This document shows positions 1 through 55,879 of a DNA stretch of 55,879 nucleotides, in pieces (position 1 is the first letter of the stretch; the number at the start of each line of letters is the position of its first letter). Location: positions 1 to 55,879 of the IMG/VR virus record IMGVR_UViG_3300018079_000013, one strand, 5' to 3'. The DNA is from a virus. The notes under the pieces were generated by a model. It was not told the origin of the DNA. It worked only from the letters and a program-made list of their open reading frames with translations, and did no database searches. Both the position numbers and the translations under genes were made by a program.

Positions 1-82
1 AAGCCGGTATGACGAACCCGACTGAGTCCCCGTCTGAGGACTCAATGATTATTCCTACAGTTTCATTTACGATAATAGTCAA
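1..82 (-). CDS. 5' part of a 49-residue HicB-like protein split by the contig ends
   Basis: A TTG start at 82 follows GGGAGG nine bases upstream and opens a frame that leaves the window at position 1. The frame leaves one base over, which together with 55879 and 55878 completes a codon (TTT). It then continues in phase to the stop at 55812. The joined product is 49 residues, with a short beta-rich N-terminus and the words FVIPAFPGRTEEE, which resemble the FPG turn of HicB-type partial RNase H folds. That family link is a guess. The in-frame closure is read directly from the sequence. Confidence 0.6.
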   Translation of the reverse strand, partial: MTIIVNETVGIIIESSDGDSVGFVIPA

Positions 83-88
83 GAAACG

Positions 89-154
89 TTACCTCCCTAT
101 CGCTAACAGAATTCCGATTGCTAACATTACTGCAACCACAATGAGTAATTCCAC
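89..154 (-). CDS. 21-residue single-helix membrane peptide
   Basis: A GTG start at 154 lies three bases after AGGAGC. The 21 codons encode an almost wholly hydrophobic peptide (VELLIVVAVMLAIGILLAIG then Arg), one transmembrane helix. Its stop TAA forms part of the GGGAGGTAA ribosome site of the next gene, the tight packing seen throughout this operon. Function is unknown. The short length makes it a moderate call. Confidence 0.45.
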   Translation of the reverse strand: MELLIVVAVMLAIGILLAIGR

Positions 155-746
155 TGTGCTCCTAACTGCTGATTACCTAAATGGAGCCTAGAGTCCGGCA
201 TGGTTCCGCTTGCCCATACGCGCGTTCGCTCTAGATAGGGTATCGGTTGACTTGAAGCGATTTCACACCGCCTACCGGGTTGCTCCCTAGGCTCCATTCA
301 AGTATGGGGTAGCGTTGCCGACTGCCTGCGGCGTGCGCCATGATCGTCACGTGGAATTTTACGCTACCTCAATGAGCTACACAGGTGCGCCTTATCCGAA
401 GAGTTTGCGCTTATGATTCTTACAGACCTGTGTAGCTCATTCAAGTATGGAATCAGGGACACAGCCACTTACCTTTCAACCCTGATCCCGAATGCCGTTT
501 CACCTTATGCCGCTTGCCAAAGCGGATCACCTGGATTTACACGCATCCGGTTACCAGGAGTTAGGCTCATAGGTAGCTGTGTCGCATTCCTATAAATTGT
601 TGACCGCTTTGTTTTGGGCAGGCGGTCAGTCTGCCAGGAGGTTGCTATTTCGCTCCTGACTCGGCCTCCCGAATCGTCAGGTTAACGCTATCCGATTTCC
701 CGTCGGTAGTCGGGCGAAGCGCCACAGATACGCGGAGCAGTGGACG
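155..746. repeat. Gene-free island of tandem hairpin modules (left end)
   Basis: No convincing gene lies here. At least five inverted-repeat modules abut. Arms are 180-191 with 287-298 (12 bp perfect), 306-315 with 361-370 (10 bp, one wobble), 371-386 with 426-441 (16 bp perfect), 458-465 with 576-583 inside a longer interrupted stem from 446 to 594, and 601-607 with 622-628. The 12-mer ATTCAAGTATGG occurs exactly at 296-307 and 439-450, each time at a module exit. The loops contain further small stems. Similar islands occur elsewhere in the leftward unit. Confidence 0.7.
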
Positions 747-848
747 CTAAGCTATATAATCTGTGATTGCAAGATACCAAGCCAGCGGGACAATAACTAG
801 CCAGATAATTGCGGCCATTATCCAAAACACTTTCATTTCGAATTTCAT
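747..848 (-). CDS. 33-residue membrane peptide
   Basis: The ATG at 848 overlaps the stop of the upstream DUF932-like gene as ATGA, with AGGCGGTGATTGC ahead of it. The product starts MKFEMKVFW and carries one strongly hydrophobic helix (residues about 7-27). It could be a small inner-membrane protein translated by coupling to the larger gene. No family is recognised. Confidence 0.6.
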   Translation of the reverse strand: MKFEMKVFWIMAAIIWLVIVPLAWYLAITDYIA

Positions 849-1867
849 GCAATCACCGCCTGAAGTGCTGTCAGAACCTCGTTGTCTTTGTTTGCCATCT
901 TGCCGGTGACGACGTTCTCCATGTTGCGAATGTACCTCGTGGTATCTCCGCGCACGATTGCGAAGTGGTGATTCCACGTATTGTACGCTTGCAACACGCC
1001 GTATGCCGTGCCATTCCACGGTGCAACACGCGGATCTGAATTGTACAGCTTGATCAAGTCAGTCCGCTTGTTGTCGGCCATCGTCTTGCCACGTCCCTCG
1101 ACTTTGTTGCCTTTGTTGTCTTCGAGGGGAACCATGACATCGAGCAGCTTATTCCACTCGAAATCACTAACGGACTGTGCCGTTAGCTTTGCAACTTCGG
1201 CGGCGAAATCGTCTGCCATCGTATACACGATTTGCAGTGCATCGCGGGCATCCTTGATTCGCACGTCGCTGTACTTCGAGTGTTTGATCTTTAGCTCCTG
1301 ACCTTCCTCGCCGAGTGCAGCATCCTTCGTGTTGTCACAGACCACATCGGTCACGACTCTTTTGTAAGTCGTTGCGAGTGAGCCGTCGAATGATGTACAG
1401 GCGAGTAGGTTCGGGCGGAAGATGACACCCTCTGGCGTCGTGATTGAATCAGGCACTTCAACTGTTACGAATGCCTGACCACGTAGCTTGAGGAGTCCTG
1501 CCGCACCGATACCAAGGTTGCCTCCGTTACCGAGGATGGTTGCAACGTTGTCGAGCAACCACTCCTGGTATTGGTGCCCACGGTATCCAGCCTTGAACAC
1601 GCCCAACACGAATTCATCGTCAGACGTGACCATTGCCTTACGACCTGGAACCTCAGTGTAACCATGATCGGTGAGGATGTACAACTCCTGCTCACGTACC
1701 TCGAAATTGAACAGGCGACGAAGTACATCGTCAACCGGGATTGCACCGGGGTAGTGATTCGACTCGTCACCCTGATCCTCGTCACGGTAGTGCCAAGCGT
1801 TTCCGCGCTTGTCCGTGAATCCAACAAGGATCATACGGTTGAGCCATTCTGAAGTCTCGCGGGACAT
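845..1867 (-). CDS. DUF932 / TIGR03299-type phage-plasmid protein
   Basis: This 340-residue protein begins MSRETSEWLNR at an ATG preceded by GGAGGTAAC; the longer frame to 1924 has no ribosome site. The layout fits the DUF932 (TIGR03299) family of phage and plasmid proteins: an N-terminal region with VPGRKAMV, a middle with GVIFRPNLLACTSFDG, and a C-terminal helical region ending in GTAYGVLQAYNTWNHH. The family is widespread, often sits near plasmid or phage DNA-metabolism genes, and has no established biochemical role. It is the largest gene of the left arm and is followed by a coupled 33-residue membrane peptide. Confidence 0.8.
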   Translation of the reverse strand: MSRETSEWLNRMILVGFTDKRGNAWHYRDEDQGDESNHYPGAIPVDDVLRRLFNFEVREQELYILTDHGYTEVPGRKAMVTSDDEFVLGVFKAGYRGHQYQEWLLDNVATILGNGGNLGIGAAGLLKLRGQAFVTVEVPDSITTPEGVIFRPNLLACTSFDGSLATTYKRVVTDVVCDNTKDAALGEEGQELKIKHSKYSDVRIKDARDALQIVYTMADDFAAEVAKLTAQSVSDFEWNKLLDVMVPLEDNKGNKVEGRGKTMADNKRTDLIKLYNSDPRVAPWNGTAYGVLQAYNTWNHHFAIVRGDTTRYIRNMENVVTGKMANKDNEVLTALQAVIA

Positions 1868-2075
1868 ACTGTTACCTCCTTTCGAGCAGTCCACACTGTT
1901 TTGACTTGGAGCACAAGGCTCCACGAGCTACCCGCCGGAGCGAAGGCGCAGCCTTCGCCACGTCACGCCGGTACGTTGGACGATTTGTACGTTTCGGGGT
2001 ATCCGGTTCCCGAACCTTTGTCGCCCCAGTATAACGACGGGTAGCTCGTGCAGCCTGCGCTAGCTCTGCACTAAT
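1868..2075. repeat. Multi-arm hairpin module between genes
   Basis: A perfect 13-bp stem (1922-1934 with 2038-2050, CACGAGCTACCCG) encloses about 100 bases with three internal arms. Arm one is CCGG...CCGG around the 8-bp hairpin GCGAAGGC/GCCTTCGC. Arm two is a GTAC pair. Arm three is GGGG...CCCC around GGTTC/GAACC. No reading frame with a ribosome site lies here. The cloverleaf-like plan matches the other islands. Confidence 0.65.
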
Positions 2076-2258
2076 TCACGAGAGTTTCTTGAGTAGGACT
2101 GTTGCTCTTAGGATATTCGCGCTGTGGCCTCGTCGCAACGCTGACTCGATACTCGAATCCGCCGCCGCTGATTTCTCCTCGCGCTCGAATACGCTAAGTG
2201 CTAGTCGAAGCGTATCGAGTTCGCTCACGGTCATCTTGAGTGTGACCGACGCGTCCAT
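2076..2258 (-). CDS. Hypothetical 60-residue helical protein
   Basis: The start at 2258 follows GGGAGGTAAC by the usual short spacing. The product (MDASVTLKMTVSEL...) is predicted alpha-helical with a charged EREEKSAAAD segment. It is the last gene before a structured island. Upstream lies the TTGACA-N7-TACACT motif at 2279-2297. No family is recognised. Confidence 0.65.
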   Translation of the reverse strand: MDASVTLKMTVSELDTLRLALSVFEREEKSAAADSSIESALRRGHSANILRATVLLKKLS

Positions 2259-2270
2259 GTTACCTCCCTT

Positions 2271-2462
2271 CTATCTACAGTGTAGCACACGTGTCAAGTG
2301 CTGGCGGATAACCTCACGGTCTACGCCGTGAACCTCTGCGGCTGCGATAGCCGCGTTCTCAAGCGTATAGCCTGCCTTGAAAGTCGCAGGGTCATCTTGT
2401 ATTAAGCCCTTTGCCAAGATGATTGCGTTGCGCGTTCTACAGAATGTGCAGTCACACTCCAT
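2271..2462 (-). CDS. Hypothetical 63-residue protein with N-terminal CxCxxC
   Basis: The ATG at 2462 overlaps the previous stop as TAATG, with GAGGAGGTAAC upstream. The product starts MECDCTFCRTRN; three closely spaced cysteines suggest a metal site. A helical segment (LENAAIAAAEVHGVDREVI) follows. No family is recognised. Confidence 0.65.
   Translation of the reverse strand: MECDCTFCRTRNAIILAKGLIQDDPATFKAGYTLENAAIAAAEVHGVDREVIRQHLTRVLHCR
2279..2297 (-). promoter_or_regulatory. Putative leftward promoter/operator motif
   Basis: On the minus strand this reads TTGACA, seven bases, TACACT, preceded by TGC (an extended -10, TGCTACACT). The same spaced motif recurs at 5662-5680, 52699-52717 and 54731-54749. 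Here it sits 21 bases before the start at 2258. The 7-base gap is too short for a normal -35/-10 pair, so TGCTACACT may be the true -10 and TTGACA may be an overlapping regulator site. Confidence 0.45.
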
Positions 2463-2683
2463 TACGCTGTTACCTCCTCTTCGACTGGGATTTGTCGCAC
2501 GTTCAGGTATCCGGCGCTGTATGCGTAGGGATGACGGAACATGTCCATTGCTTCGCGTCCGTCGTTTGGATACAGTACCCAAGCGCCGTCTTTGTCTGTC
2601 ACTTCAACGGTTAGGCTTTCGTCCTCGAAGTCGCACACAATTGCGACCGTTAGGTTACCTGCGGCACGATCGTGGAGGATCAT
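2462..2683 (-). CDS. Hypothetical 73-residue protein
   Basis: The ATG at 2683 overlaps the preceding stop as ATGA, and the ribosome site is weak, so translation is probably coupled. The product looks beta-rich at the N-terminus (AIVCDFEDESLTVEVTDKDG), followed by YPNDGREAMDMF. No recognisable domain. Confidence 0.6.
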   Translation of the reverse strand: MILHDRAAGNLTVAIVCDFEDESLTVEVTDKDGAWVLYPNDGREAMDMFRHPYAYSAGYLNVRQIPVEEEVTA

Positions 2684-2862
2684 AGCTCGACGTCCAAGAA
2701 TTTCGCGGACGTTTCTACTCCACGTCCGGTCAGACTGTACGTGATTCCGCGTGCCAATGCCTGCAAGTCCTGACTTGTTTGCGAATGGGGATTGTACGCA
2801 TTCGCCATTTTTCTCAGTTCGTCCTTCATAGCGCGGAGTTTGTCTCCGTCTTTCTTGGTCAT
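2680..2862 (-). CDS. Hypothetical 60-residue basic helical protein
   Basis: It starts MTKKDGDKLRAMKDELRK at 2862 after GGGAGGTAAC; the ORF can be extended to 2892 but without a ribosome site. Lys/Arg-rich amphipathic helices could bind nucleic acid, which is inference only. It is coupled to the next gene by ATGA. Confidence 0.65.
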   Translation of the reverse strand: MTKKDGDKLRAMKDELRKMANAYNPHSQTSQDLQALARGITYSLTGRGVETSAKFLDVEL

Positions 2863-2881
2863 TGTTACCTCCCTGTTTGTA

Positions 2882-3076
2882 CTATAGTACACACTCTCTG
2901 ATTTGAGAATTCAGGTCTTGTACTTCGTCCAGACCTGATTCGTCTGAAAGTGCTAAGTCCGAAGCTAGCTCACTGATACGGATATCCTCGGACGGTTGAT
3001 CTCCCGCGTACCGGACATATCGGTACAACAGGCGAAGTAGCTCCAACGCCTCTTCGTCCGTCATGTACGTTTCCAT
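2882..3076 (-). CDS. Hypothetical 64-residue acidic protein
   Basis: The ATG at 3076 follows GGGAGGTAAC. The protein (METYMTDEEALELLRLLYRY...) is acidic and helical, with about one quarter Asp/Glu. Small acidic proteins of this kind are common in phage early regions, sometimes as inhibitors of host enzymes. Nothing here identifies the target. Confidence 0.65.
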   Translation of the reverse strand: METYMTDEEALELLRLLYRYVRYAGDQPSEDIRISELASDLALSDESGLDEVQDLNSQIRECVL

Positions 3077-3077
3077 G

Positions 3078-3278
3078 TTACCTCCCTGTTGTGCAGAGTC
3101 TTAGTGCATTCTCTAGCTCTGCAAACTTATCTGGCTGAGGGTTCTGATAGCTCATTTCAGCTACGCAGTTAGCAAGCCCATTTACGTCCGTCGCTGGACG
3201 CTCAGGCCGTTGCGACACGACGTAAAGCCCGGCGGCCGTTAGCACCGCTGTTACGTAAATGATTAGGGCGGTTTTCAC
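3078..3278 (-). CDS. 66-residue membrane-anchored protein
   Basis: A GTG start at 3278 overlaps the upstream stop as GTGA. The N-terminus is one hydrophobic helix (TALIIYVTAVLTAAGLYVV), followed by a soluble tail with two cysteines. The longer in-frame extension to 3335 overlaps the upstream gene and lacks a ribosome site. Likely a type II single-pass membrane protein; function unknown. Confidence 0.6.
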   Translation of the reverse strand: MKTALIIYVTAVLTAAGLYVVSQRPERPATDVNGLANCVAEMSYQNPQPDKFAELENALRLCTTGR

Positions 3279-3460
3279 GGTATTCCTAGTTCTCTCTTTG
3301 CTACGACTAGCGCGACCTCGAACGTCTTTCGGCACGTTACCATTGTTCGTCCGTCACGCTGAGTTTCGATTAGCCACACGTACTCGGGATCGGGACGAAG
3401 GCTCGCGTCCTCGATGTATGAGATTTGCAGCGTCTTGCTGCAACCCTCCGGCATTTCCAT
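3275..3460 (-). CDS. Hypothetical 61-residue protein
   Basis: The ATG at 3460 follows GGGAGGTAAAC. The sequence (MEMPEGCSKTLQISYIED...) contains a short beta-rich segment, YVWLIETQRDGRTMV, resembling small WGR-like or DUF1508-like beta folds, but it is too short for assignment. GTGA coupling to the next gene. Confidence 0.6.
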   Translation of the reverse strand: MEMPEGCSKTLQISYIEDASLRPDPEYVWLIETQRDGRTMVTCRKTFEVALVVAKRELGIP

Positions 3461-3465
3461 TTCGT

Positions 3466-3816
3466 TTACCTCCCTATCTCGTGGTATTCCACTGTTCGCA
3501 CTGTCTCGTCTTTGTCGATCAGCGTAACCCAGGTTTCATGTAGGAAGTATTCGTTCACGTCTTCGTACTTTTCACGCTTTACGAATACCCACCCGATTGC
3601 CTTCGGTGGATCGCTATGGAGGAAGCGATCTACGAACACCTTCCCGATGCACCGACCGTGCTCACGTTGGCAGGCACGGAAGATTTCGCCGATGGTTGCA
3701 TCCTCGCCCATGTACGTGTCAGCTAGGTCGATGGTGTCTTCGCCAGCGCCGTAACGCTCGGCGTCACCTTCTGAATCGTCGCCGATAACTTGCACGTATT
3801 CGGTGTGGATTTTCAT
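3466..3816 (-). CDS. Hypothetical 116-residue acidic protein
   Basis: The start at 3816 overlaps the upstream stop as ATGA, with AAAGGGATC ahead. The acidic N-terminal half (DDSEGDAERYGAGEDTIDL) is followed by IGWVFVKREKYEDVNEYFLHETWVTL, a beta-rich stretch. I do not recognise a family. Confidence 0.65.
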   Translation of the reverse strand: MKIHTEYVQVIGDDSEGDAERYGAGEDTIDLADTYMGEDATIGEIFRACQREHGRCIGKVFVDRFLHSDPPKAIGWVFVKREKYEDVNEYFLHETWVTLIDKDETVRTVEYHEIGR

Positions 3817-3995
3817 TCGTGATCCCTTTCGAGTCTGATGATTTCGTGGTGCTTACGCCATCCGTCGCCGTGCCAGACCTGATCGAGTTGTCTGATCGTT
3901 CTACGCTCGGCATCGGCGAACGAAGACGCATACCACGTCATCGTCCAGTAGTCGCCTGTTGCTTTGCCTAGGAGGGTTACTGTGTAACTTTTCAC
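3813..3995 (-). CDS. Hypothetical 60-residue protein
   Basis: A GTG start at 3995 overlaps the previous stop (GTGA) after GGGAGGTAAC. The product begins VKSYTVTLLGKATGDYWTM and contains an alternating beta-alpha pattern with FADAERRTIRQLDQ. It could be a small single-domain protein; no homology is recognised. Confidence 0.6.
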   Translation of the reverse strand: MKSYTVTLLGKATGDYWTMTWYASSFADAERRTIRQLDQVWHGDGWRKHHEIIRLERDHE

Positions 3996-4591
3996 GCTGT
4001 TACCTCCCGTTTGAAGTCGCTTTCACTGTAACCCCATTCGCGGATCATTCTCGCTTGCTCGGTCGGGTCGTCACACTTGCACGAACCGTCCGCGCGGTAA
4101 TGCGACACGTCGAATATCACGTGCGGGCAGGCTTGGATCGTACTCTGCTTTACGTTGTACGATTGCAAGCCTGCTCGGTTCGACAAGTCCACGAGCCAGC
4201 TACCCGTGTGGCACTTGCAAACCGAGTCAGCCTGCATCGGGTACATCCTGCTCCCGACGTTTAGCCTCGCGGTTGCCTCGAACGTATCCGCGAAGTTCTT
4301 CGCACCCTTGTAGTCCGCCCACGTTGTCTTGATCCGGGCATCGGGGCGCAACTTGAACACACGCGACATAAAGTCACGGTGTCCGTGCCAACACACTGCG
4401 AACACGCGGCGTTCCGGGCGGAAGCCACTTGAACTAGTGCGTTGGTATTTGTAGTCGCCGTCGATCCTCATGCCACAAGGCCGAAGCTGGAATCGCAACG
4501 CGCGCCCATCTTTCCGCACGTCTTTGAGTTCCACGCCTACCTCGTTGGCAACATCCTGTAGTTCGTCGGCACTAACGTGCCAAACCTTCAT
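3992..4591 (-). CDS. Hypothetical 199-residue Cys/His-rich protein
   Basis: A strong site, AAGGAGGTAAC, precedes the ATG at 4591. The N-terminus (MKVWHVSADELQDVANEVGVELKDV) is helical. The central and C-terminal parts hold CKCH, CPH and CKCD clusters that could form a zinc-binding domain. A VFAVCWHGHRDFM segment is also distinctive. Apart from these likely metal ligands I cannot assign a function. Confidence 0.65.
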   Translation of the reverse strand: MKVWHVSADELQDVANEVGVELKDVRKDGRALRFQLRPCGMRIDGDYKYQRTSSSGFRPERRVFAVCWHGHRDFMSRVFKLRPDARIKTTWADYKGAKNFADTFEATARLNVGSRMYPMQADSVCKCHTGSWLVDLSNRAGLQSYNVKQSTIQACPHVIFDVSHYRADGSCKCDDPTEQARMIREWGYSESDFKREVTA

Positions 4592-4605
4592 GTGTTACCT
4601 CCTTG

Positions 4606-4797
4606 TTAGTTTTCGTACGTACGGAGTTTTCCGTCAGGCAGGATTCCGATGCTGTGCCAGTTTCTACCGGCATCGTAGAATCCGAACCGCACGTCTGACG
4701 GATTGTCGTTCGCCTTCCACTCGATTCGGCGCAAGTCGATGGAGATTTCATCTTCAAAGACTTTCCGCACGATCGCCATGCGCTGAACGTCGGTCAT
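4606..4797 (-). CDS. Hypothetical 63-residue protein
   Basis: The ATG at 4797 follows GGGAGGTAAC. The product (MTDVQRMAIVRKVFEDEISI...) ends in an alternating beta pattern, DVRFGFYDAGRNWHSIGILP. It sits directly downstream of the 4798-5060 structured island. No family is recognised. Confidence 0.6.
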   Translation of the reverse strand: MTDVQRMAIVRKVFEDEISIDLRRIEWKANDNPSDVRFGFYDAGRNWHSIGILPDGKLRTYEN

Positions 4798-5060
4798 TTT
4801 TGTTACCTCCCTGTAGATTCCGTGAGCTAGTAGTGATTGACCTCGTGCAACCTCCCACGTCTGTGTCCGGCGTTCGACTCGGTGTGTTCACGAGTCCCGG
4901 TGTCCAGGCCGATTGTGTAGGTGTGACTACTAAGCTCACGCAACCTACCAATGGCTGCGCTTATTAGTTTCGGTGCCACGAGTGAACACTCTTAGCTCTG
5001 GCGCTCTGCATTGCGCGGTGTTCACTAACAGAAATCGTCGTGGCACACTCCTGTATAGCA
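4798..5060. repeat. Two adjacent large hairpin modules
   Basis: Module one pairs 4821-4834 with 4926-4940 (14 bp with one bulged base) and holds an inner CTCGTG/CACGAG stem. Module two pairs 4973-4981 with 5038-5046 (9 bp perfect) and, directly inside, 4981-4989 with 5018-5026 (AGTGAACAC/GTGTTCACT). A TGCTATACA extended -10-like word reads leftward near 5050. No gene is seen. Confidence 0.6.
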
Positions 5061-5363
5061 CTACTCGTCGTCTGTGTCGAAAGTCTTTGCGTATTCCGCG
5101 TCGTACCGCGCGAAGCACGCAATAGCTTCCGCTTCGGTGTCGCACGTGTCTACGTCGTGGAAGCCTTGTGAATCTGTCCAGACTATCCAGCGGTTCACGC
5201 GGTAGAAGTGCCCGAAGGTTTCCGCGTCGCCGGACGTTTCGTCGGCGCTACCGTTCATGGCGAACGATTCGAGCGCGTCTAGCAGTGCGAAAGGTGCTTC
5301 GTTTTCTGCACCGAAAGCCTTACGCGCTTGCGCGATGATTTCCGCTTCACTTAGTGCGTTCAC
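5061..5363 (-). CDS. Hypothetical 100-residue acidic protein
   Basis: A GTG start at 5363, five bases after GGGAGG, gives VNALSEAEIIAQARKAFG. The longer frame to 5540 is a shadow over the neighbouring gene. The protein is Asp/Glu/Ala-rich, ending YAKTFDTDDE. A central WIVWTDSQGFHDV strand pattern is followed by a helical EAEAIACFARYDAEYA, a common beta-alpha layout in small phage proteins. Confidence 0.65.
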   Translation of the reverse strand: MNALSEAEIIAQARKAFGAENEAPFALLDALESFAMNGSADETSGDAETFGHFYRVNRWIVWTDSQGFHDVDTCDTEAEAIACFARYDAEYAKTFDTDDE

Positions 5364-5373
5364 GTTTACCTCC

Positions 5374-5631
5374 CTAGTAGTATTCGATTCGGGTTTCGTC
5401 GTACTCCGCACGTGTCCATCCGTTGTCTTGCAGAATCGGACGCGGTGGATCGAGGTAGCGAAATCCGAAGTATGCGTTGTCTCGTGCGAGCACGGACTCC
5501 GCAAAGTTTCGGATCGCGTGGATACGGATTCTGTTGTCATCCTCGTTCACACGCGAGGGATCGCTAAGATACGCGATTACCCCGTTGGCAGTGTCGCGGA
5601 TGGTTTCGCGGTCTACTGTCTTTCGTCGCAC
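5374..5631 (-). CDS. Hypothetical 85-residue protein
   Basis: A GTG start at 5631 follows GGGAGGTAAAC. The product begins VRRKTVDRETIRDTANGV. It has a basic helical N-terminal half and a C-terminal tail rich in Tyr and Arg. The TTGACA-N7-TACACT motif lies 31 bases upstream. No family is recognised. Confidence 0.65.
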   Translation of the reverse strand: MRRKTVDRETIRDTANGVIAYLSDPSRVNEDDNRIRIHAIRNFAESVLARDNAYFGFRYLDPPRPILQDNGWTRAEYDETRIEYY

Positions 5632-6185
5632 GTTTACCTCCCTGTTTGCCTGCCTGTTTTCAGTGTAGCAGGGCTGTCAAGTAGCACCCTACATCTAGCC
5701 TATTTCTAGGTAGGATAGGGTGCTACTTCACGTTCCTTTCTGTCACATGAGCCTAGCCTTATTACGGATTTATCCAGCCAGTGTGATTGATTAGCTGGTA
5801 CCGCGCCCGATATTCTATCCGCGCTCCGTCTTTCCTAGATTACGGGATGGCGTCGGGCATTCGTGCTAGGCTCATGTCACAAAGTCGGTTGACAAAGTGA
5901 CAATCCACCGCTTTTCAGTGAAATTGTAATACTTAGTCGTTTCTGTCACGAGAAGGTGTAAATTCCCACCTCTATTACGAGGGAGTAGTAGTTACTTACT
6001 AGTAAAGAGGATAGATTCCTAGGAAACTACCCTAGATTACCAGCTAGTTACTTCACCTTCCCTCAAGACAAAGGTGAGGATTTATACAACGAAGGCAACA
6101 CGCTACGCAATCGCGCAATCGTGAATCCGCGTTGTCACAAACTCGGGGTTACGTTAGCTAAGCTAACGCATCCCTGAATCTGTCA
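5632..6185. repeat. Gene-free island with at least four hairpin modules
   Basis: No gene with a ribosome site is present. Perfect arms are 5680-5691 with 5716-5727 (12 bp), 5741-5757 with 5865-5881 (17 bp), 5952-5958 with 6054-6060 (7 bp) and 6152-6159 with 6161-6168 (CGTTAGCT/AGCTAACG). The 17-bp module encloses arms CCAGC/GCTGG and GCCCGA/TCGGGC. The hexamer TGTCAC occurs five times at or near module edges (5741, 5875, 5945, 6134, 6181). A GAAATTGTAAT word at about 5920-5930 recurs near 7394. Confidence 0.7.
5662..5680 (-). promoter_or_regulatory. Putative leftward promoter/operator motif
   Basis: Minus strand TTGACA, seven bases, TACACT within TGCTACACTG; it is near-identical in layout to the site at 2279-2297. 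It lies upstream of the GTG start at 5631 and overlaps the arm of the hairpin at 5680-5727. Confidence 0.45.
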
Positions 6186-6317
6186 CTACGGAAGAGACGC
6201 GCCGTAGCGCGCACGAAGTTGCATGAGTCGCCATGCTGTAGCGTAGTAACCCGCGAAACCGTGCAGGTACGCGCTGAGCACGCTGGCACACTCGTCGCAA
6301 TACTGTTGGTAGGTCAT
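6186..6317 (-). CDS. Hypothetical 43-residue protein
   Basis: The ATG at 6317 overlaps the upstream stop as ATGA. The product begins MTYQQYCDECASVLSAYLHG and contains CDEC and several aromatic residues. It is coupled to the 69-residue gene before it. Function unknown. Confidence 0.55.
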   Translation of the reverse strand: MTYQQYCDECASVLSAYLHGFAGYYATAWRLMQLRARYGASLP

Positions 6318-6523
6318 GCTGCCTGCCCCGTTCGGCGGATCAGCTTGTCCCGTTCCTCCGCCAGCCGATCGTCTAGGCGCGTGGTCGTCTCGCACGCGGT
6401 GACGTACTCGTCAAGCGCGAATGGCGTCCAGGGCATCGAGCCCAATTCGTTGCGCCGGTCGCGCCAGTATTGCACGCCACTTTCGTAATAGCGCACGGTC
6501 GCACGTTGCTCGTCCGTGGTCAT
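6314..6523 (-). CDS. Hypothetical 69-residue helical protein
   Basis: The start MTTDEQRATVRYYES at 6523 follows AGGAAGGACGAGTA. The product is Arg/Glu-rich and predicted helical (TRLDDRLAEERDKLIRR). The longer frame to 6565 crosses a hairpin and lacks a ribosome site. Confidence 0.6.
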   Translation of the reverse strand: MTTDEQRATVRYYESGVQYWRDRRNELGSMPWTPFALDEYVTACETTTRLDDRLAEERDKLIRRTGQAA

Positions 6524-6543
6524 TACTCGTCCTTCCTGTGGTC

Positions 6544-6592
6544 GATTGCACAGTAGAGCGCCCACCGTTAGTAGGCGCTCCGTTCTGCAATC
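6544..6592. terminator. Hairpin downstream of the first leftward gene
   Basis: GATTGCA (6544-6550) pairs with TGCAATC (6586-6592), and inside it GAGCGCC (6556-6562) pairs with GGCGCTC (6574-6580), with two symmetrical internal loops. It lies just after the stop of the 188-residue gene. There is no clear U-tract, so it may be a processing or attenuation element and not a true terminator. Confidence 0.4.
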
Positions 6593-6594
6593 CG

Positions 6595-7161
6595 TCAGTC
6601 GTAATCGGCTTGCGATCCACCGACGATTGCGAGCATCCGAGCATTGTGCTCATCGTGCGTCGTGGTCGCTGTTGCGCGTCTCCTGCGCGGAACATCCTCG
6701 CCGGTGGTTGGCTCGAATGCTTCCCTGTGGCCGTCGATGATGCTGTAGCAAGTGCCATCCCACTTCGTGGGCCACTCGATCTTTGAAGGTCGATCGAGTG
6801 TCCAGCGAGGTAGCACCCTTACCTCGGTCGCGTTGACCGTCTCTGCGAGGGACAGGTTGGTAGGTCGAACCATTGCAGCGCGACTACCATTGTGTCCTTC
6901 GTGCGCCATCGTGGCGACCACTTCGAGCCGGTCGTGCTGTAGAGCGTTGAAGGTGTCGTGCATGTCTACCGTCCAGTAGCGTGGATGTCGCCGTAGGAAG
7001 CGAACGTTAGGGGTAGGAGTATCAAACAGTCCTACCGTGTCCTTACGTGCGCTTATAACGGCGCAGCGTCGTGCCAGGCGATGCGCTTGCATCGTGCGCT
7101 GTCGCCTGCCGTGCTGTCGCGCGTCGAATCGAGCGCGACAAAGGTACTCGTCAAGGGTCAT
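6595..7161 (-). CDS. First gene of the leftward unit, 188-residue hypothetical
   Basis: The start MTLDEYLCRARFDARQHG at 7161 follows GGAGGCAAC. The N-terminal half is strongly basic (RRQRTMQAHRLARRCAVISARK) and could bind nucleic acid. The C-terminal half is mixed and ends in a basic, low-complexity RRRRATATTT segment. It is the first leftward gene after the divergent control region, a position often taken by early regulators or host-takeover proteins; that is inference from position. Confidence 0.65.
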   Translation of the reverse strand: MTLDEYLCRARFDARQHGRRQRTMQAHRLARRCAVISARKDTVGLFDTPTPNVRFLRRHPRYWTVDMHDTFNALQHDRLEVVATMAHEGHNGSRAAMVRPTNLSLAETVNATEVRVLPRWTLDRPSKIEWPTKWDGTCYSIIDGHREAFEPTTGEDVPRRRRATATTTHDEHNARMLAIVGGSQADYD

Positions 7162-7455
7162 GTTGCCTCCTTGGTCGATTGCCATAGTCGAAGCATAGGG
7201 GTAGCGCATGGTTGCAGGGATTGAGCGACACACTTTGTGTGATTCCACTGTTACAAGGAATTAGAGATCGTGGCGGAATGTGCCCTTTTGCAGGGGTTTT
7301 CTCTTGCAAGGGACTGTATACCAGGGAGACAACAAAGGACATGACCGTTAACCTGTATCTCCATTTCAAAATGTACAACCTAGCTTCGTTTGCGAAATTG
7401 TAATCCAACTTGTAATCATCCGCACAAGCCCTGAGCACACTGTACTATCCCGCGC
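7162..7455. promoter_or_regulatory. Divergent control region between the two transcription units
   Basis: There are no genes for about 290 bases. A plausible rightward promoter is TTGCGA, 17 bases, TAATCA at about 7390-7418. It contains GAAATTGTAAT, also present at about 5920-5930. Leftward, a TATGCT word lies about 30 bases before the start at 7161, without a good -35. Small inverted repeats such as CACACTTTGTGTG are present near 7231-7243. Promoters are inferred by eye. Confidence 0.45.
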
Positions 7456-7851
7456 ATGAGCGATCAGCCTTTGTTTGAGCCAGTCGATCCCGATTCGGAC
7501 GAAGCGAAGCTTATCAGTCAGAGCAATGAAGTAGACGAGCAGACTCTTGCAGAGATTCAATCGTGGAAAACTGCGTTTGAGCAAGAATTTCACGAAGCCG
7601 AAAGCGCTGCGAAATCAACACCGCTAACCATTCGCGCACAATTGAAGGAGCTTGTACCTGAAGCTCTTACGCGCATGGCGAAGACGATCAAGTATTCGCG
7701 CGATGAGAAACTTGCATTCGCTGCATCGAAATGGTTGCTCGATGCGATGCTTGAGAATAAAGGAAGCTTGTCACCGGATGACCCGCTCGTTGCCTTCCTC
7801 GAAGAGATGCGGGCTAAGGAAACTACAGAATCGCCGACGGGCGGTTCGTAA
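7456..7851 (+). CDS. First late gene; helical 131-residue protein, possible small terminase
   Basis: The product begins MSDQPLFEPVDPDSDEAK and has a helical core, LKELVPEALTRMAKTI, followed by SRDEKLAFAASKWLLDAMLE. LxxLVPxALxxL followed by a second helix ending LLD resembles the helical repeat of some phage small terminase subunits. That match is weak, and the large terminase lies 9.6 kb downstream. There is no clear Shine-Dalgarno site before the ATG. Position as the first rightward gene is certain; function is not. Confidence 0.6.
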   Translation: MSDQPLFEPVDPDSDEAKLISQSNEVDEQTLAEIQSWKTAFEQEFHEAESAAKSTPLTIRAQLKELVPEALTRMAKTIKYSRDEKLAFAASKWLLDAMLENKGSLSPDDPLVAFLEEMRAKETTESPTGGS

Positions 7852-7857
7852 GGCACC

Positions 7858-8292
7858 TTGGCTCGCATCCCTGCCACAGCGAGAAAGCCACGACTGTTCA
7901 TAACAACGAACGTCGTTGGACTAGGCATCGAGGACAACTTCGAATTCTTACACGATAGGCCGTATCGGTTCTGTTGCATTTGCGGGCGCGTGTTTCAGTC
8001 AACACATGACCGTGTTTCTGTAAAGCGATACGATTCCGCTCATGTCGTGGATGGAGCTTTTGAACGGGTGCTATGGGCGCAGAGACATGCGTATTCACAT
8101 GCGCAGTGGCAACACGAGGACTTCAAGCGCAGTGGTTTATTTGTAACACCGGCTGCGGCGGAACGTCTCGTGCCTTTTGGGATCATTCCGGTACAGGACA
8201 TCGTAGAGAACGAAGAGTCGCGCCATGCCGGTTTGGTTGCACCACGTGCGCCTATCGATGACGCCGAAACTAGTTTGAAAGGATACAGATGA
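7858..8292 (+). CDS. Hypothetical 144-residue protein with CxxC motif
   Basis: A TTG start at 7858 lies six bases after the previous stop. The frame contains FCCICGRVFQSTHDRVSVKR, where CxxC and the following basic segment suggest a zinc site. The rest includes HAYSHAQWQHEDFKRSGLF and an FGIIPVQDIV segment. I recognise no family. The next small gene overlaps its stop as ATGA. Confidence 0.6.
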   Translation: MARIPATARKPRLFITTNVVGLGIEDNFEFLHDRPYRFCCICGRVFQSTHDRVSVKRYDSAHVVDGAFERVLWAQRHAYSHAQWQHEDFKRSGLFVTPAAAERLVPFGIIPVQDIVENEESRHAGLVAPRAPIDDAETSLKGYR

Positions 8293-8432
8293 TCCTTCAA
8301 GTGGTAGGACAACTACCAAAAGGCGTTGAGCCCGCCATTATCAAAGTTGAGCCAGAGATGGGCACGTTCGAGATACAAGCCAAAGATGGGACTGTCCTTA
8401 CACAGGGACAATTTCGCATCATCTGTGGGTAG
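8289..8432 (+). CDS. 47-residue protein in the late operon
   Basis: The ATG at 8289 overlaps the upstream TGA. The 47 codons begin MILQVVGQLPKGVEPAIIKV and end FRIICG. The pattern is beta-rich, like small virion accessory proteins. Support comes from the coupled start and clean coding frame; there is no homology. Confidence 0.6.
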   Translation: MILQVVGQLPKGVEPAIIKVEPEMGTFEIQAKDGTVLTQGQFRIICG

Positions 8433-8479
8433 TTAGTTTGAAAGCACGTTTGTAACAATTCGCACAAGGAAGGAGTGGG

Positions 8480-8926
8480 ATGCCATTTTATGAAGTAACG
8501 TTCGAAACCGGCCGAAGCTCGGTAGCGTTTTACGAAGATGACGCTGAAGCATTGTCGGCGTGTGGCGAACAGCATAAACGAGCTGCAAATGGTTTGCCTG
8601 GAGGCCCGGTTGCGGGCCATCCGCCTGGTCAGGAAGGAAATCCCAATTGGACGGCAGAAAGAATCAAGACTGTACGCGTGTATAAGGAACATCCGAACGA
8701 GTACAATCCTGAGCAGACGATGAGTGCGGATGTTGCAGCGAAAGAAATTGGTGCGCTCATCAAAAGCCTGGCAGATGAGAACGGCGTTATACTCTTGCCG
8801 ATCCTTGCGCTTCACGTTCAGGGGCTTTCGCACCCGATGGTAGCATCGAAGGAAAGCTCGTTCGACTCCAATTTCAAAATGGTGGAAGATCGAGAACTAA
8901 CACTTGCTTTCGAGGGCAACTCGTAA
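8480..8926 (+). CDS. Hypothetical 148-residue protein
   Basis: The start at 8480 follows GGAAGGAGTGGG. The N-terminus, MPFYEVTFETGRSSVAFYED, is beta-rich, as in many small phage proteins that act on a substrate strand. A Gly/Pro-rich loop (GLPGGPVAGHPPGQEGNPN) precedes a helical C-terminal half. It overlaps the next gene as TAATG. Not recognised; late operon context suggests a virion-related role. Confidence 0.65.
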   Translation: MPFYEVTFETGRSSVAFYEDDAEALSACGEQHKRAANGLPGGPVAGHPPGQEGNPNWTAERIKTVRVYKEHPNEYNPEQTMSADVAAKEIGALIKSLADENGVILLPILALHVQGLSHPMVASKESSFDSNFKMVEDRELTLAFEGNS

Positions 8927-9489
8927 TGTACGAGCATCTTCATCATAGCGACGAGTTCGATATCGATGGGCCTATGGAGGTTCATCATGCAACTATCGTT
9001 TTTCAACGTATGTCGCAGATGGTTACGGATTATGTTCTTGGTAACCATGCAACGATTATTCCTCCGGCGTCGTGGACGATGGGCCTGGCAACTACGAACG
9101 TTGGTTCAGGTGGGGCTAACGATTATGCACGGAACAGTGTATGGTCAGTAACAGTCTCGCTTACGAACATTAACGAGATTGGTAGTACCACCGCTGCCGG
9201 TTATGCGCGACAGACGATCGCGCGAACTATCGCGCAGGGTGGAATCGACTGGAACACGTCAACCTTCGATAACACGTTTTCTACAGGTGGTCAGTCAACC
9301 GCTGCCGATCAGGTTACGTTCGGAGCATTTTCAGGAGCGCCTGATCCTAACGGTGCAAACTCGTGGGTCATTACTGAAGGTGCTACGTTGAATGCTGGCT
9401 TCCCACACGTAGCAGCGGATACTGCTGCAACACGAACGTTCGCAAATGGAGACACTGAAAAGGTAACGGCCACAATTAAGGCGGGTTAA
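8926..9489 (+). CDS. Probable virion structural protein (187 residues)
   Basis: It starts by TAATG overlap. The sequence is Thr/Ser/Gly/Asn-rich and beta-prone, with an aromatic-poor C-terminal half typical of fibre or decoration proteins. It contains IIPPASWTMGLATTNVGSG and a series of short beta repeats such as GGQSTAADQVTFGAFSG. No enzyme motifs. The next gene follows directly (TAAGTG). Structural assignment comes from composition and context. Confidence 0.6.
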   Translation: MYEHLHHSDEFDIDGPMEVHHATIVFQRMSQMVTDYVLGNHATIIPPASWTMGLATTNVGSGGANDYARNSVWSVTVSLTNINEIGSTTAAGYARQTIARTIAQGGIDWNTSTFDNTFSTGGQSTAADQVTFGAFSGAPDPNGANSWVITEGATLNAGFPHVAADTAATRTFANGDTEKVTATIKAG

Positions 9490-10014
9490 GTGGCAACGCA
9501 TCGAATCCCAATATTGGGGTTCGCTACTCGCCCCGACGATACAGGCGAGTGCTTTTTTGAGCCCGCCGATCTAAACTTTGGTTCGAGTGATCTTGCTCGT
9601 CAGTTCGTGCTCGCGTTGGGAAGTGCGCTTGCTGCGGCACCTACTGTGAAGCACGGTGTATACGGCGCATTCCGTGTACCTAAGAACTACGTGGGTTCGC
9701 CGGTAATCGTTATCGAGTGGTCAGCAACGCTTACAACGGGCGACGTAGTGTTCGATTTCGATTATAACGCCGTTGGTGGAAATGATGCAGAATCGCTTGA
9801 TCCAGCCGGGTGGCAACAAAGCGTAACTGTTACCGATACTGCACCATCAACGGCTCGTTTCAAACTGACTCCTACAGTGGCGCTTACGGCAGGAAACTTT
9901 GCGGTAGATGATATCGTGGAATTCTTCTTTGGACGTGACGGTGTTGACGCTGCCGATACGATGGTAGGACGCGCATACGTCATAGAGACAACCTTCGAAT
10001 ATGCTGACGTATGA
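9490..10014 (+). CDS. Probable virion structural protein (174 residues)
   Basis: A GTG start directly follows the previous stop. The protein is predicted all-beta: HRIPILGFATRPDDTGECFF, then VIVIEWSATLTTGDVVFDF, a jelly-roll-like alternation found in phage fibres and head decoration proteins. It overlaps the next gene by four bases. Its composition matches the preceding gene, suggesting a shared particle component. Confidence 0.6.
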   Translation: MATHRIPILGFATRPDDTGECFFEPADLNFGSSDLARQFVLALGSALAAAPTVKHGVYGAFRVPKNYVGSPVIVIEWSATLTTGDVVFDFDYNAVGGNDAESLDPAGWQQSVTVTDTAPSTARFKLTPTVALTAGNFAVDDIVEFFFGRDGVDAADTMVGRAYVIETTFEYADV

Positions 10015-11099
10015 GTAGAGACTTTCCAGGCACTAATAGTAATTACTTAGATGCTGGCGATGTTGCCGCAATCGATATTACTGGCACGGCGTTAACAGTT
10101 CATGCCTGGATAAGACCGGACGCATTAAGTGGCGTTCCTAGAATAGTAGGGAAGTGGGGAGCGACTTTAGGAGTACGACAATATCTCTTGGATATTCAGA
10201 CAGGAGGACAAGTCAGAGCATTTGTCGCTGATGCAGGTGGTAACGATCCAGCAAACGGCGTAACCGTTCTAAGCATTGGAGTATGGCAGGCCGTTGCGTT
10301 GCGTAAGAACGGTACAGGCGGAGATGCTTTACAAGCTTTTTTAAATGGGGTTTTAGATGGTACTGTTACGTCGAACCGTTCAATTCAGAATACGACTTCG
10401 GGCCTGAGATTTGGTAACGATGTCGGAAATGCTAATCCCTTCGATGGGTTAATAGCGGAAGTGGGAATATGGGACGTCGCGCTAACGGATGCTGAGATCG
10501 CTTCACTTGCTAAGGGGTTTAGTCCTCTTCTCGTTAGACCACAGAATCTTAAAGGGTATTGGCCGTTGTGGGGAACCGGATCACCCGAACGAGACTATTC
10601 AGGACTTGGTAGCCATGCAACAGTAACGGGTACTGTGAATGCAGGAAATAAGCACCCTCCTGTAATGCCGTTTGTCCTTCCTACGAGAATCGCACCTGCT
10701 GCTCCGGGGGTTTTATTTGTTGAATCGATACCAACGTTTCAGCAACAACCTTATGCACCGCCTATCACAAAAATTCCTGCGGGGCTGCGAAGACGGAAAC
10801 TTCCTAAGCCCGCAGATGATTTCGAAACGGGACAAGTTCCTGAAACTATCGATGCCGCAACGATCTACGTTGATATAGAAGCAAGTGGCGTTGACATAAA
10901 GGAAATGACCGATGCTGCCACTGTGTACATCGATATCACGAACACGGGCGGTGAATGCTACTCGGGGTTCTCCGGTGAAATGCTAGGCGAGGGCGAAGCT
11001 ACTTCTCGCTGGCGAACAGGGGCGTATCAGACTCGATGGTCAGGAGAGGTACAGGAACGATGGGTTCTTAGTGGACTATCAACTGAAAGTGGGTGCTAA
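10011..11099 (+). CDS. LamG/concanavalin-like tail fibre or adhesin
   Basis: This 362-residue protein starts at an ATG overlapping the previous stop. Residues about 1-190 form a laminin-G/concanavalin-like lectin domain (ALTVHAWIRPDALSG, LNGVLDGTVTSN, GLIAEVGIWDVALTDAEI), a fold used by phages for glycan binding. A linker, PTFQQQPYAPPITKIP, leads into two copies of the 20-residue repeat (TIYVDIEASGVDI, TVYIDITNTG). A Trp/Arg C-terminus follows (SRWRTGAYQTRW). The linker, repeats and RW tail are shared with the protein at 15053-16276, so these are modular receptor-binding or fibre proteins. Confidence 0.75.
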   Translation: MSRDFPGTNSNYLDAGDVAAIDITGTALTVHAWIRPDALSGVPRIVGKWGATLGVRQYLLDIQTGGQVRAFVADAGGNDPANGVTVLSIGVWQAVALRKNGTGGDALQAFLNGVLDGTVTSNRSIQNTTSGLRFGNDVGNANPFDGLIAEVGIWDVALTDAEIASLAKGFSPLLVRPQNLKGYWPLWGTGSPERDYSGLGSHATVTGTVNAGNKHPPVMPFVLPTRIAPAAPGVLFVESIPTFQQQPYAPPITKIPAGLRRRKLPKPADDFETGQVPETIDAATIYVDIEASGVDIKEMTDAATVYIDITNTGGECYSGFSGEMLGEGEATSRWRTGAYQTRWSGEVQERWVLSGLSTESGC

Positions 11100-11398
11100 T
11101 GCCAATTGGCCCGCTTGCGAAAGGGACAGATGAAACAATTCACGCGGACTACGTTGACCGTTCAGGAACTGTTACTGATCTTTCAGGTTCAGGCCCAACG
11201 TTTGATGTAATCGATTTCGCCGATGTATTCAAGGTTACCGCAGGGTCAGCTACGGCAAGCGGCTTGCGAATCTCGGTTCCGTTAGATACTAACTTTGGGG
11301 GTACATGGGTTGTAGGAGAGTACCGCCTGTTTGTGAAGTTTACAGTAGGTGCGGATGTAATTCGCAAAGGGCCATACTACTTTCAAATCGTACAGTAA
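11099..11398 (+). CDS. 99-residue fibre partner, paralogue of 16277-16603
   Basis: The ATG at 11099 overlaps the upstream stop as TAATG. Both this protein and the one at 16277 are about 100 residues, beta-rich, and end in a matching pattern: LFVKFTVGADVIRKGPYYF here and LYLKYTAGSESPILGPVFF there. Each directly follows a 20-residue-repeat fibre gene. A chaperone, cap or co-fibre role is inferred from this two-gene cassette. Confidence 0.65.
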   Translation: MPIGPLAKGTDETIHADYVDRSGTVTDLSGSGPTFDVIDFADVFKVTAGSATASGLRISVPLDTNFGGTWVVGEYRLFVKFTVGADVIRKGPYYFQIVQ

Positions 11399-11408
11399 GG
11401 AGGAAAAG

Positions 11409-12194
11409 GTGAAGTGGATTAATCCGAAAACAGGCGAACTTGAGCGTCGTCCGCCTGGTCTATTGTATTCGCATCTTGACGAATACAATCCGTTCGATCA
11501 GCCAGTACAGGAGCACGGACGCGCTTTGATGGATCGTGTTCGTAGCCGCATGCCTGCGAGCGTTCGTGAATTGCTCGATAAGAGTGCGAAGACTCCGTGG
11601 GATGGAGAAGCAGTAAAGGCATCGAGTGTTGGTTGGCGCGACATGCTTACGCCTCGTCGTGTGCTGGTTGCTGACGGTGCAATTATCTCCAACATCACGA
11701 CCGAGACGATCATGGTGCCCGACTTCACGTTTGCTGCCGATTATCTCGAAGTGGGCGACGTGCTCAAGTATACGTTGTTCTTCGGTTGGTCAACCGTGAT
11801 TACAACGCCTGGTACTCTCACGCTTCGTTTGCGTTGGGGTGGCGTTGGTGGAGCCATACTAGCAGTGTCAGGTGCGTTCGCACCCGATCCTACGGCGGGT
11901 TCTACGTCGGTCACAGGTAAAGTCGAGTATGTCATGGTGTGTCGTTCGACTGGTACGGCAGGATCGGCAGTCACGATCGGTCACATGATTCCTGGCGGAG
12001 ACTTCGATGACGCATCTGCAACTACGCTCAAGGGCAACCTTGACATGTTGATGATTCCAACATCGGCGCCTGGCACGCCGGTTGCAATCGATACAACGAT
12101 CGCAAAGGCATTGTCGCCTACGGCACAGTTCTCAGTTGCAACGTCACCGACGAACCTCACAAACTATATCGCGTTGCTTGAGAGCCTGAACTAG
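11409..12194 (+). CDS. Probable virion fibre protein (261 residues)
   Basis: A GTG start at 11409 follows AAGGAGGAAAAG. The N-terminal about 90 residues are mixed (MKWINPKTGELERRPP). The C-terminal part is a beta domain (LEVGDVLKYTLFFGWSTVI, GTLTLRLRWGGVGG) of a type common in fibres of uncultivated phages. It ends just before a gene for a secreted protein. No catalytic motif is seen. Confidence 0.65.
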   Translation: MKWINPKTGELERRPPGLLYSHLDEYNPFDQPVQEHGRALMDRVRSRMPASVRELLDKSAKTPWDGEAVKASSVGWRDMLTPRRVLVADGAIISNITTETIMVPDFTFAADYLEVGDVLKYTLFFGWSTVITTPGTLTLRLRWGGVGGAILAVSGAFAPDPTAGSTSVTGKVEYVMVCRSTGTAGSAVTIGHMIPGGDFDDASATTLKGNLDMLMIPTSAPGTPVAIDTTIAKALSPTAQFSVATSPTNLTNYIALLESLN

Positions 12195-13262
12195 ATGAAA
12201 CGCATTACTGTAATTGCCGTCACGATAGGTATTGCGCTTGGGCTTACAGGGTTTGCCCTAGCTACTCATACTACTGAGATCGAAAAAATCGTTTTGCCTT
12301 GGACGCTTGTTATTGGGGATGAAACTGTAACGGGTGAAACGACGATTACGGACACTGACGTTCTACCGCATGAAACAATCACAGGCCCGACAACGACCAT
12401 TACGGACACAACCATAACTACGGTGACTGTCACGGAACCGCCACCTACTACAACCACGGAGCCTACGCCTCCCGGCGATCTCGTCTGCACCACGGAGAAC
12501 TATTGGAACGAGGTTGAAAACAAGCAGGCATGGACGTGGGATGAGTGCAAAGTGGGAACCGTGATCGAGGTCACGAATGAGGAGTGGGCTTGCCGCGAGC
12601 CGATCGCAAACTACGGCCCGCTTCCGATCAAGGTCGTATCGCGTTGGAGTATTCCGAATCCTAGTGGCTCACCAAACATCGCAATTTCGATCAACTCGGG
12701 TTGCACCGCTTCCGCAGGTACGGCCATTAATCTGATCCCGGACGTGCAGGGTGTAAGCGGTGGGCAAATCTCGGATGCCTTCAAAACGCGTCAGGTTCCA
12801 GGGCCACAGAACATTCGCTTGACCGGAAGGCTCGGGTGTGGCGATCGGCTTGCCGCTGACCATCAGGACGGTGTGCAATTGCAAGGTGGCCGCGAAATCG
12901 CCTTCGTGAACATGGACGTTGGAGGGGATTACGAGGCTGGCGAGGCGAACTGCCAAGGAGCGGGCGGCGCATTTTTCTGGTCGATCAATGAGACGCTTGC
13001 GGTTATTCTCGGCGGGACGTACATCGGATGCAATCACGCACTTGACGTGCATTCCGGCGAGGCAGCACTTGGCTCAGGGGTTCGTAACGCGAAATTCCGC
13101 TCTGGGCGCAACTCAGGAAATGGTGGCCCGGCGGGTCTGTGTGAAAGAGCAGATGGGACGCCTTTCTTTACTTCGCCGCCGTGTCTTAATACGGGCAATC
13201 TTAATTTCTTCGATAACAATGTCTGTCAGCGCTGGAATGGTACGGCTTGGATAAATCAATAG
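12195..13262 (+). CDS. Secreted beta-helix-like protein with Thr/Pro-rich linker
   Basis: The 355 residues begin with a classic signal peptide (MKRITVIAVTIGIALGLTG, then FALA before THT). Next comes a Thr-rich stretch with a PPPTTTTEPTPPG linker (about residues 60-95). The C-terminal domain has spaced beta-strand patterns (IRLTGRLGCGDRLAADHQDG, VNMDVGGDYEAGEANC, TYIGCNHALDVHSG) like right-handed beta-helix, pectate-lyase-like proteins. Signal peptides are rare in virion operons. It could be a host-like adhesin or polysaccharide-binding protein exported before lysis, or a captured host gene. Confidence 0.7.
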   Translation: MKRITVIAVTIGIALGLTGFALATHTTEIEKIVLPWTLVIGDETVTGETTITDTDVLPHETITGPTTTITDTTITTVTVTEPPPTTTTEPTPPGDLVCTTENYWNEVENKQAWTWDECKVGTVIEVTNEEWACREPIANYGPLPIKVVSRWSIPNPSGSPNIAISINSGCTASAGTAINLIPDVQGVSGGQISDAFKTRQVPGPQNIRLTGRLGCGDRLAADHQDGVQLQGGREIAFVNMDVGGDYEAGEANCQGAGGAFFWSINETLAVILGGTYIGCNHALDVHSGEAALGSGVRNAKFRSGRNSGNGGPAGLCERADGTPFFTSPPCLNTGNLNFFDNNVCQRWNGTAWINQ

Positions 13263-13403
13263 ATGACACTTGCACTTCCAGTCGTTTCGAACGCCGTTCA
13301 CGAAAGTAACTTCGAGGCAACCCCGTCTCTGAGTCCCGGTACGCTCATTACGGCGAGCGCTACGCCACACACCAAGGGCGCGTGGATTGACGTGGTGCCA
13401 TAG
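13263..13403 (+). CDS. 46-residue truncated copy of the downstream fibre N-terminus
   Basis: An ATG immediately follows the previous stop and a TAG immediately precedes the next ATG. The product starts MTLALPVVSNAVHESNFEAT and ends HTKGAWIDVVP. It parallels the first about 47 residues of the next protein (MTLALPVPAWLAFETNLTAT...HVKGAWTSC) with the same spacing. It is either a relic of fibre domain replacement or a deliberately short N-terminal module. The duplication is visible in the sequence; its purpose is unknown. Confidence 0.7.
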   Translation: MTLALPVVSNAVHESNFEATPSLSPGTLITASATPHTKGAWIDVVP

Positions 13404-14243
13404 ATGACGCTCGCGCTTCCCGTTCCTGCGTGGCTTGCGTTCGAGACGAACCTTACGGCTACGCCTGTCGCAGGGGCAGGAAACCTCATCACGGCCGCTG
13501 GTACTGCTCACGTCAAGGGTGCGTGGACGTCGTGTATCGATCCCGTGGACTATGACTCCTACGGTTTATGGATAGGACTCAACGATAGCGCGGTTGCGAA
13601 TACGCGCACGGATCAGTTGCTCGACATCGCTATCGGGCCGTCCGGAGGCGGCTCGGAACAGGTCATCGTCTCTAACCTGATCTGTGGTTGGAGTGCCACC
13701 GGAGCGGCGAGCGCAACCTACATGGGACGCAGATTCTTCCTGCCGATCTTCATTCCAAAGGGTGTTCGCGTCTCGGCACGCATCCAGGCGCTCATCGTCT
13801 CGGATACGATGCATTTACAGATCGGACTGCTCGGAGGGGAGTCGAATCTCGGCTGGCCTATCTGTATGGGAATGGACGATTATGGCGTCGATACGGCCAC
13901 ATCGGGCGGAACCTCGCATACCCCCGGAAACTCCGGTGCGTACTCGGCCTACACCAACTTGGGCTCGACTCTCTCCCGGAACTATAAGGGTGTCCTCATG
14001 CTCCCGCAGGGAACGATGAGTGACACGGTGATGGGGAGCCTCGCCTACTACTGGCAGGCAGCTATCTCTTCCGGCACGATTGCCTCGTGGCAATACGAGA
14101 CGACTACTGGAGAGAATGTGACCGGCCCGTGGCCGGGGCAGCCCTTCATGGCCGAGTTGCCATCGGGTACGCAAATGCAAGTGCGAGCGACCTGCTCGGG
14201 CACGGCCGAGGCACAAGATGTCGGGATGTATTGTCTCTACTGA
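13404..14243 (+). CDS. Tail fibre-like protein (279 residues)
   Basis: It begins MTLALPVPAWLAFETNLTAT. The N-terminal about 50 residues match the preceding mini-gene. The rest is Gly/Ser/Thr-rich beta sequence (RRFFLPIFIPKGVRVSARIQ, LGSTLSRNYKGVLMLPQG), consistent with a fibre shaft and tip. It overlaps the following gene as TGATG. The G+C content and codon choice here look higher than in flanking genes, as expected for an exchangeable fibre. Confidence 0.7.
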   Translation: MTLALPVPAWLAFETNLTATPVAGAGNLITAAGTAHVKGAWTSCIDPVDYDSYGLWIGLNDSAVANTRTDQLLDIAIGPSGGGSEQVIVSNLICGWSATGAASATYMGRRFFLPIFIPKGVRVSARIQALIVSDTMHLQIGLLGGESNLGWPICMGMDDYGVDTATSGGTSHTPGNSGAYSAYTNLGSTLSRNYKGVLMLPQGTMSDTVMGSLAYYWQAAISSGTIASWQYETTTGENVTGPWPGQPFMAELPSGTQMQVRATCSGTAEAQDVGMYCLY

Positions 14244-14431
14244 TGGCGATCACGGCGACATACGTGGTATCTGACACGAAAAAGGTGGCTCATGTTCATC
14301 TACGCGAGAACGGAATTGATCTCGGTTCCTTCGTCGTGACCTTTACGAATCGTGCAAACCTACGAACGAAACTACAAGCCATACTTACCGAGTTGTCGGC
14401 TGAGTTAACTCGTATAAGAGGAGAGGTTTAG
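14243..14431 (+). CDS. Hypothetical 62-residue protein
   Basis: The ATG at 14243 overlaps the fibre stop. A beta-rich N-terminus (TATYVVSDTKKVAHVHL) is followed by a helix, LRTKLQAILTELSAELTRI. It is probably a small virion accessory or fibre partner by position. No homology is recognised. Confidence 0.6.
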   Translation: MAITATYVVSDTKKVAHVHLRENGIDLGSFVVTFTNRANLRTKLQAILTELSAELTRIRGEV

Positions 14432-14433
14432 CT

Positions 14434-14700
14434 ATGGGATGGCATGCAGGAGAGAAAACGACAACTGCGGAGAACGCAGTGCAAGTTGCACGAGAGTCAT
14501 TTGCTGAAAACCACGCAGAAGCTACAGAGGAAGAGAGAGCACAGTTTGATGCCGCTATTCTAGCTCTTGAATCCTTTGTTTTGCATGTAGATCCCGACCG
14601 AGTGATTAAAGCACGCTGTCAGGGTCATGTACGTGAATCTGATAGTGATAGAACCGGAACGTACATTTCAGTTACCGTAGCAGAACATATAACGAGCTGA
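14434..14700 (+). CDS. Hypothetical 88-residue protein
   Basis: GAGGAGAGG precedes the ATG. An acidic helical N-terminal half (ENHAEATEEERAQFDAAILA) is followed by a short beta-prone C-terminus (GTYISVTVAEHITS). The next gene starts one base after its stop. Function unknown. Confidence 0.6.
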   Translation: MGWHAGEKTTTAENAVQVARESFAENHAEATEEERAQFDAAILALESFVLHVDPDRVIKARCQGHVRESDSDRTGTYISVTVAEHITS

Positions 14701-14701
14701 A

Positions 14702-15052
14702 ATGGCAATCTCGGAACCATTTGCAGGTACGGAGGCAGTTGCAACAACTGAGTGGTCGATCACGACGGATACGTCCTATGATACCGCCGACGCGCAAACC
14801 GACGACGGAATCTACCAGGTTTGGCTCGACGTGAATGACATGGTTGCAGGCGATCAACTTCAAATTCGTCTTTATGAGAAAGTTGGCTCGGCCTCTACGC
14901 AACGCATCACGGATGAATTCATTCTCGTCGGAGCGCAGGCGACTCCAGCATGGGTATCAGTCACACTGATTCTGTTACACGGGTGGGATATAACGCTCGA
15001 CGCGCTAGCGGGCACGATTACGGTCGATTGGTCGATTCGTAAGGTCGCATAA
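14702..15052 (+). CDS. Probable virion protein (116 residues)
   Basis: It is all-beta in appearance, from MAISEPFAGTEAVATTEWSI to TITVDWSIRKVA. It is directly followed by the repeat fibre gene. Such small beta-sandwich proteins often occur among phage head or tail fibre genes. No catalytic motif is seen. Confidence 0.6.
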   Translation: MAISEPFAGTEAVATTEWSITTDTSYDTADAQTDDGIYQVWLDVNDMVAGDQLQIRLYEKVGSASTQRITDEFILVGAQATPAWVSVTLILLHGWDITLDALAGTITVDWSIRKVA

Positions 15053-16276
15053 ATGTCGCACCCGCTTTACGGGCCTCTTCTACCTGGCGGAGCGCAGCTT
15101 CAGTCCGCTGGAGTAGAAGCTTCTCCTACATTCGTACAATCATCGAATGCTCCGGCATTCAATGTATTGCCTCATCTTTGGGCGAGGCGACGACCGGCAC
15201 AAGCTGCGGCTGATCCAGCGATCTTTGTATCCGTTGATTATGACGATCAGGATACGATCTATGTAGATATCCAAGTTAGTTCGGTTGAGCTAGCTGAGTT
15301 TGTTGATAGTAATGAAATCTACGTTGATATTCAAACATCGAGCGTTGAATTCGCTGAGTTTGTCGATATCGCTGAAGTCTATGTAGATGTTCAAACTAGC
15401 AGTGTTGAAGTAGCCGATTTTGTAGACAGTACCGAGGTCTATGTAGATATTCAGTCTTCGAGTACGGATATCCTTGATGCTGTTGATCAGGCTGAAACGT
15501 ATGTTGACATTCAACCTAGTGGTGTCGATGTTGCTGAATTTGTTGATAGTGATACTAGTTACGTCGATATTCAAGTTGACAGCGTTGATGTAGCTGATCT
15601 AGTCGAAAGTGCCGAAGTCTATGTAGATATCCAAGTTAGTTCGGAGGAAGTTTTTGTTTCAGCCGAGCCAACTTTTATACAATCGTCAATAGTTCCAGCA
15701 TTCTTAAAACTACCTCATCTATGGCAAAGAAGGCGACTCGCACGACCGGCAGCCGATCCTGGTATCGCCGTCGGTGTTGTTTATACCGAGGCAGATACCA
15801 TTTATGTCAATATCGATGTAAGTAGTGTAGAGCTTGCTGAGTTTGTTGACAGTGATCTAGTCTACATTGATCTCCAAGTCCAGTCAGACGATGTTGCACA
15901 ATTCACTGACGCCTCTGTGGTAGTTGTAAACCTAAGTCCATCGGCGGCAGAAATTGCTGACTTGGTTGATCTAGCGACGATCCTTGTTGATCTAGATGTC
16001 TTCTCTGTCGAATTCGCTGAGTTCGTTGATAGCAATACTGTAACAGTTTCCTTCTCTGTCCTTAGTGCAGAGGAGTTTTCTTACAGTGATGCAGCACAGG
16101 TCTATGTTGATATTCAACCAGGCTCAATTGTTATCCAGGTTGACTTTCTACTTGAAATCGTAGGCTGTGTAACTCGTTGGACAATCGAAGTACCGATTGC
16201 AAGTAGATGGGCACTTGTAGAAGCCATCGCAAGATGGGGAATCCTTGAGACAAGGAGTATCGTGTGGAGGACTTAA
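15053..16276 (+). CDS. Acidic 20-residue-repeat fibre protein
   Basis: Two homologous halves each start with PTFxQSS..PAF..LPHLWxRRR (residues about 25 and 206). Each continues with tandem units of exactly 20 residues, consensus YVDIQxSSVExAEFVDSxE: seven units at residues 69-200 and six more diverged units from 250. The repeats are highly acidic. The C-terminus has spaced RW pairs (TRWTIEVPIASRWALVEAIA) resembling the LamG protein at 10011-11099. The repeats likely build a regular beta shaft. Unequal recombination between repeats could vary the length. Confidence 0.75.
   Translation: MSHPLYGPLLPGGAQLQSAGVEASPTFVQSSNAPAFNVLPHLWARRRPAQAAADPAIFVSVDYDDQDTIYVDIQVSSVELAEFVDSNEIYVDIQTSSVEFAEFVDIAEVYVDVQTSSVEVADFVDSTEVYVDIQSSSTDILDAVDQAETYVDIQPSGVDVAEFVDSDTSYVDIQVDSVDVADLVESAEVYVDIQVSSEEVFVSAEPTFIQSSIVPAFLKLPHLWQRRRLARPAADPGIAVGVVYTEADTIYVNIDVSSVELAEFVDSDLVYIDLQVQSDDVAQFTDASVVVVNLSPSAAEIADLVDLATILVDLDVFSVEFAEFVDSNTVTVSFSVLSAEEFSYSDAAQVYVDIQPGSIVIQVDFLLEIVGCVTRWTIEVPIASRWALVEAIARWGILETRSIVWRT
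15257..15652 (+). repeat. 60-bp tandem coding repeats, first block
   Basis: Seven consecutive units of 60 bases (the last partial) encode the 20-residue acidic repeats. Codons for Tyr-Val-Asp-Ile and Glu-Phe-Val-Asp align base for base across units, with mostly third-position changes. A second, more diverged block lies at about 15800-16138. Confidence 0.8.
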
Positions 16277-16603
16277 ATGGAAGTGCTTAAGAAGGGAACC
16301 GTCGAATCACTCCTAGTCCCTCTGCGCGACAGACTAGGAAACATTCTCACGCTTGCTAGTGTGACGAATCTCAAGTTCGATACGAAGAAGAAGGATGATG
16401 GTACTGCTTGCGAAACCAATAAGACAGCGACGTTTGACGTTGATCAACCAATGACGGCTATCTGCGAAATTGACACAACTCTGGCAGCGTATGTTATCGA
16501 AACCGATGATGACCACGAAGAGTTCAAGCTGTATCTCAAATACACGGCTGGCTCTGAAAGCCCCATTCTCGGGCCTGTCTTCTTTCGCGTAGAGGACGAT
16601 TAA
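16277..16603 (+). CDS. 108-residue fibre partner, paralogue of 11099-11398
   Basis: It begins MEVLKKGTVESLLVPLRDRL and ends GPVFFRVEDD. Its C-terminal pattern (LYLKYTAGSESPILGP) parallels the end of the 99-residue protein at 11099. Both follow a 20-residue-repeat fibre gene directly. It is probably a co-fibre, cap or assembly factor; the role is inferred from the repeated cassette. Confidence 0.65.
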   Translation: MEVLKKGTVESLLVPLRDRLGNILTLASVTNLKFDTKKKDDGTACETNKTATFDVDQPMTAICEIDTTLAAYVIETDDDHEEFKLYLKYTAGSESPILGPVFFRVEDD

Positions 16604-16863
16604 TGGCTGACGCAAGGGTAAATATAAAAATTGAAGGAAAGGTTAACATGCCCAGGGTGCTAACTGATATTGATTTGGATGAAGTTGAAATTGGCCTAGA
16701 GGATCAAAGGGTAATCGAGTGGCATTTGCAATGGTTGCGTCACGGAGGATATTCGAAGAAGAACGCAAAGTTGATTGCTTCCTCGAAGATCGATTGGCGT
16801 TTTGCAAATCAACTACTTAAGCGTTGCTCCGATGAAAAGCTAGCGATGAGAATCCTATTTTGA
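16603..16863 (+). CDS. Hypothetical 86-residue helical protein
   Basis: It starts by TAATG overlap. A helical C-terminal half (VIEWHLQWLRHGGYSKKNAK) could fold as a helix-turn-helix. It lies two genes before the large terminase, so a small-terminase role is possible but not shown. Basic residues cluster around SKKNAKLIASSK. Confidence 0.55.
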   Translation: MADARVNIKIEGKVNMPRVLTDIDLDEVEIGLEDQRVIEWHLQWLRHGGYSKKNAKLIASSKIDWRFANQLLKRCSDEKLAMRILF

Positions 16864-17084
16864 TAAAAGAAACTCCTCTAGGAAATTTCAAGAGGGTATC
16901 TAACGATCCCTTTACGGAGTTTTCGGACACATGGAAATTCGAATGTCCTAATTGTAAGCGATGGGACTATCTTGACAACGATCAATGGAATGGTCAAGTA
17001 TCTGTAGATCATTCTCCCGATTGTACTTACCACGAGACTCATAATTATAAGGCCGCTCTGCTAGAAAGTTTTAGGCATGATTGA
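16860..17084 (+). CDS. Hypothetical 74-residue zinc-finger-like protein
   Basis: A TTG start at 16860 overlaps the upstream stop as TTGA. It has CPNC early and HSPDCTYHETH later, a plausible Cys/His zinc site. It overlaps the terminase gene by eight bases. The start codon is the least certain part. Confidence 0.55.
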   Translation: MIKETPLGNFKRVSNDPFTEFSDTWKFECPNCKRWDYLDNDQWNGQVSVDHSPDCTYHETHNYKAALLESFRHD

Positions 17085-18477
17085 TCCTGAACGCAAAAAG
17101 TTCATTTTCGGAAAGCTTGATTACAAGCCGCATTCTCGTGGGCAGCAGGAGATTCACGATTCGGACAAGCGATTTCGTACTCTTTGCTGTGGGCGTCGTT
17201 GGGGTAAGACGACGTTTGGTGCGAACGAGATGACGGCTGCTATCTGTGATCCTTCTCAAGAGGGATACTACTGGATCGTCGGCCCGAACTACGTTCAGGG
17301 TGAGAAAGAGTTTCGCATCGTTGTGAAGAATCTGACCAAGTTGAATTTGCGTAGCAAGGTCAAAATTCAGTACAACATCCCACAGGGACTAATGACAATT
17401 AGAATGCCATGGGATACTGTGCTGGAAGTAAAGTCGGCCGAACGCCAGGAATCATTGCTCGGGGAGGGTCTAAAGGGGGTAATTATGGCGGAGGCTGCAC
17501 GACATTCTCGTGATACATGGGAACAGTACGTGCGCCCTGCTTTGTCGGACAAAGGCGTTGATGGTGAAAGAGGATGGGCTATCTTTACATCGACGCCACG
17601 TGGATTTAACTGGTTCCAGGGATTGTGGTTGATGGGTCAGCTTAGATCGAAGCATCCAAACTATGAGTCTTGGCGACTGCCTAGTTGGGGCAATCCGATT
17701 ATTTATCCCGGTGGTCGAAATGATGCAGAAATCGAGGAAATCGAGGATGAAGTTTCTAAGCAGTTTTTCTCACAGGAGATTGCTGCCGAGTTTACATCGT
17801 TCGTTGGGGAAATTTACGACGAGTTTGATCCGTCCGTACACGTCATTCCGATAGAGTATAATCCTAACTGGCGCAACTTTTGGGCACTCGATTACGGTTG
17901 GACTAACGAATTCGTATGCTTGGATATCATGGTTGATCCTGACGACAACGTGTACGTATGGCGCGAGTACCATGAGAGTTACAAATCGACTTTCGATCAT
18001 GGGTTGATTCTGAAGCATCAACCAAATCCTCCAAATTTCCATGTCGATTCAATATTCGGTGATCCTCGTGGCCCTGATCAAGCGGCTACCTTCGCGATTC
18101 ATCATGGGCCTGTCTTTAGTATGGCTCCGAAAACCAATGATCAATTCTCAGAGTGGTTTATCGGAATTGAACAGGTTAAACGATGGATGAAGATACGTCC
18201 CGATGGTAAGCCGAAGCTCTATATCTCAGATGCGTGTCCTAACCTGATCCGTCAGATGTCACAGTTGCGTCCACCCGAGGGCAAGGAAGGTAAGAATGCA
18301 CCGGAAGGCCAGCACAAACATGATGATCATGGCCCCGATGCGCTTCGTTACTTCTTTACACAGTACTTCCTCATGGGCGCTGGCTCGTCCCTAAGCGACG
18401 TGTACGCTCCCTCGCAGATGCAAAGCGAGGCCGCCGGGTTTTTCCGTCAGCATTCTCCGTTTGTGAGACAACTATAA
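17077..18477 (+). CDS. terL: Terminase large subunit
   Basis: This 466-residue protein is the ATP-driven DNA packaging motor and nuclease. It has a Walker A of type GRRWGKT (about residues 41-47), a Walker B-like GVIMAEAAR (about 133-141, Ala where Asp is more usual but Glu kept) and a coupling motif FTSTPRG (about 170). The RNase H-like nuclease has Asp positions at ALDYGWT (about 270), GDPRGPDQ (about 328) and HGPDALRY (about 418). The length fits the family. The portal gene follows at once. Assignment is firm. Confidence 0.95.
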   Translation: MIDPERKKFIFGKLDYKPHSRGQQEIHDSDKRFRTLCCGRRWGKTTFGANEMTAAICDPSQEGYYWIVGPNYVQGEKEFRIVVKNLTKLNLRSKVKIQYNIPQGLMTIRMPWDTVLEVKSAERQESLLGEGLKGVIMAEAARHSRDTWEQYVRPALSDKGVDGERGWAIFTSTPRGFNWFQGLWLMGQLRSKHPNYESWRLPSWGNPIIYPGGRNDAEIEEIEDEVSKQFFSQEIAAEFTSFVGEIYDEFDPSVHVIPIEYNPNWRNFWALDYGWTNEFVCLDIMVDPDDNVYVWREYHESYKSTFDHGLILKHQPNPPNFHVDSIFGDPRGPDQAATFAIHHGPVFSMAPKTNDQFSEWFIGIEQVKRWMKIRPDGKPKLYISDACPNLIRQMSQLRPPEGKEGKNAPEGQHKHDDHGPDALRYFFTQYFLMGAGSSLSDVYAPSQMQSEAAGFFRQHSPFVRQL

Positions 18478-19878
18478 ATGTCGATCCTTGATCGATTCAA
18501 AGTAACGCAACAAACTCCTGATCCTCGCCGTCGCGTTACGGGCACATCTTATAGCGCGAAGGGATCAATTCCTACTGATGGTTCGGCCTTGAAAGAGCAA
18601 GGCTCGTCTCGCGGTGGATTGATTCGAGACATCGTTCCCGAACTTGGGAACCGCACTCAGGCTACTCGCGTATATGAGCAGATGACCAACGGCGATGCAG
18701 CCGTTGATGTTTCACTTCGCGCTTCGAAGATGCCAATTCTCGGCGCTATGTACTTTGTGGAGCCTTTCGATGATACAGATGAAGCGCTCGATATTGCAGA
18801 GTTCGTTGAGTATAATCTATTGCAAGGTGCTGGCGCACCATTGCTCAATGTTCTTGAAGATATCCTTCGCATGTACGAATATGGATTCTCGGTTATTCAA
18901 AAAGTCTATGAGACTCGTGAGTGGGCACCGAAGCGAACGGGTGCGAACCGTCGTAACTATACGATGCTCAAGAAGCTAGCACCGCGTCCGACTCCGACAA
19001 TCAAGACGATCAACTACGATGACAATGGTGGCCCACTCTCGATAACGCAAAGTGCTCTGGACGCAAAGAACAAAGTTAAGGACGTTGATATCGAGATCAA
19101 GGACTTGATCATCTTTACAAACAATCGTAAGGGCGGCAACCTAGAAGGTAAGTCATTGCTTCGTACTTCGAGAACGCATTGGTACTTCAAATCGAATCTT
19201 TACAACATCGATGGAATTCAGAAAGAACGTCATGGCATGGGGTTCCCTGTGGTCGATCTTCCTCCTGGTTATACCGATCTAGATAAGGCAGCCGCTTACG
19301 AACTTGTTACGAACATTCGAACGAATGAACGTGGCGGAGCGGTTCTTCCACCAAACTGGATTCTCCGATTCCTAGATATTCCGGGTAATCCAGTCAATGT
19401 GATGGAGTCGGTCGAACATCACAACGGAATGATCATGCTGAACACCATGACGCAATTTCTTCTGCTTGGACTTGAAGGAACTGGTGGCGGTAGAGCAACG
19501 TCAGGATCACATCAGGACATGTTTACGAAGTCACTTCGTCATGTAGGCAATCTGATTTGTGATTCGATCAATCTGTACTGTGTGCCCTATCTTGTCGGTT
19601 ACAACTTCGATACCGATAAATTCCCGAAGCTTCAGGTGCGCAACATTGGTGAAACGAAGGACATGCAGCAATGGGCATCGGGAATCGCGAATCTCATAAC
19701 GGCCGACGCAATCACACCTGATATCGAAACTGAGAATTGGGTACGTTCGATCATCGATGCTCCTACGAAGAGGGGTGGCGTTCAAACGCCGTTGGAAAAG
19801 AAGACAAGCTCACAGAAGGGAACGGTAACAGAACGAGAGGGCAACACAGGAGCCGCTACCGATAGCGCGGAGGGCTAA
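18478..19878 (+). CDS. Portal protein, DUF935 (Mu gp29-like) type
   Basis: A 466-residue protein immediately after the terminase. Sequence landmarks such as VYEQMTNGDAAVDVSLRASK, EYGFSVIQKVYE, KSLLRTSRTHWYFKS and GTGGGRATSGSHQDMF match the DUF935 portal family, which forms the dodecameric DNA channel at one capsid vertex. The C-terminal tail is low-complexity and polar. The order terminase-portal-protease is standard. Confidence 0.9.
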   Translation: MSILDRFKVTQQTPDPRRRVTGTSYSAKGSIPTDGSALKEQGSSRGGLIRDIVPELGNRTQATRVYEQMTNGDAAVDVSLRASKMPILGAMYFVEPFDDTDEALDIAEFVEYNLLQGAGAPLLNVLEDILRMYEYGFSVIQKVYETREWAPKRTGANRRNYTMLKKLAPRPTPTIKTINYDDNGGPLSITQSALDAKNKVKDVDIEIKDLIIFTNNRKGGNLEGKSLLRTSRTHWYFKSNLYNIDGIQKERHGMGFPVVDLPPGYTDLDKAAAYELVTNIRTNERGGAVLPPNWILRFLDIPGNPVNVMESVEHHNGMIMLNTMTQFLLLGLEGTGGGRATSGSHQDMFTKSLRHVGNLICDSINLYCVPYLVGYNFDTDKFPKLQVRNIGETKDMQQWASGIANLITADAITPDIETENWVRSIIDAPTKRGGVQTPLEKKTSSQKGTVTEREGNTGAATDSAEG

Positions 19879-21519
19879 ATGCGCGACTATTCACACATCA
19901 TTACCGGAATGACATCCTCACCGTGGATGATTACGGAACCCGCGATGAAGATGATTTGTGAGATTGTTGAATCTCATATCACAGGGAAACTGTCTCAAGA
20001 AGACATTCGTATTCGTTACCAGGAGGCTCGTCAGGAGCGCAACGGCCGTGCAACGAATCATCAAAACGTTCGTGGTGTCGGTGTACTTCAAATCGCCGGG
20101 CCAATCTTCCCCAAAGCGAATTTGATGACTGAAATGAGTGGTGCTACATCTGTGGAGCAGTTTCGCCAGGACTTCCGTGCAATGATGGCGGACAAGTCAG
20201 TTGATGCGATTCTACTCGATATCGATAGTCCTGGTGGTCATTCTGCTCAGATTGCAGAAATGGCCGCAGAGATTCGTGCTGCTCGTGACGTTAAACCAAT
20301 TTGGTCTATCGCAAATACGACGGCTACATCAGCGGCATACTATCTTGCTTCCGCAGCAGATAAGGTGTTTGCATCGCCATCGGCACTAGTAGCGAACGTT
20401 GGCACTATCATGGTGTATCGCGATGATAGTAAAAAACAGGAAATGTTTGGAATCGTAGAAACACCAATCGCATCTAGCGACTTGAAGAAGGTTGGTTACG
20501 GCCCGCTCGATGACGAAAAGTACAACTATCTTCAGGGAATCGTAGACGATATCAACGCTGACTTCATTTCAGGAGTTGCTCTTGGACGAGGAATGAGTGA
20601 AGAGGAGGTTCATACAAATCTTGGAGACGCGGCCGTTCTAACTCCACGTCAGGCAATGGAAAAAGGCGCTATCGATGGTATTGCTACCTTCGATGAAGTC
20701 GTGAGCGAAATGGTTACACCTACGGGCCAGTTTGCTCTATCGAACACGAACTACCCACGGCAGGAGGATGGGCTTGACAAAGCGCATGGAGAACCTGGCC
20801 CGACGGGTGAACCTATTCCTCGTGATCCACCGGAAAAAGATGACAAAGCAATCAAGGGAGGTTGGAGGCGTGACACACCGCCACCGCAGCCGGAACAGAC
20901 TACAAAGGAAGGGAGTGCAATGAGTAGGGAACAGTTGGAAACTCTCGCTACCGCACTCGGTGTGGAGTTCGATGGCGAGCTAAGTGATGCAGACCTTTCT
21001 ACAAAGGTTCTAGAAGCATCGCAGGAGGCACTGTCGCCAATTCTCGAAGTCACACAGGATGCACGAGACTTTGCGAAGGACTACCCCGACAAGGCTCGCG
21101 AGCTTGCCGAGCTTAAGCAGTCAGACCGTGAAAGTGCTGCAAATCGTTTTGCGGCTAAGTTCAATCGTTTCGAATCCGACGAGGATTTGCTCAAGGGGCG
21201 TGGTTACTCATCTCTTATGGTGAGTAAGATCGAAGAGGCTCATATCAAGATCGCAGCGCGCACGTTCACGCATGAGAATCTTGGAGAACTACTCAGCACT
21301 GCCGCGAAGTCGGTAGTGAACTACAAGGAAGATGGTTCGTCTCGTGATAAGGAGCGAACGCCAATTAGTGCGAACGCTACCGTTCGTGAAGTTCGTACTC
21401 AGATGGCGGCGCTTGTTAAGGAAATCATGGAGCAGGACGGTTTGGATCGCAAAGCTGCAATGGCGGAGGCCGGCAAGCGTGAGCCGGAACTTGCCGAAGC
21501 ATATCTCAGCAAGAGGTAG
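19879..21519 (+). CDS. S49 (SppA-like) head maturation protease with scaffold domain
   Basis: Residues about 60-280 are an S49 serine peptidase: DIDSPGG (about 114-120), a nucleophile region ATSAAYYLAS (about 150), a candidate Lys in SSDLKKVGYG (about 205), and LTPRQAMEKGAIDGI. A Pro/Glu-rich linker leads to a charged, helical C-terminal scaffold region (from about residue 348) with its own internal ribosome site and ATG. Proteases of this type process scaffold and capsid during prohead maturation, as in the lambda C/Nu3 arrangement. Confidence 0.9.
   Translation: MRDYSHIITGMTSSPWMITEPAMKMICEIVESHITGKLSQEDIRIRYQEARQERNGRATNHQNVRGVGVLQIAGPIFPKANLMTEMSGATSVEQFRQDFRAMMADKSVDAILLDIDSPGGHSAQIAEMAAEIRAARDVKPIWSIANTTATSAAYYLASAADKVFASPSALVANVGTIMVYRDDSKKQEMFGIVETPIASSDLKKVGYGPLDDEKYNYLQGIVDDINADFISGVALGRGMSEEEVHTNLGDAAVLTPRQAMEKGAIDGIATFDEVVSEMVTPTGQFALSNTNYPRQEDGLDKAHGEPGPTGEPIPRDPPEKDDKAIKGGWRRDTPPPQPEQTTKEGSAMSREQLETLATALGVEFDGELSDADLSTKVLEASQEALSPILEVTQDARDFAKDYPDKARELAELKQSDRESAANRFAAKFNRFESDEDLLKGRGYSSLMVSKIEEAHIKIAARTFTHENLGELLSTAAKSVVNYKEDGSSRDKERTPISANATVREVRTQMAALVKEIMEQDGLDRKAAMAEAGKREPELAEAYLSKR
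20920..21519 (+). CDS. Nested scaffold protein from an internal start
   Basis: Within the protease gene, AAGGAAGGGAGTGCA immediately precedes an in-frame ATG (codon 348). It would yield a 199-residue protein starting MSREQLETLATALGVEFDGE that consists of the acidic, helical scaffold region alone. This mirrors lambda Nu3 inside C. The ribosome site and frame are read directly; the role is inferred from that precedent. Confidence 0.7.
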   Translation: MSREQLETLATALGVEFDGELSDADLSTKVLEASQEALSPILEVTQDARDFAKDYPDKARELAELKQSDRESAANRFAAKFNRFESDEDLLKGRGYSSLMVSKIEEAHIKIAARTFTHENLGELLSTAAKSVVNYKEDGSSRDKERTPISANATVREVRTQMAALVKEIMEQDGLDRKAAMAEAGKREPELAEAYLSKR

Positions 21520-21532
21520 GAAGGAGGAATAA

Positions 21533-21925
21533 ATGCCTAGTGCTACCAGTAATCAGGTTCTAAGTAAGGGTTTTATCGCGGCTGTCGCACTCACGAAGGG
21601 TCGTGCAGTTAAGTACAGTGGAAACCCCGAAGAGGTTACACCCGTTACGGCTGCAACAGATAAGGTTGCAGGAATTACCGTATTCGATGTTTCAGCGGCA
21701 GAGATCACAAAGGGCAAGGGTGCATCTCTTGTGATGGAGGGTCATGCCGTAATGGAAGCTGCTGCTGCAATTAACGAGGGTGATTTGATTGCACCTTCTA
21801 CGACCGGAACGGGTCAGGTTGCTGTTGCTACCAACCGCGTCATCGGTATTGCGATGGAAGCTGCTTCGGGTGCTGGCAAATATTTCAAGGTTCAGCTTGA
21901 CCTACCTGGTTCGATTCTCGTTTAA
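21533..21925 (+). CDS. Capsid decoration/stabilisation protein, DUF2190-like
   Basis: GAAGGAGGAATAA precedes the ATG. The 130 residues are small-residue-rich, with the DUF2190 pattern (AVALTKGRAVKYSGN, EGDLIAPSTTGTGQVAVAT, RVIGIAMEAASGAGKYFKV). Members sit between protease and major capsid genes and trimerise on the shell. Position and pattern agree. Confidence 0.85.
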   Translation: MPSATSNQVLSKGFIAAVALTKGRAVKYSGNPEEVTPVTAATDKVAGITVFDVSAAEITKGKGASLVMEGHAVMEAAAAINEGDLIAPSTTGTGQVAVATNRVIGIAMEAASGAGKYFKVQLDLPGSILV

Positions 21926-21943
21926 GAAAGGAGGAATACTTAG

Positions 21944-22951
21944 ATGCCGATGTACGATCCGAGCCTGCTTTACACCGATCCAATTCTTACAGAATTCTCG
22001 GTGGGATATCAGCCGCAAGACCTAGTGGCCTTGAGGTTGTTGCCTGAAGTACCCGTCGATACACCGTCGGGACGATATCGCGTGTGGGATCGATCGAGTC
22101 GCGTGTACTTCCTTTCACGTCGTGAGCCTGGTACTGTGGCGAACGAAGTTCGTGGTGGGAAGTGGGCCGAGGATACGTTCAAAACTGTGCAGCATGCACT
22201 TCAGGGTGCAGTTGCGGATGAGGAAACTCGTGAACTTACTTCACAGGGCGGATACGCCGATGCAACATTCGGCGGAGTCTTCGGACTTGATCCGCATGAG
22301 AAGGCTGCCGCACTCGTTTTCGATAGTCTTGCACTCGAACACGAGCTAGCCTCTTCGGTGTTGCTTCGCAATACTGCATCGTATCCGGCTGGTCATAGCA
22401 TAACGCTTGTTACGGCAGACCAGTGGGATAACTATGCAGGAGCTACGTCTAATCCGATCGATGTTATTCGAGCCGCGATGATCAAGATTAACTCGAAGAT
22501 CGGAACGCCGCCGAATAGAATTGCAATGGGGCGTCTTGGTCAGACGTGGCTTGAAAACCATCCTGACGTTGTTGCTCGATTCACGAACTTCACACTTGCT
22601 GATCCTGGCGCGTTCCGAACGCTAACAGGATTCGAAGGTGAGTTTATTCTGATCGGTGACGACAACTACAATACGAACGATATCCTCGAAGCGACTGAAA
22701 CTCTTGTCTCGGTATGGGGTAAGGATGTCATTCTCGCATACGTGAAGGAGGATCTTACTACGGACGATCTTTCGTTCGGTAAGACGTTCGCACAGCTTTA
22801 TCCTGACGGCTCGACTCGCCCGACGGATAGATGGCGCGAAGATGGTCGTATGTCTGACATGGTTCGTACACACTGGAAATGGGACATCAAACTAACGTCC
22901 TCGATTGCTGGATACTTGATCAAGGACGCATTCTCGGCAACTGCCTGGTAA
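21944..22951 (+). CDS. Major capsid protein
   Basis: AAAGGAGG precedes the start. The 335-residue protein has the order and size of an HK97-fold capsid protein following protease and decoration genes. Recognisable parts include YQPQDLVALRLLPEVPVDT, an E-loop-like region near SSRVYFLSRREPGTVANEV, an A-domain-like IGTPPNRIAMGRLGQTWLEN, and a C-terminal SIAGYLIKDAF. The strong ribosome site suits high expression. Confidence 0.88.
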   Translation: MPMYDPSLLYTDPILTEFSVGYQPQDLVALRLLPEVPVDTPSGRYRVWDRSSRVYFLSRREPGTVANEVRGGKWAEDTFKTVQHALQGAVADEETRELTSQGGYADATFGGVFGLDPHEKAAALVFDSLALEHELASSVLLRNTASYPAGHSITLVTADQWDNYAGATSNPIDVIRAAMIKINSKIGTPPNRIAMGRLGQTWLENHPDVVARFTNFTLADPGAFRTLTGFEGEFILIGDDNYNTNDILEATETLVSVWGKDVILAYVKEDLTTDDLSFGKTFAQLYPDGSTRPTDRWREDGRMSDMVRTHWKWDIKLTSSIAGYLIKDAFSATAW

Positions 22952-22966
22952 TAGGAGAGAATTGCT

Positions 22967-23335
22967 ATGGCTAAAGTGTACTACGCATGGAGTGATATCT
23001 ATAACGGTGGTAAAGTGCGGGAAGTTCGTCCCGGTCGTAATGTTGTAGTTGACCGTAATTGGGCAGAACGTGGTTCCAAGGTCACACAGAAAGGACTAGG
23101 ACTTTCAAACGAGGAATGGGATAACCTGGTCGAAAACGGGTCGATTCGTGACTATTCTGTTCCAAAGGGAATTAGAGACGATGAATCTCCTCACTCGTTT
23201 GTGCTTCGTGAGCTATCTGAAGGTGGAGAACTTCCGGCTGATCTCTTGCTGAAGATGTCCGCCCAAGGTTCCGCAGTAGGAGCACAACCACTGCCGGAAG
23301 AAAATGAGGAAGCCTCAGAACTAGCTGAGGCATGA
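22967..23335 (+). CDS. Hypothetical head-region protein (122 residues)
   Basis: It follows the capsid gene with AGGAGAG upstream. A compact N-terminal half (VYYAWSDIYNGGKVREVRPG) resembles small beta-barrel head accessory domains. The C-terminal half is acidic and disordered, ending EENEEASELAEA. Likely head completion or accessory, by position only. Confidence 0.6.
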   Translation: MAKVYYAWSDIYNGGKVREVRPGRNVVVDRNWAERGSKVTQKGLGLSNEEWDNLVENGSIRDYSVPKGIRDDESPHSFVLRELSEGGELPADLLLKMSAQGSAVGAQPLPEENEEASELAEA

Positions 23336-23336
23336 C

Positions 23337-23774
23337 ATGCCGTTTGTCGATGATGCAGATATTCAGATTCATCTGCCAGTCGATAAACTCGATGTAGCGG
23401 AAATCCCTGACGATCTAGCTAACGCAAAACAAGACGTAGAGCGGATCGTCAGGGGCTACCTCGCGGGGCATTTTGAGGCAGCTACGCTAGCAGCGTGGAC
23501 TAGCCCTGCGCAAACACCCTCGCAGATTCGCGCTATTGGTGGACGATTTGGCGCAGCCAAAATCTACCGAAATCGATACTCCGAAGATTCACTTGACGAT
23601 CCTGAGTTCGCGCAGTTTCTCTACAACGAAGCGATGATGATGCTCAATAAGGTAATCAACGGCCAGATCATTCTGGATGGTGTAATAGACACAGGTTCTC
23701 AGTTCGACAACACATACTTTAATCCGAACGATACCACAGATGATCCTAAGTTTGCGATGGATGCGGTGTTCTAA
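23337..23774 (+). CDS. Head-tail connector-type protein
   Basis: The 145-residue protein is largely helical (DDLANAKQDVERIVRGYLAG, QFLYNEAMMMLNKVING) and sits directly after the capsid region, where gp6/DUF1320-like adaptors are found. Such proteins extend the portal ring. Assignment rests on position and helical content. Confidence 0.6.
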   Translation: MPFVDDADIQIHLPVDKLDVAEIPDDLANAKQDVERIVRGYLAGHFEAATLAAWTSPAQTPSQIRAIGGRFGAAKIYRNRYSEDSLDDPEFAQFLYNEAMMMLNKVINGQIILDGVIDTGSQFDNTYFNPNDTTDDPKFAMDAVF

Positions 23775-24370
23775 TGCCAGGTTCTCGCCGTCTAAGCTCT
23801 GCCGCACTCGTTGAATTCGAGTGGGTTCCCGATCCTGTGGTGTTTCAGCAAAAAATCTTTGCTGTCGCAGAAGCACTTGAAGATAGAACTGTGCCGATTC
23901 TGTACGCGCGCCAGAAAGTACAAGCAGACATTCGAGAGCGTTTCCAAACTGAAACGGCTCCCGATGGTACTCCGTGGGATGAATGGGCAGAGTCCTATGA
24001 GCCATTCGCCGAAGCATTTCCTAATGAGGGAATTCTCCGGCAGACGGATGAACTTTACGAAATGGCGACTGCATCGAGTGCGTTCATCGTTTCGAATGAT
24101 ACACTCTTCTATGATTCGGGTCATATGCCTGAACGGGGGATTTGGCATCAAGAAGGTCGGCCTGCTCGTGCAACGGCGGCAGGTAAGCATAATCCTCTTC
24201 CGGCTCGTCCGTTCCTTGGTCTATCTGACGATGCTGAAATCGCGATTTATGCTTTCTTTCAGGACTGGTTCGATCGTGCACTCGACTTGTACGTTACGAC
24301 ACGCGGTCGCATAGGTGGTCGTCATGCACGTAGAAGCGAAGTCAGTGGACAGTTCATTCCTAATTTCTAA
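23774..24370 (+). CDS. Mu gpG-like virion morphogenesis / tail completion protein
   Basis: It overlaps its neighbours by one base on each side. The motif ARPFLGLSDDAEIAI near the C-terminus, together with DGTPWDEWAESYEPF and GILRQTDELYEMA, is characteristic of the phage virion morphogenesis (gpG/gp10-like) family that joins tail to head. The DUF935 portal also belongs to the Mu-like head module, so the two agree. Confidence 0.8.
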   Translation: MPGSRRLSSAALVEFEWVPDPVVFQQKIFAVAEALEDRTVPILYARQKVQADIRERFQTETAPDGTPWDEWAESYEPFAEAFPNEGILRQTDELYEMATASSAFIVSNDTLFYDSGHMPERGIWHQEGRPARATAAGKHNPLPARPFLGLSDDAEIAIYAFFQDWFDRALDLYVTTRGRIGGRHARRSEVSGQFIPNF

Positions 24371-24831
24371 TGGCAGTTCAAGATTATAAAGACTCACTGG
24401 AAATCTTCGATTATCTTTACAAACTCATCGACGATAACAAAGGAACCCTAGGAGTAAAGTATGTTGCACAGCTTGACGAGGAATTGCTACCGCAGTATCC
24501 CGCAGTCCTTATCACACTGGAAGGGCCGACTCAACGTGAGCAACATGCGACTCGTATGTTCAGAGTCGAATGGCATTGTGATCTGTGGGTCTTTCATGCC
24601 GAACTTACAGTCGGTAAAGCTATCCGTAGTCGTCAAGATGTGGAGTTGGCAACGCGTGTCAGAAAACTTGTACACACTAAGTTCACATTCGATGATCATA
24701 TCATCTTTGGATTCATCGATGGTGAGTTTCCGGGTCGTGCCCTACGAAGAATCGGTGCTAAACAAACAACCATCGTGGCAACGAGATTGACATGGATGGG
24801 AGAAAACCGTGTTCTATACCAGGATAGCTAG
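24370..24831 (+). CDS. Probable tail terminator protein
   Basis: The 153 residues have the size, position and alpha-beta layout of tail terminators (YDYLYKL-like N-terminal helix, YPAVLITLEG strand, FRVEWHCDLWVFHAELTVGK). The gene lies between the gpG-like protein and the tail tube. Tail terminators cap the tube and bind the head connector. No sequence motif proves it. Confidence 0.65.
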   Translation: MAVQDYKDSLEIFDYLYKLIDDNKGTLGVKYVAQLDEELLPQYPAVLITLEGPTQREQHATRMFRVEWHCDLWVFHAELTVGKAIRSRQDVELATRVRKLVHTKFTFDDHIIFGFIDGEFPGRALRRIGAKQTTIVATRLTWMGENRVLYQDS

Positions 24832-24840
24832 GAGGCAATC

Positions 24841-25074
24841 GTGGGATACAAACTTTCCATGAACCACCCGGACTATCCGAAAGGAACCGAGTTTGATGTT
24901 GGCGGTCTTCTCGTTCCTAACGGTGGTTCGGTCAGTGTAGACGAAGAAACGGAGCAGGCACTTGTTTCTCGTCATGGTGCTCCTGTGAAGGAAGCCCTTG
25001 GTGCAAATCCGCATCTGAAAGTAGAGGGCACTACTGAACTTTCAAAGTCGAAGACGGAAGGGGGTGAGGTCTAA
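24841..25074 (+). CDS. Hypothetical 77-residue protein
   Basis: A GTG start follows TAGGAGGCAATC. A short beta-rich body (FDVGGLLVPNGGSVSVDEE) is followed by a charged tail. The same body plan (small beta core plus acidic tail) appears in the 122-residue protein after the capsid gene. It may be a small tail or head accessory. Confidence 0.6.
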   Translation: MGYKLSMNHPDYPKGTEFDVGGLLVPNGGSVSVDEETEQALVSRHGAPVKEALGANPHLKVEGTTELSKSKTEGGEV

Positions 25075-26061
25075 ATGCCAGCGGGTCTTGGTGGCGGCGG
25101 TTCTGTTGGAGTTGCTTTCGAAACGGTGATGGGTACGTATGTTGCTCCGACCGTGTTCGTGCCCGTACTGAATGAGGGCTTGAAATACACGGAGGCGAAA
25201 TACTACTCCGAGCAGATTCGTCAGGAGAGTATCGTTAGTGATGTGAAGTCTGGCTATTACCATGCTGAAGGTGATGTTCAGCTTGAAGTCGATCCGAACA
25301 ATATCGTGTACTTCCTGTATGCGTCTAGACACATCATTGCTAAAACAGGTGCAGGCCCATTCACATATACATTCACGCCTGGCAATCAAGCGTCAGCCGC
25401 TACGGGCGCAGGCCCTACTACTGCAAAGACACTCTCAATCACCGTCGTTCGAAACGAAATAGTTTTCGGGTATGCTGGTTGTACTGTCGGTGGTTGGGAA
25501 TTCATGGTCGAGGACGGTGTACTAAAGTGTACGATGAACGTGCTTGGGCTTTCTGAAGCAGTACAGGCCAATCCTACGGAAACGTGGCTTGCCCCCGAAC
25601 TCTATGGTGCCGATGCTCACTTGGTCGCTCTCGGTGCGGCCGCGGCGGTTCCAACATTCGCTGCGGATGTCAACTTCAACGGATTCACCTTCCGTGCAAA
25701 CTACAACGCCGAGGCACAGAATCGTCTTGTGCAAGCTCGTTCTGCGAGCTACATTAGTTATGGGATTACCGATGCTGAGATCGAATCGGAACTCGATTTC
25801 CTTACGAGGGCCGATTACGACAACATGGTTGCTAACACTACTCGTGCAATCAGGCTATCTTCGCTTAATGGTGGTGCGACTCTTGCAGCGGCAACTAGTG
25901 GTATTGAGCTTCAAGGTAACCGTGTATCTTACGATGCCTATGACATTGGCCTCGAAGGTATGCCCGATTTGATCATGGCCGGATTTACCGGCAAGTGTGT
26001 AGGTATTGCAGGTGGCAAGGCGTATCAGATCAATCTCAAGAGTGCAGTCAGCATTACGTAA
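25075..26061 (+). CDS. Major tail (tube) protein
   Basis: A 328-residue, beta-rich protein directly before the chaperone and tape measure genes, the standard tube position. Landmarks are the Gly-rich start, VGVAFETVMGTYVAPTVFVP, YYHAEGDVQLEVDPNNIVYF and DGVLKCTMNVLG. Tube proteins stack as hexamers around the tape measure. Confident from order and fold pattern. Confidence 0.85.
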   Translation: MPAGLGGGGSVGVAFETVMGTYVAPTVFVPVLNEGLKYTEAKYYSEQIRQESIVSDVKSGYYHAEGDVQLEVDPNNIVYFLYASRHIIAKTGAGPFTYTFTPGNQASAATGAGPTTAKTLSITVVRNEIVFGYAGCTVGGWEFMVEDGVLKCTMNVLGLSEAVQANPTETWLAPELYGADAHLVALGAAAAVPTFAADVNFNGFTFRANYNAEAQNRLVQARSASYISYGITDAEIESELDFLTRADYDNMVANTTRAIRLSSLNGGATLAAATSGIELQGNRVSYDAYDIGLEGMPDLIMAGFTGKCVGIAGGKAYQINLKSAVSIT

Positions 26062-26195
26062 TGCCCGTTCGTAGAACTAAAGGTGGTGGTTACAAGTTTG
26101 GCACGAAAGGTAAGACGTACAAAGGAAAGGGGGCTAAGGCAAAAGCTGCAAAGCAAGGGCGTGCAATTAAGGCATCAAGGAGAGGAAAGAAGTAA
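26061..26195 (+). CDS. 44-residue Lys/Arg-rich peptide
   Basis: The ATG overlaps the tube gene stop (TAATG). The protein begins MPVRRTKGGGYKFGTKGKTY and is nearly half Lys/Arg/Gly. Short proteins beginning MPVRRxxGGYxWGxxGKxY are common in phage genomes without known function. The basic C-terminal half may bind nucleic acid or an acidic partner. Confidence 0.75.
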   Translation: MPVRRTKGGGYKFGTKGKTYKGKGAKAKAAKQGRAIKASRRGKK

Positions 26196-26683
26196 TGCCG
26201 AAAGCAACTGTAAGCACTGAACACGAAAAGTTCGATCTTCGAACCTGCCCTGGCGGGTTCGTTGTTCTACGCCAGCTATCATACTCGGAAATGATGCATC
26301 GCCGGGATATCGCAGGTAGGCTCTACTATGAGCAGAAGGCGCCTGCGAGAAATCGTGCGGAACGGCGTGCACGGCAGAAGGATGGAGCGGACGAAACTCG
26401 TCGTGCTGAACTAGAAGTATTGAATGTGAAGCTGATGGAGTGGGAATTTGCCAAGTGCATCGTTTCTCACAATCTTGAAGACGATAATGGCAATCCTCTC
26501 GATTTCACTAATTCCATGTCATACGATGTTCTCGATCCGAAGATTGGTGCGGAGATCAACGAGTACATCGATGACATGAACCAGGAAGATGAGGAGTCCG
26601 TAGTCCCTTTGGCGAAATCGCCTACCTCATCCTCGCCGGATGGAACGACAAGGCCGAGTCCGATTATGGACGAAGCGCTGTAG
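26195..26683 (+). CDS. Tail assembly chaperone (lambda gpG-like)
   Basis: The 162-residue protein sits between tube and tape measure. It has a helical centre (MEWEFAKCIVSHNLEDDNG) and an acidic tail (EYIDDMNQEDEESVVP). A canonical -1 slippery heptamer CCCTTTG at 26605-26611 allows a second, longer product. Such chaperones coat the tape measure protein while the tail grows. Confidence 0.85.
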   Translation: MPKATVSTEHEKFDLRTCPGGFVVLRQLSYSEMMHRRDIAGRLYYEQKAPARNRAERRARQKDGADETRRAELEVLNVKLMEWEFAKCIVSHNLEDDNGNPLDFTNSMSYDVLDPKIGAEINEYIDDMNQEDEESVVPLAKSPTSSSPDGTTRPSPIMDEAL

Positions 26684-26883
26684 ATGAAGCTGTAAAGTGG
26701 CTTCGCTATGGCGCAATATGTAAAGCACTCCACGTCCTCCCAAGGGGAGGGGGAGTGCTAGATCAGCCGTCCGGAGAAATGCTAAGGCTCGAAAGAGTCC
26801 TAGATGCGTTTGCTCAATACGAAGAACTTCAGAACGAAAAAGCACGTGTTCGTGCCCTCAATCGCGATCGACACAAAAGGTAG
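26195..26883 (+). CDS. Frameshifted tail assembly chaperone (gpGT-like fusion)
   Basis: After decoding CCT TTG within CCCTTTG (26605-26611, X XXY YYZ in the zero frame), a one-base backward slip moves to an open frame reading GEIAYLILAGWNDKAESDYG and onward for 90 residues to the stop at 26881-26883. The fusion has 229 residues. The extra domain has no ATG or ribosome site of its own, ends eight bases before the tape measure start, and fills an otherwise empty gap. This is the classic G/GT arrangement. Confidence 0.85.
26605..26611 (+). promoter_or_regulatory. -1 ribosomal frameshift site CCCTTTG
   Basis: A heptamer of form XXXYYYZ in the correct phase (C CCT TTG) in the tail chaperone gene. 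Downstream bases 26640-26760 are GC-rich with possible stems, but I did not identify one clear stimulatory structure. Confidence 0.8.
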
Positions 26884-26891
26884 TTAGAGCT

Positions 26892-29800
26892 ATGGCAATG
26901 CGTATGGGCGAACTGATGGTCGTGGTTCGCGCTCAGGACTTCGCCTCACGTACTCTTAGACGTGTAGGTGCGGAAATGGGCCAGCTATCACGCGCCCAAC
27001 GCATTGCCGCTGCTCAAACGAATATCGCGTTTCAGAAGTCGGCTGCACTGGCGCGAGTAGCCGAAGCCGAATCGATGATGCGCAGAGTGCGCTACATCGA
27101 AACCGGCCGGGCGATGAAGCAACAATTATCTGTTGCGAAACAATTACAAGAGTCCGAAAGTAAGATCCGTGGGCCTGGTGGGAGATTCAAAGCAGGCATA
27201 AAACAAACGGACATTCGAAACTGGCAGAACGCTACCGCCGCAGCAAACGCCTATGGTATCACAAACAAGAATCTTGCATCGACGGTACGTGATCTCGACC
27301 CCTTAGTCACCAAGTTCGATCAACGTATTGCGAACATGCCCGTAGGTTTGCAACGGGCCGCACAGAGTACAGGCGCATTTGGTAATGCCTTGTATAAAGC
27401 GAGGCGAAACCTCGATCTTGCCTACGCGGGTTTAAGTAGGGCGCAACAGGCAGAGCTAGCCTTTAATCAGGCTATGCGCGCCATGCCGATTCAGCGCTTA
27501 CATGAAGTCGGTCATGCTTTGTCGGGTATCGGGCGAACCTTGCAGTTGTTCGGTGCTATTGGTACAGCCGCATTTGGCCTTGCAGCCGTTCAAGCTGCCA
27601 ACTTCAGTAAGAATGTTTCCCTTGCAGCCACGCAGATGACGCGAATCGGCGCAGGCACGAATGAAGCTGTAGCAAACGCGGCAGAGCTAAGTGATGAGCT
27701 TCTTAAGCTATCTAAGGACTTTCCGTTTGCTGCCTCAGAAATGGCCGATGCAGTTTATGAGATTTTCTCGGGAACTAACGTTCAGCGTATTGATCAGGGA
27801 GTTAGTTTGCTAGAAGCCTTCGCCCGTGTGGCGGTTGCTGGTCAGGTCGATATTCAGACTGCTACTAAAGCTGGCATCATCGTTCTGAATAACTTCCGTG
27901 GTGCAGGCGAGGATGTAAGCGGGACGCTCAATCGGATGTTCGCGATCGTGCGATTTGGCTTTATGCGTTTCAGCGACTTCGCAACAATGCTGCCAAAGGT
28001 AGCTGCTGCGGCTTATGGTTCCGGTCAGTCCCTCGACGATATGGCCGGAATCATGGCCTTCCTTACGCGGCGAACGGGCGACGCAAGTATAGCAGCTACG
28101 CAGATTTCACGAGTTTTTGATCTGTTCGCTCGGAAAGAGTTCGAAACTGGATTGCATAAGATCAATTCGGAGTTCAAAGGCATGCGTGACGTGGAAGGCA
28201 AGTTGCTTCCTCTGCCGGAATTACTTGGGAACATTATGAAGGCATTTCCTGAACTTGCGAAAGGCGGGAAATCTCTGGAGCGGTTCATTCAGACCGTTAC
28301 TCGTGCTACCGATCCAAAAACGAAGGGACTTCTCTCTACGGCAGAGGCACGTAGATTCTTCCGTTTCGTATTTCGTAATTTTAAAGAGTATGCGATGTTG
28401 CAGAGAAAAGCCGTTGCGGATAACGGGGAATTCCAGCGTTCTTTTGAAACTATGATGAAGACCCCTGGAGTTCAATGGGACATCTTCGTTAATCGAATAA
28501 AGGTCGGTATTGTCGTTATTGGTAATGCTGCTATTCCCGTGTTTGCGAACATGGGTAGAGCTATTGCGCGATTTCTTGACTGGTGGGAGCAGCTCGATAA
28601 GGGTACAAGAAATACGATAGTTAAATGGGGAGTGCTCATTTCTGTGGGAGCACTTGTCACAGGTGTTCTAGCTAGTATAATCGGTGCTCTTATATCATTG
28701 GCACTGATGTTTGGAGGAGCCGCATTTAATATAGGAAAGTTTATTGCCGGTTTGTTCGGAATAAATAAAGCTCTGTTCGCAATGAGAGGTGGATTACCCG
28801 CTCTCTTACTGCTTACTCGACTTGTTGGCTTTCTTTCAGCCATCGGTGTCATAACTCTCGCTCTCAAAGTCGCTTGGACGGGTCAGGCTACGGCGATCGA
28901 TTTCATTATGGGTGCGATTGCAGGAGCCGGTGCCGGATTCTTACTCGGTGGGCCTCCTGGTGCAATCGTAGGAGCCATTACCGTTCCTGTCCTACTTAAG
29001 TGGATAGCCGATGAGAGAGGAAAAAGCGCCGCTGATGTAGCTTTCGATAAATTGCAGGAGAGCCAAGGGGGCAATCCCTCTTTCTTCGAGGCGCTGATGG
29101 GGAGTCCTAGTGATTTTTTGAAATGGTCACAAGACGCCGGAAAAACTATGGTTGTAGGACGGCAGGAGTTCGAGCGACAATGGAATGAGTTGGTGAAGTT
29201 TACGAAGAGTAAGTCTCCTATAGCGGGTCTGGATCGTGACGTAATGAAATTCCATCCGAAAATTGTTAAACTATTCAATGCTTATCAGGCTGGTATCGAT
29301 AAATCTGACAAAAGTGCTAAGAACAACGTCGAAACGTGGGATCAAGCTATGAAGCGTATAGACAAACTAATCAAAATGGGAAAGGGTGGCATTGTAGGTA
29401 AGTTGGTTCAGGATTTGCTTGCTGATGCTGATGAAAGTTTTGACGCCCTTGAAGATACCACTGTGCAAAGAGCACAGCAGTTGCAAGATGTTATAAAGCA
29501 GACAACGCAACAGGCTATGGATTCGTTGCGCAGCTTGTACTCGCAATTGCTTTCTGAAAACGAGCAGGCATTTGGTGCACTATTCCAAGGGCCGTGGCTT
29601 ACATCGCAGACGTTCGATCTTGCAAAGGAATGGGGTATCACTCCACGCATCCAGGACATTATTCGCGATCTAGATGAACAGATCGAGCAATTCCGTCAGC
29701 GACGTAAAATGATCGACACGCTATTCAAGCGTGGTTTGCCACAAGGATTCCTCGATGAGTTGCGCACAATGGACGCTGAACAGGCCATGCCGCTGTTGAA

Positions 29801-30293
29801 AGAACTTGTTAGTGCAACTCCGAAGCAGACACGCAATCTTGTTGCGAAACTTAATCGAGCAGAGAAGGATATCAAAGCTGCTACTCAGCTAGATTTTACT
29901 CGTGAGATTGAAAGCTTCCGCAAGGCAGGAACGAACATGGGCGAAGCAATCATCAACGGTTTCCAGAGTGCCGGTGTCGGTGCATGGTTCGACGGATGGA
30001 TCAAAGCGACCTTCCCCGACCTCATTAATGCCGCCGTAGCACAAGCTGTGAAAGACTGGAAAACGCAGAATCCTAAGACGGTTGCCCCACCACTTGCGCC
30101 TCCACCACCTCCAATACAACCACCGATACAGCCACGGGGAAATACCACAACTACCACAACCCATACCGATAACTCCAAGACAGCGAACATTCATGTTGGC
30201 GGAGGTTATGAGCCTTACTCACCTAGAAACCCAACAGATGAACTACGTAGGGCAGCTTTTATTGCTCGTAACATTCCTTGGTGGAGTAGATGA
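26892..30293 (+). CDS. Tape measure protein
   Basis: At 1,133 residues it is the largest gene and sets tail length: at about 0.15 nm per residue, roughly 170 nm. The N-terminal part is coiled coil. A TP901-type core begins near residue 236 (NFSKNVSLAATQMTRIGAGT). Hydrophobic segments at about 576-626, 634-660 and 668-706 fit membrane passage during DNA entry. A Pro-rich tract (about 1066-1086) and a Thr run precede the C-terminus. The gene follows the chaperone pair and overlaps the next gene by ATGA. Confidence 0.92.
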   Translation: MAMRMGELMVVVRAQDFASRTLRRVGAEMGQLSRAQRIAAAQTNIAFQKSAALARVAEAESMMRRVRYIETGRAMKQQLSVAKQLQESESKIRGPGGRFKAGIKQTDIRNWQNATAAANAYGITNKNLASTVRDLDPLVTKFDQRIANMPVGLQRAAQSTGAFGNALYKARRNLDLAYAGLSRAQQAELAFNQAMRAMPIQRLHEVGHALSGIGRTLQLFGAIGTAAFGLAAVQAANFSKNVSLAATQMTRIGAGTNEAVANAAELSDELLKLSKDFPFAASEMADAVYEIFSGTNVQRIDQGVSLLEAFARVAVAGQVDIQTATKAGIIVLNNFRGAGEDVSGTLNRMFAIVRFGFMRFSDFATMLPKVAAAAYGSGQSLDDMAGIMAFLTRRTGDASIAATQISRVFDLFARKEFETGLHKINSEFKGMRDVEGKLLPLPELLGNIMKAFPELAKGGKSLERFIQTVTRATDPKTKGLLSTAEARRFFRFVFRNFKEYAMLQRKAVADNGEFQRSFETMMKTPGVQWDIFVNRIKVGIVVIGNAAIPVFANMGRAIARFLDWWEQLDKGTRNTIVKWGVLISVGALVTGVLASIIGALISLALMFGGAAFNIGKFIAGLFGINKALFAMRGGLPALLLLTRLVGFLSAIGVITLALKVAWTGQATAIDFIMGAIAGAGAGFLLGGPPGAIVGAITVPVLLKWIADERGKSAADVAFDKLQESQGGNPSFFEALMGSPSDFLKWSQDAGKTMVVGRQEFERQWNELVKFTKSKSPIAGLDRDVMKFHPKIVKLFNAYQAGIDKSDKSAKNNVETWDQAMKRIDKLIKMGKGGIVGKLVQDLLADADESFDALEDTTVQRAQQLQDVIKQTTQQAMDSLRSLYSQLLSENEQAFGALFQGPWLTSQTFDLAKEWGITPRIQDIIRDLDEQIEQFRQRRKMIDTLFKRGLPQGFLDELRTMDAEQAMPLLKELVSATPKQTRNLVAKLNRAEKDIKAATQLDFTREIESFRKAGTNMGEAIINGFQSAGVGAWFDGWIKATFPDLINAAVAQAVKDWKTQNPKTVAPPLAPPPPPIQPPIQPRGNTTTTTTHTDNSKTANIHVGGGYEPYSPRNPTDELRRAAFIARNIPWWSR

Positions 30294-30793
30294 TAACGAA
30301 ATTCGAAATACGTCCTGTGTCGGGATCACCTGTCGAACTGAACCTTATGACAGGTGGAATCCCTATCTATCCATTGAACGTGTGCGACATCTTTACGAAC
30401 ATGGATACGAAAGAGTTTAAGCGCATGGCTGCGGCAGGCGAGTGGCCGTCGTTCAGCTACCCCGGTGCGTTAACTGCCCACGTAGAGGGGAAAATTGTCG
30501 GTGCGGGAGCAACCGACGCGCTAGCTTCAGCCGACTACGTAACGAAACGCCTTGCATTACTCGATGCTGTTCTTCCACCAATTCAAGCACTCACGTCCAG
30601 AAAGCATGCTGTACTTAGGTGTCGGCTAGACGGTATGACCGAGGATGCAGATACCGATGTAATTGTGACACAGGTTCAGATTCCAATGGTAGCTCTTTTT
30701 CCCGCAATCAGTGAATTTATGATTACGTGGAAGGGTTTCAACCCGTATTTTACTGGCGTAACGACTCCAACCAATAAGTACCAACTTGGCTAG
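30290..30793 (+). CDS. Probable distal tail / minor tail protein
   Basis: The 167-residue gene directly after the tape measure, in the distal-tail (Dit) position. It starts by ATGA overlap. A beta-rich start (FEIRPVSGSPVELNLMTGG) and the C-terminal VTQVQIPMVALFPAISEFMI fit a baseplate or tail-tip protein. The tip assignment is from order alone. Confidence 0.6.
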   Translation: MITKFEIRPVSGSPVELNLMTGGIPIYPLNVCDIFTNMDTKEFKRMAAAGEWPSFSYPGALTAHVEGKIVGAGATDALASADYVTKRLALLDAVLPPIQALTSRKHAVLRCRLDGMTEDADTDVIVTQVQIPMVALFPAISEFMITWKGFNPYFTGVTTPTNKYQLG

Positions 30794-32084
30794 TTGGGAA
30801 GTCCGATTCCTCGATGCGGATACACCGAACAAGGTGTACACCGGACGCTTCATGGCTGAGAATCTGACCTATGAAATCATCAATAGCGACGATGGTGGTA
30901 TCACTTGTGAGTTGCCATTGAGCGCCACACGCACTGATCTTCCCACTGTGGGCATTACTCGTGATTCCTTCGCGCCTAAACGCTCTCATTGGGAACTGTG
31001 GCGAACTGGGTCAAGTGGCGTTGCGAAGGAACTAGGTAGCGGTATAGTCACGTCCGTCAACTTAAACAAGGATCGAGATACCATCCTAATGTCGGGACGC
31101 GACTGGCTATGGTATCTCAAACAACGTATCTATCCGTTCAATCCCGAAGCATATGTGACTTTTGATCCCAATGAAGCACATCATTATTGGGACAAATGGC
31201 CGAAACAATGGCCTGAAGGAACACCTGGAAATACAGCTCCCGTGGATCTAACAATTATCGTGCGCGATCTAATTCGCGCTATGCGGGTTGCAAGGCCAGT
31301 CGATCCTCAAACAGGTTGGCCGCTTTCTGGTATCCCCAATCCTGCACCGGGTGTTCCTGATATCACATTCAATGCACCCAACACAGGAGTAACGTCAAAG
31401 TACCAGATATTTCCTGGCGATCAGACTACGATCTACGATCACATCAATACACTTTCAGAGCGTTTCGATGGTTTCGAGTTCGACATTGATCCAATATCTC
31501 TTGAGTTCAAGATGTGGTCGCCTCGACGTGACAATTCATCGGGATTCCCGGAATATATCATCAAAGTGGAAGACCTTGCGACGTTTGATCCCAACATTCC
31601 TGCTCAACAGCAAATCCTCGAAGGCTATGGGCAAATCATAGAGTTCGACTGGACTAACGACGGGCCTGACGGTACATACCTTCTAGGACTTGCTACACGA
31701 GATCATAGAGTTGGTCGCGTCTGGACAGACATTGATAACGTGAATGAGTTCGGTCGTCTCGATCTTGTTTATGACTATGGATCAATTAAGGATACCACGA
31801 GTATCTTGCAAATGCTCAAGGATCAGAACGACCTGCATCCACAGAAGAAACTAGGAATCACATTTCTAAACCCTGAATTCCTTGTACCAAGCATGTACAC
31901 AGGTGGAAGACCGCGTTCACTAATGGGCGCTATGATCTTTGTGCTACACGACTTCACTCCTTATCACAAAGTGAACGCATACTTCCGTATCAATCAGATC
32001 GGATGGGTAGTCGATAGTTCATCGAACGAGAAAGTTACTTGGGGACTTGAAATGATTTACGAACCTACTCTGCCTGGATCATAG
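30786..32084 (+). CDS. Tail tip / baseplate hub protein, Gp37-like
   Basis: A TTG start at 30786 overlaps the previous gene. At 432 residues it resembles siphovirus Gp37-like or hub proteins: VYTGRFMAENLTYEIINSDD, DRDTILMSGRDWLWYLKQRI, then a middle beta domain and YFRINQIGWVVDSSSNEKVT near the end. Hub proteins close the tail tube and carry the tip. Family assignment is by pattern, not search. Confidence 0.7.
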   Translation: MASWEVRFLDADTPNKVYTGRFMAENLTYEIINSDDGGITCELPLSATRTDLPTVGITRDSFAPKRSHWELWRTGSSGVAKELGSGIVTSVNLNKDRDTILMSGRDWLWYLKQRIYPFNPEAYVTFDPNEAHHYWDKWPKQWPEGTPGNTAPVDLTIIVRDLIRAMRVARPVDPQTGWPLSGIPNPAPGVPDITFNAPNTGVTSKYQIFPGDQTTIYDHINTLSERFDGFEFDIDPISLEFKMWSPRRDNSSGFPEYIIKVEDLATFDPNIPAQQQILEGYGQIIEFDWTNDGPDGTYLLGLATRDHRVGRVWTDIDNVNEFGRLDLVYDYGSIKDTTSILQMLKDQNDLHPQKKLGITFLNPEFLVPSMYTGGRPRSLMGAMIFVLHDFTPYHKVNAYFRINQIGWVVDSSSNEKVTWGLEMIYEPTLPGS

Positions 32085-32951
32085 ATGCCACTTCGTCGTA
32101 AAACAGTTGCTCCTCAAACCGAAAATGCGGTACTTGCTGAACGTGTATCTAAACTTGAAAAAGAACTACGCACGATAAGACAAGCTGGCCCTACAACAAT
32201 CCAAACGGTTGATACGGCAAAATATCTTGATCCCGCTCAAGGTGAAGTGTTTCTCAACTGGCCCGGTACACATAAAACAGCCGAGCCTACCGATCCAATT
32301 CAATACCTGCATGATGGAGCATTAAAAGGAATCGGTGGTGCTACTCCTCAAGTTTGGGCATTCTGTTCAACTGAAAACTCTGGTTGGGAATCTGCTGATA
32401 ATTCCGCTGAAACCGAAGTAGACTACTATCGGATTTTTCTTTCGGATACCGCAATTTCAGCAGACTTTTTTGGGTTCGATGTTGAAACTGCTGGTGGGCA
32501 GTTTGGTGATGATCGAGGCTTTCTTGTTATGAAGCAATCTGGAATCTACACGTTTACTCAACAATTGCTCACTAGTGATCTGATAGACGAAACCGACTGG
32601 ACTTATCAAACGCGTCTTGCATGTATAACTGGAAATGCGATTGGTAACTTCGGGGCAATTGCAGGCGTTACAGGTGCATTTCCCGGACAGATAGGTACGA
32701 TCCCTTATATACAGAACCGCGAGCAATTTCGCATTTCTGAAGCAGGTGGAGATGACGTGTGGCTAACTCACTCGTGGACTTTACCAATTCGACATCCTAG
32801 CCCCGGAAATGGTCGGCACTGTGCTCGTATGAGGATGTTTCATACCACCCCTAGTGCCTTCTGGACAATACGTGTTTGGGTGACTAGAAATGGTGATCTA
32901 GATTGGGATGGCGATGCTTTTTCAGGGGCGAACGCCACGTGGAGCGTCTAA
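32085..32951 (+). CDS. Tail tip fibre / receptor-binding protein candidate
   Basis: A short coiled coil at residues about 15-35 (LAERVSKLEKELRTIR) precedes a 230-residue beta-rich C-terminal domain with many aromatic residues. This layout, a trimerising helix then a globular tip, is typical of receptor-binding proteins at the tail end. The gene follows the hub gene. No enzymatic motif is seen. Confidence 0.65.
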   Translation: MPLRRKTVAPQTENAVLAERVSKLEKELRTIRQAGPTTIQTVDTAKYLDPAQGEVFLNWPGTHKTAEPTDPIQYLHDGALKGIGGATPQVWAFCSTENSGWESADNSAETEVDYYRIFLSDTAISADFFGFDVETAGGQFGDDRGFLVMKQSGIYTFTQQLLTSDLIDETDWTYQTRLACITGNAIGNFGAIAGVTGAFPGQIGTIPYIQNREQFRISEAGGDDVWLTHSWTLPIRHPSPGNGRHCARMRMFHTTPSAFWTIRVWVTRNGDLDWDGDAFSGANATWSV

Positions 32952-32957
32952 CGAATA

Positions 32958-33359
32958 ATGAGAACTCCTGAAATTATCCTCATAACGGCGGCGATCCTTT
33001 TGGGCGTCTTCTACGGGCTACCTGCGATAATGGAGCGTAGAGGTTCACTCTGGAAAGATATGGCAGAAGAACGAGAAGCCGCTTTGAAGGAAGCACAGCA
33101 ACGAGAGAAGGAAGCACTTCAGCGCGTGCGCGAGCTAGAAATTCTTACCGATTTAAGTGCCTTGCAGAAAGATGTCTCGGAAGGCCGTGAACAAGCAGTT
33201 CTAGTTGTAAAAGCCGAGATTGCAAGCATTCAGAGATCAATCGTGGAAACAGAAGAGCGCATAGTGTCAAGCCATGAAGCTCACGAGCAACGAGCACAGG
33301 AGCGACATGAAAAAATCCTTAAAGCGTTCGATGCAGTAACAAAGAGGCTAGAGACATGA
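32958..33359 (+). CDS. Membrane-anchored coiled-coil protein of the lysis region
   Basis: One N-terminal transmembrane helix (IILITAAILLGVFYGLPAIM, residues about 6-25) is followed by about 100 residues of Lys/Glu-rich coiled coil. The shape is that of an inner-membrane spanin or a holin-associated protein. A spanin implies a Gram-negative-type envelope, which other clues do not support, so I leave the role open. Confidence 0.65.
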   Translation: MRTPEIILITAAILLGVFYGLPAIMERRGSLWKDMAEEREAALKEAQQREKEALQRVRELEILTDLSALQKDVSEGREQAVLVVKAEIASIQRSIVETEERIVSSHEAHEQRAQERHEKILKAFDAVTKRLET

Positions 33360-33478
33360 CAGCTTTTAATCAATGTTTCCTATTTCTAGGCAATCCTAAC
33401 GGGGGTGTTGAGGATTTTTCTTACCTTAAGGGAGAAATGTCCTTGGAAGCCGAGAATAAGGAAGGAAAGACTGTATGA
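33356..33478 (+). CDS. 40-residue coupled peptide
   Basis: ATGA overlaps link it to both neighbours, a strong sign of a real gene. The product starts MTAFNQCFLFLGNPNGG and is acidic toward the end. It might otherwise be only a translational bridge carrying the AAGGAAGG ribosome site of the next gene. No function is recognised. Confidence 0.6.
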   Translation: MTAFNQCFLFLGNPNGGVEDFSYLKGEMSLEAENKEGKTV

Positions 33479-34104
33479 AAAATTTATGGGTAGATGCAGG
33501 TAACGATCCAGATTTCAATAAAGGTGACCAGCATAAAATTGATGGTTACTTCCTAGCAATGTTCGACTCACGCACGACACTCACTCAACTCCAAGCTATC
33601 AAGGCTAAGGGACATACCTGTGGAATCTATATGGTAACGAACTGGCCGCAGTTCGTTGGAAAAAGCCCCACTGAGATTGCAGCGATCGTGAATAGCGAAT
33701 TTCAGCGCGTTCTCCTCTCAGGACTCCGCGTGCAGTTTGATATGGAGGAGCATGATCCAGAGAAGATAGCTACTGTTCTTGAGGAGTGGCGAAAACTACA
33801 ACCAAAAATCAACACATCTTGGACGATGGAAAGTTTTCAGGGGGGGTGGATGTCACCTAGTTTCGTGTCTCGTATGCTAGCATGTAAGGTAAGAATCGTA
33901 CCTCAGTTCTATAAGGGCAACATGGGCGCTGTCGATGACCCCTGGGGATTGCTAGCCGAACAGGTGGCTCAGGACATGGCACTCCGCGATCTCACTCGAC
34001 GAGGCTTTCCTGAGTCTCTTGTTACCGGGTTCTATGATGCAGCTACGTTGCCTCAAGGAACGCCCTGGGATGGATTTGCATTTACCCAAGGTAGACTGCC
34101 ATAA
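33475..34104 (+). CDS. Predicted TIM-barrel muralytic protein (GH25-like)
   Basis: The 209-residue protein has barrel-like spaced strands: LWVDAGNDPD, DGYFLAMFDS, GHTCGIYMVTNW, LRVQFDMEEHDPEK, INTSWTMESFQ, VRIVPQFYKG and VTGFYDAATL. The FDMEEHD segment on the fourth strand resembles the DxE catalytic pair of GH25 lysozymes. It lies next to the endolysin. A role as a second cell-wall hydrolase is plausible; catalysis is not proven by the sequence. Confidence 0.6.
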   Translation: MKNLWVDAGNDPDFNKGDQHKIDGYFLAMFDSRTTLTQLQAIKAKGHTCGIYMVTNWPQFVGKSPTEIAAIVNSEFQRVLLSGLRVQFDMEEHDPEKIATVLEEWRKLQPKINTSWTMESFQGGWMSPSFVSRMLACKVRIVPQFYKGNMGAVDDPWGLLAEQVAQDMALRDLTRRGFPESLVTGFYDAATLPQGTPWDGFAFTQGRLP

Positions 34105-34118
34105 CGACAGGAGGGAAT

Positions 34119-34931
34119 GTGCCACTAACACCCGAGCAGGTTCCATACACCGGCCCGTATGGATTATCAACAAGCTCCTTCAAATCGAAAGGCCCAACAG
34201 CGGAAGCTATCAAGCGGGCAATGGGGCATCTTAAGTTGCTTCCGTGGGGAGACTACGATCAACATTGGAATCTCTCTCTGTGGGAAGCCTTTGCGGACTG
34301 GAAGCAATCGGTCGGACTAGTTCACGATGGTAGTTATGGCCCGAAGGCGTGGGAAAAGCTACGTGCCGCAACATACAAAAAGGATGGCAAGACGCTTTAT
34401 GCACTCGACCCTTATGCACGTAGACTGATCCAGAATGAAGCCGGAGTAGTTGCACAGTCGAAGGAGGAGGAGAAAGTACAAGCTGCGCTAGCAGAATGGG
34501 GCTACGCGATTATCGCTAATGAGCCTGACATCAGCTATTCAATGGATAGGCCGGTAGATGTAAATGTCGATCCCAATAGCAAATTTACTTCTGATTGTTC
34601 GGGCACAGTCATTCAAGCATACGCATATGCGAAGCGAAAGACCAATCTCAAAGTGCCCGATCCGTCAAAACAAAACTACAGCGGAGCAGGCAATACCGAT
34701 TGGTTCGAAGACGATCACCCGAAGGTAACCGGACAGTATCGCGTCGGTGATCTAGCTCACTTCGAAAGTTCACGTCACGTAATTATGTGCATCAAGCACG
34801 GCGATTACAAAACCGCGGAATGGGTTTCACATGGTTGGGATGGTGGGCCTAATCCGGTGATACTCGCAAAGTACCCTAGATACCCAAGCGAGTTCTTGTT
34901 TGTAGTTCGTCCACCACTATTGGAGGTTTAA
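34119..34931 (+). CDS. Endolysin, NlpC/P60-like with N-terminal wall-binding domain
   Basis: A GTG start follows GGAGGGAAT. Residues about 1-110 resemble a peptidoglycan-binding-like helical domain (EAIKRAMGHLKLLPWGDYD, SVGLVHDGSYGPKAWEKLRA). The C-terminal half carries a cysteine peptidase core: DCSGTVIQAYAYAKR (Cys about 161) and an essential-type His in SSRHVIMCIK (about 220), like NlpC/P60 or CHAP amidases. It cleaves wall peptides for lysis. The holin-like gene follows immediately. Confidence 0.85.
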   Translation: MPLTPEQVPYTGPYGLSTSSFKSKGPTAEAIKRAMGHLKLLPWGDYDQHWNLSLWEAFADWKQSVGLVHDGSYGPKAWEKLRAATYKKDGKTLYALDPYARRLIQNEAGVVAQSKEEEKVQAALAEWGYAIIANEPDISYSMDRPVDVNVDPNSKFTSDCSGTVIQAYAYAKRKTNLKVPDPSKQNYSGAGNTDWFEDDHPKVTGQYRVGDLAHFESSRHVIMCIKHGDYKTAEWVSHGWDGGPNPVILAKYPRYPSEFLFVVRPPLLEV

Positions 34932-35126
34932 GTGCTTTCACCATACATTAAGGCTACTTCAGCCGGAGTTGCTGCTGCAATCGCAGCCCTAATCGCCGGT
35001 ACAATGGACAACTCAAGTATCTCACTGTATGAAGGTCTTGTTGCTCTTGGTGCTTTCGTTGGAATTTGGAATACAACGTTCTTCGTTCCGTACTCTCCAC
35101 TTAACAACAACCTGGAGGGGCCATGA
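34932..35126 (+). CDS. Holin
   Basis: A GTG start directly after the endolysin stop. The 64 residues form two hydrophobic helices (TSAGVAAAIAALIAG and YEGLVALGAFVGIWNTTFFV) separated by a short polar turn, with a polar C-terminus. Size, topology and place fit a class II-type holin. The next 28-residue membrane peptide overlaps it. Confidence 0.75.
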   Translation: MLSPYIKATSAGVAAAIAALIAGTMDNSSISLYEGLVALGAFVGIWNTTFFVPYSPLNNNLEGP

Positions 35127-35209
35127 ACGTTGATGTCACCACCGTGCTAATTGCAGCTATCGCGGTTATGCTGTTTGTCGCAATGATTTCTGACTCGATC
35201 ACGTTCTAG
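35123..35209 (+). CDS. 28-residue membrane peptide, last rightward gene
   Basis: The ATG at 35123 overlaps the holin stop (ATGA) after CTGGAGGGGCC, a strong ribosome site. The peptide is one hydrophobic helix (VLIAAIAVMLFVAMIS) with short polar ends. It could be an antiholin or accessory pore peptide. Confidence 0.6.
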   Translation: MNVDVTTVLIAAIAVMLFVAMISDSITF

Positions 35210-35224
35210 ATAGCACAGAAGTGT

Positions 35225-35296
35225 CGGTGCCTTTCGTCCGCTTTCGGGCACCGCGCCGAAGGGGGTACGGTGTTTTCTCTCCTGCACCGTACCCCC
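35225..35296. terminator. Bidirectional terminator between converging units
   Basis: Two hairpins lie between the last rightward and last leftward genes: CGGTGCC (35225-35231) with GGCACCG (35247-35253), and GGGGGTACGGTG (35261-35272) with CACCGTACCCCC (35285-35296), a perfect 12-bp stem. No long U-tract follows, but the position is exactly that of a convergent terminator. Confidence 0.7.
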
Positions 35297-35484
35297 TATC
35301 CACAGCCTTCGATTTCTCTGCCAAGTTTATCGATATCACCATTTCGATTTGCTTGATTGTCGATCCGCTGTTGAATTTTATAACGACGCTTCTGCTCCAC
35401 ACTAATCCGTCGTTTAAGTTCTTCTCTATAGCCAGAAACAGTTGCGAGCCATTCGCGCGCAAGGAAATATTCTTCGCGTGTCAC
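35296..35484 (-). CDS. 62-residue DUF1492/ArpU-like protein
   Basis: A GTG start overlaps the upstream stop (GTGA). The basic helical sequence (TREEYFLAREWLATVSGYRE, EQKRRYKIQQRIDNQ) resembles short DUF1492 or sigma-like phage regulators. Members often control late transcription. The stop abuts the terminator hairpin. The family link is tentative. Confidence 0.6.
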   Translation of the reverse strand: MTREEYFLAREWLATVSGYREELKRRISVEQKRRYKIQQRIDNQANRNGDIDKLGREIEGCG

Positions 35485-35948
35485 ACCAATTTGAACGTTA
35501 GATCATTGATATCCGCGTACTGCGATCCCTCTTTGAACGCCAACCAGTGCAGCAAATGACGTTGCGCATCACGGCCATGTGGCGTTCCTCTTTGATACAC
35601 GCCTATTTCTCTTAGTGCTTCATCAGACCAGTATCCTTTGCCTGTTGAAGCGCTTTGCTTGTAAAACCCCACAGATGGGTACTTCTCCTGAACGAGTTCT
35701 ATCACGCCAATTAACTTCACCGGGTACAGATTAAGACCCGTCCTTGAAACATTGCGGTACTGGAAATCTTCGTACACGATGTGTAGATCATCCGCCAAGC
35801 GTAGTTCTATGGTGCGTTCAAGATAATTCTCCATTTCCAGCATCGATAGCTTACTCTGCTGTATCGATATTGCGAGCTGACGCTCATGGAAAATCGCCGT
35901 GCATAGCCCCGTTGTGACGCCTGGATCGATTGCAAGTATTGAAATCAC
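35481..35948 (-). CDS. RuvC-like RNase H-fold nuclease (Holliday junction resolvase)
   Basis: The 155-residue protein has AIDPGVTTG (about residues 6-14, first acidic strand), IVYEDF (about 57-62) and a C-terminal GRDAQRHLLHW, the usual acidic quartet layout of RuvC-type resolvases. Such enzymes clear branched DNA before packaging. A GTG start overlaps the previous gene by GTGA. Confidence 0.8.
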   Translation of the reverse strand: MISILAIDPGVTTGLCTAIFHERQLAISIQQSKLSMLEMENYLERTIELRLADDLHIVYEDFQYRNVSRTGLNLYPVKLIGVIELVQEKYPSVGFYKQSASTGKGYWSDEALREIGVYQRGTPHGRDAQRHLLHWLAFKEGSQYADINDLTFKLV

Positions 35949-36259
35949 GTCGGCTCATCCGTGTCGCCTGAGTAGCGCTCATCGGGACTTTGAGCGCCGC
36001 TCTGCTCGGGCGATCCGGCAGCCGCGCTCGTGGCTCCGAGGCCCGGAGAACGCTCGGACGACTGCCCGTTCTCGCGCATATCCGCGTAAACGCGATCGGC
36101 TGCTTGCACGATCGAACACGAAAACTTGTCACGTGTTGCCAGAATAGCCAACCCTAGTTCTTCTGGATCGTTTTTGTCTCGTGTGTCCATCGACCGGATC
36201 ATAGCACGATATGCCTCCCGTAGTTCTTTCATGTATCTATCGAAAACGAAGCTAGCCAT
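35945..36259 (-). CDS. Hypothetical 104-residue protein
   Basis: The start MASFVFDRYMKELREAYRAM is chosen by TAATG overlap after GGGGAAAA. A helical N-terminal two thirds is followed by a disordered, Ser/Gly/Pro-rich tail. It lies directly before the resolvase gene. No domain is recognised. Confidence 0.6.
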   Translation of the reverse strand: MASFVFDRYMKELREAYRAMIRSMDTRDKNDPEELGLAILATRDKFSCSIVQAADRVYADMRENGQSSERSPGLGATSAAAGSPEQSGAQSPDERYSGDTDEPT

Positions 36260-36528
36260 TATTTTCCCCATACCGCCTCAACCATGTTGAGGAGTCGATC
36301 ACGTACTTGACGAGTATCCTTTAGAGCATCGTCATCGGAAGTACGAGAACCGCATGCTTCTCTCATAACTGCATCCCATATCGATACATCGAAAGTCATA
36401 TAGGAATCCGGTCGCGTACCAGGTTCGTATGGAATCCACTGATCAGGAGGAATCAGGAATCGATCTTGTTGCGTAATGTATACACGTACAAGACGTGCAG
36501 GTGGATCATGCTCAATATACACTTTCAT
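36259..36528 (-). CDS. Hypothetical 89-residue protein
   Basis: AGAAAGGTGGTGACACC precedes the ATG at 36528. A beta-rich start (MKVYIEHDPPARLVRVYITQ) is followed by DAVMREACGSRTSDDDALKD. It overlaps neighbours by ATGA and TAATG. Unknown function. Confidence 0.6.
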   Translation of the reverse strand: MKVYIEHDPPARLVRVYITQQDRFLIPPDQWIPYEPGTRPDSYMTFDVSIWDAVMREACGSRTSDDDALKDTRQVRDRLLNMVEAVWGK

Positions 36529-36686
36529 GGTGTCACCACCTTTCTATATGATGTCCAGGTGATTTGGAAACCGACAACTCTTACTATGTGCCGTTCGTAC
36601 TTTCGCTTAACGTCGAAGTAACGATGAGCATGCGGCCCTGAAAGCGGGAAGGCAATGCCTACAGAGAGAAGATATGGCTTACTCAT
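36525..36686 (-). CDS. 53-residue basic protein
   Basis: ATGA overlaps at both ends (36686 with the previous stop, 36525-36528 with the next start) support a real gene. The product starts MSKPYLLSVGIAFPLSGPHA and is rich in Arg, Lys and Tyr. Function unknown. Confidence 0.6.
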   Translation of the reverse strand: MSKPYLLSVGIAFPLSGPHAHRYFDVKRKYERHIVRVVGFQITWTSYRKVVTP

Positions 36687-36871
36687 TGCGCCTTGGCAGC
36701 TTGAACGGCAGTTTTCAATCCTTCCAAAAGTACCTTGGCCGCAACGGGTGCGTTACCATTGTGGATGATTAACCATTCAATTCCCTCTTCTGCTCTTTCC
36801 ATACTGAGCGTCTTTTTGTAAATTCTAGGCCCATATTCATTAGCATCCACGGTTACGATAAGATTTCTCAT
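36683..36871 (-). CDS. Hypothetical 62-residue protein
   Basis: The start MRNLIVTVDANEYGPRIYKK overlaps the polymerase stop (ATGA), after GGGGGATTGCAC. It has a beta-alpha pattern ending in a Lys/Ala-rich helix. It is probably co-translated with the polymerase, and a replication-accessory role is only positional. Confidence 0.6.
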   Translation of the reverse strand: MRNLIVTVDANEYGPRIYKKTLSMERAEEGIEWLIIHNGNAPVAAKVLLEGLKTAVQAAKAQ

Positions 36872-39321
36872 GTGCAATCCCCCCATGTTGGGCCGCTAGT
36901 AATATCAGCGATGAATGGAAGAGTCCAGCCAAGTTCGTCCCTGGCGCAGGATTCCATAATCTGTTTGCAAATCGTACTGTACTCATCCACGTAAGAATCC
37001 TCTACCTCAGCAACGATGGAGTCATGTACGAGATTGACAATAGCGCATCGGGATCGATCTGTTTGAGCTTCGACTCCAATAGCAGAACAGAGCGTGAGAT
37101 CGCTCGCACATGATTGCGGATAAAAATTAATTCCTTCTCGGAAAGCGGCCTGCACGTTCTCGCGTGTAAGCAAGTGGAATCGGCGCTTTCTACCGAAAGG
37201 ACTGATAAGAACTCCGCGCTTACGTATTTCCTGCTCGATTCCAAGTTCCCACTCTCCTACTCCTATGAAGGTTGTCCATACCCAATCGATGTAGGCTTGT
37301 GCACGTACTGCGTCGATACCATGCTTCTGCTGAAATGTATCAGCACCCTGACGATAGAAAACTCCGAAGTTCACATTCTTACAGGTTGACCGTTGTTCCT
37401 TGGTGAAGTCTTCTCCAAAGAATCGTCGAGCGGTTTCGTCGTGAAGGTCGAGGCCATCAGTGTAAATTTTCGAAAGTAACGAATCCCCAGAAAAAGCAGC
37501 GATACATCGTAACTCTGCCTGTGAAAAGTCAGCTTGTACAATGGTAAATCCTGGGGGCGCATGGAACAGCTTCCGAATATGAGGTAGATCCTCTTTCTCC
37601 CTCGTGATATTTTGTAGGTTCGGCTTCGAACTACTAAGGCGTCCGGAGTTGGTTCCGTGTAGATTGAGTTGAGTGTAAATCCGAGAATCTTCATCTAGCT
37701 CCGCTCGTTCGATGAGTGAAAGTATGTAAGTAGATGCCTGTTTCTGAACTTTCTGGAAACGATGGTATCGCTTAATGAATGACTTGATATGTTCCTTGCG
37801 TTCGGCATAGTCAGGTGCTTCAACTTGGCTGACCATGTTACCCTTGCGCTGTGTTACCATCGCGCCTTTGAAAGTAAATCGATCCTGCAAAATTTCCTCG
37901 CGAGCAGCATCATCCACAGAGCGCTTTGGGTTCCGCATCGTTGGAGTTGCCGGACGATTCTGCATCGCGTGCTTGATACCCCAATCATCATAGAACACTT
38001 TTGAAAGTTGCGTAGGCGATCGAGGATTCAGTAACGCATTATCGATCTGGCGTTGCATTTCTAACGTAAGCGTGTCCATTTCAGGTTTAACGACGAACTC
38101 ATAGATGTCGGCAGCACCAGGAACATCGTAGACCATACCATGAAGTTCTACACCGATGAGAAACTCATTGGCTCGAAGTAAAAGTTGGTATGTGTCCAGT
38201 ACATTGTCAGCCTTAGCACGTTCCAACTGAAGTTGGAGCAGTTGATATGTGCCCCCAACATCCATACCGGCGTATCTGTAGAATTCATCATAGTCTGTTA
38301 CGATTCCTGTCTTTTTAGTTTTCTCGATTGCAGAGCTAGAGTATTTCGGCCAGCCGAATTCATCCATGAGCAAGTAATCCAAACCGTGCACCCCGATACG
38401 TTCGTCAGTACCACTGCGCTCGTCAAGTGTGTAGCTGAGTAACATTGTGTCATGGTCTACTCGGGCTTGGATTCCATAGCTGTGGCGCAAAATCTTAGAG
38501 TCGAATTTCCCTCCGTGCCATACAAAGCTATGTCGTGGGGATTCGAGATAGGGCTTGATGTAATGGCTAAGAAAATCTCCATCTTCCCAAAGTCTCGACC
38601 GCTCTCCGAATACATACGAAGTAATTCCGTCAATACTGAATTGCACGCTGATAAGAGTGGCTTTATGGGTGATTCCTCCCCTTGTTTCAATATCCCCTGC
38701 AACTCTACCTTCGTTGGCGCTAAGAAAGTCAATTGCGTCTCTTGCTTCTTTCCCATCTTCAATTACCTCAACTATCGGCAGGGTAGGTGGTGGGTCAGGA
38801 TGGAAGGCTCGTCGGAAGTCACGTTTGAGATTCGGGAACGTTGAATCATCTCGGAGTACGAGCGCAGGGTTATTTGCAGCAACAACGGTTCGTCCACTCT
38901 GCTCGATACGGTAGCCTCGATAATTGTCAATGCTTCCGCGTCCAATAAGCTCATTAACTGCTTCACGGCCGCAGGCGATAACGAGATCGATCCCGGATAG
39001 CTCTTTACGTAGGCGCGGAGCGCACGCTTTAATCGCTTCCGGTGGAACCACCGCATCGTCCGGTGCACATAGAACAGTGTTAGTAACGAGAACTTCTCCA
39101 CGCGATACTCCATTCATCTTGAGTAGATGATCTAGCACTTTACCTGACGGGCCTGAAAACGGTTTTCCTGCAATTGCCTCGTGGTAGCCCGGTGAACGCG
39201 AAACGATAGCCGCCTTTGGCTTCTGTGGGCTTTGCGTAGGTGCACATGGACGCGAGTACAGTGGGCACTCTTCGCACAGAGCGTCAGGATGTTTTCTTAC
39301 AACAGATGTAACAGCAGCCAT
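36868..39321 (-). CDS. Uracil-DNA glycosylase-like / DNA polymerase A fusion
   Basis: The 817-residue protein has three parts. Residues 1-170 resemble family 4 uracil-DNA glycosylase with cysteines at 16, 19, 85 and 100 placed for a 4Fe-4S cluster, but the usual HPS/HPA motif reads NPA (151-153). Residues 200-370 are a DnaQ-like proofreading exonuclease with D210, E212, D274, Y350 and D354. Residues about 540-817 are family A polymerase: motif A ADFSQAELR (D598), motif B R644/K648/F652/Y656, and motif C HDS (766-768, Ser where Glu is usual). It replicates the phage genome. The N-terminal domain may recruit or sense DNA and not excise uracil. Confidence 0.9.
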   Translation of the reverse strand: MAAVTSVVRKHPDALCEECPLYSRPCAPTQSPQKPKAAIVSRSPGYHEAIAGKPFSGPSGKVLDHLLKMNGVSRGEVLVTNTVLCAPDDAVVPPEAIKACAPRLRKELSGIDLVIACGREAVNELIGRGSIDNYRGYRIEQSGRTVVAANNPALVLRDDSTFPNLKRDFRRAFHPDPPPTLPIVEVIEDGKEARDAIDFLSANEGRVAGDIETRGGITHKATLISVQFSIDGITSYVFGERSRLWEDGDFLSHYIKPYLESPRHSFVWHGGKFDSKILRHSYGIQARVDHDTMLLSYTLDERSGTDERIGVHGLDYLLMDEFGWPKYSSSAIEKTKKTGIVTDYDEFYRYAGMDVGGTYQLLQLQLERAKADNVLDTYQLLLRANEFLIGVELHGMVYDVPGAADIYEFVVKPEMDTLTLEMQRQIDNALLNPRSPTQLSKVFYDDWGIKHAMQNRPATPTMRNPKRSVDDAAREEILQDRFTFKGAMVTQRKGNMVSQVEAPDYAERKEHIKSFIKRYHRFQKVQKQASTYILSLIERAELDEDSRIYTQLNLHGTNSGRLSSSKPNLQNITREKEDLPHIRKLFHAPPGFTIVQADFSQAELRCIAAFSGDSLLSKIYTDGLDLHDETARRFFGEDFTKEQRSTCKNVNFGVFYRQGADTFQQKHGIDAVRAQAYIDWVWTTFIGVGEWELGIEQEIRKRGVLISPFGRKRRFHLLTRENVQAAFREGINFYPQSCASDLTLCSAIGVEAQTDRSRCAIVNLVHDSIVAEVEDSYVDEYSTICKQIMESCARDELGWTLPFIADITSGPTWGDCT

Positions 39322-39323
39322 AG

Positions 39324-39506
39324 TTAATCGTTACGAACTAGTACCTCGATATTTACAGGCCAGTCGTTTTGGATATCGTATGCTGCACGTAGCGCATTAG
39401 CTTTGCTATCGTAGTTCTCACTGTGCATCAAAATTTCACTGTTGCCTTCTGCTATCAACTGGATATGCCATTCATCACTCTCACCCTGTGAAACTCTAAT
39501 GTACAT
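39324..39506 (-). CDS. DUF1508 (YegP-like) small protein
   Basis: The 60 residues match the single DUF1508 beta-alpha fold: EWHIQLIAEGNSEILMHSE, then NALRAAYDIQND. AAGGGGAATC precedes the ATG, which overlaps the MazG-like gene by 11 bases. The YegP family is common and without proven function. Confidence 0.65.
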   Translation of the reverse strand: MYIRVSQGESDEWHIQLIAEGNSEILMHSENYDSKANALRAAYDIQNDWPVNIEVLVRND

Positions 39507-39975
39507 AGATGATTCCCCTTAAATCGGGTGGAGTATAGTCTGGCCCTTTAAGTATCTTACCGTCATCACGAACGATAGGATTACCGTCATAACCAAGCTT
39601 ACTCATGTTCGAACGCTGTACTTCTGCAAAGCACTCATCAAGTGGGATGCCGAATGATACCGCAGTACCACATAGGACATAGATCAGGTCGCAGATGGCA
39701 TCGGCAACCTCAACTAGATCATATCTTCTCATAGCATCCTTAAGTTCAATCCATTCTTCTCTATGTAGATTTCTACGTAGATCCCATACTCCACTTCCCG
39801 TTGCTTCAGCTTGATTCAATGGATGATCGCTAATCATAAGTCCATACGTCTCATGGAAATGCTTTACCATCTGAAAGTAGCTCGGACTCTTTTCGTAGTA
39901 TTCATGTTCACGTTGACGCTGCAATTGTTCTAGTTGCTGTCGCAGTGCTAGAACTTCATCTGTTCTATCCTCCAT
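39496..39975 (-). CDS. MazG/HisE-like nucleotide pyrophosphohydrolase
   Basis: The 159-residue protein has an N-terminal coiled coil (EVLALRQQLEQLQRQREHEY). An all-alpha NTP-PPase core follows: EEWIELKDAMRRYDLVEVAD and ICDLIYVLCGTAVSFGIPL, the ExxE and ExxD metal-binding pattern of the MazG superfamily. Phage members trim nucleotide pools or host alarmones. It is coupled to a dNMP kinase, which fits nucleotide metabolism. Confidence 0.75.
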   Translation of the reverse strand: MEDRTDEVLALRQQLEQLQRQREHEYYEKSPSYFQMVKHFHETYGLMISDHPLNQAEATGSGVWDLRRNLHREEWIELKDAMRRYDLVEVADAICDLIYVLCGTAVSFGIPLDECFAEVQRSNMSKLGYDGNPIVRDDGKILKGPDYTPPDLRGIIYVH

Positions 39976-40543
39976 GCGGTAGTCCCTTCATTAGCTCGTC
40001 TACGTCTTCGTACAGACCGTCTAAATCTCTATCATTGGTGATTAGTACATCAATCAAATCGCGCTGTAGAGGTTCCTCTGATACATGACCATCGGATTCA
40101 TAACCAGGTCGAGTAACTTCTACGATCGTTCCACCTAGATGCAAAATTCTGTAAGCCTCGTTTGAGAAACGAACATCGGTTGCGACGACGTTACCAGTCT
40201 GATAACTGTTGCGGTACATTTCCTCTTCCCACTGCTGCACCCAAAAATCTTTTCCAAAAGTGTTACGGCCCATTTCGGTTCCGAACCGTTGTAGAAAGTA
40301 TCGCCAGTCCATTGACTTGATAATTGCGTCAGGTCTACTATGTGTTGGGCCAACGAGTCGCACAGCGCACCACTTCGAATTCTTAAGATCATCGACTCGC
40401 TCTGTGGTTAGGTCGAATAGGTTCCCTACCGCTTCTTTCAATTTGTCTGCGAATGCAAGGCGAGTGAATTCGTAGTTGTCAACGAGGTACTGGCCCACTG
40501 TATCTTTGCCTACGCCTTTACAACCAGTGATTCCAATGATCAT
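39965..40543 (-). CDS. Deoxynucleoside monophosphate kinase
   Basis: The product starts MIIGITGCKGVGKDTVGQYL with a P-loop GCKGVGKD at residues 7-14. It continues FTRLAFADKLKEAVGNLF, SMDWRYFLQRFGTEMGRNTF and ATDVRFSNEAYRI, features of T4 gene 1-type dNMP kinases. It phosphorylates dNMPs toward dNTPs for replication. The start at 40543 overlaps a 40-residue membrane peptide by ATGA; longer frames lack a ribosome site. Confidence 0.85.
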   Translation of the reverse strand: MIIGITGCKGVGKDTVGQYLVDNYEFTRLAFADKLKEAVGNLFDLTTERVDDLKNSKWCAVRLVGPTHSRPDAIIKSMDWRYFLQRFGTEMGRNTFGKDFWVQQWEEEMYRNSYQTGNVVATDVRFSNEAYRILHLGGTIVEVTRPGYESDGHVSEEPLQRDLIDVLITNDRDLDGLYEDVDELMKGLPHGG

Positions 40544-40662
40544 AGTGACTTCGCTTTCTTTGCAGCAAACCAAAACAAAACCATACATAGGGCGAATCCC
40601 GAAATCAAGCCGATTACGAATCCAATCAGAGAATCGGGGATAGTAAACGTTGTAGCAAACAT
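40540..40662 (-). CDS. 40-residue membrane peptide
   Basis: The ATG at 40662 directly follows the previous stop. The TGA overlaps the kinase start. One transmembrane helix (SLIGFVIGLISGFALCMVLF) is followed by a Lys-rich end. Coupled on both sides, so likely real; function unknown. Confidence 0.6.
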   Translation of the reverse strand: MFATTFTIPDSLIGFVIGLISGFALCMVLFWFAAKKAKSL

Positions 40663-41004
40663 CTAAATCTCCGGCTCTATAGGAGGTAGAAGCGGAACGC
40701 CTCTAACGATGTCATTGCGTAGTGCTTGCTTACGCATTTCAGCAGCAGCCTGACGCAAAGTCCTCATCTCACCTAGCACTACCTCTCTATACGTGAGGTT
40801 CATTTGATCCTCGTCAATCCCAATTACATCTTTTAGCAACCGCGTTATCGTCTCTACGTGACAATGATGCTGGAATTCACCATCTCCCATGCGAAACATT
40901 TGCGACGAATCAGGAAGACGTGCCTGTGCCCACAACTTAGATTCCTCTTCAAGCTCTTTTGTCACTTTATCAAGTCGTGCCTTTATCGTGCCACCTTCAG
41001 CCAT
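40663..41004 (-). CDS. Hypothetical 113-residue helical protein
   Basis: AATAGGAGTC precedes the ATG. The protein is helical and charged (LDKVTKELEEESKLWAQARL, EMRTLRQAAAEMRKQALRN), suggesting a coiled coil. It overlaps the upstream gene by eight bases. No family is recognised. Confidence 0.6.
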   Translation of the reverse strand: MAEGGTIKARLDKVTKELEEESKLWAQARLPDSSQMFRMGDGEFQHHCHVETITRLLKDVIGIDEDQMNLTYREVVLGEMRTLRQAAAEMRKQALRNDIVRGVPLLPPIEPEI

Positions 41005-41272
41005 TTATGACTCCTATTTCGGTTAATAGTTCTACAGCAAATCTATCCCATGCTTCCTGCATATCCTCTTTCCACAGATTAAGCCATTCGTTCACGCTAA
41101 TATATTGGCTCAAAGTGTTTTTGATATCGGTTTGACACAACGTACAACTGTCGGGACGTTCCAATATAGACCTATTCATGTGGGAAACACAGTTGACAAT
41201 CGTTGTTACAGGATGGTACTTGCTTTTCAGAATCTCTTTGATATCTGATAACGCTATATCGGCTTTTGTCAT
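40997..41272 (-). CDS. Hypothetical 91-residue protein with CxxC
   Basis: GGGAGGTAAAG precedes ATG 41272 (MTKADIALSDIKEILKSKYH). It contains CTLCQTD and a Trp-rich helical end (VNEWLNLWKEDMQEAWDRF). It lies two bases after the primase stop. Unknown function. Confidence 0.6.
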   Translation of the reverse strand: MTKADIALSDIKEILKSKYHPVTTIVNCVSHMNRSILERPDSCTLCQTDIKNTLSQYISVNEWLNLWKEDMQEAWDRFAVELLTEIGVING

Positions 41273-41274
41273 CT

Positions 41275-43494
41275 TTACCTCCCTATCGGCCATAGTTGAA
41301 TCCCTCTTCCTTTCTTGGATACTTGAATCATCAAGCGTTGTTCCAATGTGTCTTGAATGTCGGTCATCATACGTGCATTCAAGTGGTGGTAGGACATCAC
41401 GTCGCCACGCATGATTCCGGGCTTACGTTCGATCAATCGATACACAGCCTGCATAAGTGTTTCGTCTTTCGACTGTCCAGAGTTCTTGACCAAATGCACA
41501 AAGTGTACTCCCCAACGTTGAATGTAAAAGGCCGCGCTTAACAAATCAGTTAGCTCCACAGTCAGTGCGTACTCTTCTGTGGGTTCTTTGCGCGCTGCGG
41601 CTAAAAGTGCAGCTAGCTTCAACATGGAGAAATACATGCGTGTGAACGATGGAAGTGCGGCGGTTTCCTCGGCAGTGCCTAGAGCAGCGCTCGTCATGGT
41701 TTGCTCCATGACATTCGCACGCTCCCATGCTTCATCCGTCAACTCGACATCGACGGTCTGCGGCAATGTCACCATAGAAGGGTTTGAAGGATCACCGACC
41801 TGTATGGTGATTTCATCCTTCGTATACATCTGATGAAGTGCTCCAAACGTTTGGCGCAGTTCGTCGCGACGTAGCGTGGACAATTCTACGCGTGGGCCAG
41901 TCAAGCGAACGCGTGTCAAATCTGTCTCTCCCCGCACGACTAAAAAACGCGGCATAAACCCCGATAGGAAATACGACTCGGGGATTAAACTGTAAGCTCT
42001 TTCAGTGACACCGCCACCGAAGAAAATAAAGATCGGTTCGACAAGCGATACTGAGCCTTTTTTCAAACGCTTTGCATAATGTTTCGGTACATCATACATG
42101 TGTGTTAGAATCTCTGGCACTCCACTCATGTAATCTTTGCGCTGAAAAGCATCGAGCAACCCAGTAATCTCGTCACGCATAAAGATGGAAACCATCTTTG
42201 GTCGGCTCGAAAGTGCATCGAGCAATCCTTCGGCAGAGGCATCCGACGCGACGACGAGAGAACGATCGATCTCATGTATGAAGTCCATCGCCATATTCAT
42301 CGCAGTCGTTTTTCTCGTCAGCGTAGAATCACCAAGAATCAATCCGAATAGATTAGTGTTAATTGGTGCGGGCAATGATGAGTGCACGCGAAGTGAAGTT
42401 GACATGAGAGCGGATAGGAGAATCGCACAGGACAACTCGTGAAACTCAGGAACGGCATCGGTGACTGTTTCTGCCCATCCTTTATATGAATCCATGATCG
42501 TGTCATCGAGCACATCAATCTCTGAAGCGGTTAGGAGTTGTGGCATTATAAGTTCCTGACGATATTCATTGATGAGTGCTTCGATGGACTTGTGCTGAAG
42601 CTCTGCCTTTAGAACTTCTCGCCACAGATGCGATTCAGGTCTACCGTCACGTTCGTACTTGTTGCATTTCGAAGTACGAGCAACTGCGAACGTTTCGTTT
42701 CGATTCATACCAACTTCGAAGCACGTGTTAATCAATCTCCACAAAGACTTCGACCAATCCTCGTTAGGTTCATCTCCATAGTAGCGAGCGAAAGCGGTCT
42801 GCTTAAGGTGATCCTTGTACATTTCAATAGTGATCATTACATCGGGTAAATCGCTAGCTTCAGGAAGGGGAATGCCAGTCCACTCTTCGAGTGGGGCGTC
42901 CTCGGTTCGCGCAAGTGTCTCGAAGACTTGTGGAGGCAGTAGTTTCTCTGATTTGAGAAGCACCTGAACCTCGGGAACGTCGTCCAGTTCATACTTGAAA
43001 TTGTACGTTCCAGGTACGCGAAGCAACTGTGTAAGATCGTGGCCCGACTTATCTACTCCAAGGTCAGCATGAGCGTATGCGACACGCTTGGAGTACATCT
43101 GTGCGTCAAGCGGATCAAGCTTGCGATCGAGACGCCACACAGCTTGGTAACGGCCAGGCGAAGATTCGATTACACACTGTGGCGGAATGTCAAGCTTGTC
43201 CGGCGTACATGTATCAAGGTCGGCCCACACAAGATTCTGCGGGATCGCGTTCTCTTTTCTACGTTTAGGTACGGATAATACGTTCACGCAATAGTAGATG
43301 TTCGAATTAGAAGATGCACGTCCGATATGGTCAACGATGTCGTCACGTTGTTTCGGCCACTCAAAAAACTCTTCGTTGAATTTCTCTCGTTGATACGGAC
43401 GAGGAATAGTGGCAATGCAGACGTATCCCTCGTCGTTTGAAAAGAGGTAGTCAAAGAAGTCGAGTTGAATCGACTGTTGTTCAAATACAGCCAC
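41275..43494 (-). CDS. RepB-type primase / DUF3987-like helicase fusion
   Basis: The 739-residue protein has an N-terminal archaeo-eukaryotic primase-type domain: VWADLDT (about residues 89-95), SSPGRYQAVWRLD, and the RepB-like DLTQLLRVPGTYNFK. The C-terminal half is an ATPase of the DUF3987 type, with a P-loop GDSTLTRKTT (about 390) and Walker B FMRDEITGLLD. Together these form a primase-helicase for DNA replication. A GTG start overlaps the macrodomain stop (TAGTG). Confidence 0.8.
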   Translation of the reverse strand: MAVFEQQSIQLDFFDYLFSNDEGYVCIATIPRPYQREKFNEEFFEWPKQRDDIVDHIGRASSNSNIYYCVNVLSVPKRRKENAIPQNLVWADLDTCTPDKLDIPPQCVIESSPGRYQAVWRLDRKLDPLDAQMYSKRVAYAHADLGVDKSGHDLTQLLRVPGTYNFKYELDDVPEVQVLLKSEKLLPPQVFETLARTEDAPLEEWTGIPLPEASDLPDVMITIEMYKDHLKQTAFARYYGDEPNEDWSKSLWRLINTCFEVGMNRNETFAVARTSKCNKYERDGRPESHLWREVLKAELQHKSIEALINEYRQELIMPQLLTASEIDVLDDTIMDSYKGWAETVTDAVPEFHELSCAILLSALMSTSLRVHSSLPAPINTNLFGLILGDSTLTRKTTAMNMAMDFIHEIDRSLVVASDASAEGLLDALSSRPKMVSIFMRDEITGLLDAFQRKDYMSGVPEILTHMYDVPKHYAKRLKKGSVSLVEPIFIFFGGGVTERAYSLIPESYFLSGFMPRFLVVRGETDLTRVRLTGPRVELSTLRRDELRQTFGALHQMYTKDEITIQVGDPSNPSMVTLPQTVDVELTDEAWERANVMEQTMTSAALGTAEETAALPSFTRMYFSMLKLAALLAAARKEPTEEYALTVELTDLLSAAFYIQRWGVHFVHLVKNSGQSKDETLMQAVYRLIERKPGIMRGDVMSYHHLNARMMTDIQDTLEQRLMIQVSKKGRGIQLWPIGR

Positions 43495-43928
43495 TATAAA
43501 GTGACTACGGTGAACCTGTTGTCAAGAAGAGGCTCGATTGCGGCATGTACTACGCCCCATTCTAATCTACCGTTACCACAACCAGGACGAGGCATAGCTA
43601 CCGTCTTAAACTGCCATGCGTTAACGAATTTAACTAACTCGTGGACGCTTCTGACGATCAATATAATGTCTGCCTTTTCGTACCAAGCATGCTTAACAGG
43701 AAATGTTATCAAATGATAAACGGTGCCCAACCTAAATCCATATACGTGATTTCCACTAGTTCGTATCGCAATGCCTAAAAGCTCAGGCAAGTTAGGCCAC
43801 TTGTTTGCAGCTTCAAGTGCGCAACCTTTCCCCATAACGGCCTTACCGTTAGTCTTGACGGTACCATTAGTTGTAATGACAATTGCATCCGCGTCAGTAG
43901 ACCACAGATCAACCGTTTTTTCTAACAT
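43494..43928 (-). CDS. Macrodomain protein (ADP-ribose-binding)
   Basis: A single macrodomain of 144 residues: ADAIVITTNGTVKTNGKAVM with the MGKGCALEA loop near residues 33-41, and RPGCGNGRLEWGVV. The pattern is close to Poa1p/ADP-ribose-phosphate phosphatase types. It is encoded beside the primase and ssDNA-binding genes. It could remove ADP-ribose marks or bind NAD-derived signals used in host defence; that is inference. Confidence 0.8.
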   Translation of the reverse strand: MLEKTVDLWSTDADAIVITTNGTVKTNGKAVMGKGCALEAANKWPNLPELLGIAIRTSGNHVYGFRLGTVYHLITFPVKHAWYEKADIILIVRSVHELVKFVNAWQFKTVAMPRPGCGNGRLEWGVVHAAIEPLLDNRFTVVTL

Positions 43929-43944
43929 GCCAATCCTCCTCTAA

Positions 43945-43985
43945 TAAGGACGCGAAGGGGGGCACCGCAGCACCCCCCTTTTCTC
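43945..43985 (-). terminator. GC-rich hairpin between SSB and macrodomain genes
   Basis: On the minus strand, GGGGGG and CCCCCC flank a short TGC-rich loop, followed by only two U residues. It sits in the 70-base gap after the ssDNA-binding gene and may attenuate or process the transcript. Confidence 0.5.
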
Positions 43986-43998
43986 TCCTGGCGCGTTG

Positions 43999-44523
43999 TT
44001 AGATTGGCTGTCCTGCGCCTGCCGCAACCGCTGTACCGGCAGGCTTGTAACCCTTCACGTCGTTGTCGAAGTCGTTGGTCAGACTGTTGATTGATCGACC
44101 AACGGTGACAACAAGTTCGCGGCCTGCGAGTGCATCGGTATCCAGACGGAAACCCTTCTTGGAGATTTCCTCACGAGTGTAACCAGCCGCGAGCAGGAAG
44201 TTAAGCATCGTTCCTCTGTGATACGCCTGCTTGTCCGCAGGAATTTTACCATCGGCCGGAACGAAAATCTTGCCGAACACGCGACGGTTCTTGACCTTCT
44301 CACCGTTCTTTTCGTCGTCGGTGATAGCAAGCTGAATGTTTAGGTATGGTGTTTGATCGGGCAATTTCTTTGATCCGTCGGGATTCGACGTTGCTCGCCA
44401 TTCCGGCGGAACCGGAATCTGCACATTGTACGACCCGGCGGGCACTGCTTCGAACTTACCTGCGCTTTCGTCCGCGCCTGTTAGATCGAGTACACCATCG
44501 AACACTGATTCTGCTTCGCTCAT
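43999..44523 (-). CDS. Single-stranded DNA-binding/recombination protein, DUF669-like
   Basis: The 174 residues have an OB-fold-like beta pattern (PAGSYNVQIPVPPEW, YLNIQLAITDDEKNGEKVKN, RVFGKIFV) and a flexible Gly/Ala-rich C-terminus ending AGAGQPI. It is directly coupled (ATGA) to a Sak4-like ATPase, a known partner arrangement for phage recombination proteins. It probably coats ssDNA during replication. Confidence 0.7.
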   Translation of the reverse strand: MSEAESVFDGVLDLTGADESAGKFEAVPAGSYNVQIPVPPEWRATSNPDGSKKLPDQTPYLNIQLAITDDEKNGEKVKNRRVFGKIFVPADGKIPADKQAYHRGTMLNFLLAAGYTREEISKKGFRLDTDALAGRELVVTVGRSINSLTNDFDNDVKGYKPAGTAVAAGAGQPI

Positions 44524-45233
44524 TTCTTACTCTCCTTCGTTGGCATATCAGCTCTGAACTTATCCCACAAACCACTGAACGTTGGTGCTTCCTCGACACC
44601 ATCGAAAACATTGAGACGATCTTTCACGCGCAACGTCTCAGTTTTCATGGTCTGCAAGTACCTTACGGGTTTGCCATTCGTTACCTCCACGCGTAGATGA
44701 CCAACAACGTCTACGAAACCAGGAACAGAAATATTCATCTGCCCGGCGAATTGCGCGAATTTAACCTTGCGTTTAAAGTTGTCTTCCTCCGATCCTTCGT
44801 GAGCCGTGAAAATCACGTTGCAGGGCAAGTCCTTGTACGCACGTATGATCTTCGTGATATGGTTTCCCGTTTTGTAGTAGGAGCGCTGATCCGGTACGCC
44901 TTCCTCGATTTTCGGATTCTCCTTAGCATACGCATCGTTCACTTGCATGAGGTCGATTTTGTACAACTCGGAAGTAGAATCGATCGCGACTGTTTTATAT
45001 GGTAGTTGATCTTTTCCGTCCTTATCCTTCGTTATGGCATTAAACAGATCGAGAAATATTCCACGTACTGCTTCATACGATCGAGCCTGTTTACGATCGA
45101 TGTTCTTTACCTTCCTGATTGTTTTCCATCCCCCATCGATGTCGATGAGAAGTACGGGTGACGTATCAGGGTGCTCGGCGGCAGTTCCAATGAAGTGCGT
45201 CTTACCCGAGCCAGGTTCCCCAAAGAGAAGCAA
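44520..45233 (-). CDS. Sak4-like RecA-type ATPase
   Basis: A RecA-fold ATPase with Walker A GEPGSGKT (just inside the N-terminus), LLIDIDGGWKT, and VAIDSTSELYK (Walker B-like strand), as in Sak4 single-strand annealing ATPases. The first usual start is TTG at 45233, but coding-like sequence continues 27 codons upstream to the stop of the previous gene without ATG, GTG or TTG. The true N-terminus is likely longer. Coupled to the ssDNA-binding gene. Confidence 0.8.
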   Translation of the reverse strand: MLLFGEPGSGKTHFIGTAAEHPDTSPVLLIDIDGGWKTIRKVKNIDRKQARSYEAVRGIFLDLFNAITKDKDGKDQLPYKTVAIDSTSELYKIDLMQVNDAYAKENPKIEEGVPDQRSYYKTGNHITKIIRAYKDLPCNVIFTAHEGSEEDNFKRKVKFAQFAGQMNISVPGFVDVVGHLRVEVTNGKPVRYLQTMKTETLRVKDRLNVFDGVEEAPTFSGLWDKFRADMPTKESKK

Positions 45234-45314
45234 GCTGATCCAATCAACTTCCTCGTCAGGAGCATACGCGCCAATTTTGACACGTAGCTCATCAAGCGCT
45301 GTTGTGGCTATGAT

Positions 45315-45548
45315 TCACTCCCCCTCTCTTATTACTTGTATCGCTTCAAGATAAGGGGCGACGAAGTTGTCAAGTCCTTCGATGATTATGCATGTTCGTC
45401 CAGTACGCGATGTCTTAAGTGCAATAGGCATTTCAGGATCAGGGAATGACATCTCTAGGTATTCAACTGATACCGTTAGCTCGCCTTTCCTATTATCATT
45501 GGGATCGTTCCTGTACGGGATTACTCTAGGATACACTACGCTGTCCAT
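45315..45548 (-). CDS. Hypothetical 77-residue beta-rich protein
   Basis: The start MDSVVYPRVIPYRNDPNDNR at 45548 overlaps the upstream gene by 13 bases. Beta-prone segments (LTVSVEYLEMSF, GRTCIIIEGLD) suggest a compact fold. The C-terminal end runs to a stop directly before the ATPase. Unknown role. Confidence 0.6.
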   Translation of the reverse strand: MDSVVYPRVIPYRNDPNDNRKGELTVSVEYLEMSFPDPEMPIALKTSRTGRTCIIIEGLDNFVAPYLEAIQVIREGE

Positions 45549-45886
45549 CTTTCTGCATGCAAGCCAGATATTCCACCTGTAGGAGTTTTGCAGGATGTAT
45601 TGAAACCAATCTTGCCTGCTGGCGCTCCACATTTAGGACATTCATGTGCCCACGCACAATCGTTCGGCGTTTCGCAATGCCCACAGTAGTTACATGGGAT
45701 AGTTGTGACGGTAGGGTCGGGCACGACTCCGACATGCGTATCGCCGCTCTCTACCGTCACGTGAGCGCTCGCGGCATTCTTGTACTCGCCCCCGGTGACG
45801 CGAGTAGGCAGGCTATTATAGTCTACCTCCGGGGGCGAGTTCTTTAGAAACTCGGTTTCGTCTATGATTTCGAAAAGATCACTCAT
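45536..45886 (-). CDS. Hypothetical 116-residue zinc-ribbon protein
   Basis: An acidic N-terminus is followed by a C-terminal cluster IPCNYCGHC, CAWAHECPKCG and SCK, a likely zinc ribbon. It starts by ATGA overlap with a 26-residue membrane peptide. Function unknown; zinc ribbons often bind nucleic acid. Confidence 0.65.
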   Translation of the reverse strand: MSDLFEIIDETEFLKNSPPEVDYNSLPTRVTGGEYKNAASAHVTVESGDTHVGVVPDPTVTTIPCNYCGHCETPNDCAWAHECPKCGAPAGKIGFNTSCKTPTGGISGLHAERWTA

Positions 45887-45963
45887 CGACCGAACAACTC
45901 CACGATTAGCCAGATAACACAGAATAGGAACAGACCACCAAAGACGGCTGCAAATGAGATCAC
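45883..45963 (-). CDS. 26-residue membrane peptide
   Basis: A GTG start at 45963 gives a peptide made of one transmembrane helix (SFAAVFGGLFLFCVIWLIVE). Its TGA overlaps the following ATG. The overlap supports translation; the short length leaves doubt. Confidence 0.5.
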   Translation of the reverse strand: MISFAAVFGGLFLFCVIWLIVELFGR

Positions 45964-45972
45964 CCTATGAAC

Positions 45973-46143
45973 CTAATTATGGTCATCACATTCCTTGTGG
46001 CACCATTCGCCGTCGATCAGTACGATGGTATCACCTTCGTAGATTTTCTCATCGCAAACTCCACATCGACTATTACGACTTGCAACAGTTTCGGGTTTAT
46101 CCTCTTGTGAAAGAAACTCTTGGAGATCAGGAGGTTCAATCAT
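45973..46143 (-). CDS. 56-residue zinc-binding protein
   Basis: The start MIEPPDLQEFLSQEDK overlaps the previous stop (ATGA). CGVCDEKIYEGD and a C-terminal WCHKECDDH form a likely zinc site, as in small treble-clef or LIM-like folds. An alternative GTG at 46164 would overlap the upstream gene by 25 bases. Confidence 0.6.
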   Translation of the reverse strand: MIEPPDLQEFLSQEDKPETVASRNSRCGVCDEKIYEGDTIVLIDGEWCHKECDDHN

Positions 46144-46265
46144 GTTCTTGGTTTGTAGGCGCACGCGCCACAGATGATTGTACGTCCATTATTGATTACG
46201 AAACCATGTGACTTCTTACCACAAAGAGCACCCTTGCACCAACCACAAACGCGACGTAGTTTCAT
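46140..46265 (-). CDS. 41-residue zinc-finger-like protein
   Basis: The ATG overlaps the upstream stop and its own TGA overlaps the next ATG. The 41 residues start MKLRRVCGWCKGALCGKKSH and contain a second pair, CGAC, near the end: a four-cysteine zinc site. Real by coupling and pattern. Confidence 0.65.
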   Translation of the reverse strand: MKLRRVCGWCKGALCGKKSHGFVINNGRTIICGACAYKPRT

Positions 46266-46462
46266 TGATTAATCACATGTGACCTATCTCCCCGCCAGAG
46301 TATCACAACTTTATCTGCCGTGCCATCTAGCAAGTTTTCATATACCGAGATTTCAACAACGTTGCCGAAGCAATCACATCCCTCCGATATAACTCGGAGT
46401 TCTGGATCAAACTGATCTAGCCGCTCGCGCAACTGTGATACCGTCATTGAGTTATCTATCAC
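46262..46462 (-). CDS. Hypothetical 66-residue protein
   Basis: A GTG start at 46462 follows GAGGTTAACC. The core, MTVSQLRERLDQFDPELRVI, with two cysteines (EGCDCFGN) and a final VVILWRGDRSHVINQ, resembles small helix-beta phage proteins. Unknown function. Confidence 0.6.
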   Translation of the reverse strand: MIDNSMTVSQLRERLDQFDPELRVISEGCDCFGNVVEISVYENLLDGTADKVVILWRGDRSHVINQ

Positions 46463-46610
46463 GGTTAACCTCGTACTTCATGGTGTAAGGGTCAAGTTCC
46501 TTTGGCATTTCGATGTTATAGAAATGACGATGCCACCACGACAGATAGCTAGGCCAATCAAAAAATCCTAGCAATCTCGCTATCTCGTCCATTCCAGCTT
46601 TATCTATCAC
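46452..46610 (-). CDS. 52-residue protein
   Basis: A GTG start at 46610 (GTGATAGATAA) overlaps the nuclease stop. Its own end, YEVNRDR then TAA, sits across another GTGATAGATAA that starts the next gene. The Trp-rich centre (FFDWPSYLSWWHRHFYNI) is distinctive. No family is recognised. Confidence 0.6.
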   Translation of the reverse strand: MIDKAGMDEIARLLGFFDWPSYLSWWHRHFYNIEMPKELDPYTMKYEVNRDR

Positions 46611-47862
46611 GATTAGCCTCGTAACCATCGGAGAGAATCCCCTGCCAGTCCGAACCGTCGTCCGCAGCGATGCACGGTGTACGGAACGCGCACGTTAGGC
46701 AACGGTATTCGCCTGTGGGGTTTGGGTACACGCGCGGCATATCGAGCATTTCAAGTGCTATCATCTTTAGGTGACGACCCGTAGCTGCGATTTCGTACTT
46801 GTTTCTCGTAACGATATCGCGCTGTACAAACAAGCTGTCGCCCTGCTCCACGAGGTACGTGTAATATTGTTGCGCTTTCTCGTTCGTTCGGAACCAATGA
46901 TCATAGTTTTCGTTGCCAACGATCAATGCCTGAAATAGATCGGCAGTAGTTCCCTCTTCGGCACGATTGATTGACGGGAAGCCATGCTTTGTTATCGTTG
47001 GTAGCTTTGGGAAGTTCTTTCGCATCGCGTTGTAGATAACGCGATCAACTACCTTATCTTTCCAGGGAAGATCATAGATAGCAGCTTCTTGAATCGTCGC
47101 CCAAAGGTAATTACTGCACTGCTCATCCTTATTAAGCTTCTCGAAGTAGGCATCATCGATTCGTGCAGCCGTCTTGTCTTCGTAGATACCGCACTTGTCG
47201 ATTTCAGGCCACCATACAACGGCGTCTCGTTTTCCTCTCGCGTGTACTTGGAGTCTCTTACCATAATTAGGAGACTCTAAACGTTGGTCTTTCCAGTCGA
47301 ATTCGAGCGGGATTGAATATGTAGACTCGGCAGCGAGCACAATAAAGTCATCATTCTTTTCTGCATAGCTCTTGTAGAATTCCATCATGCCGATGCCGAG
47401 TTCACGATGCAATTGCCACTCGTCTTCGATTTGCTCAGGCGCAGGCAGAAGATCACGTAGACCTTTAATTTCGAAAAGTCGTGGAGTACCTTCCTTGTCT
47501 ATGTGGCGATTACGCGGTGTTACACGAGGATGAATGTCGTAAACGCGATCAAGCCAATCCTCGGTAACAACGCCACCTTCCCATTGATACGTCCAGTAGG
47601 TCAGGAAGGATTCAACAGGATCGTGGCTAAGGATCGGATCGTAGAACTTTTCGAGCGCGTAGTGAATCGCTGATCCGAATGCCAGTGGGAAGTTGATTCC
47701 GTAGATTGACACCTTGCGCCGTAGGTTCGTGCGTGTCGGTGAAGTCCAATCCCAATAGCGCCGACACCGTTTGAAGTTTGCGATGTCAGATGAGTGAATG
47801 GGAATGATATCCCACTTGGACGGTATCTCCGGGGGCTTCGTAACTACTTCTGTGGAACCCAC
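46600..47862 (-). CDS. Cas4/RecB-like PD-(D/E)XK exonuclease
   Basis: A 420-residue protein with the PD-(D/E)XK core GKRDAVVWWPEIDKCG then IYEDKTA (about residues 215-235). A cysteine lies in CRRYWDW near the N-terminus, and CLTCAFRTPC lies near the C-terminus, fitting a 4Fe-4S cluster as in Cas4/AddB-type nucleases. Phage members process DNA ends for recombination. It is the first gene after the promoter at 47914-47942. Confidence 0.8.
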   Translation of the reverse strand: MGSTEVVTKPPEIPSKWDIIPIHSSDIANFKRCRRYWDWTSPTRTNLRRKVSIYGINFPLAFGSAIHYALEKFYDPILSHDPVESFLTYWTYQWEGGVVTEDWLDRVYDIHPRVTPRNRHIDKEGTPRLFEIKGLRDLLPAPEQIEDEWQLHRELGIGMMEFYKSYAEKNDDFIVLAAESTYSIPLEFDWKDQRLESPNYGKRLQVHARGKRDAVVWWPEIDKCGIYEDKTAARIDDAYFEKLNKDEQCSNYLWATIQEAAIYDLPWKDKVVDRVIYNAMRKNFPKLPTITKHGFPSINRAEEGTTADLFQALIVGNENYDHWFRTNEKAQQYYTYLVEQGDSLFVQRDIVTRNKYEIAATGRHLKMIALEMLDMPRVYPNPTGEYRCLTCAFRTPCIAADDGSDWQGILSDGYEANRDR

Positions 47863-47876
47863 GTTTACCGCTTTCC

Positions 47877-47942
47877 CGCGTGTGCATGCACGCGTGTCTA
47901 AAAAGGAAGATGGAGCTTAGCAGGTTTCATGCCCTTTGTCAA
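47877..47942 (-). promoter_or_regulatory. Leftward sigma70-like promoter with palindromic operator
   Basis: On the minus strand TTGACA (47937-47942), 17 bases, TAAGCT (47914-47919). About 20 bases downstream of the -10 lies GTGCATGCAC inside a near-palindrome (about 47879-47896). The layout suggests a regulated promoter for the Cas4-like nuclease and the replication genes below it. Box matches are by eye. Confidence 0.6.
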
Positions 47943-47955
47943 GGGGTTCGTTGCG

Positions 47956-48408
47956 TTATTTCAAACCATCGTTTCCTGGTTGATTGTCTCGATCAAACTT
48001 CTTTCCCGCATAGAAAATACTTGCCTTCCCTCCCTGAGTGAACAGCGGAGGAGTCTCGTCGCAGGGGCCGGGGATGTCAGCGGCGAGGGCAAGTGTGGCA
48101 AGCTCACGGGCGTGTCCGGGGTCGGCCGTGTGTGTGACATTCCGCAGCGCCCCCTCCAGCTCCTTCATGCGGGCTTCGGCTGCTTCGGCATGACGCTTTG
48201 AAATCTCGCGCGTTGCGAGCCATCCTCGTTCAGACTCTTGGCGTTGATAGACAGCTTCATCCCGCTCCCGCTCAGCCTCTGCGATGCGGGCTTCGAGGCG
48301 GGCGAGGGCGGCGTCGGCATCGCGGTAAGCATGACGCCGTTGTATGGTGGCCGGGGTTACCAGCGCCTCCCGCACGATCCGCACGTCTTCAAGAATTGAA
48401 GATTTCAT
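47956..48408 (-). CDS. GC-rich coiled-coil protein, possible recent acquisition
   Basis: The start MKSSILEDVRIVREALV overlaps the helicase end by 20 bases. The 150 residues are Ala/Glu/Arg-rich coiled coil (DAALARLEARIAEAERERDE, KRHAEAAEARMKELEGALRN). The DNA is clearly GC-richer than its surroundings. Similar Arg/Glu coiled-coil proteins occur as accessory genes of other phages. It looks transferred; function unknown. Confidence 0.65.
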   Translation of the reverse strand: MKSSILEDVRIVREALVTPATIQRRHAYRDADAALARLEARIAEAERERDEAVYQRQESERGWLATREISKRHAEAAEARMKELEGALRNVTHTADPGHARELATLALAADIPGPCDETPPLFTQGGKASIFYAGKKFDRDNQPGNDGLK

Positions 48409-49969
48409 CAAACCACTTTTTCTTTCTGTCAAGTTTACCCTTGACGTATTGATCGACTGTGTTCTTGGCATTAATGTAGATGATTTCGGGGATAGCTTTC
48501 TGCCCAGGACGATATACCCGGCCAACTCCCTGCATCATGTTCTTTGGCGACCAGTCTCTATCGAGGAAGATGAGATATTGTGCACTAGCGAGACTGATTG
48601 ATTCCCCACCTAGTGCCAACGTGGACATGAATACCTTATGCTCTTTCCGTGGGAACACATCATGCCATAGATGATAACGTTCACTATCCGAGTGCTTCTG
48701 CTTCATGTGCAAGTATGGTATGTCCTTAGTACCAAGTCGATTCGCAAGTAACTCAAGTGGATCGCGGAAACACGAGAAGACTACCACCTGCGGCTTGTGT
48801 CCGTTTTCCCACTCGACTTCGCTCAAGATGTCCATGACTTCATCTAGTTTCGAAGACGGCTCGACCAACGAGATATCAGTGATTGTTCGTCCCTGATTTA
48901 CGTTGAATTGACGATCATTCACTTGTGGAGTCGCAACGCAGATTTGTCGCAATCGACTCAGCATCGAAATCACGTTCGGTGAAGTAATCGGTTCGCCTGC
49001 TTGATCGAGCGTTCGAAGTGCATTTTTGATTTCGTTGTACATTGTCCGCTGTATACGTGACAATTCAACTTCGCGCGCCGATTCAATAGGATGACCGATA
49101 TCTTTGTGAACTTCAGCCATCATACGACGTGGCCCGACTGATTTGCGTAGCGCACGAAACTCATCGACTCTGTACTTTCGGATTCCAACTATTACACGGA
49201 AGTTCTGGGGAGTCAATACTTCCTCACAGAAATGAGTACGAAACGGCCAGTACGCTTTCCTACTACCCATCGGCCATACGCCGCTCGATCCATCATGGTC
49301 AAGAAAGTCTAGGATGCTCCATATCTCGGCGGGGTTGTTTACGAATCCTGTACCTGTCATTGCATGACGATACTTTGCACGTGGACTGAACGACTTGATG
49401 TTCTTTGTCCATTGCGTATCGCGGTTCTTCATCCTGTGTGCTTCGTCAGCAAGGATAAACGTCCAATCGATCTTGCCAAGCCTTTCCCATAGTGCAGGGG
49501 CACCATCGGGATCGCTTTTCTTTAATCCTGCTTTATTGGTAAAGCAGTCATAGTGTGCGAGCACAATTGTTGGATCGTTGAAATAGCCTAGTCGCAAGTC
49601 CTGAAACACATCGTTGCGATCAGCCTGAAATTCAACGTCGCCAACGCGTTCTACAAGATCACTTACGTACAGATTGTACAATCTCCACTTCGGAATGCAC
49701 TTTGGAATCGCATCGAAGTATGTTCCTTTACCACCCTTCGATGTTATGATGAGCGCTTTCGGAACATCGCCCGTTTCACGTTTGTCCATCGTGCACAAAT
49801 GGTCGAGGAGCCACAATCCTGTGGAGGTTTTATACGCTCCCATTTCCGACCAATTTGCCGACGCTTGTTTTTCGGCAAGGAGTTTCAAGTCCTCGACTTG
49901 CCACGGCGTCATTACGTAACGGGTGCCATCTGTTAATGGCTGAAACAGATCGATGAGTTGGTCAGTCAT
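48389..49969 (-). CDS. SNF2/SWI2-type DNA helicase
   Basis: The 526-residue protein has helicase motifs in order: a motif I-like SEMGAYKT (about residue 40), ADEAHRMKN (DEAH, about 175), MTGTGFVNNP (III), VVVFSCFRDPLELLANR (IV), STLALGGESISLASAQYLI (V), and GRVYRPGQK (VI, about 485). SNF2-family phage helicases act in replication or recombination. The start MTDQLIDLFQ at 49969 overlaps the upstream stop by ATGA. Confidence 0.85.
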   Translation of the reverse strand: MTDQLIDLFQPLTDGTRYVMTPWQVEDLKLLAEKQASANWSEMGAYKTSTGLWLLDHLCTMDKRETGDVPKALIITSKGGKGTYFDAIPKCIPKWRLYNLYVSDLVERVGDVEFQADRNDVFQDLRLGYFNDPTIVLAHYDCFTNKAGLKKSDPDGAPALWERLGKIDWTFILADEAHRMKNRDTQWTKNIKSFSPRAKYRHAMTGTGFVNNPAEIWSILDFLDHDGSSGVWPMGSRKAYWPFRTHFCEEVLTPQNFRVIVGIRKYRVDEFRALRKSVGPRRMMAEVHKDIGHPIESAREVELSRIQRTMYNEIKNALRTLDQAGEPITSPNVISMLSRLRQICVATPQVNDRQFNVNQGRTITDISLVEPSSKLDEVMDILSEVEWENGHKPQVVVFSCFRDPLELLANRLGTKDIPYLHMKQKHSDSERYHLWHDVFPRKEHKVFMSTLALGGESISLASAQYLIFLDRDWSPKNMMQGVGRVYRPGQKAIPEIIYINAKNTVDQYVKGKLDRKKKWFDEIFNS

Positions 49970-50169
49970 CGCCGATTCTTCTCCCACTCATCGCGTGTGA
50001 TCGTTCTGACACGAATCGTAGGTGGCGTTAACCGTGACGCAGCCCATGACACTCTAAGTTGGGCAGCGTTTCGCACGGCTACTTCTCTATCCGAGTATAG
50101 CCCGCAGAAGAGAATAGGCTCGTTACGGTGCTTAACTGCTACCGTATGATACTGCGATGAACCTTCCAC
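49966..50169 (-). CDS. Hypothetical 67-residue protein
   Basis: A GTG start at 50169 follows GAAAGGAAGGTAAC. It overlaps the zinc protein by 38 bases. A beta-alpha start (HTVAVKHRNEPILFCGLYSD) is followed by a basic end (TRDEWEKNRR). Unknown function. Confidence 0.55.
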   Translation of the reverse strand: MEGSSQYHTVAVKHRNEPILFCGLYSDREVAVRNAAQLRVSWAASRLTPPTIRVRTITRDEWEKNRR

Positions 50170-50632
50170 TGTATGTTACCTTCCTTTCTTTCGTGCCACG
50201 TGTCTGAGCTAATGCCTCTGAGGGCGTGGCCCCTTTTGAAATTAAACGATTATATCTATTGCGAGCGCTATGACAACGTTTGTTTGATTTACAGAACAGT
50301 GTCTCGCCTGGCGTACCCCATCTTATCACACTATCGCAACAATTGCAAATCGGACGAACCATCTTCTGAATCGTCTGACGTGCCTGAGCTACGGTGTAGC
50401 CCTTCGTTACGACAAGGTACTCTACCTCGTCGCCGTGCTTTTCGTACCATGCCTCTTGACTGCACGGCTTGCACATCGTCCTTTGATGTACAGGCCCACC
50501 GCATCGAGTACAGCCTTGTACCAACGAGCACGCTAGACAGAATCCCTCGTTGTAATTAAACTCGGACGCACTAACCCAATCGCCACAACGGGGGCAAAAT
50601 TCCTCCTGGCTAAGAGGAAGTGTGGCTTCCAA
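50132..50632 (-). CDS. Multi-zinc-ribbon protein (166 residues)
   Basis: A TTG start at 50632 has GGAGCTAAAGAGCG ahead. Cysteine pairs recur: CPRCG, CLAC, CTRCGG, CKPC, CNCC and CKSNKRC. The C-terminal basic half (SARNRYNRLISKGATPSEAL) resembles DNA-binding parts of phage zinc proteins, and some homing-endonuclease-associated proteins look similar, but no nuclease motif is evident. Confidence 0.6.
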   Translation of the reverse strand: MEATLPLSQEEFCPRCGDWVSASEFNYNEGFCLACSLVQGCTRCGGPVHQRTMCKPCSQEAWYEKHGDEVEYLVVTKGYTVAQARQTIQKMVRPICNCCDSVIRWGTPGETLFCKSNKRCHSARNRYNRLISKGATPSEALAQTRGTKERKVTYSGRFIAVSYGSS

Positions 50633-50801
50633 CGCTCTTTAGCTCCAACCATTCAAAAGGTGTATACCATCGGACGTTCGTTCCGATTGGGCGAAACTCG
50701 ACAATGGTAAGTTGACCTTTGTAAAGCGTGCGTCGATACTCGAATCCATCCCTAACCCACGTTTCGTAGGTCACCAGGGTTTGCACGACCACGGACTCCA
50801 A
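50610..50801 (-). CDS. Hypothetical 63-residue protein
   Basis: TTG at 50801 or GTG at 50792 could start it; AAGGATTGGAG lies just ahead. A basic, beta-prone sequence (EYRRTLYKGQLTIVEFRPIG) ends in WYTPFEWLELKSVG. It overlaps both neighbours. Start and function are uncertain. Confidence 0.45.
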   Translation of the reverse strand: MESVVVQTLVTYETWVRDGFEYRRTLYKGQLTIVEFRPIGTNVRWYTPFEWLELKSVGSHTSS

Positions 50802-51283
50802 TCCTTGCCTGATTCTACAAAGTAGTTATGTGCGGCTATTGCTTGTTCTAATGGCGTTTCGCCGTGTCCATATTTCTCACGTTCTGAACTACCCATTTGA
50901 AACATTCCGAGGTATTGTCCATTGTGGGCACGTACACTAAAACTGTGCCCGGACTCACAATGAGCAACTGCAAGTGCCTCAGTGCAGTAAGTTCCGAATA
51001 CATGACAGATCGCGTTCTTGGGTTCCTGTAAGTCCACATAGAATCGAAATGATTCATCGGCTCGACTTTCCCATAAATGCGCAATCCACTTTAGATACGA
51101 ACAGCCGTTGGTTCGACGATCAGCATACGAACTTCGTGTCCGTGGCACTAAAACTGCGTCTTGCCATTTCCATGTTGCCTTCCGCTTGGTTGTAATGTAC
51201 GGCTTTGTGCTTCCACACGGTGCGATGCTTCTCTTCTGCTCTCCTGTTTGTCCGGTGCTGTTCGTTGGTACTAATGACAGCAC
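50771..51283 (-). CDS. Secreted transglycosylase/lysozyme-like protein
   Basis: The C-terminal about 75 residues match soluble lytic transglycosylase or Rpf-like folds: ALAVAHCESGHSFSV (catalytic Glu in ESG), GQYLGMFQMGSSERE, YGHGETPLEQAIAAHNYF and GKDWSPWSC. GTG 51283 has no ribosome site, but in frame upstream an AUU codon at 51308-51310 lies five bases after AGGAGG. It would add a hydrophobic N-terminus (LFVALILTVLSLVP) typical of secretion. It is separate from the late lysis cassette. Confidence 0.75.
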   Translation of the reverse strand: MLSLVPTNSTGQTGEQKRSIAPCGSTKPYITTKRKATWKWQDAVLVPRTRSSYADRRTNGCSYLKWIAHLWESRADESFRFYVDLQEPKNAICHVFGTYCTEALAVAHCESGHSFSVRAHNGQYLGMFQMGSSEREKYGHGETPLEQAIAAHNYFVESGKDWSPWSCKPW

Positions 51284-51310
51284 TGTTAGTATCAGGGCTA
51301 CGAAAAGAAT

Positions 51311-51482
51311 ACAAGCCTCCTATGTAGGGGACAAGAAAAGGCAGTAGGGCATCAATCATTGCGACTCAGGGAGCCACTAACTTCCTTAGGGGAGATAGAG
51401 GAAGTAATGACTACTGCCCTTACTACCTTACGAGTGGAGGAACCACTCGTTCCTGTTACGTTTGGGAGGTAACAGAAGATAA
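51311..51482. repeat. Structured leader of the transglycosylase gene
   Basis: Between the -10 at 51483 and the AGGAGG at 51316-51321 lie a large bulged stem (51340-51347 with 51411-51418; TCATT 51356-51360 with AATGA 51406-51410; ACTTCCT 51380-51386 with AGGAAGT 51399-51405) and the perfect hairpin ACGAGTGG/CCACTCGT (about 51430-51450). It is about 165 bases long, close to riboswitch leader size. Confidence 0.55.
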
Positions 51483-51511
51483 GTGTTACCATAAAAAGTG
51501 GCGGTTGTCAA
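51483..51511 (-). promoter_or_regulatory. Leftward promoter before the structured leader
   Basis: On the minus strand TTGACA (51506-51511), 17 bases, TAACAC (51483-51488). The -10 overlaps one arm of GGTAAC (51468-51473)/GTTACC (51485-51490), a possible operator. It drives the secreted transglycosylase gene through a 165-base leader. By eye. Confidence 0.6.
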
Positions 51512-51576
51512 GGTATCGGATTCAATCTGAAATCTCACAACAACTGAGTTTTCAGTGTTGCCTAGTCCGACAACGA

Positions 51577-52542
51577 TTATCGTCGGAAGTTGAAGACTCG
51601 TCGTTCGGTAATAATGAGCGGTTTGTCTTCCGGGCCTTTGATGTGTTCGTAGATGTATACCCAACTATGGGTTTTCGTTTTCGAGTAGTATTGCCTGCGC
51701 CAGTGTCCACTGACAACCCAACGTCGTGACCATTCAATCTTCTGTGGTTCCTCGTCATCCTTCTTAACTGACTTGCGACGAAGAGTGATCAGCGTGATAA
51801 AACGTTGAGGTTCGTTAGGAAACTCACGAGCAAATCGCTTTCGACTAGCACGATCAGGGTCTAACCTGATGGGAGCACCGATTTTCTGTTGCGCGAGCAG
51901 TTGCATTGCAACAAACAACTTCACTATTCCAACCACTAGCTCTGACCCTTGTACTGTGTAATCTGGCATGGGCTCGCCTATCCTGCACGGATACAAGTGC
52001 GCCAACACAAGTGGCGGCACAGGGACTCCATCGCGCGCACAGTTGGCAATGTACTGCTCATTGAACTCATCATTGAAATCGGTCGGATCGGTAAAGTAGT
52101 AGATGATAATAGTTTCCAACGGATTGCTTTCGTCCGCATCGTTACGAACGCGATCAAGTACCCACGCCATTGCGTGCATAGTTACTTTGCGTCCATTTCG
52201 ATCTATGCCATCTATCGGTTCCTCGAATAGAACAAATCCTCTTGGTGAGAGCATTGATTCTTTTTCGAATACGACATTCTGCGGAAGATCATGCGCGGCC
52301 TGTAGTAGTAGGTGCATCATGTCCGTCGTAATGAACACGGTGTCAGCTTGCCACAATGTTGAGCACAGATTTGAAACGAAATTGAGTAGGTCGAAGTCTT
52401 TGGTCACTCGGTTAAGATCGGCACCAATCAACCCATTAAAGAAGTTGTATGAATAACTGACCCCGTAATCCTGCTTTAGCCATTTTAACGTATCCATCTG
52501 CACGTCAAGCGCACGGTGCCAGCCTGTGTGTACGCTATTCAT
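51577..52542 (-). CDS. 321-residue protein with actinobacterial-type GHWR C-terminus
   Basis: It starts MNSVHTGWHRALDVQMDTL. A mixed alpha-beta N-terminal 230 residues is followed by RRWVVSGHWRRQYYSKTKTH and SWVYIYEHIKGPEDKPLI. The xxGHWRxQxYP...RxxVWIxxHxKGPxDxPL pattern is one I recall from uncharacterised actinobacterial proteins on plasmids and phages. No enzymatic motif is evident. It offers a weak clue to the host group. Confidence 0.6.
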   Translation of the reverse strand: MNSVHTGWHRALDVQMDTLKWLKQDYGVSYSYNFFNGLIGADLNRVTKDFDLLNFVSNLCSTLWQADTVFITTDMMHLLLQAAHDLPQNVVFEKESMLSPRGFVLFEEPIDGIDRNGRKVTMHAMAWVLDRVRNDADESNPLETIIIYYFTDPTDFNDEFNEQYIANCARDGVPVPPLVLAHLYPCRIGEPMPDYTVQGSELVVGIVKLFVAMQLLAQQKIGAPIRLDPDRASRKRFAREFPNEPQRFITLITLRRKSVKKDDEEPQKIEWSRRWVVSGHWRRQYYSKTKTHSWVYIYEHIKGPEDKPLIITERRVFNFRR

Positions 52543-52559
52543 CGTATGTCAATATTACT

Positions 52560-53009
52560 TCACTCACGTTCCACCGTCCCGTCTGCGTATATGATCACGC
52601 GCGGGATACCTTTCCTTTCCGCTTTGCGTACAGTTGACCATGTGCCGCTTCGATAAAATGGCCTTGGGTTGAGCGGCCACTGCTGCGGACATGCTATCAG
52701 CATAGCACATGTGTCAACTATTGCCTGATTGCGAACCGTGTACGATGCAGGTAGCTCGACTCGATCAGTCGCGTCACGTGGGCAGTCTGCACGATACTTT
52801 GAACTCGCGGGCGGATGCACATGTACATTGTAACCTATTGCTTTGGCACTGGTATGTGCTTGTTCGTCGGCTCCGATGCAGTCACCATGATGAAACCAAA
52901 TGGCACCACTATTGCGTAGCTCCGCGAGCACAGTTCGCAGGGCATGCCGTTGCTTGCTAGACAAGCCCAATCGCGTGCCTGTGAAGCCAACGTGTACGAC
53001 TTCACTCAT
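52560..53009 (-). CDS. SLOG-fold (YspA/DprA-like) nucleotide-binding protein
   Basis: The 149-residue protein begins MSEVVHVGFTGTRLGLSSKQ, with IWFHHGDCIGADEQAHT, RNQAIVDTCAMLIACP, and SGTWSTVRKAERKGIPRVII: the Rossmann-like SLOG layout that binds nucleotides or nucleotide signals. Phage copies are frequent near replication genes. GGGAGGTAAC precedes the start. A TTGACA-N7-TATGCT motif (52699-52717) lies within the gene. Confidence 0.75.
   Translation of the reverse strand: MSEVVHVGFTGTRLGLSSKQRHALRTVLAELRNSGAIWFHHGDCIGADEQAHTSAKAIGYNVHVHPPASSKYRADCPRDATDRVELPASYTVRNQAIVDTCAMLIACPQQWPLNPRPFYRSGTWSTVRKAERKGIPRVIIYADGTVERE
52699..52717 (-). promoter_or_regulatory. Recurrent TTGACA-N7-TATGCT motif
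   Basis: The fourth copy of the motif (TTGACA, seven bases, TATGCT, with TGC before it), inside the SLOG gene. It could drive the 321-residue gene below, or be a chance match because it lies in coding sequence. Confidence 0.35.
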
Positions 53010-53682
53010 GTTTGTTACCTCCCTTGGTTTATTGAGCTACGTAGGGCGATTCTAACCTTAGCCCTTCGCATATTTTTGCGACTCGTCGTGGCATAGCCGC
53101 TAAACTATACCGCGTGCGATGCTACCCGCAATTTCTCTACCTAACTCCACTGATACAGTCGGCTCTATATGCACTTTACCATTCTTCAACAGCTCCATGC
53201 AGAAACTAGGCTCGACTGCATCTATGGGCAGTCCTACGTAGCTCACGGAGCGGGCGCAATGAATTGCTGATTCCCGATTTACCGTCGAGCGGGATAAAGC
53301 CCAAACGGACTCACGGTTTGATCAGAGAGTCAACGAACTATCCTGGATCGTTGAGCTTCTTCCTCCATTGCGTTTATCCCGCTCCGTCAACTACGTAGCT
53401 CAATGAGTGAGGCTCCCGCATGGCTTGCCACCTAACAAGTTGCGGTCGGGGAGCAGGTGTTTTGTGTTCGATCCCCACGTCCTCACTCATTCAACTACGT
53501 AGAGGTTTATTGCCCGTCGCGTAGTTGCATCTACCACGGGCCGTGTGCACCGAATGATACAGACATGCACACCTAGCACGGAAGACCTACCAGTGCGATG
53601 CAACGAACGGTAGGTAGCATCGTGAGAGTGACTACGCTGCAACGGTCACTCTCGTTATGAGCGTGGCTTGCAGGCAACACAC
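53010..53682. repeat. Gene-free island with tandem multi-arm modules (right)
   Basis: No gene with a ribosome site occurs for 670 bases. Modules: 53033-53045 with 53233-53245 (TGAGCTACGTAGG, 13 bp); 53247-53254 with 53378-53385 plus 53255-53261 with 53366-53372 (8 and 7 bp); 53402-53412 with 53481-53491 (11 bp); 53585-53591 with 53609-53615; and 53624-53632 with 53645-53653 (9 bp). The palindrome CTACGTAG occurs four times (53037, 53234, 53391, 53495), at the joints. The third module holds a T-loop-like GTTCGATCC but does not fold as a tRNA. Confidence 0.7.
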
Positions 53683-53808
53683 TCATACCTTTATGAGTAG
53701 ATTTTCAGGTTCTACCCAAACACCATAATTCGCCATTATGATCAGGACAAACATGGCATCGATGTATTCCTGCTCGGTTTCAAACCAAGCAAGGAACACT
53801 TCAGGCAT
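53683..53808 (-). CDS. 41-residue protein
   Basis: The ATG at 53808 lies eight bases inside the end of the upstream gene. The 41 codons begin MPEVFLAWFETEQEYIDAMF and end LLIKV. An acidic-aromatic start is followed by a hydrophobic helix (FVLIIMANYGVWV). A small hairpin, ACTCAT/ATGAGT, covers its stop. Moderate support. Confidence 0.5.
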   Translation of the reverse strand: MPEVFLAWFETEQEYIDAMFVLIIMANYGVWVEPENLLIKV

Positions 53809-53986
53809 GTGATAATTCGTGTGCCAGTTCATCGTGATCACCATGAAGGATACGACCTAGGTTTTCGGCTACTCCCCAATACGTTTTAACGGAGATCGGG
53901 TCGAAACCCAAACCCTGATCGTATTGTGTCTCTAAGAGACTAGTTTCGCCTATCGCATCCTTCATGCTGATCACGAAGATCAGCAT
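53801..53986 (-). CDS. Hypothetical 61-residue protein
   Basis: The start MLIFVISMKDAIGETSLLET at 53986 follows AAGGCAAC. The N-terminal strand, then a helical segment (VAENLGRILHGDHDELAHEL), looks like a compact regulator or DUF. It is followed by a small coupled gene and the structured island. Unknown function. Confidence 0.6.
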   Translation of the reverse strand: MLIFVISMKDAIGETSLLETQYDQGLGFDPISVKTYWGVAENLGRILHGDHDELAHELSHA

Positions 53987-53993
53987 TGTTGCC

Positions 53994-54374
53994 TTACGCG
54001 GCGTTCGGGTTTTCAAGGTAAACCGTGCCGACCTTCGATTCCTTGTCGGTGCGGCTCGAAACCTTGACGTGCTGCACGCCTTCGGGCGCGTTCTTACCGT
54101 CGCGTGCGTTCTTGAGCGCCGTCGAGATCGAAGACGCTTGCTTACCTGCGAACTGACCCGTCTGAGTCGAGATTCGCGCGAAGCGCTGACCCGACTGCGC
54201 GAACGCGGTCAGAACCTTACCGTAGATGCCCTTCTCGGCTGAAGCGGCTGCGCCAGCCTCGGCCCACTCCTCTTCGGACATCGACTCGAAAATGTTCTCA
54301 ACTTCACTTGCACTCATGTCGCTGTTCCCTTCCTCTTGTGTTTGAACTTCAGTGTCTCTTCGTTGTCTCGCCAT
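53994..54374 (-). CDS. Hypothetical 126-residue helical protein
   Basis: Two starts each have a ribosome site: ATG 54374 (GAGGAAGGCGA) and ATG 54317 (GGAAGGGAACAGCGAC), giving 126 or 107 residues. The acidic helix SEVENIFESMSEEEWAEAGA is followed by a basic, Ser/Thr-rich half (QFAGKQASSISTALKNARDG). A leftward promoter in the upstream gene (54482-54510) could drive it strongly. Unknown function. Confidence 0.65.
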   Translation of the reverse strand: MARQRRDTEVQTQEEGNSDMSASEVENIFESMSEEEWAEAGAAASAEKGIYGKVLTAFAQSGQRFARISTQTGQFAGKQASSISTALKNARDGKNAPEGVQHVKVSSRTDKESKVGTVYLENPNAA

Positions 54375-54807
54375 TCGCCTTCCTCTTTTCGAGAACCGTC
54401 AATCTCTCTTCGAAATTGACCAACGTACCTGCTAGATCGATTCCTTTTAACCTCCCTTCCAGTAGTTCAACTCGTGTCTCTAGTGTACTGGACGCTCCCT
54501 CATTTGTCAAGGGGCGTCTGTACGCGGCACGAAACTCGTCCAGTACAGGCGAACGGTACAGGGCCATCACGCTAGGTTGCCCTGCCCTACCTCTGTACAG
54601 TAGTTGAATGCAGCCCATTTCCTCAAGGACTGCATACAGTTGTGTGTAGTACGCTTGTGACACATGTAAAGAGCGAAACGTTTCAACGCGTGACCCGGTG
54701 AAAACCTTACGGCTTTTATCCGCTTTATCTATTGTAGCAGTCTTGTCAAGCGCCTCGTACAACGCGAGACAGTGCTCGAACATGCGTGGCACAGGAAGTT
54801 CTGTCAC
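54349..54807 (-). CDS. Probable DNA-binding protein (winged-helix-like)
   Basis: A GTG start at 54807 (VTELPVPRMFEHC) overlaps the previous stop as GTGA, better than the earlier TTG at 54861. Residues about 35-75 (GSRVETFRSLHVSQAYYTQL then YAVLEEMGCIQLLYRGR) fit a winged helix-turn-helix. A coiled coil ends the protein (LETRVELLEGRLKG). Possible transcriptional regulator of the leftward unit. Confidence 0.6.
   Translation of the reverse strand: MTELPVPRMFEHCLALYEALDKTATIDKADKSRKVFTGSRVETFRSLHVSQAYYTQLYAVLEEMGCIQLLYRGRAGQPSVMALYRSPVLDEFRAAYRRPLTNEGASSTLETRVELLEGRLKGIDLAGTLVNFEERLTVLEKRKANGETTKRH
54482..54510 (-). promoter_or_regulatory. Leftward sigma70-like promoter
   Basis: On the minus strand TTGACA (54505-54510), 17 bases, TACACT (54482-54487): a near-consensus pair with ideal spacing. 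It lies within the winged-helix gene, about 110-165 bases upstream of the two candidate starts of the next gene. Confidence 0.65.
54731..54749 (-). promoter_or_regulatory. Recurrent TTGACA-N7-TACAAT motif
   Basis: Minus strand TTGACA, seven bases, TACAAT inside TGCTACAAT. This is the third copy of the motif at 2279-2297 and 5662-5680. It lies within the winged-helix gene, so it may act as an internal promoter or a regulator binding site. Confidence 0.4.
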
Positions 54808-54956
54808 GTCAGTTTGAAGTCTACTCGAATGAGATTCGAGCCGACGTAGTAAACGCTCCAATTCTCGCCGTCGATTCGATTTATTCCTGTGTTGGTTGTA
54901 ATCGTTTCGATGGCCTTTGTTACTTCGGCTATACTCGCTTTTTCAATTTGTGCCAT
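54804..54956 (-). CDS. 50-residue protein
   Basis: The ATG at 54956 overlaps the upstream gene by 14 bases, and the TGA overlaps the next GTG start (GTGA). The product begins MAQIEKASIAEVTKAIETIT and ends IRVDFKLT. The overlap at both ends supports it. Unknown function. Confidence 0.6.
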   Translation of the reverse strand: MAQIEKASIAEVTKAIETITTNTGINRIDGENWSVYYVGSNLIRVDFKLT

Positions 54957-55284
54957 GATCGTCTGTCACGCTTTCTTTGTCGGCTTCAACTAGGAAGCAG
55001 TCTCTACAAACGTCGAATTCGTCAATGGTGAATACCATGCGAGACGGATACTGTTGACGGTATTCTCTCGCTTCCCCATAGATGGCCCGTTGCACTTCAG
55101 CGTGCATTGGCACAGTGCAGAAACCCATGTGCGTCGGAAACTTGAACCAGTTCGTTTGTGTTCGAATGTCCGTGTTCCACTTCGATTTTGTTTCTTTCGT
55201 TTTGTCTGTTGGTTGGGAAGTTTCTTGCGCCTTTGCGTACTCGTCGTCACTTATGACTTCGAAAAGTGGTTCCTGACTATTCAT
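54943..55284 (-). CDS. Hypothetical 113-residue protein
   Basis: The start MNSQEPLFEVISDDEYAKAQ at 55284 follows GAAAGTAGC; the earlier start at 55323 has no clear ribosome site. A charged Thr/Lys linker (TDKTKETKSKWNTD) precedes a compact part (FKFPTHMGFCTVPMHAEVQR) ending CRDCF, a possible metal site. Confidence 0.6.
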   Translation of the reverse strand: MNSQEPLFEVISDDEYAKAQETSQPTDKTKETKSKWNTDIRTQTNWFKFPTHMGFCTVPMHAEVQRAIYGEAREYRQQYPSRMVFTIDEFDVCRDCFLVEADKESVTDDHGTN

Positions 55285-55480
55285 AGCTACTTTCGAAGGG
55301 TTCAGTTTTCTTACGTGCATCAATTACAGCGAGATTGAGGTTTATAGATAGTTCCTCTGCCGCGTTAGCCGTTAGCTCGAACTCAATCGTCTCTCCAGCG
55401 CTTTTAGGAATTAATACGAATACGACACCCTCCTCACCGTATGTATACTCACGTTTGATCTCTCTTTTTATGAGGATCAT
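55277..55480 (-). CDS. Hypothetical 67-residue protein
   Basis: GAAGAGGACG precedes the ATG, which overlaps the upstream stop (ATGA). A basic start (MILIKREIKREYTYGEEGVV) is followed by LIPKSAGETIEFELTANAAE. It looks like a small beta-alpha fold. Unknown function. Confidence 0.65.
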   Translation of the reverse strand: MILIKREIKREYTYGEEGVVFVLIPKSAGETIEFELTANAAEELSINLNLAVIDARKKTEPFESSYE

Positions 55481-55815
55481 TTTTCGTCCTCTTCGAATTT
55501 AAAGCTCCTAATCCTCCTCATTGAAATGTACCCGAACGGTACTAGTTCGCCATCAGTGCGTTCAAGACGAACACACTCGAAGTCAGGAAGCAAATTTGAA
55601 TGCCACATGATGTACGTGATTGCAAACATTACTTCATTTAGAGCCACGCGCTCGCTTCGTCCTTTTATTGCGCGTTGCAGTGCGCTCATTGTCATGGGGT
55701 TCAACCAGTCGCGCTCTCTTGTGCGTTCGTCTAGAAAGATCGCGTGCTCATGCGACAACGTTTGAACAGGAGCAGTCGCACGTTGGCTGTCTTTCAATTG
55801 CGTTGGTCTACTCAC
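55477..55815 (-). CDS. Hypothetical 112-residue protein
   Basis: A GTG start at 55815 (VSRPTQLKDSQRAT) overlaps the stop of the junction-spanning gene as GTGA, better than the earlier ATG at 55851. A helical centre (SALQRAIKGRSERVALNEVM, FAITYIMWHS) is followed by a short beta hairpin and a basic-acidic tail. Unknown function. Confidence 0.6.
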   Translation of the reverse strand: MSRPTQLKDSQRATAPVQTLSHEHAIFLDERTRERDWLNPMTMSALQRAIKGRSERVALNEVMFAITYIMWHSNLLPDFECVRLERTDGELVPFGYISMRRIRSFKFEEDEK

Positions 55816-55879
55816 GCCGTCTCTTTCAGTAGCGGATCGGTACAAACCCATTCGACTTCCTCTTCGGTGCGTCCTGGAA
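55812..55879 (-). CDS. 3' part of the 49-residue HicB-like protein (other contig end)
   Basis: The frame enters at 55879 in exactly the phase required to continue the gene opening at position 82. It reads PGRTEEEVEWVCTDPLLKET then Ala and a stop at 55812-55814. The downstream GTG overlaps it (GTGA). With the 1-82 segment it makes one complete 49-residue gene. Confidence 0.6.
   Translation of the reverse strand, partial: PGRTEEEVEWVCTDPLLKETA

Follow-up and report, generated by a model that had tools for sequence, protein, structure and literature searches.

Predicted RNA modules with a central G·G mismatch in the early operon of an uncultured phage and its relatives

The viral record IMGVR_UViG_3300018079_000013, analysed over its whole length of 55,879 nucleotides (the window), carries copies of a predicted RNA module in the gaps between its early operon genes, and comparison of the copies shows that each module has a variable interior closed by an inner helix of 8-16 bp, which a single G·G mismatch separates from a short outer helix. 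The family and the structure of these G·G modules are very secure, and they represent a real, undescribed phage RNA family without an Rfam match. Tentatively, we regard the modules as cis-acting sites for processing or controlling the early polycistronic mRNA, which seems the most likely of the functions considered.

Anatomy and covariation of the modules

The closing helices follow the consensus 5'-GUAGYU-G-AAUGAG-N... ...N-CUCAUU-G-AGCUAC-3' around a variable, often branched interior, and the closing duplexes comprise about 16-27 bp as two helices around the G·G. In a helix scan that allowed any single mismatch, G·G was the mismatch in 8/8 one-mismatch helices scoring at least 13.5 on the minus strand of the window (M3, M2, E, D, G, F, I and Lm3). 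This is not a chance result, because G·G accounted for only 18/201 single mismatches in unrelated fetched contigs at a similar score cut. The modules and the two neighbouring genes are:

53391..53502, minus strand: M3, CUACGUAGUU-G-AAUGAGUGAGG ... CCUCACUCAUU-G-AGCUACGUAG, three-way-junction interior
53234..53398, minus strand: M2, CUACGUAGUU-G-ACGGAGCGGG ... CCCGCUCCGU-G-AGCUACGUAG, large branched interior
53033..53245, minus strand: M1, perfect 13-bp closing helix UGAGCUACGUAGG/CCUACGUAGCUCA, possible 49-aa frame inside; the final joint copy lies 23 nt ahead of the next gene's ATG
53503..53720, minus strand: M4, hairpin run upstream of M3, holding CAACUACG, a perfect partner of the M3 5' arm
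53832..53976, minus strand: E (E54), UCGUGAUCA-G-CAUGAAGGAU ... AUCCUUCAUG-G-UGAUCACGA, kept in L126 and L127; the 3' arm overlaps the start of a small ORF
365..447, minus strand: Lm3, left island, ACUU-G-AAUGAGCUACACAGGU ... ACCUGUGUAGCUCAUU-G-AGGU
180..298, minus strand: Lm1, left island, same frame with G·U replacing G·G
1916..2056, minus strand: D, with G·G, upstream of the phrog_1221 gene; homologues in L126/L129 and L127
4813..4948, minus strand: I, GUAGGUU-G-CGUGAGCU ... AGCUCACG-G-AAUCUAC, ending 15 nt before an ATG with a ribosome-binding site
5739..5883, minus strand: G, UUUGU-G-ACAUGAGCCUAGC ... GCUAGGCUCAUGU-G-ACAGA
5676..5731, minus strand: F, simple hairpin GU-G-AAGUAGCACCCUA..., 44 nt before a GTG with a ribosome-binding site
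53994..54374, minus strand: gene of a 126-aa protein of no known family, candidate partner
52560..53009, minus strand: gene of a 149-aa protein, directly downstream of the right island, weak phrog_289 match

An initial annotation of the right-hand island (53010-53682) had placed the palindrome CTACGTAG at 53037, 53234, 53391 and 53495, and a word search recovers it there, at four module joints (53037..53502, no strand assigned). Two more copies occur at 30243 and 39773, which gives 6 in the window against 0.60 expected, a number reached in 0/100 shuffles. The palindrome (CUAC+GUAG) arises because the module end AGCUAC abuts the next start GUAGUU without a spacer; it is therefore the abutment of two module ends and not a motif in itself, and a role as a protein-binding site, for which a test had been suggested, is not supported. 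Other closing helices of the window lack the word, and the joint in relatives reads ACGTAGCT or GCTAGCT, so that the palindrome is not retained there. The reported 13-bp stem corresponds to the inverted repeat TGAGCTACGTAGG/CCTACGTAGCTCA at 53033-53045/53233-53245. Likewise, the junction words said to be common to both islands are present, CTCAATGAG only at 368 and 53399 and CTCATTCAA only at 436 and 53486; singly they are weak evidence, since two copies were reached in 13-14/100 shuffles, and they occupy matching structural places in the left and right islands. Compared with shuffles, the right-hand region folds much more stably, with z -7.0 on the plus and -6.5 on the minus strand. Our results thus agree with the proposal that the two islands are one structured family other than tRNA and that the joint words matter. 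The proposed circular or permuted map also holds: a 49-aa ORF with a ribosome-binding site spans the contig ends (82 to 55812, minus strand), and because this frame reads across the ends, the islands lie about 2.4 kb apart on such a map. The modules at 1916-2056, 4813-4948, 5676-5883 and 53832-53976, the assignment of the RNA to the minus strand and the G·G mismatch common to the modules go beyond that annotation.

Sequence and covariation show the structure, conservation and position of the modules, the covariation in a gap-free alignment of 21 copies. Standard pairs fill 97.3% of the pair cells, a percentage that is partly fixed by construction since all 21 copies were picked by helix score; the diversity of the pair sequences is not. 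Two-sided changes were found in 16/16 pairs, while both mismatch Gs are invariant (the pattern that retrieved 4/21 copies included the G·G and six pairs of the inner helix; the remaining 17 copies were obtained without it). The covariation score is 0.946 versus 0.05-0.14 for slid partners; the slid versions are only 29-44% paired, and 0/500 shuffles were as good. The copies also differ throughout the interior and the distal helix and in this respect depart from REP/BIME elements, which are near-identical dispersed repeats accompanied by a transposase. The interiors were considered as conserved folds and rejected as such: with a mean z of -1.1 against shuffles they are on average not significantly more stable, and interior sequence is common only to L127 and L142.

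Two further pairings were seen in the window. Within the M2 interior, a 12-bp helix GAGCGGGATAAA/TTTATCCCGCTC (53287-53298 / 53373-53384) competes with the closing helix ACGGAGCGGG/CCCGCTCCGT. A gap structure at 4973-5046, GTGCCACGA...TCGTGGCAC with AGTGAACAC...GTGTTCACT, is without the G·G frame.

Strand, operon position and distribution

Folding energy and gene direction show that the modules lie on the minus strand. The stretch that descends from about 8 kb across the join and on to 36.8 kb has its genes on the minus strand, the minus (sense) strand folds better in 20/21 elements, relatives included, and a 3x3 loop CUC/CAA of the plus strand resolves on the minus strand into U-A, U·G and just one G·G. 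From these observations we infer that the modules belong to the early minus-strand transcript, with which, judging by the sequence, they would be transcribed. Within the operon, a start codon with a ribosome-binding site follows the end of several modules (M1, I, F, L142, G001-c and G003-a) at a distance of 15-44 nt, and in others (E in three phages, L128 and G003-c) the 3' arm and a start codon overlap; for about half of the modules the distance to the next clear start is 90-480 nt.

Close relatives retain the elements, and the G·G family is present in at least seven related uncultured phages. An IMG/VR search with the neighbouring proteins returned L126/L125 and L127, which are syntenic with the window and have a 321-aa gene about 50% identical. 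Both L126 and L127 carry E and D in the same places, with the G·G kept and the helices changed by compensation, and L127 additionally carries M. A pattern search with the foot of M gave 7 stretches: L127, four with long compensating helices and two chance matches without such helices. Two records taken whole contained more G·G modules outside the search pattern, so that G001 has three in total, and G003 holds three clear G·G modules and one weak. The replication and structural proteins of these phages are mostly 30-55% identical to each other, which indicates one uncultured clade. The cultured actinophages sampled, which have phrog_1221 or a gene related to the 321-aa gene, showed no comparable set of G·G helices; a blastn comparison of three islands with 50,697 phage records gave only noise, and GTDB genomes had no match by protein or by pattern. 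A candidate from L124, found via its phrog_1221 gene, was rejected since its AAUGAGUGA hairpin overlaps a gene and lacks the G·G. Pairs of CTACGTAG as an IMG/VR search key returned at least 119 stretches, and those checked were without structure and are attributed to chance. A hairpin GGCAGACTGACCGCCTG...ACAAAGCGGTCA is common to the window at about 600-640 (minus strand) and L129 at about 6711-6746, with 88.6% identity over 35 nt.

A gene of about 125 aa, homologous to the 126-aa gene of the window, precedes the islands in L126, L127, L128, L138, G001 and G003, and it was found upstream of the island in each relative where that stretch was covered. For instance, L128 has a short G·G module directly after its homologue, and G003 has two paralogues with modules after each. 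The 126-aa protein has no match in family libraries; its structure model is of low confidence (pLDDT 65), with no PDB match and no recognisable RNA-binding fold. Its place next to the islands may be simple synteny.

Possible functions of the modules

The reading of the modules as cis-acting sites in the polycistronic early mRNA is suggested by the G·G in 8/8 helices, the covariation, the same placement in L126 and L127 and the module ends near start codons, together with the 126-aa family that precedes the islands and the length of the closing duplexes. The G·G-centred foot of the helix would be the recognition feature, read either by a host-encoded nuclease of RNase III type that cleaves the mRNA in its intergenic gaps or by an RNA-binding protein, for which the 126-aa family is a candidate. 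Cutting or binding would then affect expression, such that processing or translation would treat the next gene downstream as a separate unit, and by exchanging strands the foot may determine the timing during RNA synthesis. An invariant G·G amid freely changing helices yields a sharp hypothesis, namely that a single point change should abolish recognition, and the 126-aa gene is a concrete candidate partner. The unusually clean covariation belongs to a family of an uncultured clade, which is found in none of the sampled cultured phages.

RNase III processing sites separate the early genes of phage T7 and similar phages, and are likewise long irregular duplexes in early polycistronic gaps upstream of individual genes. 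The modules differ from such sites in their invariant G·G with about 13 bp of conserved sequence around it, in their large branched interiors and in their tandem arrays with shared joints, and cleavage of the modules is only putative. Large interiors and much conserved sequence around the G·G would be needless for a plain nuclease site, which seems to argue against the nuclease variant. The closing duplexes, in two helices, do have the length of about two helical turns asked of an RNase III substrate; the rules for bacterial sites have been described (PMC11780869). We found no RNase III gene in these phages, and a host enzyme would therefore be required for cutting, which by RNase III would take the form of paired cuts 2 nt apart. 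Another cis-acting structured RNA of early phage transcripts is HK022 put, an antitermination RNA of two small stem-loops near the early promoters; the modules, however, are many and lie along the whole operon. Our literature survey yielded nothing fitting, neither for G·G helices nor for intergenic phage RNAs of this kind.

Several other readings were weighed against the cis-acting site. A folding switch is a live, if rather unlikely, rival. It would have the order a' - a - (domain) - b - b', with the a:b helix and its G·G competing against a':a and b:b', where that G is paired to a C instead, and the winner would expose or hide the start of the next gene or act on transcription. Upstream partners of 6-9 bp, with C opposite the G, exist for all six D and E copies and for M3, and downstream partners of 9-13 bp for L127, L138, G001 (two) and G003; both exceed shuffled flanks (Fisher p 7.7e-6 and 1.4e-5, respectively), although only 12/42 single tests pass 0.05 and some modules have no partner. 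The M element of L127 is balanced at 0.53/0.47, and repairing its G·G locks it, but it is the only balanced case, as a:b wins at equilibrium in 11/12. We consequently reject equilibrium bistability as a general property, and any switching would be kinetic, during transcription. Attenuator-type leaders, which switch between 1:2 and 2:3 pairing, share with the modules a middle strand able to pair upstream or downstream near a ribosome-binding site; they differ in that here one state is strongly favoured at equilibrium in 11/12 cases and any terminator or leader peptide of the putative switch would be hypothetical. A second live rival, likewise unlikely, is a large stable non-coding RNA of 600-800 nt in the style of ROOL or GOLLD, to which the islands would belong and in which the modules would be domains stacked end to end by the CUACGUAG joints. 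Non-coding islands of about 700-800 nt in G001, G003 and L138, a second conserved domain (K, see below) common to L127, G001 and G003, and further sequence common to L138 and G003 upstream of the module are consistent with such an RNA; on the other hand, D, E, F, G and I stand alone, dispersed over the operon, order and content vary among the phages, the interiors are not unusually stable (mean z -1.1), and K is absent from the window. ROOL and GOLLD are large phage RNAs with extensive covariation and without a known protein partner (PMC12286853). Large structured non-coding islands and extensive covariation are features common to both, while the modules here occur singly in the operon, differ in sequence and structure, have no tRNA island in the window and have no Rfam match (no covariance model, ROOL and GOLLD included, matches the islands). 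As a kind, moreover, ROOL and GOLLD are discrete, abundant, homo-oligomeric RNAs, which the present islands would also have to be under this reading.

The two remaining readings, DNA sites and tRNA genes, are both very unlikely. As DNA-level elements, the palindromic joints and inverted arms would be sites of protein binding or recombination, and the perfect palindrome CTACGTAG is indeed enriched at the island. This is largely refuted by covariation, with two-sided compensation over 16 pairs; the arms are kept as complements save for one fixed G·G, which inverted half-sites do not need, the sense strand folds better, and relatives do not retain the palindrome. Degenerate or permuted tRNA genes have next to no probability. 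The T-loop-like string GTTCGATCC noted in the initial annotation does exist on the plus strand without a tRNA, but this is opposite to the RNA strand and it forms no T-arm; in addition, this locus holds permuted tRNA parts in L128, a distant relative. Against these points, ARAGORN found no tRNA or tmRNA in the window, and no tRNA after in-silico rotation of 15 islands on both strands, while Rfam gave 0 matches at gathering score and none up to E 5 for both window islands. For the window, the tRNA reading is already refuted as far as sequence tools reach. The array of L128 enters one further, improbable reading that spans the clade: the G·G foot may be the handle of a dedicated phage ribonucleoprotein containing the 126-aa family, and the cargo that the foot encloses may be exchangeable. 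The cargo would be branched domains in the window phage, islands with the K domain elsewhere, and in L128, at the same locus, permuted tRNA genes framed by CGUAG...CUACG. If this were true, the module would be a clamp for the excision or circularisation of RNA cargo, and not a simple control of mRNA.

The K domain and the tRNA array of L128

The K domain comprises 144 positions and has a closing helix of 11 bp, two hairpins whose loops are conserved and an arm, likewise conserved, GGCAAACUCGUAGCUA...ACGUAGGCC; two-sided changes occur in 16/38 predicted pairs (L127, G001 and G003). The copies that show this covariation are:

L127:5674-5817: K domain
L151:17029-17172, minus strand: K domain
L153:17926-18074: K domain

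A model built from K matches only L127, G001 and G003 among the sequences searched, and not the window, and Rfam has no match to K up to E 10. K looks like a separate new RNA, and in the phages that bear it, it speaks for a larger island RNA. L138:4880-5010 (minus strand) and L153:17625-17730 have the non-coding sequence GCGTCACTACTAA ... TAAACAC.A.A.CGCTCAC in common, upstream of an M module, and this is perhaps another conserved island domain.

Following the 126-aa gene homologue of L128 (IMGVR_UViG_3300002121_000006), positions 12640-13920 contain repeated frames GGTGCGTAGnnnTGGGTTACTTC ... GGTTCTCGCTACG around permuted tRNA parts, in which the T-arm and the acceptor 3' strand precede the acceptor 5' strand and the D-arm. 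ARAGORN called no tRNA in the unrotated array; among rotated joins, 475/64,354 were called tRNA versus 0 in three shuffles. The array looks like permuted tRNA genes in a phage. Inside it, L128:13639-13815 matches the Rfam manA RNA with 57.4 bits.
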